Positions 1 through 64,000 of a stretch of DNA of 64,000 nt are shown here, one piece after another; the stretch's first letter is position 1; each line of letters opens with the position of its first letter. The translations under genes and the position numbers were made by a program. This stretch comes from Scatophagus argus. Taxonomy: Eukaryota; Chordata; Actinopteri; Scatophagidae. The notes under the pieces were generated by a model. That model saw only the letters and a program-made list of their open reading frames with translations. It had not been told where the DNA came from and ran no database searches. Where the stretch lies: positions 5,687,223-5,751,222 of the forward strand of contig NC_058515.1 in NCBI RefSeq assembly GCF_020382885.2, in the 5' to 3' direction.

Positions 1-74
1 TTAGTCTGGACGTCGTTTAGCGTCAGAAGGAGATTAAAGTTGGCTGGAATAGCGTGACTTAACGTGGAGCCACA

Positions 75-156
75 TGCTACAATGATGTCCTTTTTGAACT
101 CTCTCACTGAAACAGACTATTGAGGAAACTTCATCTCTCAAAATGCTGAGTAGCGT
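75..156 (+). ncRNA. snord26: box C/D snoRNA, SNORD26-like copy 1
   Basis: The C box variant ATGATGT is at 82-88 and the D box CTGA at 146-149. The ends pair as GCTAC (76-80) with GTAGC (149-153). The guide element GAACTCTCTC precedes a D'-like CTGA and is complementary to the GAGAGAGTTC stretch of 28S rRNA methylated under SNORD26 guidance. It lies in an intron of the host gene. The family name rests on the guide, so it is less certain than for SNORD22 or SNORD31. Confidence 0.7.
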
Positions 157-384
157 GAAGCTCTTAGAAGTGTGGTGCACATCTGATGTCCTGACATCTC
201 GTGATGGTCTTATTTCTGTTTTTATTTATTTTCAGGTGTGAGAGCAGTGCGGTGGAGCTCTTATAAGCAAGGTAACTAGAAAGTCTTTTTTTAAAAAATC
301 TTTTTAATGCTGTTGCATGATTGCAGTAGTTCTTCTGTTGAAGATCAGGGTTTAATTGGCTGTGCAGCTGTTGAGGAGCTCGGT

Positions 385-462
385 GCAGCAGTGATGAATC
401 TCTGAACTCTCTCTTACCGAATCTGCCTTTGAAGAAACTACTTTACCAGATTCTGAGTAGCA
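385..462 (+). ncRNA. snord26: box C/D snoRNA, SNORD26-like copy 2
   Basis: The C box GTGATGA is at 391-397 and the D box CTGA at 453-456. The same guide, GAACTCTCTCTT, as in the copy about 310 bp upstream targets 28S rRNA. The rest of the two copies has diverged, so this is an old tandem duplicate. It sits in the intron 272-597. Confidence 0.7.
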
Positions 463-689
463 CATGGGCTCAAACTAAAGTGATAAATGAATGGAAAAAG
501 GGAAACAAAATTTTGGTTATCTTGGAGTAGTTTATTTGCAAAACATTGCGTAGTGTGGGAAATATACTTAAAAATCCCCTTGTACTTTTCCTTTCAGGCG
601 TTCAGTGCCAATCAAAGATGACGAATGAGAAAGAAGGACATAAGCAGGTAAGCTAATGCGTAAATGATCTGTTAGATTCCACATTGGGC

Positions 690-762
690 CATAATTGATG
701 AGTATTCAAACAGACAAGCATATGCCTGAATTTTGTGATGCCACATTATTAATCTGATCTGC
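690..762 (+). ncRNA. snord27: box C/D snoRNA, SNORD27-like copy 1
   Basis: The C box TTGATGA is at 695-701 and the D box CTGA at 754-757. The guide GACAAGCATATG is antisense to the 18S rRNA 5' region (ATATGCTTGTC, site A27 in human). It lies in intron 648-828. The C box starts with T rather than A or G, so this copy may be weaker than the next one. Confidence 0.8.
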
Positions 763-927
763 CCTCAGAAATACTACAGTCTAATTCTACCTCCTCTATT
801 TATGGCTAATCACTGATTTTCTTTGTAGATTGGTCTGCACTGTCCATTCACTAAACTCTTCAAAGAGACTAAACTGTGCACTGAGGTGAGTAAACAGTGG
901 TGTTATTCTAAGTGTATTTGGTACTGG

Positions 928-1006
928 GGTGTACACCTGATGATTTATAATTAATGACAAGCATATGCCTGATTCAAGTGATGTCAGCCTTTTAATCTGA
1001 ACACCC
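928..1006 (+). ncRNA. snord27: box C/D snoRNA, SNORD27 copy 2
   Basis: The C box CTGATGA is at 937-943 and the D box CTGA at 997-1000. The terminal stem is GGTGT (928-932) with ACACC (1001-1005). It carries the same 18S A27 guide, GACAAGCATATG, followed by CAAGTGATGTCA, which matches human SNORD27 as I remember it more closely than copy 1. It lies in intron 886-1070. Confidence 0.88.
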
Positions 1007-1603
1007 TGAGAATAAACTAATATAAAATGTTTTTCAGTGCATGTTTTCTTTACTAGTGTTTCTCTTCCAGGTGGCAGTTTGAGGAAGGATGCGTCATCTC
1101 AACATGTGAGTCTTTACATGAGTTGGTGCGACTGTGACAACAGTTGTCAGAAATGCCTTTCCTGCGGTGCATTCAGGTATCATTTTATGAAAGAAAATGG
1201 CTGATACTTACTGTAATCAGAAATCAGGATTGGAAAACTTTAACAACTTTCAGGGCACTTGGGGCCCATCATTTTGTAAATGTATTTATTTTTACTGTAA
1301 AGTTCCCCACAGCATAAGCCAAAGGCAGGGGGTTTCTGACTGTTTGAAAGGATGCAATGGGGTAATACCCATCAAACACCTGGACGACTAATGTCACATG
1401 GCAGTTTGTCACCAAAGCCCTGATCAAACATCCGCCTCTTAATACACCACAACAGATTATTATTGAACGCTACTGATGTGAAATTTTCTTTGACAGAACC
1501 TTTTTGAGGAGATACTCTGAAGAGGAAGTCGCTCGTGAATGTCATGGTGAGTTTTCTATCCCTGTTCTGATGTGCATCCAATGAGTAAATATCCATTCAT
1601 GAT

Positions 1604-1675
1604 GCAGTTCCAGTGATGATGATACTTAGCTCACTTTGACCCAATGTGAAACGACACGAACATCTGAGAAACTGC
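1604..1675 (+). ncRNA. snord29: box C/D snoRNA SNORD29
   Basis: The C box is GTGATGA (1613-1619), overlapping ATGATGA (1616-1622). The D box CTGA is at 1664-1667. The ends pair as GCAGTT (1604-1609) with AACTGC (1670-1675). The core AGCTCACTTTGACC and the end GAACATCTGAGAAAC follow human SNORD29, a 28S rRNA methylation guide. It lies in intron 1546-1835. Confidence 0.87.
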
Positions 1676-1945
1676 ATTTATTTTTACAAACTTTGCTTTG
1701 TATTTGATCAAACTATCCTAAACATTATTTTTACACTTCTATGGTCTGTAGGTTCAGTTTGAACATTAAGTAGGGTGTTTTGTTTGTTTGTTTTTTTAAA
1801 TGCTGCATTGTAAATGAACTGTTTTCTGTCAACAGATTGATTGCCTTGATTGCCTGCTTCAGCAACTTGATTAAGACCTTCTGCCTGAAGGTAAGATGTG
1901 ATTAAATCACCACTGCAGCACTAGTAGCCCACATTCCCAGACCCA

Positions 1946-2016
1946 CTGAAAATGATGAGATAATTTTGGAATCTCGTTCGTCTGAACTGCTGTTGAGAAA
2001 TGGAATATCTGACATC
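1946..2016 (+). ncRNA. snord30: box C/D snoRNA SNORD30
   Basis: The C box ATGATGA is at 1952-1958 and the D box CTGA at 2009-2012. The guide GGAATCTCGTTCG followed by CTGA is the SNORD30 signature, antisense to 18S rRNA around A1383. An internal CTGTTGAGA block also matches the human sequence as recalled. It lies in intron 1891-2087. Confidence 0.9.
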
Positions 2017-2270
2017 GGTGAAGGTCAAGTTAACAGTATACAGCCTGTTGTGTTTTGCTTGGACCTCACGTGTGTTTTCTCTTGCAGGTACTTTGTTCTG
2101 GGCACTTTACCCGATGCTGCCGTCTTCTCTCCAGGGGCCTTTGCCCAGGTGAGTGAGTCGTTGGCGCATTCACGCAGTGCCGCGTTAATTCTCAGTGCAA
2201 ACACCCACTGCTCAAAATGGTGGCAATTCAAGCAGCTGTTGAATTCCAGTTGCCTACAAATGTCACATTG

Positions 2271-2403
2271 TTTCCTTCATGATGACACCCGCACGTGTCT
2301 TACGCCTTGTGTCAATGCCAGAACCTGAGAAGGTGAACCCACTGGTGTTGCCTTGGCAATAAGGGGAAGACCTGTTGGGGCTACCAACAGTCTGAATGGA
2401 AAC
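2271..2403 (+). ncRNA. snord22: SNORD22 (U22), long box C/D snoRNA needed for 18S maturation
   Basis: The C box ATGATGA is at 2279-2285 and the D box CTGA at 2392-2395. TTTCC (2271-2275) pairs with GGAAA (2398-2402). At about 130 nt it is much longer than its neighbours, as expected for U22. Blocks such as AAGGTGAACCCACTGG and GCAATAAGGGGAAGA match vertebrate U22 closely as recalled. U22 acts in 18S rRNA processing rather than as a known methylation guide. It lies in intron 2149-2535. Confidence 0.92.
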
Positions 2404-2633
2404 TAATTTGACACAGATGACAGTTACATTTTGTGTAAAATTTGAAGTGCTTAAGATTTAATTTCTGAAGAAGAGGGGAACAAACATGAACGCTTGCTTA
2501 CTTTGTTTTGTTTTTTTGTTGTTCTTCAATGTCAGTGCTGAGCTGAGAGGAGGTTGTCTGGATTGCCCAAGCTTGGTGGAGTGTGAGGTGTGTATCTGGA
2601 CTACTCGGTCATGTTTACCTGCAGTTCCTGAAG

Positions 2634-2704
2634 TAGAAATGATGAGTTCTTTTTACCGCCCCAGTCTGAAAATTCGTGACTGATTGGTATCCCCTCTGAT
2701 GACA
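2634..2704 (+). ncRNA. snord31: box C/D snoRNA SNORD31 copy 1
   Basis: The C box ATGATGA is at 2639-2645 and the D box CTGA at 2696-2699. TACCGCCCCAGTCTGA is the SNORD31 guide plus D', antisense to GACTGGGGCGGTA in 28S rRNA (human G4166). It lies in intron 2588-2771. Confidence 0.93.
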
Positions 2705-3197
2705 CACAACTAAAAATGTTGTCATTTGCACTAAATGCAGTGGGTTGAGTGACCCTTCTGGATTGTTGCAGGTTTTGTGTTGCTGTCTACTCTCCACTTC
2801 CAGGAACGACGCACACCTGGGGCTGCTACAGGTATGATGTATGACAGTATTTCTTGGGATTGTTAAAAAAATGACCTCACTTGCAAACCTGTTAAATAGC
2901 GTGGGCTGTTATTGTCAAGCAATCTGTAAAAACTTGTGTGTGCGTCACAGTGGGACTAGTTGATACTTTAACTGACAACCATTGCTGCAGAAGTGAAACA
3001 TTAACAGTTCATAAACTTTGAGTTTAATAGACTGAGTTTTTTTTTTTTTCTTTGTTTGTTTTCCCTCCCTCCTTAAGGTCTAGTAGCATGAAGTCTTCAC
3101 ACAGACTTGATCTTGTGCCTGTTGATGGGCTGTTGTTGGTGAGTATTTGAACCATGCAGAATTGCTGAATTTCCAGCAAATATTTCAGTTGTTAAAA

Positions 3198-3268
3198 CAG
3201 AAGTGATGAGTTTCTATTACCGCCCCAGTCTGAGAATTCATGACTGATTGGTATCCCCTCTGATCAGT
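3198..3268 (+). ncRNA. snord31: box C/D snoRNA SNORD31 copy 2
   Basis: The C box GTGATGA is at 3203-3209 and the D box CTGA at 3260-3263. The guide and the second half (ATTGGTATCCCCTCTGA) equal copy 1. It differs from copy 3 at only two positions between the C and D boxes. It lies in intron 3139-3424. Confidence 0.93.
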
Positions 3269-3557
3269 TATCAATAATTGTAGCACTGGCAGCTGAAATG
3301 CCCACAGTTCTTGCAACATGTGGATTCACAAGGATGCCAAGTTTTGCACTTACTGATGAGATTACAATGGTTGAAGGTGAATGCATATTGGCTTGTCAAA
3401 CTGAAGCTTTGTTGTTTGTTTAAGGTCTGGCAGCACAAAGACGTCACTTGATCTTGTGCTCAGCTGGCTTATGTCGGTAAGTATTTGAACAAATGGGTTT
3501 GACTTTAGACGTGGCAGTTTCTGAATATGGAACTGATGTAGCAAAAAATGTCAGTTA

Positions 3558-3628
3558 TTGAAGTGATGAGTTTCTATTACCGCCCCAGTCTGAAGATTCA
3601 TGACTGATTGGTATCCCCTCTGATTGAA
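3558..3628 (+). ncRNA. snord31: box C/D snoRNA SNORD31 copy 3
   Basis: The C box GTGATGA is at 3563-3569 and the D box CTGA at 3620-3623. It is nearly identical to copy 2. It lies in intron 3477-3701, just before the last host exon. Confidence 0.93.
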
Positions 3629-3861
3629 ACTATCATTAACATTTTTAGTTTTACAATGTTGAGGTTTTGCCACCCATTTATTTTTCTTCCCTCCTTTGCA
3701 GGCTCTGGACTGAATGTGGCTGCCCTCATTAAAATCCACCAGGCATCTTCCACCCCTGCAGATCATCTTCAGATCAAGTGATGCTTCAGAAGACGTTCAT
3801 GTACCACATTAATGATTAGAACCTCATGCTTGACACTAAATGTGACCAGCTAACTGAGTGG

Positions 3862-3888
3862 ACTCCACACAGGAATGCTGTGTGGAGT
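3862..3888 (+). other. perfect 11-bp hairpin in the last host exon
   Basis: ACTCCACACAG (3862-3872) is the exact reverse complement of CTGTGTGGAGT (3878-3888), leaving a 5-nt loop. It sits just 5' of the ATTAAA signal at 3892 in the terminal SNHG1-like exon. It is not a histone-type stem-loop and no U-run follows. Its role is unknown; it may aid 3'-end formation or RNA stability. Confidence 0.6.
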
Positions 3889-4210
3889 TGAATTAAAACT
3901 CCAAGTAAAACAACTGTATTGTTTAGCATTTGAACATGTAGTTCAAATGTACTTATACTTGAAGTTTAAATAAATGGTCTGAAACAAAGTTTCACAGTAA
4001 ATTTGTTGTATCCTTTGCTCTTGTTCAGGGATCAAGGTAGAGGTGGTAATCATCCAACCCACAAAAGAGGTTTGGCTTCTAAGTTGGCAAATGCCAAATC
4101 CTAAAAATGGATGAGCTATGGTGGAAACTGAGCACAGAACATGTTTTGAGAGTGTACTTGATACACCTGCAGATTTCGACGGAGATGGTGATCTTAAGTG
4201 GGCATTTAAA

Positions 4211-4216
4211 TTTATT
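4211..4216 (-). terminator. arl2: arl2 poly(A) signal (AATAAA on minus)
   Basis: TTTATT on the plus strand reads AATAAA on the minus strand, about 350 bp past the arl2 stop. It puts the arl2 3' end within about 240 bp of the 3' end of the convergent snoRNA host gene (signal at 3969). Confidence 0.5.
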
Positions 4217-4565
4217 AAAGAACACGTTTTGGTGAGTGAGGCATGAATCGGCTGACAATCCAATGTACCACAAAGTAAAGAACAACAACGACAAAAAAAA
4301 AAACAGGTTCATATCGGCCGTTAAACTACATACTGTAAACTTTACAACTTCAGTATTTATGAACTCACTTGATAAACTGTTCAAGTGAAGTAAACAAAAA
4401 GCCAGGTGTGAGTGCTGTAATCAGGGATACAGACCACCAGATGTCTGCATGTTGCAGCATCTGATGGAACAAAACAAAACACTTGCTAATCCGTCAGCTC
4501 TCCATCGTCCAGTAATCGTGTCAGAGCTCAACTAGAACTCGCTATTTTAAAAAGAGAAGAAAGAC

Positions 4566-6888
4566 TCAGTCAGCGGTAAAGATCCTTGCAGCGATATCGT
4601 CTAATAACCAGTCCACTCCAGCTAACAGATTCTCTCCTGTCACCGCGCTGCAATCAACGATACACCAGTGGTGGCTTTTGATCTTATCCAGGGCCAGCGC
4701 CTGTAGGAAAAATACAGCGAGAACACGCATTTGTGATGTACAATTTCTGAACAAATTCAAATGTGATTTAACGAAGAATTTAAATCCGCAATGGCAGTGT
4801 AACTGAAATTAAAACTGTACATTGAGTGTGAATCTCACCTCTCGTATTGCCTCTTTCGACAGGGCTCCAGGTAAGTCCTGTTTGTTGGCAAATACTAGCA
4901 GCGTTGCACCAGCTAACCTCTGCATGGGGGAAAGAACACACTCAGCTGTAGATTCTGATTTAACGAAACAGTAATGAAACAAAAAACGAAATTTCTTTCC
5001 TATTGTGCCTCACAGTCTCTTTGTAGCTGACTCCAAAATGCTACAGATTCAAGGGGAGATTATGCGACAAAGCCAGAGTTTGCAAAAATTTTGGTATGTG
5101 CTAAAGTAAAAGATGTTCAATTAATCTCTGAACCTAACGTGCTTCCCCATAACTCCAATGTGTGTGTGTGTGTGTGTGTACCTCCTCCAGCAGCAGCGCA
5201 TCGAGCTCCTGCCTGCAGTCCTCCAGCCTGAGCCTGTCTGCACTGTCCACCACCCACACCAGCCCATCTGTGCTCTCAAAGTAGTTCCTCCAATAGGAGC
5301 GCAGGGACTTCTGACCCCCGACATCCCAAAGATTCAGCTTAAACCTGGAAAGCGCACAGGAAGAGGATTTGGTATTAAACATTACTACAAGGTGTGTGTA
5401 CAAGTTGGACATTGACAATAAGAAACCTGTGAAAAACTTTTTGGCCAAAGTGACATTTGTACTGAGGTTTTATTTATTTGACTATGGCTGATATTTGAAT
5501 TTAGAACTTGGTTACTGTAGCTAAGTCAAGTATGACTCATAAGAGTAAGATAAGAGCTTTTATAGATGAAAGCACTGATTATGCTAAATATTATGAGAAC
5601 TTAAGTGATGTTTCAGAAAAGGTATTGGAGCGACAGACCCTTCTGATTTGTCGATTGCACTGATCCAGTTAGCCATGATACTGAACCAGGATGAACAATA
5701 CCAGGACCCTGAAACTGATGCAACTAAGTGAAATGTATGTCCTGTACTGTTCATTCAGTGCATGACTTAACTTCTTCAAAGAAAATACCCTATTGAGAAA
5801 AACTGTCCTTAACATGCGCAGTGATGGAATGTAAATCAAGTACATCTACTCAAGTACTGTACTGAAGCATAGCCAAAACGTACTTTATTATATTATTTGC
5901 ATTTTATGTAACTTCATAAACCTACTCAACTACATCTGAGAGGCACAAATTGTACTTTTTTACTCAAATTAGCATTTTCCTACCTTTCTTGTCCAATGAA
6001 AACCATGCCTCTCCAAGTTGGTAATTCTGGATTTGATTTTTATCTGATAACCTGAAGGATCACGTGTTCCTTTGTGTGTGGGAAAATTACCCCACTTCTT
6101 AAATTAAATAAACTTTTTAAACACCACTTAGAATAGAGAACAACATTGTTATAAAGCTGAAAACAGGCCTGTTTTGATGACCTTATAGAATACGGTGCAA
6201 CATTATTGTAGGTTCAACGACACAACAGTATATAGTTTAAATGAGCTCAACCTGAAGCATCTGCAGCAGTAAAATGCAGTAAACAGACTAAAGCTGCAGT
6301 AAAAAGAAAATATGATCTGAATACTTACTACACAACTGAAAAGGTGTTGTCGCGGGGGAGAATGCCCGCATTTAAGTGTGTACCACCTTCCATACTGTAT
6401 TTTAATCAATGCCAGCGCTGTGTGTGCATGCGTTACCCTCTGTGCTCCAGTGTATTGATGTTGAAGCCCAGTGTCGGGGAGATGGTGCTCACGTCTTCTC
6501 CATTAAACTTCTTCAGGATGGTCGTCTTCCCCGCGTTGTCCAGACCTCTTTGCGAACCAGGTTAAAGAAGAAACGCTCTCGACTGGTCACCAGATAGCCC
6601 AACTAGCCATCACCGCCTTAGCCAGCAAGCTAACATGATACGGTACAAAACGGGCAAAACAAACGTCACAAGCATACAACCGTCATATATTATGTGACCA
6701 TACGCGGGCAGAAATTGCTGTTCGCGGCTCTTGTGTTGTTGCCACGGATAAAGTTATGATATCGCTGGTACATGAATGCTACTTCGTTTGCAGCTAAGCT
6801 AATAACGGTTACAGACAGGATACAACATCAGCAGTCTCATCTCCCGCTCCTTTTGCTTCATCTTCTTCAAAATCGTCAGAAACCCCAT
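4566..6888 (-). CDS. arl2: ADP-ribosylation factor-like protein 2 (small GTPase)
   Basis: ARL2 is a small GTPase of the ARF family. It works with tubulin cofactors and binds effectors such as BART/ARL2BP and PDE6D that carry lipidated cargo to cilia. The coding exons are 6824-6888, 6437-6547, 5182-5344, 4839-4919 and 4566-4700. They sum to 555 nt, giving 184 aa, the length of human ARL2. All phases agree. Visible motifs are the P-loop GLDNAGKT (23-30), switch I Thr47 in SPTLGF, WDVGGQ (65-70, with the catalytic Gln70), NKQD (125-128), SAVTG, and the C-terminus SRIFTAD-like ARIFTAD. The start [16 protein letters not shown] matches the family N-terminus. Gly2 is present, although ARL2 is not known to be myristoylated. 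The donor of the third coding exon abuts a CA repeat. It converges on the snoRNA host gene. Identity is very secure. Confidence 0.97.
5159..5180. repeat. (TG)n microsatellite at the arl2 intron-3 donor
   Basis: The run of about ten TG units ends at the GT of the minus-strand donor, so the splice site reads GAGGAG|GTACACACA. The repeat begins at intron position +3. Confidence 0.9.
5818..6330. repeat. interspersed repeat resembling the teleost hAT-type MITE with AAGTAC motifs
   Basis: The segment starts AAGTACATCTACTCAAGTACTGTACT and continues with ACTTTATTATA, CTACATCTGAGAGG, TGTACTTTTTTACTC, CTGAAGGATCACGTGTT and CAACAGTATATAGT. I recall these as blocks of a very common fish repeat. It lies in arl2 intron 2. 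A second, more diverged copy lies near 53750-54180. No intact terminal repeats or target duplications were seen. The hAT assignment is from memory and tentative. Confidence 0.5.
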
Positions 6889-7031
6889 CGCGGCGGTACC
6901 CTGCTCAACTGCAGTTTAGATAAATAGGCTACTTTTACTGATTTATAGGTTTGTATGAAAGATATTTTGCGCACATAAGGAGCATTGCAAACTAGGAAGA
7001 GGCTGTCATGCTAGTCCCGCCCACGCAGTCA

Positions 7032-7098
7032 CCAATTGGACTGTTTGATGGGGAACAAGCTAATTGGTCATTGCAGACATATGAAGTTGACTGATTGG
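7032..7098 (-). promoter_or_regulatory. arl2: arl2 promoter: three regularly spaced CCAAT boxes
   Basis: ATTGG (CCAAT on minus) occurs at 7035-7039, 7063-7067 and 7094-7098, spaced 28 and 31 bp apart. They lie about 147, 175 and 206 bp upstream of the arl2 ATG. The first sits in a CCAATTGG palindrome, so it also reads CCAAT on plus. NF-Y binds CCAAT, and spacing near three helical turns is typical of NF-Y-driven housekeeping promoters. Binding here is inferred. Confidence 0.55.
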
Positions 7099-7139
7099 TC
7101 GATGAGGATTTTTAGGTGGGGCCGTGATGTAGAGGCGCG

Positions 7140-9740
7140 TTTTCGTGCGTTTGGCGCCCCCTTGTGTCTGACATTAGCTACGTTTTCACTTTAGATATTT
7201 GTCATTCATTCTGGCTTTCACAGCTTGGTTCCCAAAATATTCTAAAACACATAACGGAGGATAGAATAATAAAGTGAACATCCCGCCGTTGTCATGAAAG
7301 AGAAACATGCTGTGCGTTCAACGTGGGAAAAACTGTCCGCCCCATATAATTAGCCTGCATTACATTTTCTATAACAGTGCTAAATCATCCTACAATCCAA
7401 AACGTTTCCAATTTTCATTAAAAAAATAAAACATGCTATTAGAATTAATAATATATAATATACCTAGAGTATCACAGAATAAAATTAAACTGAGATTAAT
7501 CTCATGCCTAAATTAGCATTGAAACGATACCTTATCAGTTTATTCATCAATGATATAAGTGTTTATTTTGATCATTGACAGTAAATTACAATAATTTATT
7601 ATTTCAATAATACCTCTATATGTTGGATGTTTTCAAAATCCATCTTTATGTATATATCATATTTGACTAATGAGAAGCTAAGGTCTAATCAAGTTTATCA
7701 CTGACATCCTCACTATTAACTTAACCAGTCCAACATTTTATAGAATGAACACAACTGTGAAATATTTAAAAAAAAAATCCCTTATCAGGTGAAATAATTT
7801 ATTCTGATTGTAAAAATCAACACATCTAGTAAACACAAGCTTTGATACTTTTGTAAAACATTTCAGTATGGGCTGTTTATTGAGAAGAGAGTACACACTC
7901 AATGATAAAACAATTTGTTTTATTTTAATTATTATTATTCACACAATTGATTTTCTGCTCTAAATTTTGACATTTTCAGTTAGAATGGCACAGCAAAAGG
8001 GCAGAAGAGGGGAGGAAGAAGATTCCAGTTATTACGAACCATAAGGGCTTGAATGGATTTGAAAATGTTACTTTTGTGCCAACACCAGATTACACCTTTA
8101 ATTCCACATGAACCGGAGCCCAGGCTGAGGTCTTTGGCATGCCATTGTGTTTACTGGCTTAACATTTTACTCAGTCATGGAAAATATGTATCTAAATAAT
8201 TAAAAATGAAATTAGAATTTTAGGTATAAAACATACTATCAGATCTTGAGATATGACACACAGTTTTTAATTCAGCAAGCCAAAGGTATGTGATGAGTAA
8301 CATTTAACACTGTAACATTTAATTGCTGCGGTCACATGAAGACATCAGTTTTAAAAAAAATCCAGTCGCTCCTGCCATTCTGCATAATGAGCACTTTTAA
8401 TTTATTGATGACATAATTATGTTTTTATTTATATCTATGTATCCATTTTTTTGAATGACAATATTGAAGTTTTAATGGTTTCAGCTGTAAATTTTGATGT
8501 TTAATCTTTAATGGTGATTATGTGTTGTGTAGATGTTTGACTCCATACAAATCAAATGAAGAAACCAAAATTTATGTAACCAACCACACTGGCAATCCTT
8601 AAAAAGTCTTTCGCTCAAATGTTTAAATCTTACCCTGCATTGTTTAAAGTTTATAGTGTTCATTTCTGACCGGTTTGATTATTATCTCGTGTGACGTGAT
8701 GTCAGCATACTTGGCCATTTCTCATTCAAAACATCGATCTAAAACCATCCCTCTGATAAAAATGTCAAACAGTCCCTTAAATGGCTGAAACTAAAGTTAA
8801 TTCTCGGCAGAGTTTCAGGGTCTTGGTACAATACGGGGCCGCCGTGTGGCTGCGGTATCACAGGGGAGGTTTGAAGTTGACAATACCGGGAATCAGAGCC
8901 CGTCTCAGCACCTCTGTGCGCACCCCACGCCGATGTGAAACCCAACCACCGTCTCACCCACTGTCATGCACACTCATGACTGACTCTCAGTCTGAGTCTG
9001 ACACACACATATACACACACCTTTTTACATCATGGTGACATGAAGAAACCTCTTTCATCAGCTTCCAAAGGCTTTGGAAGAATCCATGCTTCATGAGCAA
9101 ATAAATAAATCCCTCCGTCACTTTGACTGACGGGGTTTGACAACGTTCACTGAAACTCTGCTTCAAACAGTTTCACACATTCACAACACTGTGAGTGGTC
9201 GGCTAACGTGTAGCTCATCGGGAACATTTTGAAGTTCTCTGCTTCGTTCAAGGACAACATAAGGTTAGTTTCTTAAAACATTTGTGCTTCTATCCCTGCT
9301 GTCTGATTTGTATTAATGATTATTGTCAGGGCTTCAGAACATGGCGGCATTGTCACTCCTCTTAAGGCTTAACAGGGCTGCGTGACTGCCTGTCCCGCTT
9401 ATGGTTTTGTAACAAGGAAATAAAATGCAACATTGGAAAACACCAGAACCAAAAACTTTCAAACTTTAACTTTCAAATTTACACATGTAACAGCAATGTA
9501 TTTCAGTCAAATTAAAATCAGAAACACACTGTTAAAGTTTGCACCATATTTATTATTCTTTTCTTTTGTCCTAGAATGAGCCAACTCACTTTCTTAACTG
9601 ACTCGACTTCTGAGTCCGGATGCTGTGAGGTGGTGGCAAACTCCGGTGTGCAGGTCTGTGAGGAGCATCCCAAACCCACCAGCACAGAAGAAGTGAATGG
9701 AAACAACAACATCCCCTGTGCTGGTCAGGCCCGGGCGGCC
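7140..9740. other. intergenic region between arl2 and the unknown minus-strand gene
   Basis: It is mostly AT-rich sequence without a convincing reading frame. The only less AT-rich block is 8840-8990, which has a short open frame on each strand and a loose tRNA-like look, but no cloverleaf I could build. No poly(A) signal or splice pattern ties it to a gene. Confidence 0.6.
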
Positions 9741-9775
9741 CTCATCGTCTGGACGGGTAGGTGTAGAGGCTGGTG

Positions 9776-12341
9776 TCAGGGGTCAGCATACACATCTGTG
9801 GAAACAAAAAAGAAAACAGGAAAATACAACAAAATGAATTTGAATCAATCAGTTATTAAATTAACTGGAAGAATTGCAGGAGACTTTCATCAAAAATTTT
9901 CTACATTTTCTACTTCACCTCTAAGCCTAACCATCAACTAAAATTTCTAAGATTCACTGGAGACTTTTCATAATTAAGTAGTTCATAAGTAATTAGTAAC
10001 TTACCTGTCTGTTGTGTCTGATTCAGCCACCTACACCTAACTAAAAAAACATGATAATCTAAAATCATATAATAAATTGAATTACTGGTAAGTGAATCCC
10101 ACCGCTGCCTCTTCACGTTTAGCTGCTCTTCATTGCTCTCATCTCTGGTCCTCTTTGCTGTGGAGCTGAGGCCTGAAGTAGAGGGAGCAGGCTGCTCGTT
10201 GCTTTCTTCACACCTCTGCTTCTTCATGCTTACATGCTCCAAGTCACACTCTTCTCTCCTCCTCTTTGTGGATGAGCTGAGGCCTGAGGTTGAGGGAGAA
10301 GCCTCTTCCTGCCTTTGGGAAGCCAAGGGGAGACCTTCTGGAAGTGGGTCTGCTCGCTGCTGAGGAAGCTCCTGATGCTAGACAATGAGCTGCTGAGGAA
10401 CACCAACAGGAGAACAATGTAATCGCCATCCCTGCCAAAAACTCCCTTGGCAACTACTGGGTCATCATCGTCAGTGTCTTCATCTTCCTCGAGCTCATCT
10501 TCATCCTCTTCAACCTCATCGTTGTCGTCAGAAGAGAGTGGGGGATTGTCCTGACCTTCATCTTCAAAAACAACCTCAACCTCACCTTCCGTTTCCTCAT
10601 CTGAAGAGATGATGATGGGGAGATTGTGACCTTCGTCGTCATCGATAATCCTGATGACTCCTGCAGGACGTTCAATGACGTAGTTCACACCACCTGAGGA
10701 GAACAAAGTTAAGGAACCTTGAAACTTGATTTCAAATTTCAATATCTGTCATAACATTTAATATATGTGGTTACCGTAAACATGCAAATGTAAATGAAGA
10801 TCTACAATCCACATGACACCAACACATGACAGGCCCTTTTCACAGTAATATCAAAGACTGCAGGTCTCCATTACTATGAACAGAATGAGAACAATTTGAT
10901 GCTGTATTTATGTCCCACTTAATAGTTACCATTATTTACTCTACTTAATCACCTGGAAAAAATTGTAACTGTTCATGAACTTGGAAGAAACTTATTCACA
11001 GGAATGAAAGTTTTTACAACATCAAGTACAGTTATATTGACAAGTATCGAGTTTAGGTCATTGTGTCAAATTAAAAATCTTTACAATTTACACACATACA
11101 AAATGGCGAAATCTGAGAACCTTTAAACCCCCCGTTTGTAGCAGCTCAATGCTGTTATAATGTTGAGACCATATTCAAGGCAGTTGGTTTGTGGGCAAGA
11201 GTTTCTCAAATGTTATTAACACAGGAAACATTACAAAACATAATAATAATAATAATAATAATAATAACATTATACAAGGAGATTTGGCGTTATGCGCTGC
11301 GCGCACTTTTACGCACAGTTCTTCCCACGTCTCGCGCACGCAACAGAAATGTTAAATAACAGGGAAACTATGGGAAGGCGAAGGACTATCAGACATGATT
11401 CTCGGGGGAAAATATGATCGATCTGTCAGTGGTTCAATTAATCGACTGACAAAGGCATGAATTCTTTGCATCCAATAACTAAGTGAATCATGTGTACTCT
11501 GGTTAATAAATCATGTGCAACCAACAACAGAACTTCTCTAAAATAGGAACAATGAACTCTGTACAGACCATACTGGTAGTTTCTAACTCCTTATCGTCAC
11601 ACTTCATGAGCTGCATATCACGATGTGTGAATGAGACGGCTGCATCCCGGACGCATGGCGCCCACATGCTGCCCCGTACAGCTGACAAATAGCTCTCAGA
11701 ATCAGCTTTATTTGCCAAGTACGTGTGACCATACAAGGAATTTGACTCTGGATTTTTCTCTCTCCTGTGCACCATACAAAATAACAAATAATAGTAATAA
11801 AAAATGAAGAATAAAGTATTTACAAGAAGAAAAAAAAAACCCTGAGATAAATATATATATACATGTAGTGCAAACAGTGTGATGGTTCACACAATGGCAG
11901 GTGGATTACGGGGAGATCAGGGAGACAGCCTGGGGGAAGAAACTGTTTTTGTGTCTGGTAGTGTTGGCATACAGAGCTCTGTAACGCCTACCAGAGGGAA
12001 GCAGATCAAACAGTTTGTGTGCAGGGTGTGAGGGGTCTGCAGTGATGCTTCCTGCCCATTTTTTAAATTAACATGTTACACAGAGAAATCATGGAGTAAT
12101 AGTCACCAAATCTATGCCAACAGCCCTAATGATATAGCATCATTTAGCTACTTTTACATTCAAAACCTTTCACTGATTTCTTGTACGGATAAAACTTTAA
12201 AGGGTTTAAAGAGGGTTTAACAACGAATCTGTCACAAATAAAACTCTAAAATCATTTTTTCTCACCTGCCATGTCGTTGTCCAACTCAAGGGCCACTTCC
12301 GTCCGAAAGGGTCCCTCGTTGACGGGTCTGCTGAAGGCCAT
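9776..12341 (-). CDS. unrecognised acidic nuclear-type protein with tandem SUMO-interaction-like motifs
   Basis: I do not recognise this gene. The best model has coding exons 12266-12341, 10458-10693, 10005-10377 and 9776-9795, giving 234 aa with all phases in register. Residues 1-104 hold three hydrophobic patches each followed by acidic residues: VIRII-DDDE (about 38-46), PIII-SSDEE (51-59) and VEVV-FEDE (64-71). This is the pattern of SUMO-interacting motifs. A Glu/Asp run follows (83-103). Exon 3 carries two copies of a PSTSGLSS-T-KR-R-E unit, each followed by a basic VSMKKQR or LNVKRQR patch that could act as a nuclear signal. The intron 10378-10457 is only 80 nt and uses the weak donor GTAGTT. 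Reading through it keeps a second frame open to 10230, so a longer hydrophobic alternative exists. The end of exon 3 and exon 4 are the least certain. The first intron holds a LINE fragment. Confidence 0.5.
11240..11267. repeat. (AAT)n microsatellite
   Basis: About nine TAA/AAT units in the first intron of the unknown minus-strand gene. Confidence 0.9.
11695..12060 (-). mobile_element. 5'-truncated non-LTR retrotransposon (LINE) 3' end
   Basis: On the minus strand the fragment opens inside the reverse-transcriptase ORF and keeps its last codons in frame, including DPSHPAHKLFDLLPSGRRYR and TTRHKNSFFPQAVSLISP before a stop. This ending is typical of L2/Rex1/CR1-like fish LINEs. A short AT-rich 3' UTR follows and ends with GGCAAATAAAGCTGATTCTGAG, the 3' terminus I recall for such elements. 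Everything upstream of the final 50 or so codons is missing, as usual for dead-on-arrival copies. The orientation matches the host gene. The subfamily is uncertain. Confidence 0.8.
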
Positions 12342-12564
12342 TTTCAAGCTCTTCAGTTTTCCTCAATGATTCAGTGATCCGGTAGTTTTGTTTTTCAGCA
12401 AGTTTTCCAAACGATGCTTTCCAGCGCTCAAATTCTCCAAAAGAGAAAACTTTCCACAGTTTAGGTTTGCCAGAAGTCAACTCGTGCCAAAGTCCAAGTG
12501 AAAAGGGAAGAAACAGAATATTCTGCGGCCTTTTATATGACCTGGGTCGACATTCTGTTTCCAT
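12286..12564 (-). other. upstream ORF overlapping the start of the unknown gene
   Basis: An ATG at 12564 opens a 92-codon frame (METECRPRSYKRPQN...) that overlaps the main ATG (12341) in another frame and stops at 12286, before the first donor. If transcription starts upstream of 12564, this would be a long overlapping uORF able to limit translation of the main frame. It resembles no protein I know and may be fortuitous. Confidence 0.3.
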
Positions 12565-12599
12565 GGAATTTACAGACGCACATCTACGATAGTTTTATT

Positions 12600-14400
12600 T
12601 ACAGTTTTTCCCATATTTGTGAAATATATTTTTGTTTTATTTGTGCTTGTATTTTTTTCCACTAATGTATTTGCAACCATTCGGTTTACTTTCATTCTTG
12701 CATAACTGCTATGTAGCAACATGGAGACCATAAGTTATGTTCTTGTTATAATTACATTGTAAATCTCTAACATCTAACAAAGATTGAAGCAAAAGGAAAT
12801 TAACACTGTACTGTTTTTATGATCATCTGATCATTTCATGAACGTTTTACAAAACTTTTAGGTGACTCAAGAAATGGTGTAAATCTGTTAAAACGGGTCC
12901 CGTGGCTGAATTTGCAGCGATGTTCTGGCAAGTTTTGTATCAACAAGGTCGGGGATCATAGGTCAGTGAAAATAACTGTTTTATCTGAGAGATATTTATC
13001 CATGATTTCCTGTGTGAGTTATTTATAGCAGGTGTTGCCTTCTTCATACAATATTCACAGTTTTCTGGGCTTAGAAAATACTAAAATACAATTGGTGTAC
13101 TTTCAATTGGGAGGGAAAGACACTTCCTTAGAGCTCCTGTGAGATTTTATGTGTTTACTTTGCACATTTTATCAGTAACCATACACTTTTTCATATATCA
13201 TATAAATAACATTTCTAAATGTACCTTTGACTGACATTTTTAAAAATAGTAGTGTAGACTGCAAAAGATCATTTAGTTGACTGTCCAAGAGGCTCATAAG
13301 TAAATCATTTTCTTTTCGTTTCTACTCTTGTGTCCACAGAGTCTTAAGTATGCATTTTGACTAAATAGCTCATCCCATGCGAGTGACGCCAAACAAAACT
13401 GCTGTAAATTATTTCAAGTCTGGCACACACATACCTTAAGAAAATATTGGATACAGTGGAAACGTATATATACTGTTATTTGTGTTATTTATTACTCCAC
13501 ATATAGTACATCTTACTGCTTTCTACTTTATTTTATACAACAATAACTTAATAAGGATGAAGACCAAATGATGCTTGTATGATATAATAAATTCCTTTGT
13601 TTTTAACAGCTAATAATAATATTGTGTGCAAAAGGTAGACCTGACATCATCTGGGTCACCAATAGAATAAAAATATACGTTAAAAAATCTTTACCATTCT
13701 TAGTGATGAGTTGTTGTTTATTCACCTTTTTCCAATTTCAGAGTTTTAGGTCTTTAGGACTTTTACTTTATATTAACAAAGTATTTTGATATATCAGCAA
13801 CAACTTCAGAGAGGAAACCAGCGAACATGTTAGGGTTCTGAAGCAGAATAGCTCTGGAATTTAGTACCGTTTAATTTAAAGTGCTTGTTTGCTCCTTGTC
13901 TTGTCTGTACTTAACAGGCTTGTGTGTGTGTCTAAACTCCGCACATGGTCAAAGAATGCCCTTCTTCCACCTCTTCTTGCCGAGTACTATTACATCATTT
14001 CCTGCAGAGAACAAGTTAAAGCTGTTGGGTGAAGTCTGCAGTCTTGATCGCTTATTTCCTGGCAAAGGCTCTTGAGAAATTCCCTGAACGAGAAGTTTGC
14101 GGCTCCAGCTTAATTCTTAAATTGGTCATTCAGCCCGGACCTGTTCCTGTCCCAGAGCAGCGCTCCCCATTCATTCCTCATGATGCGTTCAAGTGTAAAC
14201 GGAACTATTATGTTAGTATTTGGACTACGTTGTAGTTGTCCGCACATTTACAGTAAGACAACATACCTGTACGATACCTATGGAGAAATATACTTACATG
14301 GCACTTATCGACAACCAGGACTTGGGCAGATAGGCAGATAAGGTACGAACATACACTGGAAAAGTGAAACTAACGTACTGGCAGGAATGCAGCAGAGCCC
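12600..14400. other. intergenic region between the unknown gene and batf2
   Basis: This is AT-rich sequence between the divergent 5' ends of the two genes. I see no gene. A GAS-like TTCCCTGAA lies at 14080-14088, and the batf2 promoter or 5' UTR probably begins in the last several hundred bases. Confidence 0.5.
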
Positions 14401-14453
14401 CCCGCCCACACACACACACGCTTCACTCGCAATGCCTCCGTTTAAAATAAAGA

Positions 14454-14463
14454 GAAACTGAAA
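14454..14463 (+). promoter_or_regulatory. batf2: perfect ISRE core (GAAACTGAAA) upstream of batf2
   Basis: GAAACTGAAA fits the GAAANNGAAA consensus bound by IRF/ISGF3 and lies 389 bp upstream of the chosen batf2 start. Mammalian BATF2 (SARI) is induced by type I interferon, so the site fits the gene. A GAS-like TTCCCTGAA (14080-14088) lies further upstream. Use of either site is inferred. Confidence 0.55.
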
Positions 14464-14842
14464 GCAGCCGCAGCATCACGTTGCATCAGTGTGCCAAACC
14501 TTCTGTCGTCAAAAGCCAGCAGACACACGGGCTGGACGTTTCGCTTCGGACTTCTCATTTACACGCTCAGCAAATCATCAAGACATTACTCTCCATCCCA
14601 GAAATATAGCATTACCTATGTAGTATCCGGTGCTTTTTTTGTTGTCGTTGTTATTATTAATAATTTTTTTTTGGATCGCGACTCATTCATAGATTGATCC
14701 AAGCGGCAGAGAGACGCGCTGATCCTCCGCCAAGCATCTGGCTTTGAATGGCTCCACTTGCGTGCAGGCTGCACGGATGATCCGGGATGGGTTCGTCCTG
14801 CCGGTGGTCAGCTGTCTAGACAGTTTGCTGCGGGGGGAAGAG

Positions 14843-16598
14843 ATGTCCCCGTTATTCATGGACACTGGGTACAAGCCTCACAGCCCCGGCTCGCTGTCAG
14901 CTGAGGAGAGTCACAGCAACACAACTGGATCCGTAAGTTCTCACTCAAAACCAGTCCAAAATAGACTATAATCACAACATATATGAACACCTGTGATGCG
15001 TACAAGTGTTTGGTTATTCTAATAGCAAGAGAAAAACTGCGCTAAAACGTAGAGTGACATCCCTTGTAACCATTATTAAAACAATCCCCTAAATGAATCC
15101 TTTAATGTTATTTATTTACATTTTATCCCACCCCGATCCATGCATTTCTTGTTTTGGTCTTTCCCAAAGCACATCGTAACAGCAACTAATTTTCAAATCA
15201 ATCAAAACTCACAGCTGAGCAGATACTTTCCAAGTCCCAATAATGGGACTATTAGTAATATTTGGGATTTCCCAAGAATCTGTCAAGAGATGCACAATAT
15301 ATGTGAAGTCCCCAGTTTAATTCCAGCTGGGGATGTTTACAGGATGTTGCGCCTCCTCTGCCTCTCCTTTGTTTTCACTTCTGAGTGAAATGTGAGGTGT
15401 GAAAAACTGTGGATGATCAAATAAAGTAATAAAATAATAATAATAATACAAAAAACTCAAATAAGAATGAATGAACACCCTAAACCTGGTGTAAAATAGA
15501 CCAAAAAGACAAAAAAGTGCAGAATATTTCATAAACATTCCTTTCAAACTCATGACACATGTTGAATGTGTCTTATAATATTCGCAGCTGTCTTCAGCCT
15601 GGGCTCCCACTTCTGCTGTCAGCAAGTGCCAACTGATGCATATGACTGATGATGGTGATTTCTTTAAAAGAAAAATTCTCTCAAATCTCCTGCACGGTCC
15701 CAGAAATAAAATAAAATAGAAATAAAGACAAAATAGTCATTGGATCTGTCCAATTGTGAGTCCATTTGATGAAGAAATACGCGCTGATGGAGAAAACTGT
15801 TGGTCGGAACAGGACTGAAAGCCTCGTTAACATTATAGGAAACCAGTCTGGACGTTACCTTAACATTTAAACTTTATTTGTTGCTCATCAAATTACCTTA
15901 ACTTTGCTGCTGGAAGGTTTGTTCTTCAATATAACATCACGTGCTAACAACTTCCCACAATTATGAGGAAAACACATGTTACTTCACATGATAATCTTAT
16001 GAGCTTCTTCTTTCAAAACATCATCGAACATCAAAATGTTGTAAATGTGTCCTTTAAAAACACCTCTCAGAAAGCAGCTGGTATGGGTACCACTGTACAA
16101 TAAGACTACTACTCTCATAAAGGATTTACAAATGGTTTTGTTTTGGAATTAGTTCATTAATTATGTTCTTCACACTTTATTAAGATCAACAAGCAGTAGC
16201 AGTCACTGGATCCTGCCAAACTCTGTATTCTAACTTGTTATATGTGTTGATTGTTTGTGAATGATTTACAACGTGTTTACAAGTGTTTGTGTTACTGTAA
16301 AGTGATGTTTAAGTGCGCACTTGAAAAAACACATGTGGAGTACACTGTAATTTACATTAATCTTTACAGGAGAGAGAAGGAGACGGACAACAGACGAAAG
16401 GGAGAGGGACAAAAAGAAAAGAGAAGAACAGAGACGCTGCAAGGAAGAGCCGGAGAAAACAAACGGAGAGAGCGGACGAGCTTCATGAGGTTGGAAATGT
16501 TCATTCCTCCCTCTCTCCATTGCTTCTCTTCTCCCTTTAACCATCACCTTAGCTGCGATTCTGTCACTTTCTGTCTGTCTTTCAAACACACTCTCACA

Positions 16599-16629
<31 letters not shown>

Positions 16630-16775
16630 AAGCAGGCTGTGTGACTAGTGGTGTGTGTCTTGTGTAATCGGTCAGGGTGTTCAAAGCCATTTCTTGTAAG
16701 TACTCTGCATTAAAGGAAAGGCTTTCACTCCCTCTAGTATGCCCTCCCCACTGGCCCTCCCTTTCCTACCTCTCT

Positions 16776-16831
<56 letters not shown>

Positions 16832-19664
16832 TATGTTTTTCTATCCATTTCTCCATATTTTTTTCCTGAGGGGCAAATTCCACAGGTGATACAACATAGA
16901 CACCCACACACACAGTAAGGCTTCCTGAAACACTGAGTCCAATGGAATTTGATGGAGCAAAAGATGGCATGACTCAGAAAGTTTTGCTCTCTATTCATGG
17001 ATAAATTTCTCATGAAATCTGATGAAACTACATCCTACAGGAATACCTTAAACTAAAAATGCAAGTACTGACTATGCATTTATTTTAAGGAGTTCTTCAT
17101 TCATTGTCAGAAATCTTTCTTGCAAGCTGTTCGGGGGGGGGGCATAAATGTTAAATGTTTAAGGACAGATATAGCGTTGCTGATAATGAAAGAACAGTTT
17201 GACAGTTTGAGAAGTAGTTTATTTGGATCGTTGCCAAGAGTGGGACAGATATGACTCCTGTGCCCTTCCACTAAATATGAACCTATCAGCAGCAGTAGGC
17301 TGCAGTAGGCTGCTGATAGTCTAGTTCAGTACAAAGGTAAAAAAAATATAACTGCACCTCTAAAGCTCACTAATGCACAATTTATATCTAATTTGTTTAA
17401 TTAGCAGATTAAACAAACAAGATAAAAATCTGTTCATCTGTGAGCTTTGGAGGTGCTGGGTTTTGTTACCTTTGGACTGAACCAGGCTATCTGTTTTTCT
17501 CCTGTTTATAGTCTTTATGCTAAGCTAAGTTAGCTGCCTGCTGCCTTTAGCTTCACATTTAGCATACAGACTCTCAGCAAGAAAGTGAACAACTATTATT
17601 AACCAAAAAGTCGCTGCTGAGATGCTTTTTGGTGGCGCACTTAACTTCTGCACAGCTCAGCAGCTGGAACCAGCAGATTACAGAAGACAGAAAGACACTT
17701 CTGAAAATTAGGAAGTTTCAAAATGTAGTTGGGATCTCTATTTTAGGTTTTTAACTGATTATTGATTATGATATTAAACAACACTTCCTGACAGGTGCAG
17801 AGAAGCACAGGCCATGAACGCGTCTCGATACACACATGCCTTAAATGTGTTATCTCATTGTCTTTACGATGATTTGGGATCTAAAGTTCACTGTGCTGCA
17901 CCTGACCTTGTGGTTGAAGTTGTTTCTGTTTGACACTCCTTACAGTTTGCTAGAGTGTCCTCCTACATCATGTCCTGCTATAACTGGTTGAATAAATTTG
18001 TGTTTGCTGCATTTGTGAGTGTGTTTGTCTGGGTGTGTCTTTTGTAAGGAAGGAGTCCAGACTTTCACTTTCTGTCTCCCTTCTCCTCTTTCTGTTCTGC
18101 TCTCTGCTTGCCCTTCTCATTCATTTTCAAGAAGCGCCACTGCCACAAACCAGACTGACTTTAAGAATCAGTGTCAGCAGTTCAAGGTCAAGTCAAGGGT
18201 CAGTGCACATGATGCACAACTGCAAAGTTCAGTTTGCTCAACTATAATTTAACAAGGATAATCTTACTGAAGCCAAACAGTATTCCTCTGCACGTTGTTC
18301 AAGTCTGCAGTCATTATTACTCAATGGAGGTGAACGCTGAAGTGTTTTTACGCTGCACTAAAATTTAATGATGACATAAAAATGTTTGGTTGACTGATAA
18401 GCCAGGAGAAAACATTTCTAGCAACTTAAAAAATGACTAATAAACCTAGTCATATTTAAAGTTTGCCTTCTAGCCAAATTTGGATTTCTGTATTTGTCAA
18501 ATAAAACTTGCACGCTCTGCACAGATCAGCAGGGAATCCACCACCCACCCTGCACTATCCTGCTGAACTTGCAGTACTGGCACTTTAAAGCAATACAACA
18601 GTTAATAGCTCAATTGATGTATGTCTTTAATCAGTTTTTATGGCTGACGAGTGCCACTCTTAAAGATAATAAAAATATTCCTTACTCAACTTGGCATGAA
18701 CTATTTGTCTGTGTGACCTTCTTATGTTGATCTCTCTTTTCCCACTCCCCTCCCATGTCTCTCTCTCTCCCAATACTACTTTGCTTTTTCCCTTATACCC
18801 CCTTCTCTTTAGGAGCTCCAGGGTCTGGAGCGATCAAATTCAGCCCTTCAAAAGGAGATTGCCTCCTTGAAAAAAGACTTTCACCTCTACACAATGGCTC
18901 TGGAGCGTCACAAGCCTTCCTGTTGCCTTCGAGACACTGTATCCAGCTCCAGCTCAACAACCGGCCTCTCAGTTACCTCCTCAGTTGACTGTCAAACTGG
19001 CTCCAGTCCTCCTCCTCCTCAGGCCTCAACTTACACTCAAGCTGCTGCTGTCCCTTCACTGTCTGCCTCCTTAACGTCCAGCTTGGGTCTTCCAACCCCT
19101 GACTGTGTTGAAAGCATACATCTCTCATCTTCAGCTCCTGCTCCAACAATTACCACATTAGCATCTCCCAGCCCTTCAACTGTTCCGTATTGTGTCTCTT
19201 TATCTACTGTCCCATCTCCTCACTCATTGTTTAGTAATGATCCCCCTCTCATCACATCAAGGCCAACAAATGTTACAGAAAACGCAGGTCTGTTCGCACA
19301 AGGTTGTCCCATGAATGTGCCCCAGCTGCATCCAGGTCAGCCCAGAGGAAATCCACTTTTACTGTCATCTCTTCAAGATCCTGCTCCTCAGTCTCTCTCA
19401 GTGACCCCTCAGGCAAACTCAGAGTTGTCTCTAGCCTCCTCTTCTGCCTCAAAGCCAAGTGACAGTCTGCACGCTGCACACCATCCAGAATCTTTGCTTT
19501 CCCTACTCACCATCCCAAGTCCCCTCAATGTGTCTCAGACTACCTCCGGCACCTTTGATGGAGCTTTTCGTCAACCCCTGAACTCGCTGCCACCATTGGG
19601 AGATACCTCAACAGATCTCTCCTTGTCTGAGCTCCTGGAGTTCAATGATTGGATACTACAATAA
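14843..19664 (+). CDS. batf2: basic leucine zipper transcription factor ATF-like 2
   Basis: BATF2 is an AP-1 family repressor/modulator that pairs with JUN and works with IRFs in interferon responses. The coding exons are 14843-14932, 16370-16489 and 18813-19664, all joined in phase 0, for 353 aa. Exon 2 gives the basic region KRKEKNRDAARKSRRKQTERADELHE, ending at the zipper. Exon 3 continues it with d-position Leu at seven-residue steps, an Asn at the central a position and the BATF-type H-x-x-x-C end (ERHKPSC). A long Ser/Pro/Thr tail follows and ends SLSELLEFNDWIL, an acidic-hydrophobic motif. The split of the bZIP between exons is typical of BATF genes. The tail makes it longer than human BATF2 (274 aa as recalled). 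The start is uncertain: in-frame ATGs lie at 14777, 14843 and 14858, and 14843 has the best -3 base. Poly(A) signals are at 20182 and 20243. Confidence 0.88.
16600..16632. repeat. (CA)n microsatellite in batf2 intron 2
   Basis: A run of CA units about 115 bp past the exon-2 donor. Confidence 0.85.
16779..16828. repeat. (AC)25 microsatellite in batf2 intron 2
   Basis: An uninterrupted run of AC units, 50 bp. Confidence 0.95.
17470..17600 (+). repeat. teleost interspersed repeat, GCTAAGCTAAG family, copy 1
   Basis: It contains GTCTTTATGCTAAGCTAAG, CTGCTGCCTTTAGCTTCACA and TTTAGCATACAGAC. A second copy at 43525-43675 shares the order of these blocks. I recall the family as widespread in percomorph genomes. 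It lies in batf2 intron 2. Confidence 0.6.
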
Positions 19665-20181
19665 GTCTGATTAGTAACCAGCAGCACTACATGCCAGGTG
19701 GCAAAGGAAGACCAGTTTTGCTGTGCCAAAATAGGCATTTATGTAGTAACTTTCTGTATTTTAAGCAGTTTAAAGAGTTGTTTTTTTTAACTAGGTTGGA
19801 CCAAATGGTATGGAAGGACGCCACAGAGACCTGTGGAGATTGAGACCTCAGTCTCAGAAGTCCAGTGCAGCTTCTTAGGAGTGGTAATACAATGCTAAGC
19901 AGTTAAAGGGGTATAACAGTAAAATGTTATGAGTATAAGCAGACACATTTATACATCTGACATCTGCATGGAAATCCTACCATCAGGAAGAACTAAGTTC
20001 CAAAGAAATGTCTGGGCTGTTGCTCATATTCAGCTTTCTGATCCTTATAGGGACATTCTAGTGATTTAGTATTGCATAGAAGTTCACTTTGAACGCCAAA
20101 AGTTTCAGAGACAGGAGGCTTGTTTTTTTACTCCTTTCTCACAGCTGCTAAAATCTTTCTTTGAAAAACAGACCAAAACAC

Positions 20182-20248
20182 AATAAACACAGCTACATTA
20201 AATCAGTAATTATAGACGAAATATGAATTAACTACTGTGTGCAATAAA
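20182..20248 (+). terminator. batf2: batf2 poly(A) signals
   Basis: AATAAA occurs at 20182-20187 and 20243-20248, about 520 and 580 bp after the stop codon. These give a plausible 3' UTR end. Confidence 0.55.
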
Positions 20249-20249
20249 A

Positions 20250-23200
20250 TCCAGCGACATGCAATTTTTTGTTTTTGGAAAAAAAAAAAAGTAGGTGGGT
20301 GGGTGATTAATCCACATGCAAGAGACTGAAAAATTGTCTCAATATTTGAAACTGTGACATGTAATTTTAGAGAGGGTGGAGTACTCACTTCCTTGCAACT
20401 TCAGGGAAACGTTCTGAGAAGAATTTTCCTTCTGTGCCTCATCTGAACAGCAGTGTGAACATATGAACTGCCAAAATTAAATACTCAGCCCTGACTTGGA
20501 CGCATCTCATGGTCATAACGATTTAACTCCAGGAAACTTTCTCCTCTTTTTTTCCTTTTCTTTTTTCCTAGTTTAAAGTATACAATCAAAAACATGCTCA
20601 CCCCTCACATATTTTGCTGCTATTGATATTTTTTTTTATGAATTTCAATATTTAAATCAAAAAAAGAAGTCTGGCAATTTGATTTTTAATTTGTTTTCTA
20701 AATGCCCCAGTTTATTTTTCTTAATATCCAATGGTGAAATTGCTTAATATCTACTTACTGTAACTGTGCTCCTGTATGATTCATTGTTCAGTTAGAATCT
20801 GTTACCAGGCTTGGCTTGCAAGAGTAGATGCACAAGCATGAGGAAATTAGTAACTGCCCTAGGGCCCAAATCTTCTAGGGCCCAAAAGTCCTCAGATTAA
20901 ACGAGTGACTTTTGGTTTGTGTTCATGACTGTCAAGTAGTAAAAAGTTTGGTTATGTGCATTTTTTATGTCTCATCCACCTGTATCAAAACGCATCTTCC
21001 CCAGTAAATGTGTGCTCAGCTAAATAACCACATTTTTTTGCCCTGGAGCCCCTTACTGGTCAAATCAAGCCATGACAGCATGGCCCATGAACACCCCTGT
21101 CGGTCTAAACCTAAGATAAAAATGGTTGTATTGTTAATAATTACCCTGCTGCTCCTAAAGTTAGGAGATATATCTGGACTTCTGCACCATGACTGTAACA
21201 AAAATGACGATTTTCTTCTGTGAAAGGATGAGTTATATAGTTTACTCTGCTTTATACATTACACTATATCTGAGGACATAGGAAATTTATGAGAATTTAC
21301 TCCACATAGAGATTTATGATATATTGTGGGGGTTTGTGTGTGAGAGTTTTAACTATTTTATATTTTATCATGCATTGATTAGGTTAATGTATTTATGCTG
21401 TAATACTGGTGGCCACAGAAAAGCTAATTACGAATAAAACATTAAATTAAAACTTTTTTCAGTTTTGTTCAGTTTACAATACTGTTCTAATTTGCTGATG
21501 TAACTGTTTTGTAATGAAATATTTTAAGATATATAACTACAATTATAATATAACTACAAACGCAGTGCTCTTCTTACAAATGGAAATGGGAAGTTGAATT
21601 GGTTAGCAGTAAAACACACCCTTTATTAGTTCTGAACACTTATACAGACTTATTTTGTCAGGTAATGACATTAGCTTATAGTGGCTAATGTTAGCAACCT
21701 TTAGAAAGATGGCAGGATTACCATGAAACTTGGTAAACACATTCGGGTTTCTGCAAGGAAGAATTGTAATGATTTTGGTCATTTCCTCACTTTCCCTCCA
21801 GCGCCACAATCAGGTTAAAGTTGTAATTTGATTTAATTGTGACCAGACAGAGAGACTCTTTGTGTTTTCTTGTAATTATGAAATTGTAGCCTGTTAGCAT
21901 GCTGATGCTAGCACTTTGCTAACAGCCTCACTGTGCTTATGGACAGCCTCTTAAGTGGCTAACACGGCTGTAGACATTATACACTTGTTAATAGATTATT
22001 CCAGCCTATCATTTAATATAATAATAGAGGCCAGTTAACAAGAGTATAATTAGTGTTTTTTATTCTTAAGATACCATTTTTTACAGCCTCTGGTGAAGAA
22101 ACAGACCAGTGGCTTCCAGACGCGTACCAGACTGCAGGTCCCCCTGGTGTTTTTCCCAGAAGGCAACTGGCTGAGATCATCTGCGAAACAACACAGAAGG
22201 AGGGGCGGTGGTGGCATACAGGAGGAGACAGGGAGGCGCAAGAGCATGGTATTACGCACGCCCTTGTATTGAACACATAAGGCTGAGGAGTGTTTATGGT
22301 GAGACGAGCAGTAAGGAGGTCTCAGGCCTGCAGCGCAAGCACACCAGCAGAACACAGTCACTGCCAGCCAAGGTGTGACTTTGAGGGTGAGATGGAAGCG
22401 CGCGGGTAACTGCGCTTTTGACTGCGCGAGAGCAAGGGAGGAGAGAGGGGACAAGTAGCTCCTTAAAGAAAGCCACAACCCAGCATGCACACAAACACAC
22501 TCACCTCAAATAGGAAGCAAGGAAAATGGGGAAGGGGAGGGAAGGGGAGAGGAGGAGGGCAGACAGAAACACTGATGGACGTCAAAGCGGCGAGGTGCCG
22601 GAAAATGGGAGCGAATATTTTAAAGCAGGCTGAGAACTGCAACCAGAGGTTTGGCAGAGGTGATGCCGAGAGAGCAGAGGAGCGCGAGGCACTAATGACG
22701 CATCAGTTTAAAATTAACCGACTTTAAGAGGCAAAGCCATGCCACATAAATAAAGGCAAATAAATAAATAAATCCATCCTATAGCGTCATCCGCAGTGAG
22801 GAGCCTCATTCCCCTCTCTCTCCTTGCACCACCTTTAGGTTTAGGAGCCAGCCGCAAGACAGTCATAGTGAGACAAGGGGAACATCCGGTCACGACTTTC
22901 AGAATAAACCACTTATTAATGATCCGGACTGTGGCGAAAACTATAGCCATATCGATCCTTATTCAGGATTTAAATCATTCTCAGCATGCCATTCAATTTT
23001 TTGTTTGATTTTTTTTTTTTTTTAAATTCTCTGAAATTATTTACTTGGAAGAATTGCAAACAAATCAAGAAATTTTAAAGTACAGCAAAATGATGGCAAA
23101 TTAATGCAAATTCACTGCCTGGATAACATAAACTGTCCACTGATGTCCACTGGCTCTTAGCAATTGACCTTAACCTCTTCTCAATCAATACTGAGGGGAG

Positions 23201-23690
23201 CATTTATTCATTGTAATGTTATTTTTGTCAATATAAGATCATTAAGATCTCCTACACTCCTTCAATAGATCTTTCCCTGTCTTTACTCGTTCCTTCTCAG
23301 GTTCACAGGGTCATCCTCTGTTGTTGTTGAATTATTAGGTGCAGACTCTGTCTTGTCAGGCTCACTTTACTGAAACTGGTACATTTTCTCAATTGTAACT
23401 TTCCTTAGGAATATTACTATACAAAAATATTAACTGCCATGTTAACATCCTTCATATTACCTGAACTGTCTTGAAAAGACCCTGTATCAATAAGACCTGT
23501 ATGACTACATCTTAAGTATTCCTAAATTCCGAATTGTTTATTCAGATTAGCACACAAGTGACAGGCTTGGCACTAAAAGGAGTCTCCTGTGCATAATGCA
23601 GACACAAAACTTTTATTTTCACTCGCTCTTATTTTATTTTGAAAGTTAGGATGCCTCATTTCCTGTTTATTCGAGATTCACTGCGTGCTC
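20250..23690. other. intergenic region between batf2 and ppp2r5b
   Basis: Mostly AT-rich. It includes a repeat copy at 21650-21990 and a more GC-rich, purine-rich block at 22080-22720 with short open frames on both strands and no splice pattern or recognisable protein. The block could be a regulatory region or an untranslated exon; I cannot tell which. Confidence 0.5.
21650..21990 (+). repeat. teleost interspersed repeat, TTAGCATGCTGATG family, copy 1
   Basis: It shows TTACCATGAAACTTGGTAAAC, CCTCCAGCGCCA, then GTTAGCATGCTGATGCTAGCA and GGCTAACACGGCTGTAGACAT, in the order I recall for a common fish repeat. An inverted, partial copy sharing the last part lies at 41285-41430. Confidence 0.55.
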
Positions 23691-23699
23691 CTTGACGCA

Positions 23700-24986
23700 G
23701 CTCACTGAGGCGCTGTAGGACGACCGGATAACGGGATCCGAGAAGGGGGGACAGGAGCAAAACGCGTCAGTCTGACAGCCATAGACGGGGTGCTATTGTA
23801 TAACACGGGCCTACGGTCTGGTAACTCCAGGGTGCTGCTGCTGCCAGTAAAGGCGGCTGTTTTCTTTTTCTTTTTTCTTTTCCTTCTTCTTTCCCGCGGA
23901 GGTAAAGACGGAGCGGAGCAGCGGGGCTCGGTGTTGCATCGGCCGCTGGCGGAGGACCTGCACATGTCGGCGCGGTGAGGGACCGTTTGTTTCCCCGCCC
24001 TGATACGATTTGAGGACGGCAGGAGGAGGACGTTGTGTGAAGAGGGGTAGAGAAACCGGGACCAGAACAACAATATCCACCCCTGAGAAGAAAAACATAG
24101 CAGCAGAATAAGCAGGTGCGGCCGCTTCAAGGGTCGAAAGAGGATCCGTTAAAAACGAGCGAGAAACACATCCGTGATGCGGCAGCCGAGGTGGGCCCAG
24201 ATTGATGATTTTATGATATCATCATCCACCGCCAGGACCGATCACTGATTTTATTGATAAGGAGCATCACCGTGGAGAATAAGCTATAGACTGACCTGGG
24301 GTCCGTTTGTATGTTTTTTTTTTTACCTGGATAAACCAGAGGAGGTTAATCGGTGCCTGACTGCCTTGATTTCTTCACATAAGGAACTGTGTGATCAGTT
24401 ACAGACATAAATATCCAAATTTAGGCCAGTGACTTAGTGTGTATGTGTGACGCCAATACAACAGCAGAGAGGTGTGTGTTTGTGTGTGTGAGGAGACGCG
24501 CCTGTCTGAGCATCATCTGGTAACTGTACTGGCTACTTCTCCACGGGGATGATACACAAGCGGTTTATCATCTGTGCGTGAAAAACGGAAGAGTCGGGGA
24601 TGCTGCTGATGCTGCTGCTGCCATTTCCAGTCCGGCTCTGATAGAGACAGCGAGGGGCACAGCACGGGACTGGACATCCAGAAAATATCTCTCCTCACCT
24701 CTCCTCCGCCTCTGCACCTTCTCCCCTCCTTTATCTCTCACCCCCTCTCCCCCTTCCTCCCTCGTCCTCCTCCTCCTCCACCACCACCACCACCACTGGA
24801 GCGTCTATTCATTCTGATCAATCGTTAATCTATCTGTGATTCAGAAATCCACCCACTTCTCCATCCTCTTCCCCCATTCACCCATACACCCTCTTAAGGG
24901 CCTCTTTACGCACTCACACGCGCAAAGGCACGCACGCACCACCACTGCCGCCGCCATCATCATCACCATCATCATCTACAGCTATC
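23700..24986 (+). promoter_or_regulatory. ppp2r5b: ppp2r5b promoter / 5' UTR region
   Basis: A stretch of about 1.3 kb just upstream of the ppp2r5b ATG has many CpGs (23700-24200) followed by pyrimidine-rich sequence with CTC/CAC repeats. This suits a CpG-type promoter and a long 5' UTR. Open frames on both strands here look like composition effects. The start site cannot be placed. Confidence 0.4.
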
Positions 24987-27900
24987 ATGGAGACGACCAA
25001 GCTGCCTCCGTCCAGCCCGTCCTCGCCGACCACCAGCTTCTCGGTGCCGTCCGCGGAGAAGGTGGACGGCTTCCCGCGCAGATCGATGCGCAGAGCCCGG
25101 CAGAGGAGGTCCCACAGCTCGTCCCAATTCCGTTACCAGAGCTCCCAGGTGGAACTCACCCCACTGCCCCTGCTCAAAGGTGAGATACTGCTTCACTGTG
25201 GCCAGCATGGGTCAATGTCAGAAACAGCTTCTCAGGGGACGAAAAGTCCAGTAAGGTCACCTTAAACTCATTGTTTGCTATTGTATATGTGATGAAATAC
25301 CTCTAGATGAAAGTAAATGTCATCTCGTGACTTTATATGAGACACCAATTGATTAGCACTACGGATAGAGTCTATTATTGATGTATTTTCTATTGATAGG
25401 TGTTCACCGATATATGCCGTCCTTTCTGTCCTTGTCTGCTCTAACTCACAGGGGTGACAGGAATGGCTTTGATTTGTTGTCTTATGGGAGACAGTCTGCT
25501 TCTGGATTGGTTTTAAAGGCCTCATGTTGAAATATTCTGTCATAGGGTTGTGTATAGTAATTCCTTTCATAATTCATTTATCATTTCTGAATAACAACAG
25601 ATGTCCAAGGTGATGTTTTCACATGTATTATTGAGTTTAGGCCAAAGTAATTCAGTCTCTTATGATTTAAAACAGAGATAAACATCAAATCCTTACACTT
25701 TAGAACGTGGGGGAAAGAAAAAGACTTTGAAATTTTATCATCTGAAACATGAAAACCAGATTCCTACCTCATCATTTCAGGTCTATTCTGTGTCTTCTCA
25801 CAATTAAGTAATACTGAGTATTTGATTATAGCTGCAGCATATGAAAAACAAAGGGAATAGAAAATACAGCAGGATTGATAACAGGATGAATATGAAATGA
25901 TAGAAGAAATGAAAGAAGTATTTCCAGCTAAGACAGCTTATAAGGGTATTTTTTTTTTTTTTTTAAAAAGAAAGTAATAAGCTTTATACTGTGACAGAGA
26001 GACTTTCAAGTTCACATTTGTGTATGCAGAATCAGAGCTTGATGTTGACCAGGCACACACTCATTAAAACACAGTCCCGTCCAACATGAGCTTGTCTCCT
26101 TGATTGGTTGATGGGGAAATGAGAGAAGCATCTCTCCATTATGAGGCCTTTCCCCTTGACGTTCCACTGGTGAAAATAAGAACTGCCTGTTAATTGCCTC
26201 ATTAGTTAAACCTCAATGAACAACACACAAAATACAAAAAGCACGCTTGTACAAATCATGTACGAGAGATCTTGACATTCAGACTGGTACGACATCTCAG
26301 TCAGAGCTGCACTATTTGCAGATCTGTTGTAGCCATAGCTCTAACCTCAGAGCTGCTTTTACTACACAGACGCCACTTTGATCTGTGTGAGGTTGTTCAG
26401 TATCCTCTGAGAATGAAGACACGAGGCTACATACATGCGGAGCCAGTTGGCTTTTGTTTTATACTGGGATGCTGTGCACATTTCCTATAGACCAACTATG
26501 TGTAGACAAGCCTGGATGGAGTTATAGTTAGAAAAGGACAGTTAAAAACACTCCGATTTTCTTTAGTAAATACGAGGAGCTAGATACCATACAAGAACTG
26601 AAATGATTCATTGATTAATTATTAATTATTAAGGGCAATTTATTAAGTAAGATGTCATGATGTCATTTTTGAGTAAAGAAATGGCACATTGATCCTCTTA
26701 GAAACGAAAGGTTTACACCACCCTTAGCTTTATGCGGTACATCCATACAGCATTGCTTGATCTGGCATGACCTGCAGTTTTTAGTGTCTTACATTAGCAA
26801 ACTTAAGCTTGACGTTGTTGATTTAGATCACTGACAGTGTGGCTCCTCTATGTATGTGCTACTGTTATGCTACATTTTACTACTTACCCCACAGCTGCTT
26901 TGAGCCCTAAAGATATTTCCTTGTTAGACTTTGTGTTTAGACAGCAAGTAAACATCAGAGATCCAAGTCAATATTTTTGTACCTTTTCTTTGTCTCACAC
27001 AGTAAACAAGATCCATCTCTTCATGTTCCTTCACCTTTTTTTTATATTTTCTTTCTCAAGCGCTGATCCACCTGGGTCTATTTATATACACCTCTTTCTC
27101 GCATTGCATGTCTTCCTTCTCTGTCTTTCGTACCCGTGTGTGCAGCACACAGGAACATTGTAAGTCCTCACATACGCCTCTGACCCCTCTTTATAAGGTC
27201 ACTCCCTCTTTCATGTAGCCTGCAATCTCTTCCCATTAACCTGCTATGAAGAAAAGACATCTCTGCTTTTAAAGATGGTATGAGGTACGTGCGACTGCGT
27301 GCGCTTACATGTTTTTACACCTCATTTCCCCCCGCGCCGACTTCTTCTCCGGCCCTTGAGCGAGGGGCCCGTGCAGTGTGATGATGGAGGGTTTTCATTG
27401 GATCTTTACAGGACCTTTGGGTTCAGATCTTGCCATGCAGATGTGCTGTAGCTTTCATACACTGAAGTCCCAGTTAGCACATTGCTGCTGCACTGCTGCG
27501 GCACTCTTTCTAGATTCCCAGGAGGAACTGATAGTAAGATCCTGCAGCACCGGTACAGGAGAAAAGCCTGGTATGGGGGAAAGTCTGCAGTGGGCAGTAT
27601 GTAGGCCAAGTGTAGACAGACTTGTGGCTGCTTTGCCCTCCAGGGAATCACATTCCCATTGTTAATTTGAACCCCTCCTCCTGGTAACAACGGCACGTCT
27701 CTTTCACTTTAAGCCCTGAGCAAAGCTTCAGTCCTGCTCATAGTTTCAGGCCGAATATGAGACATAATAGATACAGAAATACATGGCCTGTAAAAATGAA
27801 GACTTGACAAATGAAAAAGCTGGATAGTTGTGATAATGATGGATAATAATACTGAACAAGGAGCTTTAGATATTAGTATCAGAAAGGGCAGGAGCCTCAG

Positions 27901-30900
27901 TAGTTTCAAAGCCAATTTCAACAATCAAAACAAGAATAAACACATCATAGAAGAGGCTGACACACTGTTTCCTGTCCTCAGTAGACCAAAATGCAGTGCA
28001 GCAACAGCTTGCATCTTTGCTGGTCTGTCATCAGGTGAACAATGTCCTCTCCAAAGACTTTTGTTTTTGTTTATTCATTTTTTGAAACCAGAGTACCCAG
28101 ATGTTTTTCTCTATCTGCTCTCAGTTTTTCTGGACCTTAAAATGAAAAATGTAGAAAGTTCCTGCATGTAGCATGCACACATTACACAGACTAGTGGAAA
28201 TATGGATAAAAACAAAAACATTTTCTCACAGGTGTCCACATGGAATGAAATGTTATCTATCAGTGTATCTGAATTTACTTCTGACGCCACAAAAACAGGG
28301 CTTGACAGGTTTTTGTGCATTGATTGGCTTTGTTCTGGATACAAGTAAATCCACTGATCAGTTCTTCTGCAGGAGTTTTGTGCACCTGCCACATATTATG
28401 TACAGTATGTTTCAGGTGTCAGAGTAGTTAATCTAGCCTTGTCTATGAGGGTACTTATTCTCCATAAACGACACTATCTTTGTGATCTGGAAGAGTGAAC
28501 CGACCGATAAAGCAGCAGAGATGGTTAAGGCAGCCTATCAATCCACAGATGATACCAAGATATCAATGGATGTATTTGTTTCAAACACAGAATTCATGGT
28601 GAGTTTTTCCTTCAAGGTTCATTTCATTGAAAAATAGCCTTCTAAAGCTTCTTTGGATGTGGAAACAGTTAGTCTTCTATAAGCTGCCAACCCCACCTTG
28701 CCTTTGAGTAGGCGTTTTGTTTTGTTTACTTAACTACAAACTGTCTTGTAAAAAAATGGAGATTGATCACTACTGTTATTAGCAGTTGTTCCTTTTCAAA
28801 CGGTTTCTCCTTTTTTCACCGTTTAAATGTTCCTGTTCAAAATGGAGTTTTAATGTAAGTACTGCTGAAATTTTTCAGACAGGGCCCCAAATGAGGTGAT
28901 GATTAAGTCACACCGAGCCACCGGAGCTCCATCAACTTAGTGTTTCTCTGGGACATGAGCAAATTAAAATCTTTAATATCCACTATCACACAGTGACAGA
29001 GCCACTAGATGCGTAGCAAAAATGTTTTCAGGCATACTGAAAGCATTCCCATCCTCCAGCCTCTCTACACTTTGATCATCACATTACATAATAGTTTATC
29101 TAAGGACAGTGTCCAACAAAGAGACTTCTAAATGCTCTCAGAGGCTGAAGTACAGTTGAGAACAAGCAAGTTGGTTATCTTGATTTAAACATACATACAT
29201 TGTTCCTTGGCAGCCTTGATAAAATTCAGCTATGATGTCAGCCCGGCTTTCATAATGTCATTAGTTTGCCAAACTGATGTAAAATATCATTATATAAGAC
29301 ATTATTTATTGCATATTTATCAGAGTTGTTCCTTTGCACTCTCCTGGTCGGCCTCCATGTCTGCAGCTGTCTTGTCTAAGTAGAGAGCAGGCTGTTAGCT
29401 CAGCGCTCCTCCCCAGCTGAGATGCTCTCCCCTGGGGCTACAGACACCAGTCAGGCTTCCTGGTCACGGGTGTTGTGCTGTCGCTGGCAGGCTAACCAGG
29501 CTAAGGTCACATTCCTGCCCAACATCTATTCAGCAGATAAACAAAATTCTGATTAAGATTTATGTCTTGTTCAGACACCAAAAATAATTTGCCCAAATGT
29601 GGCTCAGGATGACTTTTCATTTCAGAACAAGAAGGTTATTGCACCAACTCTCTGTGATCCTGCAACCAAACAAAACAACACGGGATTCTTTGCTTTTGAC
29701 CTTGAGAAATGCTTAGTTTTAGTGCCTCTGAAGGTCATTTGTCAATGCTGTCACCTCTTCCTCTTTTGCTCACTCTCTAAACTATGTGTTAAAATGCAAA
29801 ATGCATCTGATGAACAAAAAACCCCACATGTGAACACACATTATATATGCACTCAGCATGCATTGCAATAGGAGTCCAGTCTGACCAAAAAATCATGTAA
29901 AAATCTGTTTTATCACAGCCATGATCCACAATCTAAATTGTGATGTTTTATCTCAATTTTGAAATGCCTAGACTACAGCCGGACTGAAAATATCAAATGA
30001 ATTTATTCATTTGCACCATTAAATTTTTTTCCTCTTGGTATGTTAATGTAGATCCTCCAGTCACTGAGGTTATGTGAAGTTTGGAGACAGAAGTGGACAT
30101 TAAATACGGCAGTCTCTACAGTTTGAGTCAAAAGCAGATTGTGGACCTTTCAGGATTGATCACCACCCCTACAGCATAATCAAAATGCGATCAGAACACT
30201 GTGATTGCATTTTCATTTGACGTGGACGGATGAGTCATCCAGGTGAAAATACTTTCTAGGGAGTGTGGCTATAACAGTGAAAAAGTTTCCAACACGTCAT
30301 AAAGCAGGTGTAGACATTACATTGTCACTACAGGCCACAATATTATATCATGTAAATGTCAGGACGACAGGTAGAAAGATGATTACCACAGAAAGAAAAT
30401 CTGATCTATTAGCACAGATCCTATAGGCTGAAATATCACTGTGAGTAAAAACACCTCGTCTGTACTGCAAATTACCGTGACTGAGGGATGTAGACTAGGA
30501 AAGGGTTTAACAGTTGAGGGTTTCACTCTGCAGTCAGTCAGCAATTCTCTTCTGAGCCGAGTGAGAATGAAATGCGAGAGGGCCAATGCAGTCCCCAAAT
30601 ATTTAATATAGCCTGAGTGTATTTGTAATTGTGAAAAGCACGCATGTGTGCAGGGTGATCACGGGACACTTTCTGGTCCGTCTTGGTATTTTAGGGAACA
30701 GGGTTGCAGCCAGCAGCTACCCAGCAGGAGCTCAAAGTGAAAACACACAGAACAGAGTTTCTGCTCAGCTCTGCCTGGTGGCACAATTTTACTAAGCTTG
30801 TAATGCAGGGGATGGTGTATACATAAGCTGGTATTAAGGGAGTCCCAGCACAAGAAAGGTCAATATATACCTGTATAAAGAGACATTCTCCCAAATACTC

Positions 30901-33900
30901 TTCATTTTCTAAGTTTAAAATGGGGCCATTATCCAACATTTGGCAGTCACAAGACAATCATACTAAAACTATTCCTGTAAAATGTGCTTCACCAGAGGGT
31001 TTAGTTTTATTGTCCTAGTTAAAAGAAAAAGTACATTTTGTCAGGCACACCATTTGATTTGGAAAACAACAGCAGAAGAAGCCCCCCCCCCAACCAAAAA
31101 TTTTAATCGTCCAATTTTTACCACAGCTGTTTCTTATAGTCGACTGTGGTGTTGGATTTCTTCTCATCAAAAATTGATACCTAGTTGTTTATTATTATCT
31201 CCCACACCAATGAGAAAGCAGCAGAGCTGCAGAACAGCAGCAGTAATTGCTGTTTATAAAATGACTCAACACTCTCAGCCTCCGTATGCTTACCTATCTG
31301 GGTGCTGAATTCTCAAAACAGCCCAACATCAAAATCATTAATAGGAAAGCACTCACATCAAGTAATTAATAGATAGATGTTTACTGCAAACACCCGTCAG
31401 TGTGCAAACTAGCACCAGCATGCTGATTGCCATTTTAACCATGTAAGAAAAAGCCACGCTGTCCTCCTTGACGTTTTCATCAGTGCATGTCAGCATTGGT
31501 GGCTTCAAATAACAATGTCTGGCCCCAAGGATGTGCTGTGAGCTTAGAGTGTTAAATCTTTCATACTTACATGAAACCCTTCCTGCTTGTTGGGGTTAGC
31601 ATTTAGGTGTCTCTAAAGCACCCTGCAGATAAATGATGAGCACTACAGACAGTGTAAATGAATCAGGCTTTGTTGCACGGGCAAACTGATTGTGGGTTGA
31701 ACCTGAGGGAGATAACAGGAAACATTTTAGGTGAAGTAGTAAGTAGTGAAGTATCAGTTTATGTGTTCATGCTCCTTGCTAAAATCAGAAATAATGATCC
31801 ATACTGCAGAACAGCAAGTAGTCAAATCGTTTAGCAGCTAAGGTTCCTTGCAGCATTGCATTTGTCTGATTACACTATCACTGATTGTTGTTTAATAGAT
31901 CAAAGTGTGTTTTTGCAAACCCACGATTTCTATGAAATGGTTGGAAATGCAATGAAAATGCCCCCACTGCTGCCTGAGAAAGAACAAAAATACACCGCTG
32001 CTTGTGTTTCATAAGGTGCTCAAAAAACGGGCCATTTCACAACAATGGAGGGATTAGGGAAAGCATGGCGTCAGACGTGCGCGTTATGAAATCTTAAAGA
32101 CAACCTCATAAAATATAATGGTGGGAGGGAAGAATATCATTTTAAGGACACAGTGTTCTTAAATTGTGTAGCTCTGAATATGTACAGCTTTAAAAAGTGA
32201 GAAGTGCTAACAGTACTGACTGTGTTCTGTTACAGTATGGTTTCTCAACGTTATGTAAGAATTTTAGTTTAGTTTCACAGTTCTGAAGTTTTGTTAGACA
32301 CATCTAATATAGTGCTGCAGAGACACCTACTGAAGTTAGCATGCTAGCCAGCCACAGCCTGTCTTGACTAACAGTTTGGGTTTCAAGAGGTGATAGTTTG
32401 AGAATTTAGCTCAGGCCTCTGGAGATGGGCTCTGACTGATGCCCAGCCTCCCTCTTGTGCCTCTCATGCCTCGCATGCCTCCTGTCCCGAACCTGCCCTG
32501 TTCTCATTGTCTCCGGGGAAAGAGTTCCATCCAGCCACTGTACATCACCTTGGTACTGTGTTCTGCTGCAGGACTAATTGAGTTAGCTAGCTAATGGAAG
32601 CTATAGTTAGCAGCAGTTAGCAGTTACTCTGGTGATATGCTGGCCCATATTTGTTTGGAGTATGAATTCCACAGGTGGTCACTTCTTACACTGGCCTATT
32701 GAACTTTTAAATTTGAAATATGAAAACTTGGTGAAAAAGATGGACACATGACAATTTAGATAGTGGTAAATGCAAGTCCCAAAGTCAACAAAATGATCCA
32801 GTATTGTCCCTTATAAGTTACTGGCTATTATTTGACCAAATAGCAACACTTAAGTGTGTAGAATTGAGCAGGTACACATTATTGCTTGGGGAACTTTAGT
32901 TTCAGAGGAAAGCTTTATTATTTCTTCTTTTTAAAGTTGCACAGACTTGCTTTAAAACCAGAACTTCCTTACTTGGAACACCGTGCAATGATGTCAAAAT
33001 AAGAAACTATTGCAGTATACAGAAGAATAGTGCAGATATAGTGATTCATTTGATGACAATTACCTCAAGTGGCTGCTTCTGATAAACGGCCCAGCACGTC
33101 TCAGGTATTTTAATTTTTTGTTTGTCCAGCATGTGCTTTTGTCCACATTTTAATAATGAATGTACGGTAGGCTTGTAAATGTACTGTTTACTGTAAAACA
33201 GTCACCTTCTCACACAGATTGTATGTGGGAGATTGAATGACTCCCTGTGTGTGTGAAGGAGAGAGAGGCCAGCTGGATGGGCCTGGTATTGGGTTACAGA
33301 AGGCACAAAGTAGTTTTTGCTCTATGACTGTCTCAGATCAATTAGGAGGGAGGGGGGTGGGGGGTGGGGTGATGAAAGAAATAGAGTGGATGAGGAAAGA
33401 GGAAATGACTGAACATTAAGTTGACAGGTGGAGGAGGACCAGTAGGAGGAGAAGAGATGGTGAGATAAAAAAAAGTTAAAAAAAAAAAAGAAGCAGAGGA
33501 TATTGCGAGGGAGAGAATGTAATGAAATGGCCAGCGATGCAATAAACACAACTGCTGCTGTGTCACCGAAGAAAGAGTTGATCCTTAAAGGAATACACTG
33601 ATGCTCGGACAAATAAGCACACTGATTGAATCACCACAAGCTTCATCCTTGCGGGTGTTCAGCTATTGAATATGCACTTGTGCTTCAGAGGGAGTGCAAA
33701 TCAAATACTGGACATGCTGACGAGACGTGTCGTGAATCAGTTTTGAAGGAAATTGATGAGATTGGAAGATTTATCTTAGATGGGATGAGATACTGAAAAC
33801 AGAAAATATGCGCGAATGCAAGAATCCCAGCCAGCTTTAAAAATAAAAAAATAAAAAAACAGAAACATGCTGAGGTTTAATCAAGGACAAGAAAATGTGA

Positions 33901-36900
33901 GATTTTTTTTCACTTGTCACACAGCTTGTGTGACAAGCGGCAACAGCGGTGAGGAAAACACGGTGCCTGATGTATACATTGCACGACAAACCAACAGATT
34001 ATTATTCAACGAGTGAGGGTACAAAGCTGCTAATCAAATGTTGAGGTTGTCTCCAGCTGGAATAACCGCATTCCATATGTGTTTACTAACGGTCTCCAAT
34101 TTGTGCTTACATTTCACACTGCAAATATTGCTTTCGGAGAAGATTTTTAATCTCTAGAATTCTTGAAAGTCAGGGAGAATTTGGGATTGTGAGATTAAAA
34201 AGGAGACCGTTTTGATTATAGGAACCACAGCCTATTACACTCAGCTGCTACGTGTTCATTAGGCTGCGTGGTGGAAATGTGTATTATTAGAATCATTGGA
34301 TTATTTAAAGATGGGCTTAGCCCGTGAGTTAATCTTTCGCCATGACACAGCCTTGTCTCACTGCCTTTGTTAAAGAGAGAATGGGACTTTTCTTTCTGTA
34401 CATCCTTTGAATGCAGCGTATAAAGACTTTCTGTCATGTTTTGAAATCCAGGTCTTCAGATGCAAGTGCTGTCACCTCAGTCTTTGACATTTTTTCAGAC
34501 AGTAGCCTAGTATCTTAATTTGGAAAAAAAATTAGCTTATAAAGCTGCTTAAAAGAAAGGATCAAAAATTCTGGACTCTTAATAATTATGTCTTGTTTAA
34601 TGCTGAGAATTTCATAACAATCCTTTCGTGTATAAAAGACACAGAAGAGCTAATCATCCATTTCTTAATCTCTAGAACACTTTCAGTAAACACAAACCTC
34701 CATCAGCGCTGAATACAAGGACACCATGCATGTAATCTTAGGTTAAAGGGAATTTGATCCTGCAAGCATCCCATAGATTTTGGATTTCACTATCTTCCCC
34801 AAAACTCCCTTAATGCCTGTAACAGAAAAATATTCAACGCAGCCCAGCACGTACTGAGGTTTGCTATAGCTAACGTGTTAGCAAAGCGTTGCCTTCATAC
34901 ACATCCAGGAGACACCTAGTGTCCCCGCGTAACAAATGTAAATACAATATTCACTTTCTCTTTAACTTTGTTTTTGGTCTCTGCAATCTCTCAGTGAAAT
35001 GGCTCTTAAGCAGCTAAATGTCTTACTACGTTCATCAGCTAGTTAGTTGCTAACTTTGTGTGATTTGGTGCTAGCGAGGAAGCATGGATAGAAATCTAAA
35101 TATGAATTATTCCTTGGTCCAAGACCAATCTTCTCACCAAATGTGGTGAAAATCTCTTCATCATTTGGTGAGACCTCCTGCTGAAGGACAGACAGGACGA
35201 CTGAGAGGAATAAAGTACAACATCCTCAGCAGAAAGTGCAAACACATGTGCTCCTTTTCTCTATTTCTGTCATTAAGATCGACTTGATTACCACTAACTG
35301 GCTCTATATATAATTCTGTTTCCAAGTATTTCCTCCTAATTTAAAGCAGTGGGATGATTTGTCCTGTGCTTTCATGGCAGGTAAATAGCTTTTTACTCCT
35401 CAGTCCTCTTGAAAGCCTGAAGATGGTCGACAAGAGGGGGATGTAGTCAATCACACACGATAGCATTCCTCTTCATTTTTCTTTTCTAATCAGGCAGTCT
35501 ATACGCAGGATAATGGATAACATGTTGCACATGTTTCCTAGACAGTTTGTCATGTCGTGGATGTGCTATCAGGAGGATTAGATTATTCAGAGACGGACTT
35601 CAAATGCGTCACTTAAACCCCTTAAGGTGATATTTATACAGCCCTGACTTCTACACTGCATGGTGTCTCATTTTTGATAGTGGCTGTAGCTCCCTTCTAC
35701 TATTTTTAACTGTATTTCTTGCTTTCCTTCTTTATCTGCCACTACCCCCCTTCTGTCTCTCCTTTCCCTTTCCCCTCCCTCCCCATCCTCTCTTCCTTTC
35801 TGCGTCACTGTATCTGTGCATTGAGCATGAGTGTGTGCGCTTAATGACAGAGGTGCAGAGGCGGCTTGAATGGTAGCTAAAACAGAAGCTGTCCTCCTCT
35901 CTTTCTGTCTCTCTCTCTCTCTCTCTCTGTCACACACAGTCAGCCCCAAACCGAATAACTGTTATTTAAAGACGAGAGCTGTACTTGCTCGTTTGAGATT
36001 TAAATAAAAAAAAAAAGAAGCCTTGGAGATTGATGGGTGGAGTAGACGATGGGAAAGAATGAGGGAGTGAAGAGAGGGAGGAAAAGAAGGGAGGTACCTA
36101 GTGATGGAAAGATGAGAGAGAGAGGCAGGAGGAGGATAGAGGGGATGATGTCATCTTTTAACCCTATACTACTCCCCTCTCCTCCCTCTTGTTTCTTCCC
36201 CAGATTCTTCCTCCTCTCCTCTCTGTGTCTCTCTCTGGCAGGACTATATTTAGATTGGAGCAGCTGTGTATGTGTGTGTGTTTGTGTTTTGATGCTGTTG
36301 CAAAGAGCTTGAGCTTGGCACTGCTCAGTCTCAAATGTTACTGCTCATTTTACCAAATGCATCCGCTGCTCTCCCTCCTCTCGCTTCCACCATCTTTTCC
36401 ACGTCACATGCCGTCTTCTCCTCCTCTCTCTCTCCGCATCAGGTTGGATTTTTCTCAACAGCCTCTTCCCTCCTCTGTGTATTTTCTGTCAAGAGGTCTC
36501 ATGAAAAGACCAACAATGATTGATCCAACTAACAAGTGTTGTCTGTGTAGCCAAAGGGGGGCTTCACCATCTGTACAGCATATGACATGATGATTGCTAT
36601 TTGAGTAAGGAAAACCAGAAACTTAAATGACAGGAAAAAAATGGAAGAAAAATCAGGGACGGCAACAGAGGAGGGATCCTTCACTGAGGACAGACAAAAG
36701 ACTGACAAATTCAGAATATATATACAGATCACAATGACATTTCTGATTCATACACTGAGGCTGAACCAAAACAGTGAAGCTATGTGGCTGCAAATCAAAA
36801 AAATGAGCTCAAAGATCCTAAAAACTAAGGGAGACCCCTTCCATATAGCACACAGCCATTAGCTCTATTGCCAGTATGTAAATATTGATTAGCGTAGCTT

Positions 36901-39900
36901 TAAAAAGAAAACAGGAAGTTCTTCAGAATAAAAGGGGTTAAATTAATAATTGTTTGTGAATTTTAAAGATCTGTTATCTGCACAGTCAGTATAGTAATGC
37001 AAAGCCTGAAGCACTTTGTATTAGCGCTGATAGCTTACTGTTTATAAAACACTTACATGAAGAGTGTAATTGTTTTTCCTAAGCTGTACTGAGTGTTGTA
37101 AGCTCACTGTTCATATTGCTTTTATAATTGTGCTAGTGTAACTTTAGTAATGCTGTACCATGGTGACTATATGCATTTTAGTCTTAAGGGATTTTCTGAG
37201 TTAATAAAGATGAAACACAGAATTAAATTTAACTACATGCATTCATATTGCAGTTTGGATTTTATAGCCACAGCTAGGCTTGTTACTTATTTAAAACACT
37301 AGTTGAGATAATAAGAAACATGAAAGTAGAGTGACCCGTGTTGACCTAATGATAGCATTCACTTTACTCAGTGTAAACGCACTGAAAATTTTCTTCTTAA
37401 AGTAAGCTTTTTTCTAGTTGTACGGGACATGACATGGCTCTTTCATTTTCTTTTTATTCGTTCTCTTCCACTCTTGCCTCTCACATGACCCACCAAGTTT
37501 CTTCGTTTCCTCCATCTTCCCTATCTTTGTCTCCCAAACACACACACACACACACACTTTTTTCTTTCCCATCGTCTTTTCACCTCGCTCTGTTCTTCTT
37601 TTCTCAGTCCCAGCAGGGCACATCTTCATACAATTACTCCCCATTAAAAATGGATTAGATTTCACCTTCACAGTCTGTCCACAAAGGGAGAATAGGATGG
37701 AGGGAGGGAGAAGAGGGGGGAGGTGGTGGAGAGAAATTGGGTGAGAAGAACGAAGAGAAAGAAAAGACAGCAAGTGGTTGATTATGAAGGGAAAGGAAAA
37801 TCGAGTGGTTGAGTAACAAAGGAAAGGAAGGTACTTTACAAGAGGACAGGAGGTAGAAGATTGATGAAGAACAGGAAGATGAAAAGACTGAAGCTGTAGC
37901 TATCCCAAACCAGCCAAGAAACTCAAATACAGAAGTGGTTTGTGGTCGCCTTGCAGATCTAGACTCACATTAGTTCTCAAAGCAAAGTCAGAATAAATAG
38001 TTCTCCTTCTTAAACTTTTCACACTCATTTTTCCTCACAAATAGTCAGAAAATTGTGTGAACTCGGCTGTCACACGTTTGTCCAGTCACTGAGAAATGGC
38101 TTCAATTCAAGAACAAACTGACTGCTCAGTACAGCTCAGTGGACGGACTCATAGATGTCAACACTAGATGTAAAATGGGCAAAAAGAAAGGTTAAAGAGA
38201 AGTCACAGAAAAAGTTTATGCAGCTCACATCATGAAAGTTGAATGGACAGAAAACAAGAAGTGGGTCTGATATTCTGAGGCTTTGTGCACAAACCACACA
38301 CAGTCGTCTGCATACAACAAGGACACTTGCCTGAATAGAAGGAAAGCTTGACGTAAACTAACTTTAAACTAAATGTAACTCTGAGTACATGAAGGTGCAA
38401 ACCAGAAAATTAGAAATCACAGACTTTTTGCAGACATTTAATTTTTGTATGTGTTTCCATATCACCCTCCTGAGACTTTATAAAATAGCAGCTTGGTGTT
38501 TTTGCCATGTACTGGACTTCAGATAAATCCTCTGGTCTCACTGGTGTCAAAAGAGCATGTGTTGTGTGCCTTGACACATCAAGCAAAGGACAGTGCTCAT
38601 CTATTGTTGTGCAGCTCCATGCCAAAGGGAGCAGATGGTCTTGGTGTGCCCACAAGAGGTGAGGGGGTCTGAGGTTGGAAGAGCTCCAGTCAGCCCCCCT
38701 TTAACCTGCCTATGTTTCCCACCTGGGGGTTAAGAAGGGTTAAATCTAATCTGCTCCTGCTGTGTGTGTGTCTGTGTGTGTGTGTGTGTGTGTGCGTGCG
38801 CATGTAAGCCTCGGATCATCGTCTTTCCAACTGCATAGTTAGTCTAGACTGCTTTGTAGCCGTTGGTAAAGCTGTATTATTTTCTTCTGACACAGGGAAA
38901 TTATTTGTTCAAACTGTACGTACACTGAGTTACCAGTATAGGCAATATGTCTATATAAGGGGCCAGACTGAGACCCCAAGTTGATGGTGGCATAGTAATC
39001 AGTGTCTTATTTTATTTAGTTATTTTCAGCATGATGTGGCACCCTGATCTCTGTAGTCACTGTTTTTGGCACTCAGTCACCCATTTATTTCTTTATTCAT
39101 TCAGGAAACAGTGATGTTGAATAAGTACCAAGCTCACAAGTATGGTTTTAGGAATCAAACATAATGGGCCTTTTCTTTTCAGCCACACTGGCAGTAGAGA
39201 TGGCAGCATCCTTTAACTTTTTGTCTAGCGTAGTCACTGGGTCAATATTTTCATTTGTCTATATGAACTTTATCTTTAGCGTTAAGTGGAATTTAAAGGT
39301 TATTTTATTTGTCGAATAAAATGTGGGTATAGAATACAGAGTAGGATTCTGTGGGCATGAGTACTGGTGACAGGTATCTCTGTTTTAACATTTGTCTACA
39401 TGGTGTGGTATATCATAACATGAACTTACAGTCTAAAACATCCGCAACATTCTGCTGAAAAACATACTAAGAGCAATAGTTTTTATCTTTTTGGTGTTTA
39501 TTTTACATTCGATGCGTATTTTATCATTTATCTCAATGTAGAGCAGCATATTATTGTTCACACCAAACCTCACATACATCTGACTAATATAAAATTGGGA
39601 TATTTCACTGCTGTATTTAGCTATTGAGTCATCTATCATCTGGCTACTCAGAAAAAGAGCCAAGAATTTCCATTTGGCTGCTATCAAAGCTCGTAACTCT
39701 GCACTTTGGCGTTTGCTTATCTTTCTACCTTTTGCATAATGCTGCACAGGCTGAGCCCCCCCTCCCCAAAAGGCTTGTGGAATCAATTTAAAACTCTGTA
39801 TATGTCTTCAGTAATCCATTGGTGTCAGCCACTTTCTCTACATCGGTGAAAAGTGGTGGTTTTTGTGAGATACAAGGTTTTAATCTGAGGGCCGGCAGCA

Positions 39901-42900
39901 GGTTGTTTCATTGTGATGAACAGGTCTTGAGAATGAATCTGACAGGTAATAGGACTGAGATACAGCACAGCCCTCTGGAGGAAGGTGTGTGTGGATGGGT
40001 GTGTGTATAAATGAAAGCCACTGCATGTGGGTGTGTACAAATGTGCTTGTAGAGTAGTAGTCTGCTCTCTTTCCCTCATTACATTTGAGAGAAGATCTGG
40101 CCTGTAAAATACATCTCTGTAGACACCGACACTTCCACTTTGTCAAACGATTCCCTACAAAACACAAAGTGCCTTTCAGGAACACCAGAGGATTTGGCTG
40201 AGCTTCACTGCCTCTTTATGTCCTTTGACTTCCATGTCTAACATTTCTCTTCTCTCTCTTTCTTTCTTCCCACCTCTCAATCTTCCAGACGCCCCGGTGG
40301 CAGAGTTACATGATCTGTTCTGTAAGAAGCTGCAGCAGTGCTGTGTGCTGTTTGATTTCCTGGACTGCGTGGCTGACCTGAAAGGGAAGGAGATCAAACG
40401 TGCGGCACTCAACGAGCTGGTGGAGAGCGTGGCCACTAGCAGAGGAGTCCTCATAGAGCCTCTCTACCCAGAGGCCATAAAGATGGTAGGAGGGGAGAGG
40501 ACGAGAAGGGAGGTTAGGGGTTGAAATTATGAGACCTGAGAGCTAGATGGAAGGAGAGAAATGAAAGACAGAGGAGTAAAAGTATCCCAATGCGTAACAA
40601 GTGAACATCAATCAGTGGCCAACACTGGAACATTTGAAAACTCTACATACAGACACACACAAACACACTAAAAACTAGGATGAAAGGATGAACGAAGGAG
40701 GAAAAGACAGCAGAGGGTGTGATATCCAGCTGAGGAGCTCTGGTGGAGTCACCAGAGACTATAAACAAAGGTAGTGAGGGAGGAGAGGAGAAAGCGAGGA
40801 AGGAATAGATAGATATGGGGGGGGGGCAAAGAAAAGGAGAGATAGAGCATTTGAAAAGGGTGCTAAGTACCAAGAGGCTGCACAGATGGCGAGAAAGAGA
40901 GGGAGGGACAGGAAGGATAAAGTGGAGTGTTGTGCAAAATGTGCGGACACCATCACCGAGCAGCAGAGGTCCCAGAGGATATGAAGAGGAGGAAAGGGAA
41001 AAGGGGATTGACGAAAGAAGGTAAAGCGAGCAGAGGATATAGCTTATGTTATGGAGTCACTATGCCCAGAGGATGTGAAAATGCTGATGCGAACAGAGGG
41101 ATGGGATGAAAGGAAAGTGGGTGCAAGCTTTAACATGAGGCCACAAGGTCATAAAATAGGTAAGGTAGGAGAAAGAGGGAGGCCAAGAAAATACACTTGT
41201 TTCCCATGTTTTGGTCTCATTTTAGTTCTTGTACAAATCTGCTCCTAATATGATTTTGCCTAATATTTTGCATTGAAGAAGAGTCAGAGTCAATAGCCAT
41301 GCCCCCCTTCTGTGAGTCTGTTTAATGCTAACATCAGCTTGCTAAGATGCTCACAATGACAATGCTAACATGCTGTCATTAAGCAGGTGTCATGTTAACC
41401 ATGTTAGCTCAGTGTGTTTAGCATAGGCTAAAGGTTAAGAGGAAGACTAGAGGAGAGGGGAGGAGTAAGAGGAGAAGAAATGATAGAGGGAGGATGAAGA
41501 GAATAACTTTACGGTTTTGGCAAGAATCAGGAAAGAAGACGAGATAAGCTACAATGCGTAACAAGCTTAGAGGATTCATACGTCCAGAAAATCATATTCT
41601 GTAGCATGAGGAACTAGAATGAGAATGAAGCCCAAATCCCCCTGAAGTGAGAAGTTTTACTCATGCAAACAGAAGTGTGGAGAGAGAAGGAATGGAAGAG
41701 AAAGTAATGCTGAATTGGAGCACTGGGATTTACCATATTTGCTTTTTGCAATATAGTTTATGCACTAAATGGGCAGTTGAAATGCTTTTGTTGAATAAAT
41801 CATGACACAGCGAGCAGTCGGGTTGCATGACTTATTAGCTGTTCTCAAACAACAGCATCTAACACACCCGACAATAGTGAGGACAACTCTATGCTATGGT
41901 TAAGACAGCTATGGTCAAGACTAACTTTTTTCCCCTGGCAACAGTTTCTTCTTTGATTATGAACACTTTCATTATATAATACTGTGCCAAGTACAGCTAC
42001 CCGGCAACATAACAGTTTCATTTTATGAGCTTGATTTAGTTGATAGAACCTCCCCACCTATTGAACGTGATCAAAATTGTCTCATAACAAACTATTCATC
42101 CTGGATCTACCCAGAGAGTTAATTTAATTAGTAGTGACACAAATCTGTGATGTGCATCATGTTGAAATCTCAGCATCATGAAGTCTAGAAATGAGTCAAA
42201 GGACGTTTTTGTAAATGTTTTTGCTCTTTTATGACTATGCCTATACTGTACCAGGACATTTAAGCAAAAAGATTTCAATCAGAGACTTGTAGACCTTGTC
42301 TGTTTGGAAGATACATACTACTATATTCCGTTAAGAAATGTCCAAGATATCTGCAACATTAACAGTAATGTACTTGTATGCCATTTGGCATTTCCTTTTA
42401 ATCTCTCTGCTTGCTTTCTCCACCTCCTTTTCTTTTCTGTTCACTTCCTGTATCCACTTCCATTTTCATTTATTCCACTTCCTATTTTTTTTCTCTCACA
42501 TTCCTCATCCTGTTCCCACTACTCTTTTCAGATTTCGGTAAATATATTCCGCACTCTCCCACCCAGCGAGAATCCAGAGTTTGACCCTGAGGAAGACGAA
42601 CCGACACTCGAAGCCTCCTGGCCGCATCTGCAGGTATATCATACACGCAAAAATTCACGTTGTGGTAAAATTATGACCATATTCTGATCATTTACATAAT
42701 TTAATGCAGCCAGGTAAGAGAAAAAAGGAATTTTTTAATGAAAGTGAAACACAGGGCATCAGTAGGTACCATGAAAAATGGGCTTGACTGTATGCCATAG
42801 TGCACACAACTCCCACCAGGTGTTGTTGCTTGTGCAGCGTTCAGCATTTATCTGCACATAAACACCCAGTACCTGAGCCTGTTGATCAGTTCATTCTGCT

Positions 42901-45900
42901 GTTTAAAGCAAAATAAAAAATATGAGAAAATATGCCTGATTTATCAACCTGAATCACAAAACTAAGCTTTAGCAAAGCAGAATGTCACATTTCCTAAATA
43001 AACTTGTGAAGTTTGCCCAGATGACATTTGGGTGTGGTGTACAATCACTTCTGCACCTTCAGGAAGGGATGAGTCAAAAGCGTGAAGTCCAAACTGTCTC
43101 ATGAAAGAACATTTTTTTTCCCCTTTCCCACTCAGTTGGTATCTTGAGCAGGTGAAGTTTTTTTGCTGTCACCTTTCCATATTTCTGGATTCTTAAGTTC
43201 AGATTTTTCACCTCTCGCTGCTATCTGGAATGATCAGCACTCTATGCTGTGGAGAGCAACTTTGTGGAAGTAGTTTGCCATTTTGAAAAGTGTGCTTTTT
43301 GCTTTTTTGCAAGGAGTTAGACTGGAAGACTGATACCACTCTCTGAGAGAGCCCGATCTTCTCATCAATTTCTTGGAAAGAAAGCAAATAAGCTTGCTTA
43401 TTTGAATAATTACAAGCGCAGTTTTGCTAACAGGGGAGGGGGTGTAGAAAATAAACAAGTTATGGCAGTTTCTGCTCATCTTTTTCTGTCTTATCACTGC
43501 CACCTTTCCACTCTTGTGGGGCCTTCTGGTTTCTGTATATTCTTTGCGCTAAACTAAGCTAACCAGCTGCTGACTTTAGCTGCATAGTTAGCACACAGAT
43601 ATGAACATGGCATCAATTTTCTCATCTAACTCTGACACGAAAATGAATAATTCCCATAAGGTCAAACTGTTCCATTACGAGACAAACTAAATAATATCTA
43701 ATTGCTTGCTGTTTGTGCTTCTGTTAGCTGGTGTACGAGTTCTTTCTGCGTTTCCTGGAGAGCCCGGACTTCCAGCCTTCCATGGCTAAACGCTACGTTG
43801 ACCAGAAATTTGTCCTGCAGGTAATCCTCTCTCTGTCTCCATGAAAAAGTGCTGTTTGTCAAATCCAAAGCTCTGAGATGTTTCTAAAATCCTGATAAGT
43901 TGAAAGTTATGAATAAATGAAGCTCCTTTTTGAAACAGCAGCCAGTGCAGAAACTTGTAATAACCATACTGAGGTACTCTCAGATTTAGTTATCTTTGTT
44001 GGGGCACATAAAAATATGAAAATTGACTTAAGGACTCGACTTTTCTACAGTTGTACAACTTTTAGTTTTAACATCCTGCTTTATATGAGGAAGTGATGAG
44101 GAAAAAAACAGTTAATGTAATTTTTTACATTTTTTTGGAGGGGTGATAAAAATGTAATTCTACTACCATGAAATGTTCTCATGCTCCAGAGGTTATTGTG
44201 ATTTGCCGTTTGTGTTCTGGGGGGAACTTTTATGTGATTACAAATTAGGTTTATGCTTGAAAACAGTTAAAATAAATTCAAGGTGGTGACTGAATGTAGG
44301 AGTAAAGAGGTCAGAGAATGACTTCTGTCAGAAAATGTCCTCACAAGAACCATACTACAATCATACTCTCTCTGTGTCTGTAATTATCGTATGTGTGTGC
44401 AGCTCCTGGAGCTGTTTGACAGCGAGGACCCCAGGGAGAGGGAGTACCTAAAGACCATCCTGCACCGTGTCTATGGAAAACTACTGGGCCTCCGAGCTTA
44501 CATCCGCAAACAGATCAACAACATCTTCCTCAGGTAAAGGGTTTGCTTTCCACCAATCCAAATGCACAGGATTTAACAGTGCTATTTATAGCATTCTAAC
44601 ATCAATAAATCAAACATTAGCCAACAAAGACCATCAGCAGGGAGAACAGCTGTGTTTATGACCTGTGCAATGCATTTTTTTTTTTAGCTTGGTGCGTCAC
44701 TGGAACAAATAGGGATGATTTTACAACACAGAACAGTAACATTTTTTTTTACATCTTTAAAGAGTAGTCAGGATGCACATTTGTTGTTATCACGGGCAGT
44801 CATTTCCTTACAGAAGTTGCTTTCAAGCCAAGTTATCAGTGTGGGAAGAATGGAATGTTATTCCAACTTGGGAGTTCTTGCACGTTATTTGGTAGATATG
44901 TGGACATTATGACTAAATTAGCAACTTTGTTTTTGGTGTTGCATTTTTGGAGTGGTTCTTTAACAACTGAAAGCAGACAGTAGCATACAGCTCCTTAATA
45001 CTAGTGTTGTTCTTGCATTTTTATGCTATGTAATTACCAGTGGTGATGGCCTTGCACCCATCTGGTGATCAGTTTGTTAATACTTGTGTCTTTTGAGAAC
45101 TTTGAACCACATCTAGTAGGCTGACATTTATAATTTTGCCAGTTAGCTGGTTGTAATTACAGTCTGCACAATATGATTTGAATGGGCCATAAACAGCAAC
45201 ACAGAAGAGAATGGGAGACAAATAGCGACATCCAGAAGCAACATTTCTAAATTGTGAGAATGCACAAAATGACTGCTCATTTGGAGTCATTACACTCGCT
45301 GAATCAGCCATCATGCACATACTCCGAGTGTTTAAATCATCGTGTAGTGACACAACTCTTCTCAAGTGATTGGTTAAGCCCACTGACTAACAGGAGAGCT
45401 GCGAGGTACAGTCAGGTTTCATCTTTTCCCTACAACAAGTGTGGCTAAATTGTTGTGTTTGCAACGTAATTCAAGCCCCATAGAGCTGCAACACTGCAGC
45501 AGACTCTGTTTCTGTCTCAGTTAACTGGTTTCAGTATTTTGACAGCTAAAAGATACAGTATAAGCATAAATCTGCTTAACATCTATTATGCTTCATCTCC
45601 CTCTTACACGGTATGATCACAGAGGTAACAGAGTTGTATTACAGACATAGTACATCATGATATTGATCAGCCCCTTCCAGGGAAATTGATGCATGGGTAA
45701 TTTTACAGGAAGTTATCAAATTATGTTTTCTGGAATTGCAGTCCTTCTTTTAGTTTTTTTCTTTTTTTTTTTTAATTTCTTTAACTTTTTGTTTAAGTAG
45801 CAACAGCAGCTTTATCTACTGATGAATCCTGACAAGTCACTCCATGTGTCTGTGTTGATCTTCAGGTTCATATATGAAACTGAGCACTTCAATGGAGTCG

Positions 45901-48900
45901 CAGAGCTTCTGGAAATCCTCGGCAGGTTTGTATCAAACACGCTGCTGTGGAGGAAAGCATAGTTTGTAGCATGTCATAGTTTGCTGAATGCACACACGCA
46001 TGCACACACACACACACACATACACATAGCCTACCGTACTTGGCCCACTGCTCCAATTTGTGAGACAGCCGGGCACCCAGTGAATTAAGCATCTAAAAAA
46101 ACGGTAACAAAACATAACCACTATTTCAACTGCTCAACACAAAAACCAATATGCATTTATTTTTCATTTATCATCACTGTTCCCTCCTTCTTATCAGGTA
46201 AACACAAGCGTGGGTGAAGCCCAGGGAGTGAGAAATGAGTTAGGCTCAGGTAAAACAAGCAAAGGTTGGGGTTGACAGGAGGGGGTTGAAGACATGTGAG
46301 AAATGACTCACAGGTTTGTGTAGTTTGTTGCTTTATCTCTGAGGCCAGTAAGTGAGATATGAGGAAGATAGAAATGAACAGAGAGCAAGGAAGGAAGCCA
46401 AGTTGATAAATAAAACATGTATATGTATGTATCTAGCACCTAACCAACATTGAGACAAACCAGCCCAGTGTCTCTAAATCGCTTTACTTTATTTTATGTT
46501 TAACATCAATAAAGATAAAGGCACTTCTGTCTTACTGATGTCAAAGAATGATAGACAAAGATGTTTTGTTTACATTTCAGCTGCCAGAATACCTTTGAGA
46601 AAAAAGAATATTTACTGACTGACTAATATTGATTTGTTTGTTTGCTTTGTGATTTCTTATTTTCAGTCTCCTTTTATTTATTCTCTTTCTCCTGTCATCT
46701 GCCCACACGTCTCACATCTTTCAGAACTATCAACATGTCTGTTAATGTAACAGGAGCATGTCATTGTGAATAAGTGATGTCATTGCTAGTTTCGCTGCAG
46801 TCTCAAACTTGGGTACAATGTACAAAATCTCTCTTAAGTGTCCACATGTTACATAGGAGAGAAATATTTACTTTCTTTCTTTCTACAAATGAAACCATAA
46901 TGGCGCTCTGCTTTTACTGTATTTCCTCAAATATCATTCGGTCAATTAAAAGCCAGGGCACGGTCGACCCAAACGAATAAAACACAGGCCAGTGAAAAAG
47001 CAAGAGTGGATGAGCTCCTTGTGCCTGGAATGTAATATGCATGCCTGTTAAGCATAATGTACATTTCTATCGCTTATTTTTGACAACTCTTATTATTAGT
47101 AAATTCAACAATATAACCAAACTTTTTTAAATACTTTGCTATCCTGATTTCTTTATTTAAAGTGACCTAACATGAATTTGATTTAGCAATACAGATGATT
47201 CTAGCTTAAAAATAAAAAATAATAATTTCATTAAACTGTATATTTACAGTATGCAAAATCTAAAAATGCTCTTTAAATATATAGGATCTTCAGCTGGCAG
47301 AGACACACATCTTTACATTGCAACAGCAATAGGTGTTTTGTTTTTTGGCCTGTGAACCACCGTTAAGTTTTAGCTTTGGCTCCCAAAAGGAAAAACGTTT
47401 GCACGCTACTATTTCAAATGATCACAAATCAAAAATGGATGATGACTGAGATGTCTGAGAAGTATGGGTTAATGTAGAGAAAAGTAGAAGAGAGGATGAT
47501 GAGGATGTGAGAGAGATGGAGGGAGGATGAGCGAGGGAACAGTGAGTCAGAAGTGGATGAAGGAGGAGGGAGAGCTGGAGAAGAGAGAGAGGTATGTATT
47601 CATGTTGGTGGTAACAGAGGTATTTATAGCTCCGCCCACACAGAGAGACGGGGAGAGAGATGGGTGAGGTAGGATGCGTTGTACAGAGAAAGAGAGAGAG
47701 AGAGGGAAGCAAAAAGGAACAGCAGGAGGGAGATATCATAGAAGCAATGTTCTATTAAATAAAGATGCTATTGGAAAATGAAGGCAGAGAGAGGCTGACT
47801 GACTGATGCAGAGACAAACAGATAAATACTCCACGCAAACTGACAAACAGCTCAGAGCGCTGCTAAATAAGTGCTTCCGAGTTTAGTTCCCACTCCTCCG
47901 CTGCTCGTTCTGTTCCCTCTGTAGGCTGAACTAATTCCATGTCGGTCGGTGTAGTAGTGAACCACGCATTCGTCCAATGGCTTGGAAATGGTCACAGTAC
48001 AAGAATAGACTCCACCACGCAGACAGTTGCACACGCTTACACAGCTGTGAATGGTAGTCTGTGATGTTTTCATTGTTTCTGTGCCATGAGATATGAGAAA
48101 GCAAACTGATGATACATTTTCCTGTGAGACCATAGGAGAGAGCTTATTAGTGGATTGCTGTTTTAATCTAACCAATACTAACTGAATATTTGATATATTC
48201 GAAATGAAAGACTGTTGATGTGGTTTGATATGAAAAACACTTTGTTATAGATAGATAGATAGATGACCTTGTTGTTTGTGCCAGGAAGAAAACCAACATA
48301 ATAAAAAAAGAGCTCATCTGACACAGAGTATTAGCTGTAACTTTAAGTGTCTTCTTCTCTTTCCCAGCATCATAAATGGCTTCGCCCTGCCCCTGAAGGC
48401 TGAACACAAGCAGTTCCTGGTTCGAGTTCTTATCCCGCTACACACAGCAAAGTCCCTTTCCATCTTCCACGCACAGGTCGGTGACAGTTTTCTGCATATG
48501 CCGATATTTAAATTGTTGGTGCATTAGATTATTTGATAATGACTGGCTTTACCACATTTTTCTTTAGACAAATTTGGCGTTGAAAATCTACCAACTTGGT
48601 TGTTTTTTGACACCAATTTGCATTGTACATAACACCACAAATGAAAATAAACAACAGCAACATTTGTTGACATAGCTTGATGCCATGTCTACAGATGTTT
48701 ATTTGATCACTTTCAACTGTTTCTTCATGTGTGTACATATGTTTCTCGTTTGCTGATATTTCCACCTCCAAGCGAACAAAAGACAAGTCTGAATTGCGTT
48801 TTTTTGTTGCTGTGGTGAAAAAAGCCAACTTAACTGATACTTAGATCTCACTAGAACTATGAAATGAAACTCAAAATACTTGTTGATGGTCGGTGTTTTT

Positions 48901-51307
48901 TCAGTTTTTATCATTATAGCCTCTAGCTTATGTTTCTCTCTGGCAGTAATCTAGCTGTCATTATGGCCAAAATGTCCTGCCAAAAGTTTCATTGAGTTCA
49001 ACATTTTCTACTAATATTTGGCTTGGATATATGCACGTATGGCAATACAACTCAGGAAAAAGAGAATCAGGATGAATAAATGAATGTTCTTCTTGAATTC
49101 TTCTTCTTCTTGTCTCTCAAATGGTAGTGAAAGTCAGGTATTCTTGCAATGTGTCCAATGCACCACTAGGAGGCAGTGTTAAGTCACAGATAATACTGCA
49201 GAGAGATGTGCTCATCTTTGAATTACACACAGTGTGTGTGTGTAGGTGTGTATTTGTGTCTGAGTATGCATGTTTGGGTTATCATAATATTTGATGACAC
49301 AGATGGCAGCTGGTCTATTGTGAGTGTGTCTGTGCATTTTATTTGTGTCACACATTATTTGATTATGCAGAAGGTACAGTTTGTTCTCCACAAACTGGTC
49401 GCACACGTGTGTGTGTGTGTGTGTGTATTTTCTGGAACTGAGCTCCAGCGTGCCCTACATTTCTCCTCCCTGTCCCTTTCCCTGTGGTTCACACACATAC
49501 ATAATTCACACACTCAAACACACGCTCGCTTGGACAGGGTCACGGAGGACACAGAGCTCATGGACAGCAGTTTTGAGCTCGTGTGTTGGTGTGGCTGCAA
49601 AGGAGTGACCCAGTTCTTGATCCAAATGTCAAAATACAATATCACATCAGCACCTTTTGTTCGTCTTAAAGATTTCTCAACACTACATGTGAATGATCCT
49701 TCCTGTAGCCACTGAACTGTAATCACAGCTGACAGAGCAACATTGTTTTGCCACAAAATAAAGCAAATGCAGTGCCTGTACATTTTAAGCTCATATCAGA
49801 CTCTCTTGTTTTCAAGATGAATTAATTTTTTTGAATTTGCTATGTTTCTGCTGCAGTACCACTACTACTACTATTTCAGACCGGCAATGTCGACACTCTT
49901 GATCTGATTGGTGCAATACTTGTGCAAACGAACAACGAAAACAGCTCCTTAATATCTCTTCAGCTCCAGCAGGCACACTGGCAGCTAAGCAGTCAGGGTG
50001 GCTGACGTTGTTTGCCATAGCTTGAGATTTGAGCCCTCTGTATGTTACTCTCTGACTGCTAGGCTACTCGTTTGCTTTGAGTTTTGACTCTCAAGTCACC
50101 AGCCAACATGGAAGTTGACGCTGCGGTTTATCTGTATTTAAAAAACAGAAAAATATGCAGCGCAGAAACTTACTTTACACAGACAGTGAGGAGAAAGTGA
50201 AACTGAATCACCCATGATCTGACAAAGTAATTCAACGAACTGTAAAGGCATGGAAAAGCTACTTTTTGATGTGCAAATTTACAGGAAAGAAGGTAGCAGT
50301 AGAGCTACCTAGAATGACTGCACCACGAAAAATAGACCCCTAGGTTGATCTGTCATCTTGACAAATCAATATTGGTAAAATCTCAGACGTAATCCTTATC
50401 CTAACAACGGCCTCCTGCACCCACAAAGCTTGGCCTGACAACAAAATCCAACATCATATTTATCCCAAGCAGTTTTTCTAATGGCTCGCTAATGCTTTAA
50501 ATAGTTTGACCGATCAGCAACTTCATTTTAATCCTTCTTCTCTTTTTCCAGCTTTTCTTTTGATTCAAACCTGACATCCCTGCTTTCACCAGTTCCTTTT
50601 TATAGCCTCCGCTCCCTCTTTCCTCTTTCTGCTTCTGTAACCATGTTGTGGTGCGGGTGAGGGATGGGAAAGTTAGGTCTGGAGCAAGAGGGGAAGACAA
50701 ACAAGAAAGGTGTACCGTAAGAATGGAAAGGGATTAGACGGGGGGGGGGAGTTGTGGAAGATGTGAAAGCCAGACAGTCAGGGAGACAGATAATGGAGCC
50801 TCAGGTCAGGAATGAGACAAAGAAAGAAACAACAAAAAAGGAAGAAAGAAGGTAAAAACTGACTGTCCTGCAAATAAAGATAGAGAACCTTTGCTGTCTA
50901 TAACTATAAAACTGGACAATCCAGCATAATCTGATTTTGATGATTTGTTACTCATTATCTAAAAGTCATGAAGTGGACCAGTAAAGCAATAATATGCACT
51001 AGGCAGAAGTATAAATAGGACAGAGACAAGAGGTTTAAACTCTATATCACATTGCTCTTAAAGCGACTTTGTGTGTGTGCGTGTGTGTATGTGACATCAC
51101 TCCTTCCGAAGTAAACACACGCACACACAGTCTCCGTCGCCACGGTGCCCACTGGCCACGGCAACCGGCTTGTGTGGAAGGGGGGCAACCGCAAAACACA
51201 CACACATGCACACAGGCACAAGCGCCCGTATGCACACACTCGCTTGAATGATAGAAAATGATTGCAAACCATATAAGAGAAGAGCTGATGTAGAAGTAGA
51301 CTCTACT

Positions 51308-51368
<61 letters not shown>

Positions 51369-51486
51369 ACATACATGCACGCACGACACACATTTCCTCT
51401 TGGAAAACTTGTCTTTCCGATCTTTAGCAGAGTAATCCTGAGGGATAAGTGCTAAGATCCCCCTTGTCTCCTTGACAGCTTCAGGG

Positions 51487-51522
<36 letters not shown>

Positions 51523-54498
51523 CTAACCAGGTCTCTCTTGTCCTTACAGCTGGCCTACTGTGTGGTGCAGTTTATGGAGAAAGATGCTACAGTGACTGAA
51601 TATGTAAGATTTTTTCTTCATTACTTTGCTTATTCTGGGACACTTTGTGATTAACTTTAAGCAGTAATCAAGTTTTTTTGTTTTGCAATTTTTGTCCATT
51701 GTTTCTGTCTTCTGCATCTTCTAACTGCTGCAAGACGAGGCTGTGGTGATTAAAAAGATATATATACATATATGCATTTAAAGCTGCACTGATCAATACT
51801 TTTGTATCAGTAAAGGCTCAAATGAGGCTGCACCTTTTTTGTTTGTGTTCATCATTCCAGCAGTAGCAGCCAGCTAACTGGTGAACAAAGTGGAGCATTT
51901 AGCAGCTAAAGAGCCACGTATTTCCCTCAGGAACAAAAACAGAGCTAAAAGCAGAGAGAACATCTCCAGAAAAACAACTCTAAATGAGTGCTAATGTTGC
52001 TCAGCATCTGCTCCATGTGTAAAGCAACCAAACAACCCTTTGCCAACCTTTGTTGCGATAGCTATCAAAGTATTTGGAATTAAATAACTTGGAAAGCAAA
52101 AGTTGAACAGGAATGTTTTCGTGTTTTTTTTTTTAGCTAAACTATTTGCAGGGCTTTTCTTCAATGTGTTGTGTTATTTTAGTTAGTAGGCTACAATGCT
52201 ATCATAACTGATATAAATGACCAACAAAATAAGAGTATAAGATGTAATCATTTCGTAAAATCACTGCCAGTCACATGAGCATCAGACATTATAATCAGCG
52301 GCAGTCCTTTAAGTTAGTCCACTTTAAACTCGACTCTGCTGCTGTGAGGTAGAATTAAAGCATTTACTATAACCTACTTATTCATTCACAAACTCAGGCT
52401 CAGTACAAGGTTAAGGACATATTTCTTAAAGCAGTAGCCAGACTGTGAATATAAGTGAATGGAGATGGCGCAGGTGGACGCAAGCCAGCTACCCTGCTGA
52501 GCTAATGGCTGCAGTGTTTATTTATATTAATGTGCTTCATATTTTCTGTGCAGATCATCAGAGGGCTGCTTAAGTACTGGCCAAAAACCTGCACGCAGAA
52601 AGAGGTGAGAGAGATAAAAAAACAAGGCGCAGCTTTTACAGCTCAAACAATCTACATCTTATACTGTGATTCTGTAAACATCTATAGTTGTTGTAATCGT
52701 GTATTCTTTGTTTTTTTTGTTTGTTTGTTTGTTTTCCTCCTCGAGGCATGTCAACACTTTCTATTCACCAAATGTGTTGTTATGGCTTTGTATTCAGGTG
52801 ATGTTCCTCGGGGAGATTGAGGAGATCCTGGATGTGATCGAGCCGTCTCAGTTCATCCGGATCCAAGAGCCGCTCTTCAAACAGATCGCAGCCTGCATCT
52901 CCAGCCCTCACTTCCAGGCAAACACCATCCCTCCCAACATTCAAACTATTATTTAGAGACATGTATTGCAATATCATTGTTTTATCATCCTAAAATTGAG
53001 AAAGTATTGCACAAATAAGCCCTGAGTCTCATCCACCGAAGTAGACAGTTGAAAAAAAGTCAGTTACGTGGATAACTTTGGTTCCAGACATCAACTGAAT
53101 GAAAGTCAACTCGTCCGTCTGTGTGTTTGTTTCAGGTAGCGGAGCGGGCTCTTTACTTCTGGAACAACGAATACATCCTCAGTCTGATAGAGGAGAACTG
53201 TCAAGTCATCTTGCCGCTGGTATTCGCCACCCTCTACAGAGTCTCCAAGGAGCACTGGAACCAGTCAGTGGCTGACATACAAGCACAAACACACGCACAT
53301 AAATTAATACAACTCATAACTCTAAAACAACTTTACTGTCACTAGTCTAAGTTGGCAGCTACATCAGTGTGCCAAAGCAGAGCTGCAGTAGCAGTGAAGC
53401 TGTACAGTTTGTTCGCATTGCCACTTGTGTCAATTTTTGGGGGGTAATAAACAAGTTCATGTGTTCCCAGTAGGCCATCCAGTGTCTCATGCTAATGCTA
53501 AAAGGTGTAAGAAATATCCTTTATAATATAAAAATATATATAAAAATAAAAATATTTTGAAAATATTTGAAGCCCTGCATTCACAATTCTGCTTAAAGAT
53601 GTAACATTTCACCATGAAACTGTTTAAAAGTAACCAGACCTTTGTTATAGATTTTGTATGTAAAAATATGTACTTACATTACCATTACTTACATTACCTT
53701 ACCTTTCATTTGGTCGTCTGTTGCTAGAACTTCCTGGACAGAGTTGGAGTGAGGTAGGAAGTCAGCGAATGTGACAAAGCATAACATGAATAAAACTTTA
53801 AAACATTACCTTGGCTGCAAACATCAGATCAGATCGATTTTCACAGTAAAAGGGGTTGTATCATTATATATTATACTGTGGGATTATTATTATTACATTC
53901 ACATGTGAGCTGCATTTCAATGTTGCTCATGTGTTCAAGCAGCAGTTAGAATGAACTACTTTGCACGCTCTTGTGTAGTGTCATTTTATTAAATCATCAT
54001 ATGTCTTTAAAAATCTGTAGCTGCACAGTAACATCTTACAACAGTTGTTGATGAATAAATACAGTGGAGTAATAAGTATATAATTTTCTGCTGAAATGTT
54101 GCAAAGTGTAAATATAATAACCATGAAACAGAAATAAGTACCTCAAAATGACGCGCAGTGTAAGTAAATAGCGTCCTGTCAGCTATCATTGTGTGCTAAA
54201 GAGTTAGCACAGAGCTAGTAACCTACCAGGCATGCGTGTGTTATTATTTGGCAACAGATATGGTTGCCAGTTGGTTAAACTTCCCAAAACACAGACTTTT
54301 CCTTTTACGTCTTTCTCCTGAGCCATAATCCCATGGGGCCGATGACCAGTCAGGTTCATTATCTTTTCATTTGGCCCCCACAGGACCATCGTGTCTCTGA
54401 TCTACAACGTGCTTAAGACCTTCATGGAGATGAACAGCAAGCTGTTTGATGACCTCACTGCCTCCTACAAAGTGGAGAAACAGAAGTGAGTATGACTC

Positions 54499-54557
<59 letters not shown>

Positions 54558-55379
54558 CACTGGATACAACAATGACAACAAGAGGAAGAAACAGAAGACT
54601 GTTAAGTCATGTTTTAGTCTGTATTTGTTCCATTATCTGTCACATTATATTTCACATTGGAAGTATGTATCGCTTAGGTCATGTTTTGAACATGGATCAC
54701 ATAGTGATTTCACCCAAACTCAAGATAGTGGATACTGTTGGGAAGCAAAATTTGAAACACTATTTTTTTTGCGTGTTTTTCCAATGGTGAGAGGAAAAGA
54801 TCAATATCAATCTGGTGTTTGTGAGTTCATCACAGTTTTGGAGTCAAGGTGTGGTAAGCTTTACCATGAAGACAGCCTGGCACAATTTATAATTAAAATC
54901 TAAAAACAATTAGTTGCCAAACATGATTTAGTAAAGTTTTAAAGGCTGCATCTTTTGTCTTCATTAATGCCATGATATGTCATTCAGCCAAGGTACAGTT
55001 TGGCTGCTTCTGGGCCACAACTAATAAATTAAGATATTAACAATATCTCGTGTTTATTTTTACTCCATTTACTTTCTCCATCTCGTCCAAACATTACAAT
55101 TACATATGGTTTGTCTTCTTCTTCCGGTCAACCTCCCTCTCCAGGGAGATGAAACGAGAGAGGGAGCGTGCAGAGCTCTGGCGAGGCCTGGAGGAGCACC
55201 AGGAGCGGCGGATGCAGATGCTCACCGAGGCCGCCAGGAACCAGCGCAACCTCCAGGAGCGAGGCGAGAGAGGGGACCCGCCTACCCCTTCGTCCCCGCA
55301 GACGGCTCACGCCGACCACCCTGAGCCCAAGCCTAGTGGGGCCTCTTCTTCCTCTGGAGCCGGGGAGAGCGCCACCTAG
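24987..55379 (+). CDS. ppp2r5b: PP2A B56-beta regulatory subunit
   Basis: B56 subunits direct protein phosphatase 2A to substrates bearing LxxIxE motifs. The coding exons are 24987-25179, 40289-40485, 42532-42633, 43728-43820, 44403-44533, 45866-45925, 48368-48476, 51550-51603, 52554-52604, 52798-52917, 53136-53263, 54384-54485 and 55145-55379. They sum to 1575 nt, giving 524 aa with every junction in phase. The start METTKLPP, the basic [11 protein letters not shown] (31-41) and [14 protein letters not shown] mark the beta paralogue rather than epsilon. The B56 HEAT-repeat domain (about 65-445) is complete and highly conserved, e.g. [32 protein letters not shown] and [11 protein letters not shown]. 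The last exon gives a charged helix and a Pro/Ser/Glu tail longer than in human (497 aa as recalled). Intron 10 has a GC donor. Introns carry microsatellites and repeats. Confidence 0.97.
32300..32720 (+). repeat. probable interspersed repeat with TTAGC-rich blocks
   Basis: It contains GAGACACCTACTGAAGTTAGCATGCTAGCC, later AGTTAGCAGCAGTTAGCAGTTA and then ATGAATTCCACAGGTGGTCA. These resemble a fish repeat I recall. No in-window copy was found for comparison, so this is tentative. Confidence 0.35.
34960..35075 (+). repeat. teleost interspersed repeat, GCAGCTAAATG family, copy 1
   Basis: The blocks TTTGTTTTTGGTCTCTGCAA, GGCTCTTAAGCAGCTAAATG and GTTCATCAGCTAGTTAGTTG reappear inverted at 51840-51960. 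It lies in ppp2r5b intron 1. Confidence 0.55.
38760..38800. repeat. (TG)n microsatellite in ppp2r5b intron 1
   Basis: TG run interrupted once by CTG and ending in TGCGTGCG. Confidence 0.85.
40500..41250. other. purine-rich tract in ppp2r5b intron 2
   Basis: A long stretch with strong A/G bias on the plus strand, starting just after the exon-2 donor. It throws up spurious open frames. There is no gene evidence. Confidence 0.6.
41285..41430 (-). repeat. teleost interspersed repeat, TTAGCATGCTGATG family, copy 2 (partial, inverted)
   Basis: On the minus strand it reads TTAGCATTGTCATTGTGAGCATCTTAGCAAGCTGATGTTAGCATT, then a CATGGCTATTGACTCT end. These blocks correspond to the 3' part of the copy at 21650-21990. 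It lies in ppp2r5b intron 2. Confidence 0.55.
43525..43675 (+). repeat. teleost interspersed repeat, GCTAAGCTAAG family, copy 2
   Basis: It contains TTCTTTGCGCTAAACTAAG, CAGCTGCTGACTTTAGCTGCA and GTTAGCACACAGATATGA, then TCTCATCTAACTCTGACACGAAAATGAATAA and TCAAACTGTTCC. It extends further 3' than the copy at 17470. It ends about 50 bp before ppp2r5b exon 4 (43728). Confidence 0.6.
47445..47730. repeat. GA-rich low-complexity tract in ppp2r5b intron 6
   Basis: The plus strand is strongly A/G-biased with GAGAGAGA runs. This intron otherwise holds no gene. Confidence 0.7.
49400..49430. repeat. (TG)n microsatellite in ppp2r5b intron 7
   Basis: A short TG run after CACACG. A second CA-rich patch follows near 49490-49530. 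Confidence 0.75.
51309..51366. repeat. (CT)11(CA)18 compound microsatellite
   Basis: A CT run (51309-51330) passes directly into a CA run (51331-51366) in ppp2r5b intron 7. Confidence 0.95.
51490..51521. repeat. (TG)16 microsatellite just upstream of ppp2r5b exon 8
   Basis: It ends 28 nt before the acceptor AG at 51548-51549, within the branch-point/pyrimidine-tract zone of intron 7. Confidence 0.95.
51835..51975 (-). repeat. teleost interspersed repeat, GCAGCTAAATG family, copy 2 (inverted)
   Basis: The reverse complement reads TTTTAGCTCTGTTTTTGTTCCTGAGGGAAATA, GGCTCTTTAGCTGCTAAATG and GTTCACCAGTTAGCTGG. These align with the copy at 34960. It lies in ppp2r5b intron 8. Confidence 0.55.
52918..52923 (+). 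other. ppp2r5b: non-canonical GC splice donor of ppp2r5b intron 10
   Basis: Exon 10 must end CACTTCCAG because exon 11 (53136) starts GTAGCGGAG to give FQVAERA. The intron therefore begins GCAAAC and ends TTTCAG. GC-AG introns are a known minority class spliced by U2 machinery, and the CAG exon end fits its stronger consensus. Confidence 0.85.
53750..54180 (-). repeat. second copy of the AAGTAC-type teleost repeat (diverged)
   Basis: On the minus strand it reads TTTTGAGGTACTTATTTCTG, ACATTTCAGCAGAAAATTATATACTTATTACTCCACTGTATTTATT. This follows the block order of the copy at 5818-6330 with many changes. It fills much of ppp2r5b intron 11. Confidence 0.4.
54501..54552. repeat. (TG)26 microsatellite in ppp2r5b intron 12
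   Basis: It begins 15 nt after the exon-12 donor GTGAGT (54486). Confidence 0.95.
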
Positions 55380-56113
55380 GTGTCACTCCACAGATATTGA
55401 ATAACACGGGGTTAAGGGACAGGGAGAAGACATGAGATCGATGGTGAAAGTGTTGGGAGAGGTCAGACAGAAAAGGTACAAAACAAATTCACTGTTCTTT
55501 TTATCTTGTATCATCGAGCGAGTGGCTTTTTGTGGAAAAGTCTACAAACTCAGTGATGCGAGGTAAAGACTGTAACTTTTTTTTCTGACAGAGTTGTGTG
55601 AAACTGGTTCACTTTTTGCTGTACACACATCACGTTGCAGATCAGAAGATGAATATTATCCAAAAGTGCTGACTGTCATTTTAATTAACTGCTGGTTTAT
55701 TAAACTGCAGGTCAGTACACAAAATTGGTAGCTGGCCTGCTTCAAAATCAGCCTCAGAATAAGAGATGAAGATTCTCTTTTGGTGCAACACTAACAAAGT
55801 TTAACATATGTCTAACTTGTCTTGATATTTAACCAACCGAGTCTGTACTGTGGCCTCGTATTTATCTTTTGGTCAGAGATACTTATTTCATGCGTGGATA
55901 GCACAATGCATTAATAAACAGAAGAAGCAATTTCACACAAATGTCCCAAAACTATTGACCAGACCAGGCGCACGAACATATTACATTTATGGTACATATT
56001 TACTGTAAATATGAGATGACAGAGCTACAGAGAGAATGTGTATGCAGGTCAAACAAGTGTCACACGCCGATTGATTGTTGCACCAAAATATTTCACACAG
56101 TTTTTTTTTTCAG

Positions 56114-56119
<6 letters not shown>

Positions 56120-56170
<51 letters not shown>
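56120..56170. repeat. (CA)n microsatellite
   Basis: A pure CA run of about 51 bp downstream of the ppp2r5b stop. Confidence 0.95.
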
Positions 56171-56174
<4 letters not shown>

Positions 56175-56452
56175 AACAACTGGTTCTGGCGCTAACTCCT
56201 CTCCCAATCTGCCGGGTTCCACCAAAGGATGAGCCTAAAGTCCCTCAAGTTAAAATAACCACTGATGAAGATGATGATAATGATATAAAGTACAATACTG
56301 TTCCTTCTTCTTACTTGTTACTCTACTACTACTACTCTAATCTACTCTAAGTACTACTGATAATGATGATGATAATGTTTTTATATATATACATATGTCT
56401 CTGGATATTTCTGTAGTGTATTATGGAAGAAACACTAGTGTAGCAGATACCA

Positions 56453-56549
56453 TAAAGGGGAAGGCCAACTTGAATTCTGGATTCACATCACATGTTAAAT
56501 GTATGAGGCCATAATGTGAGTGCTGAAATTCAGTGGAATTCCCCTTTAA
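56453..56549. mobile_element. small MITE-like element with inverted ends
   Basis: The left end TAAAGGGGAAGGCCAACTT and the right end AATTCCCCTTTAA form imperfect terminal inverted repeats starting AAAGGGGAA. The body is about 97 bp. Its ends resemble but are not the same as those of the larger MITE 190 bp downstream. No coding sequence. Confidence 0.45.
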
Positions 56550-56741
56550 CAGACCTTTAAAAGGGGGAGGAATGAACTGGACTGGAGGTGGCTGTTTTTT
56601 TCTTTTGAAATCTTCGATGTTTGTGGTGCAGTGGGGGTATTTTAAAGGGGGTATCACATAAAAATCCCCAAACACTTCATGTTTAAAGATCATTGCTATT
56701 TTTGTTTGTTTGTGGGGGTGGGGGTGGGGGTGGGGGGGTTG

Positions 56742-57106
56742 TTAAAGGTGCCCTGTGAAGAGACAAAGTTATGCTTACATTCAGTGTTACTCAACAAAAT
56801 GCATTGTGTGTGTTCTCAAGGCTTGACTAATGCGTTTCCTTCCTCACAAAAAAGTAACATAATTGCTTACATTCATTTTAACTAGCTAGCAGGCTTCTTC
56901 TTCCCTTCCTTTGTTAGCATATTGCCATTGTTCATCACACATTATCACCACCAACTGTTGATCAGTGGAACAGCATGCAACTCATAGCATGATGTGAATC
57001 ATATGTGTTCATGTGCATTGTGCGTTGGTACAACCATAATAGGGACCCATTAAAACATTGCTCTATAGCGCCACTAGCAGTGAAAAACTCCACAGGGTAC
57101 CTTTAA
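56742..57106. mobile_element. 365-bp MITE with TTAA-flanked inverted repeats (piggyBac-type)
   Basis: The left end is TTAAAGGTGCCCTGTGAAG (56742-56760). The reverse complement of the right end (57088-57106) is TTAAAGGTACCCTGTGGAG, matching at 17 of 19 bases. Both ends carry TTAA, the target site of the piggyBac superfamily. There is no transposase frame inside, so it is non-autonomous. The 17/19 match suggests moderate age. The superfamily call rests on the TTAA alone. Confidence 0.7.
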
Positions 57107-58974
57107 TTTTGATGTCACGTGGCACACGATTTCTTTCCTTAAAAGTTCCACAACTTTACTTATGTGTTACATTTCAGGTTACATTTTACAAAACTGAAGT
57201 TTAAAGCCCCCAGTTTTGGCCCAGAAATGGTTTCCAAGCAGATTAGTAAGCCTCACCCAACAGAGACTTCTAAAGTGCACCACAAGTGTTTCAGGCCAAA
57301 AGGAAAACGCAGTGATCCAGTTGGACTTCTGAACCCACCGTGTCTGTTCCTTAAGGCTCAGCAGACTGAAGCTGCTAGATGGCAACCATGACAATGATAA
57401 CTTGTTTTGTGAAACAACAAAAATCTGTTTATTCTTGTCTGATCATTATGATAGAGTGATGGGATAAAGAGAGGGGAAAAAAACAAAAAAATATTTTAGC
57501 AATATTTTCATTCTTTCAGGATAATCTGTGTTTTTAGGGGGTTAAACAGGAGGCGGGTGTCACACTCAAATGTTTACCCCCCACTCTTGTTTTTACTCCT
57601 GTTGCGTCCTTGATATTCACATTGTCTTAAAGGTACTTTCTGTGTAAATTTATTTGATGAAAAATGATTTTTGCTTTGTAATTATGTTGTTTTTTTCTTG
57701 GTTTTTGTATGATCTTGTTCATTTTGTGGAAAACTGATAATGATGCTATTTATTTTGTATTTGATCAGGAAGTGTAACCTTATTTGAAGACGATGGTCAG
57801 GTTGTGTATGTGTGCGTGTGTGTTGGTGTGTATCCAGTGAGTGAGTCGGTGAGCAGGAGAAGTGCTTAGACGGAGCGATAGAGAACGAGAGCAAACAGTT
57901 TTCTCTTTGTTTCTTTTTCTCTCCCTCTCCTTCTCTCCTTCCTGAGGGACAGGGTTTGAATCCGAATGTATCGCAAAACAAATCGATTGATTGTTTTTTT
58001 TTTTCGTTTTTTTTTTTTTTTTGACGCTTGAGATGCAGAGCTACCTGTCGGCTACTTTGTAACCAAACATTCAAAAAACCCTTCAGACCAGCAGTTTGTC
58101 AAACTTCAAATCATGCCTGAGTCAACAAGGTTTTGAAATCCATTTGACTTGCAGCTCTCAGATTGACATTTCGAGTCTTATTGAGCTGCATCTTACAGAG
58201 GTGCCATTTCAGGCCCCAGATTTCTTTTTTGAATGCTTTAACTTTGGTTTGAGTTTAGTTGACTTGTTCTGATGTTTTCGGGCTGTGGTCACATCTTGAG
58301 TAATTAGCCCTTAGCCACCAAAAACCAACAAGTGGGCAAAATCTTCATCTGAAATATGACTGAAAGCTCCAGAAAAAGCTAGAAATTGAGACTTGAGTTA
58401 GGATTGCCCATATGCCAATCTTAGAGCCCCTGAGAGCAAACTAATGTCTGCTTGTGACTCCTTGGCCTTTGTGTAGACATGAGTTGTGAGCACTTAAACC
58501 AAAGAGTGTTTTTCCCTCTTAAATAATTTCAACCGTAGAGTTTTCAGAGGCAAAAACACAAAAGCACAAAAATTTGAGCAAAATCTGAAAAATGAAATCC
58601 CCATGTGTGAGAAAAGGGTTTTGTTTTGTTTCCTTATCCTTTCACGTACCTTTTGACCCTTAAAGGGCCCCAACCCCCAGGTTGGGAACCACTAATATAT
58701 GCTTCTCTTCTCTACGTACCGTAATGCTGTATATTTTTTCCTGTCAGGCAATTTTTTTTCATCTTGCTTTCACACACGACAGAAGTGTATAGATGCAAAG
58801 CGCACATACTGAATCTGGGCTGCCTGTGCTCCATGTGCGCCATGGAAAATTGATTGATTGGTTAGGTGTAACAGCAGCCCCAAACAAACAGACACCCTCT
58901 AGCTGCCACTCGGTGCAGGCAAGTAAAACAAATGCTCCCATTTGATTTCAAACCTTGTTTTGATTCAGGCCAAC

Positions 58975-59056
58975 AAAAAAAAAAAAAAAAAAAAAAAAAA
59001 ATCAATAAACAAAAAAAAATAACAAAAAAAAAAAAACCAAAAACAGAGAAAAAAAG
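58975..59056. repeat. A-rich tract
   Basis: A run of 27 A (58975-59001), then AATAAAC and further A-runs broken by single bases. It may be the tail of an old retroposed copy or low-complexity UTR. No retroposed body was recognised upstream. Confidence 0.7.
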
Positions 59057-59193
59057 AAACTTGACCTTGCTGTCATAAAACTCAGCTTTCTTTCAGATTT
59101 TTTTCATTTTGGCTAGCTTACCCACAAACCCTCTTGATTGTTATTGTCAGTCGGTCAGCTGACTTGAGGACGATGGACCCTCGGCTCCCACCG

Positions 59194-59265
59194 TTCTAGA
59201 ATTCTTCACTTGTATTGATCAGTGGTAATAATCCTCCCTCTAGAATTCTGACATACTTTCTAGAA
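59194..59265. promoter_or_regulatory. cluster of TTCTAGAA palindromes (heat-shock-element-like)
   Basis: TTCTAGAA occurs at 59194-59201 and 59258-59265, and CTCTAGAATTC between them at 59238-59248. TTCnnGAA is a unit of the heat-shock element. No gene start is known here, so function is only a possibility. Confidence 0.3.
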
Positions 59266-60899
59266 CTGCTCCGGAACAGGACGTGAGAGAAGAGAGTGTT
59301 CGTAGAGAGCTCTGGTGTCACCTCACAGACAGCCATCAAACGCTGGTTTCATTCACTGTCACAATTTCCTCTCTTTGGCCGTTTCCACGTGGCCAGACTG
59401 AAACAAATGCTTTAAAACCAAGTTGGTGTGAATGGACTGGATGAAAGCAGTCTGTAAAAAGATTTTAAAAACAGAGGAGGAGAAAGACAGGGGAAAGAAA
59501 AGACATAGAGTTAGATACAATAGAATGGCAATAAGTCAGAGCAACAGTAACAGAATGAGAATATAATGTTACCGAAACCTACTACCGCATTACGTAGCAA
59601 TTTCACTGAATTTCTAGATTTGCACTGTCTGCCCAATGGTCTGTGTTTGTTTTGTTGAAGAAAAACCTTAGAGAAGATGACTAAGACGACGCTGACAAAG
59701 AGGAAAAATGTATATTTTGGGGACCAACACAGCGGCGGGGGGGTGGGGGTTGAATGTAGAGAGGCTTACTACTGTACGTAACATTGCAGGGGTCTGTAGA
59801 ATGGAGAAAAAAAAACAAACTATGTGCTAAAAATGAAACTTCACTTTGAGAAAACACTCTGGGGGTCTGTGCTCTTTTTTGGTCTCACCTATTTTGTCTC
59901 TTCAACAAACTTCATATATTAATATTAATTCAACTTTATTTTTTGATAAATCATTTAAGGGGCTGTGATGTGTAGGTCACCCGTATAGTTAAAAACTCAA
60001 CTAGAATTAATACCCAACTCTGCATTTCCTCTCAGCTGAGCAGAACCTTTTAGCCTCTAGCTTATTGTTTTTGTTTTTTGGCCCACAAGCTCCACTGCGA
60101 CCAACCTCATTTCCCTCTCAGGCAGACAGCTGTTGGCAATGTAAAGGCTCTTATAACCCACTGTACACTACCTGGCCAGAAGTTAGTACCTTGCTAGTGG
60201 TACATCCACCAGCTAAGGTACCAGGGTTTTGTTCCCAGGGTTGGTGGAGACCAAAGTAGAGCTCAAAGAAGAGTAAGTATTGAACTGAACATTTTGGTAG
60301 CAAAACACAATTAAAAATACTAATGTTGCTGGAAATGTGCAAATATATTTGTTTTTAAAGGTTTTAGGTCCTTTTTTTGTAAAATCAAACAAACGATTCT
60401 TTACATTTTGGCTCACCATCTTCAGTCTTCCTGGCCCAGCTGTTTCAGGCAGTTATAGATTTAATAATTTGGCATCAAAGTCAATGAACTTGTTTAATTG
60501 CATAATCCATCACAGCTTACCTCAAACTGATCAGTTCCCTTGTTGTTGCTTTGCAATGCAGTGCATTTGAATATTTGGAATATTTTGTTGCATTATTAGA
60601 TAGAGCCATTTCAGTGTAGACATTCACTTAGCAAAGTTCAGTCCTTTGCATTCACATAACTAACCCTTTCTCACAGTTAGTGTCAACTTTTTTAGTTTAA
60701 CAATCCTTCACATAATTGAGGGCAGAGGAAAGATCTGCACACACATGCAGTCACACAGAGAGATACAGGCTGAGGTTAACAAAACTTAGACAGGCATCAG
60801 TATTTTCCAGGGAGTCTCCATTATTTCTGGCTTGGGGTCTCTAATGGTATTTCATTGTAATTGCTATGATGTCAGAGTGTCCGTCCGCCCTAATGGGCT

Positions 60900-61010
60900 T
60901 CTAAAAACAATAACAAGGACAGATTGGTTCCATTCACTGGTTGTTGTTGGGACCGAGAGAAACACAGAAGTCCAGCAGCTCAAATCTCTGCAAGATCTTC
61001 AGCTGAAAAG
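60900..61010 (+). other. gphb5: possible non-coding first exon of gphb5
   Basis: A near-perfect donor, AAAAG|GTAAGTTT, lies at 61010/61011. The gphb5 ATG (62010) is preceded by a long pyrimidine tract and CCCAG at 62008, a strong acceptor. Together they suggest a 5' UTR intron of about 1 kb. The exon start is unknown, and the left limit given is only nominal. Confidence 0.35.
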
Positions 61011-61961
61011 GTAAGTTTCTGTTTTTTGGTTTTTTTTTGTTTTTTATAAAAAATAATTAAGTGAGGTAGATTTTTTTGTTTTTACTAATAATTCATTTTT
61101 GAGAGACTTCCAACTGTTTCATGAACAAAAGTGGGCATATTTACATTAGCAGGCTATATTACAGCACATTTAATGTACTTTTCTAGCCTATATGGAGCTA
61201 TTGTACTGACAGAGAACACAGTATGGTGGTTGTGGTCTCAGTCCTTTTTGAAGTATACCACATCATTCTGCTCACGCAGAAAGTATTTTTATTTCACTGT
61301 TATATTTCTAAAGGAAGAGAAGCATTCTGCAGGCTTGCTGAGTTGAGATGATTCCAGTTGTTTCAGTGCAGTTTAAGTGGTGGTACTTGAAAACGTGCAA
61401 AGTAATTAATATCTGCACTAGCAAGAAATTAAAAAGATCTTTTGGTAACTGAAACAAAAAAACATAACATACTGTCAAATTAGTAATTAAACTGGCAATA
61501 AAAGTTTTGTTTGTTTGTTTTTTTAAAGCTGACTCTTCCCCCATTGACTTATGTATTGTACAGCGATACGTCACTGATGCTGCTGGCTGCAGTGGCCATA
61601 ATGAACAGTAGAGGGAGTTGTGAGTCATGCTGAGTGTGACAACACTCCTCTGAAAGTCAGTCTTTTGTGGAATATATTCCTCTGTTGGTGTAAAATATTG
61701 CCAATATAACCCTCAGATATTCATTATCTAGTTTCTATAAAGGGCCAAACCGAATATTTTGGTCTGTTCTGGTTTTTTAAGGAATATATAACTTAATTTC
61801 AGGGTATAAAAAGATTTGTAAGATGTCATGACAGACAAGAATTGCTAACTCATAAACTGTTTTTCCACCTCTAGCGATTACAGATTATAACATTTGAATT
61901 TTAAGGTGCTCTGTATCCCACCCAGATAACAGATCAATTAATGAAGCTGAGGAACAGTGGA

Positions 61962-61968
61962 TATAAAT
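61962..61968 (+). promoter_or_regulatory. gphb5: TATA-like box before gphb5
   Basis: TATAAAT lies 48 bp before the gphb5 ATG. It could support a start site giving a very short leader. The alternative is that this stretch is intronic, upstream of the acceptor at 62008. The sequence alone does not decide. Confidence 0.3.
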
Positions 61969-62009
61969 AATTTTTCTTTATTTTTCTATCTCTACCCATC
62001 CTTCCCAGC

Positions 62010-63501
62010 ATGCATCTCCATCCCCCGTCCCTCTCTTTTCTCCTCTTCCTGGTTGCAGGGACAGCTGCGGTGTGCGTTGCCTTGACAAGCACACTGCATG
62101 GTTTTCGAGGCTGCGCGGTGCGAGAGTTTTCCTTTGTGGCCCAAAAGCCTGGCTGCAAGGGACTGCGCATCACCACAGAGGCCTGCTGGGGACGCTGTCA
62201 CACCTGGGAGGTAACATTCATATACAAACACTCAGTAAAGTGATGCAACCTCAGTTACATTTAGCCTGTGTGGAAGTCCTGCTCTTTTCTGTTGCTATTT
62301 CTGAAAGCTTCTGTAATACTGGAATTGTGAAACATCAAACGAATGATTAATGTCCCAGAAGTCAACCCAAACCACACGAAGGCTGACGACCAATTCTTGG
62401 CTCCTCCCCATATGCCATTGTCGTAAGAAATGCTCAAATCCCTCCAAGCAGGGAGGGTTGCTGAACTTTTACTGAACTCTTTTAGTTTGCAGGGATTCAA
62501 ATTTCACGTCAAAGTAATTGAAAAACCAAATTCAGGGGGTCGGAAACTCAGTCAGAAATAAAAACCCTTTATAGGAGAAAGAGCTCTGAGTCAGCAAAAA
62601 CAGAGCTCGGCAACAGGGTTTGAGATCCACAAATCTACATTCATCGTCCACTTACTGGGTTTTTTCAGGACTTTCAACCGCCCCTCGTGGTCCTCCTGAG
62701 CAGATGCATTTCTCACAAGCAGAATTTTCAACACAGACATTCTTCTGCAGAAGACAGTGAGATGTGGTTAAAAGCTCAAGCAAGAGCTGGAAATTGACCC
62801 TTCAGTTAATACTTTTTTAAACAAACTTAATCATCTTGTCGTCAGCGCACACTTGCAAAACGCACACAGATGCTCTTGAAGGCAACTTAATGTTCATGGT
62901 TTAACGTCTGACTAAAGGTGCCTCCGAAGAAGAATCCCACCAACAAGAACAACAATGAAACAGTGATGTTAAATCTCACCTTTTCTCTGTCCCTGAGTGT
63001 CTGAATGCTGCTTAATTACCACAACGACAGAACACATTTTTAATTCACATTTGATTCTGTGATGCAACTTCTCAGTATGTTCCTAATAATACCTACAAAC
63101 CTCTTCTTGTTTGTTACCCCCAAATTACACCAAAGTGTAATGTGATCGACACCAGAAAACCACAGTCATGCCAGTTTTATATTGTGAATGTTGTATGTGT
63201 GAGAAGCTGAAAATAATGAAACATGCCTTTGTTTTCATCATATGGAAAACAGCACACCTATCAATGGAGACCAAAGTAACCTGTTATACTTGTGTGTGTG
63301 TAAACCCTGCAGAAACCTGTGCCCGACCCCCCCTACATCCACCGCCACCACCGTGTGTGTACGTACAGTCAGACCCGCCACATGACCGCCCGCCTGCCGG
63401 GCTGTCAGCCCAACGTCTCCGCTCTCTACCACTACCCCATGGCTCTGCAGTGCCACTGTGCTGTGTGCTCCACACAGGACACAGAGTGTGAGACCTTCTA
63501 A
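62010..63501 (+). CDS. gphb5: glycoprotein hormone subunit beta 5 (thyrostimulin beta)
   Basis: GPHB5 pairs with GPHA2 to form thyrostimulin, a secreted ligand of the TSH receptor. The coding exons are 62010-62210 and 63313-63501, joined in phase 0 after HTWE, for 129 aa (human 130 as recalled). A signal peptide with the core LSFLLFLVAGTAAV covers about residues 8-25. The mature part keeps all ten cystine-knot cysteines and family blocks GCAVREFSF, KPGC.GLRITTEACWGRC, PPYIHRHHRVCTY and the end TECETF. It lacks the seat-belt extension of classical beta subunits, as expected. The sequon at human CTYNET is CTYSQT here, while a new NVS appears in QPNVSALYH. The poly(A) signal is at 63566. Confidence 0.97.
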
Positions 63502-63565
63502 TGGGCAGGACGCTGCTTTTAACCACACAATGTTACAAACTGTTTCACTGGTATGAAGAACTCTG

Positions 63566-63571
63566 AATAAA
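63566..63571 (+). terminator. gphb5: gphb5 poly(A) signal AATAAA
   Basis: AATAAA lies 65 bp after the stop codon, giving a short 3' UTR. Confidence 0.75.
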
Positions 63572-63599
63572 ATGATGAAATGAAGACATTTGAGTCAGT

Positions 63600-64000
63600 G
63601 TGAGAGTGTCTGAGGACGAGTGACAGCGCTGCAAGCAGGAGACATTGGCAAGAGGTTTATATTTAATGACAGGAAAAAAGCCCTAAAGGATAGGTGACAT
63701 ACAGCGATATATATGTCTGTAAAAAGCTTTGTAAAAGGAAAGGAAAAATAAGAGCACGAAAAATAAGAGCACGAAGCACATTTCAAAATAAGAGTTCTGA
63801 ATTCTGTGCAACCTACAGATAAAGATAACTGTTGAATACATGTTCAAACAGAAATATGTTCAAACAGAAATATATATGTATTTCAAAGCCCAGGGTTATT
63901 GTGTGTATACTTTAATAAGATAAACTTCTATTTTGTTTTTTTGAAAAGTTACCTGTGAATTATAATTGCAATGATCAACTGATCTCTTAACTGAGCCCTT
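63600..64000. other. window end, no gene seen
   Basis: AT-rich sequence past gphb5, with two short direct repeats (AAAATAAGAGCACGAA near 63745-63775 and TGTTCAAACAGAAATAT near 63840-63873). No coding signal was recognised. Confidence 0.5.

What the first reader, a model, noticed from the sequence alone, without database searches (positions are those of the whole stretch)
9776..12341. Unrecognised gene for a small protein with three tandem SUMO-interaction-like motifs and duplicated basic repeats
A phase-consistent model gives a 234-aa protein. Its N-terminal half alternates short Val/Ile patches with acidic runs (VIRIIDDDE, PIIISSDEE, VEVVFEDE). Its second half repeats PSTSGLSS..KR.R.E twice, each followed by a KKQR/KRQR patch. 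Multi-SIM proteins act as SUMO-chain readers in the nucleus. I know no vertebrate gene with this layout between ARL2 and BATF2. It could be a fish-specific, fast-evolving nuclear factor, perhaps linked to the interferon-responsive neighbour batf2.
Basis: partly seen in the sequence, partly recalled or inferred. Interest (0 to 1): 0.72.

Follow-up and report, generated by a model that had tools for sequence, protein, structure and literature searches.

The report
Broken duplicate of a fish gene
The supposed new SUMO-reading gene is a damaged copy of a gene that sits at several places in the same fish genome; one copy elsewhere keeps an open reading frame, so this spot looks mostly ordinary, though the gene family itself matched nothing in the libraries that were searched.

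Summary
The letters are there: on the minus strand, three V/I patches followed by acidic residues, and a 109-nt tandem duplication encoding two PSTSGLSS…KR… units. It is not an intact single-copy gene, however. The window's own genome holds at least nine loci of this family, the window included. Against that copy and a third on another contig, the window copy has an internal deletion of about 357 bp, small indels and an in-frame stop. By my rule SIM-like patches are absent from the C21a and C14 paralogues; a DSGYxS motif, the promoter and the exon-1 border are shared more widely. Best reading: a decayed, duplicated copy of a fast-evolving fish gene for a disordered acidic protein, probably nuclear. 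An in-frame 160-aa isoform skipping the scar remains possible. Nothing found ties it to batf2.

The parts
7892..13931 (.). Duplicated segment shared, with gaps, with G000:C23 from 6008821 on (about 15.1 kb there) and as far as about 13366 with C15; left border at the same base in all three copies
12530..12537 (-). TATA box (TATAAAAG) in a promoter conserved in the C23b and C21a paralogues and recognisable, with a changed TATA box, in C14
12266..12341 (-). Exon 1 coding part (25 codons plus one base, phase-1 donor); identical in C23b
10462..10693 (-). 5' part of exon 2: three SIM-like patches and acidic run; 2 of 232 sites differ from C23b
10461..10462 (-). Deletion junction: about 357 bp present in C23b (and an equivalent stretch in C15) is missing here
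10378..10457 (-).
10097..10316 (-). Two 109-nt tandem units encoding PSTSGLSS..KR.R.E..KKQR / KRQR
10230..10232 (-). First stop met by the frame from the ATG after splicing intron 1 only (179-aa truncated product)
9796..10004 (-). Probable genuine intron near the 3' end (donor 8.6, acceptor 9.0), with AATAAA at 9554-9549 downstream; by inference in the 3' untranslated part of the intact gene
   Evidence: inference

Best explanation
The locus is a decayed copy of a fish gene of two or three exons that was copied between two places 315 kb apart on one contig as part of a larger segment. Shown: shared segment, shared promoter and exon 1, loss of an internal stretch of exon 2, frame change and stop. 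Inferred: the intact gene makes an intrinsically disordered, very acidic nuclear protein with basic nuclear-localisation-type repeats and a DSGYxS motif of the kind read by the ubiquitin ligase adaptor beta-TrCP (recalled), so probably a short-lived nuclear regulator; in the C23/C15 branch the acidic part has duplicated SIM-like patches that could bind SUMO. The window copy lost the stretch with the DSGYxS motif and the frame joining the acidic and basic halves, so it most likely makes no working protein.
For: At least nine loci in the genome; of these only C23b keeps the whole 293-aa query open, and that query was its own protein. Alignment of window, C23b and C15 shows the window-only deletion and stop in otherwise colinear sequence. 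Window against C23b: about 13.2 non-synonymous and 0.8 synonymous changes in 169 aligned codons, 2 stop codons set aside, not different from neutral (P=0.17); the last few codons are probably not homologous and inflate the first number. Neutral divergence 88 of 4592 sites, 1.9%. Promoter and exon 1 conserved in paralogues. EDSGYxS in C23b, C21a and C14. Exon-2 piece predicted disordered: mean pLDDT 55, single sequence.
Against: Promoter plus 5'UTR plus exon 1 differ from C23b at only 1 of 295 sites where 5.7 are expected (P=0.022; region chosen after looking), which could mean the window copy was still in use recently. A strong, phase-matched splice (10586 to 10283) would skip every lesion and keep a 160-aa frame. 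No RNA was available. An assembly error cannot be excluded. C15 against C23b dN/dS is 0.72 overall (0.38 in the 5' part, 1.56 in the 3' part) and not significantly below 1, so even C23b is not shown to be functional, and C23b itself lacks the second basic unit.
Confidence: 0.8

Rival explanations
1. The window copy is rescued by splicing: donor 10586 to acceptor 10283 (or 10172) removes most of the acidic run, the deletion junction and the stop, giving a 160-aa (or 123-aa) protein with two SIM-like patches joined to the basic repeats.
For: The donor-like and acceptor-like stretches also exist in C23b and C15. Exon 1 and promoter are almost unchanged.
Against: The donor-like GAAG|GTGAGG encodes part of the protein in all three copies and the acceptor-like CTCAG lies in the PSTSG coding stretch, so both may be coincidence; the frame that would be skipped is part of the segment with the best coding score.
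Confidence: 0.1
2. The window copy still makes a 179-aa truncated protein: SIM-like patches and acidic run followed by a new frame-shifted tail.
For: ATG, promoter and exon 1 intact; frame open to 10232 after splicing intron 1.
Against: The tail is in another frame than in C23b and the basic repeats are lost; no sign of purifying selection since the duplication, though changes are few.
Confidence: 0.07
3. One reading: an intact four-exon gene for a 234-aa three-SIM protein, particular to the arl2-batf2 interval.
For: A phase-consistent reading exists and two of its three introns have good sites.
Against: Intron 2 has poor sites and coincides with a deletion relative to two paralogues that are colinear there, one of them open throughout; at least nine loci.
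Confidence: 0.03

Closest known systems
Multi-SIM SUMO-chain readers such as RNF4 (four closely spaced SIMs; passages of PMC12751080)
   Same: Several V/I cores followed by acidic residues, closely spaced; five by my rule in the C23b copy
   Different: No RING or other domain found; patches absent by the same rule from C21a and C14; the window copy is broken
Acidic nuclear proteins with a bipartite basic signal, such as prothymosin alpha (recalled)
   Same: Long acidic run and KR...KKQR-type basic clusters; acidic part predicted disordered
   Different: No sequence similarity shown; exon layout, SIM-like patches and DSGYxS motif
Proteins with a DSGxxS beta-TrCP phosphodegron (motif recalled)
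   Same: DSGYES in C23b, DSGYGS in C21a, DSGYDS in C14
   Different: Lost by deletion in the window copy; C15 reads DSGYEL

Membership tests
Multi-SIM SUMO-chain reader | Several SIM cores closely spaced | tested here: inconclusive
   Three in the window copy (149 of 20000 shuffles reach it with a rule set afterwards; stricter rule gives two, about 12.5%); five in C23b (5 of 5000), three in the first C15 frame (78 of 5000), none in C21a and C14
Multi-SIM SUMO-chain reader | Binds SUMO or poly-SUMO | not testable with these tools
   Needs a binding assay
SUMO-targeted ubiquitin ligase (RNF4-like) | RING domain | tested here: not met
   No Pfam match at its cut-off in the window pieces or in the C23b, C21a and C15 frames; C14 was not scanned
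Intact protein-coding gene at this locus | Open frame joined by credible splice sites | tested here: not met
Pseudogene or decayed duplicate | Disabling lesions relative to paralogues | tested here: met
   Deletion, frame change and in-frame stop
Pseudogene or decayed duplicate | Loss of selective constraint | tested here: inconclusive
   Change pattern against C23b not different from neutral but few changes; promoter and exon 1 changed less than expected
Mobile element | High copy number and terminal repeats | tested here: not met
   Left-end piece found at 3 places in the genome; no terminal inverted or direct repeats in window 7800-14050 at minimum length 18; the shared exact left border is unexplained

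The most novel reading that the evidence does not exclude
The C23b paralogue (and perhaps counterparts in other fishes) is a working, undescribed, fast-evolving nuclear regulator that couples SUMO-binding patches, a beta-TrCP-type degron and repeated nuclear-localisation units, spread by segmental duplication; the window copy is a natural deletion variant that may survive through lesion-skipping splicing as a stable, degron-less decoy.
Probability: 0.1. Interest if true: 0.6.

Novelty: new member of a known kind. Interest (0 to 1): 0.27.

Why it matters
For this locus: it shows how a phase-consistent hand-made gene model can turn a deletion scar into a false intron, and how a paralogue in the same genome exposes it. 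For the family: a multi-copy fish gene with a conserved promoter and a fast-changing acidic protein would be a case study in birth and decay of lineage-specific nuclear genes, if the open copy proves to be expressed.

Tried and rejected
Pfam, PDB sequences and viral contigs (26 stretches matched a pattern, none confirmed) gave no relative. Weak Pfam listings (CDC45, Med23, UBA2_C, PH_5, KIND) lie under their cut-offs, and the three PDB listings have E-values of 0.3 to 2.3; all were set aside. Rfam at gathering scores: none in 7000-15000. Paper searches 'batf2 + arl2 + teleost', 'SUMO-interacting motif + teleost-specific' and 'batf2 + fish genome + interferon' found 0 papers; two broader ones found 62 and 58 papers, of which the 15 and 8 listed show by title and abstract start nothing on this gene. 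Of PMC12751080 I saw passages, of the others listings only. Any statement that no paper describes this family rests on these five searches alone.

Mobile-element reading rejected for now: three places found for the left end (the tool calls its counts lower bounds) and no terminal repeats. A viral origin was thought of because of the motifs; nothing found supports it, and it was tested only. An RFX- or MHC-like promoter box was considered on sight and not tested. The plus-strand open frame at 9576-9757 scored as coding but has an in-frame stop in the C15 copy (read from the alignment).

The C8, C2, C21b and C21c copies lie in long nested repeat arrays; their borders were not worked out. Three questions stayed open because the genome search did not complete: promoter/exon-1 DNA, the basic repeats alone, and the C14 protein as queries.

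Full report
Observation. The pair is a 109-nt repeat of 72% identity at 111-nt spacing, with differences at 12 of 36, 4 of 37 and 14 of 36 sites of codon positions 1, 2 and 3 (Fisher p=0.006). A codon score with a recalled human-like table gives the exon-2 frame the highest value printed for the first 22 kb (segments beyond 22 kb were not printed). Neighbours are arl2 (PDB match) and a bZIP gene that fits batf2 (name recalled).

SIM-like patches. With a rule set after seeing the patches, exon 2 has three, reached by 149 of 20000 shuffles; a stricter rule finds two, reached by about 12.5% of shuffles. The evidence for a designed cluster is therefore modest.

The splice model. The 234-aa product is reproduced exactly by using that intron. 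With intron 1 alone removed, the frame from the ATG stops at 10232-10230 after 179 aa.

Relatives in the same genome. Searching the window's own assembly (570,666,677 bases, 48 contigs) with the exon-2 protein gave 4 matches, the window's own included; with the 293-aa exon-2 protein of the closest copy, 12 matches at 9 loci, that copy and the window included. By locus: C23b open over the whole query; C15 in two matches in different frames; the window in two matches in different frames with one TAG; C8 with three stops, C21b, C2 and C21c with two each; C21a with one TAG; C14 without a stop in the short matched part, but with ACG where the others start and several frame changes. The C21a protein as query found itself and the two C23 copies, 3 matches. 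The tool states that counts are lower bounds.

Duplication. Window 7892-13931 corresponds, with gaps, to about 15.1 kb at C23b, 315 kb away, and as far as about 13366 to C15. The left border falls on the same base in all three, with unrelated flanks; that piece was found at three places in the genome. No terminal repeats were found. Substitutions between window and C23b outside the coding and promoter parts are 88 of 4592, so the copy is recent.

The break. In an alignment of window, C23b and C15, the window lacks about 357 bp at 10461/10462 that C23b has (C15 has its own form of it), differs by small indels and carries an in-frame TAG; C23b reads through the whole region in one 311-aa stop-to-stop frame. 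C15 also has frame changes of its own in the acidic part, so only C23b gives the open reading. Changes between window and C23b in 169 aligned codons are about 13.2 non-synonymous and 0.8 synonymous, 2 stop codons set aside, which does not differ from neutral (P=0.17). The last few codons are probably not homologous, because C23b leaves the shared sequence there, and they inflate the first number.

What the intact gene may be. C23b has exon 1 identical to the window's, five SIM-like patches in two acidic modules (5 of 5000 shuffles reach five; the modules look like duplicates, so the patches are not independent), the motif DSGYES and one basic unit. C21a and C14 keep the promoter region, the exon-1 border, EDSGYxS and a (L/V)IQQ(L/Y)P stretch but have no SIM-like patch by the same rule. 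dN/dS is 0.72 for C15 against C23b (0.38 in the 5' part, 1.56 in the 3' part; the whole not significantly under 1), 0.90 for C21a against C23b, 0.46 for C14 against C23b and 0.44 for C14 against C21a: constraint in the past at best, weak now. The exon-2 piece is predicted disordered (mean pLDDT 55, one sequence only). From these parts I infer a short-lived acidic nuclear protein; SUMO binding would be a feature of the C23/C15 branch only. The meaning of DSGYxS and of the basic clusters is recalled knowledge.

Against my reading. Promoter, 5'UTR and exon 1 differ from C23b at 1 of 295 sites where 5.7 are expected (P=0.022, region chosen after looking). The strong sites 10586 and 10283 are phase-matched and would give an open 160-aa product that skips every lesion. 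No RNA, no second individual and no other fish genome could be consulted.

Verdict. A real trace of a gene, correctly noticed, but most likely a broken duplicate rather than a new intact gene of the arl2-batf2 interval. The family is unnamed by the libraries searched and may deserve a look through its C23b copy.

Noticed in passing
9576-9757 (+): A plus-strand open frame after a good acceptor-like stretch (MSQLTFLTDSTSESGCC...) scores as coding and lies antisense to the 3' end of the gene; its C15 counterpart has an in-frame stop.
   Followed up: partly
7892: Three segments with unrelated flanks begin at exactly the same base (TACACACTCAATGA), although no terminal repeats mark a mobile element.
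   Followed up: partly
12555-12565 (-): A stretch CATGGAAACAG ahead of the TATA box is the same in C23b and C14 and differs by one base in C21a; possible factor site, not tested.
   Followed up: no
L023, L024, L025, L026: The C8, C2 and two C21 copies lie in nested tandem and inverted repeat arrays, many matches over 90% alike between contigs; L023 and L025 run into an array whose matches recur about every 75 bp.
   Followed up: no
L005:220-2735: The C23b copy lies beside open frames that look like slc3a2 (recognised on sight, not tested).
   Followed up: no
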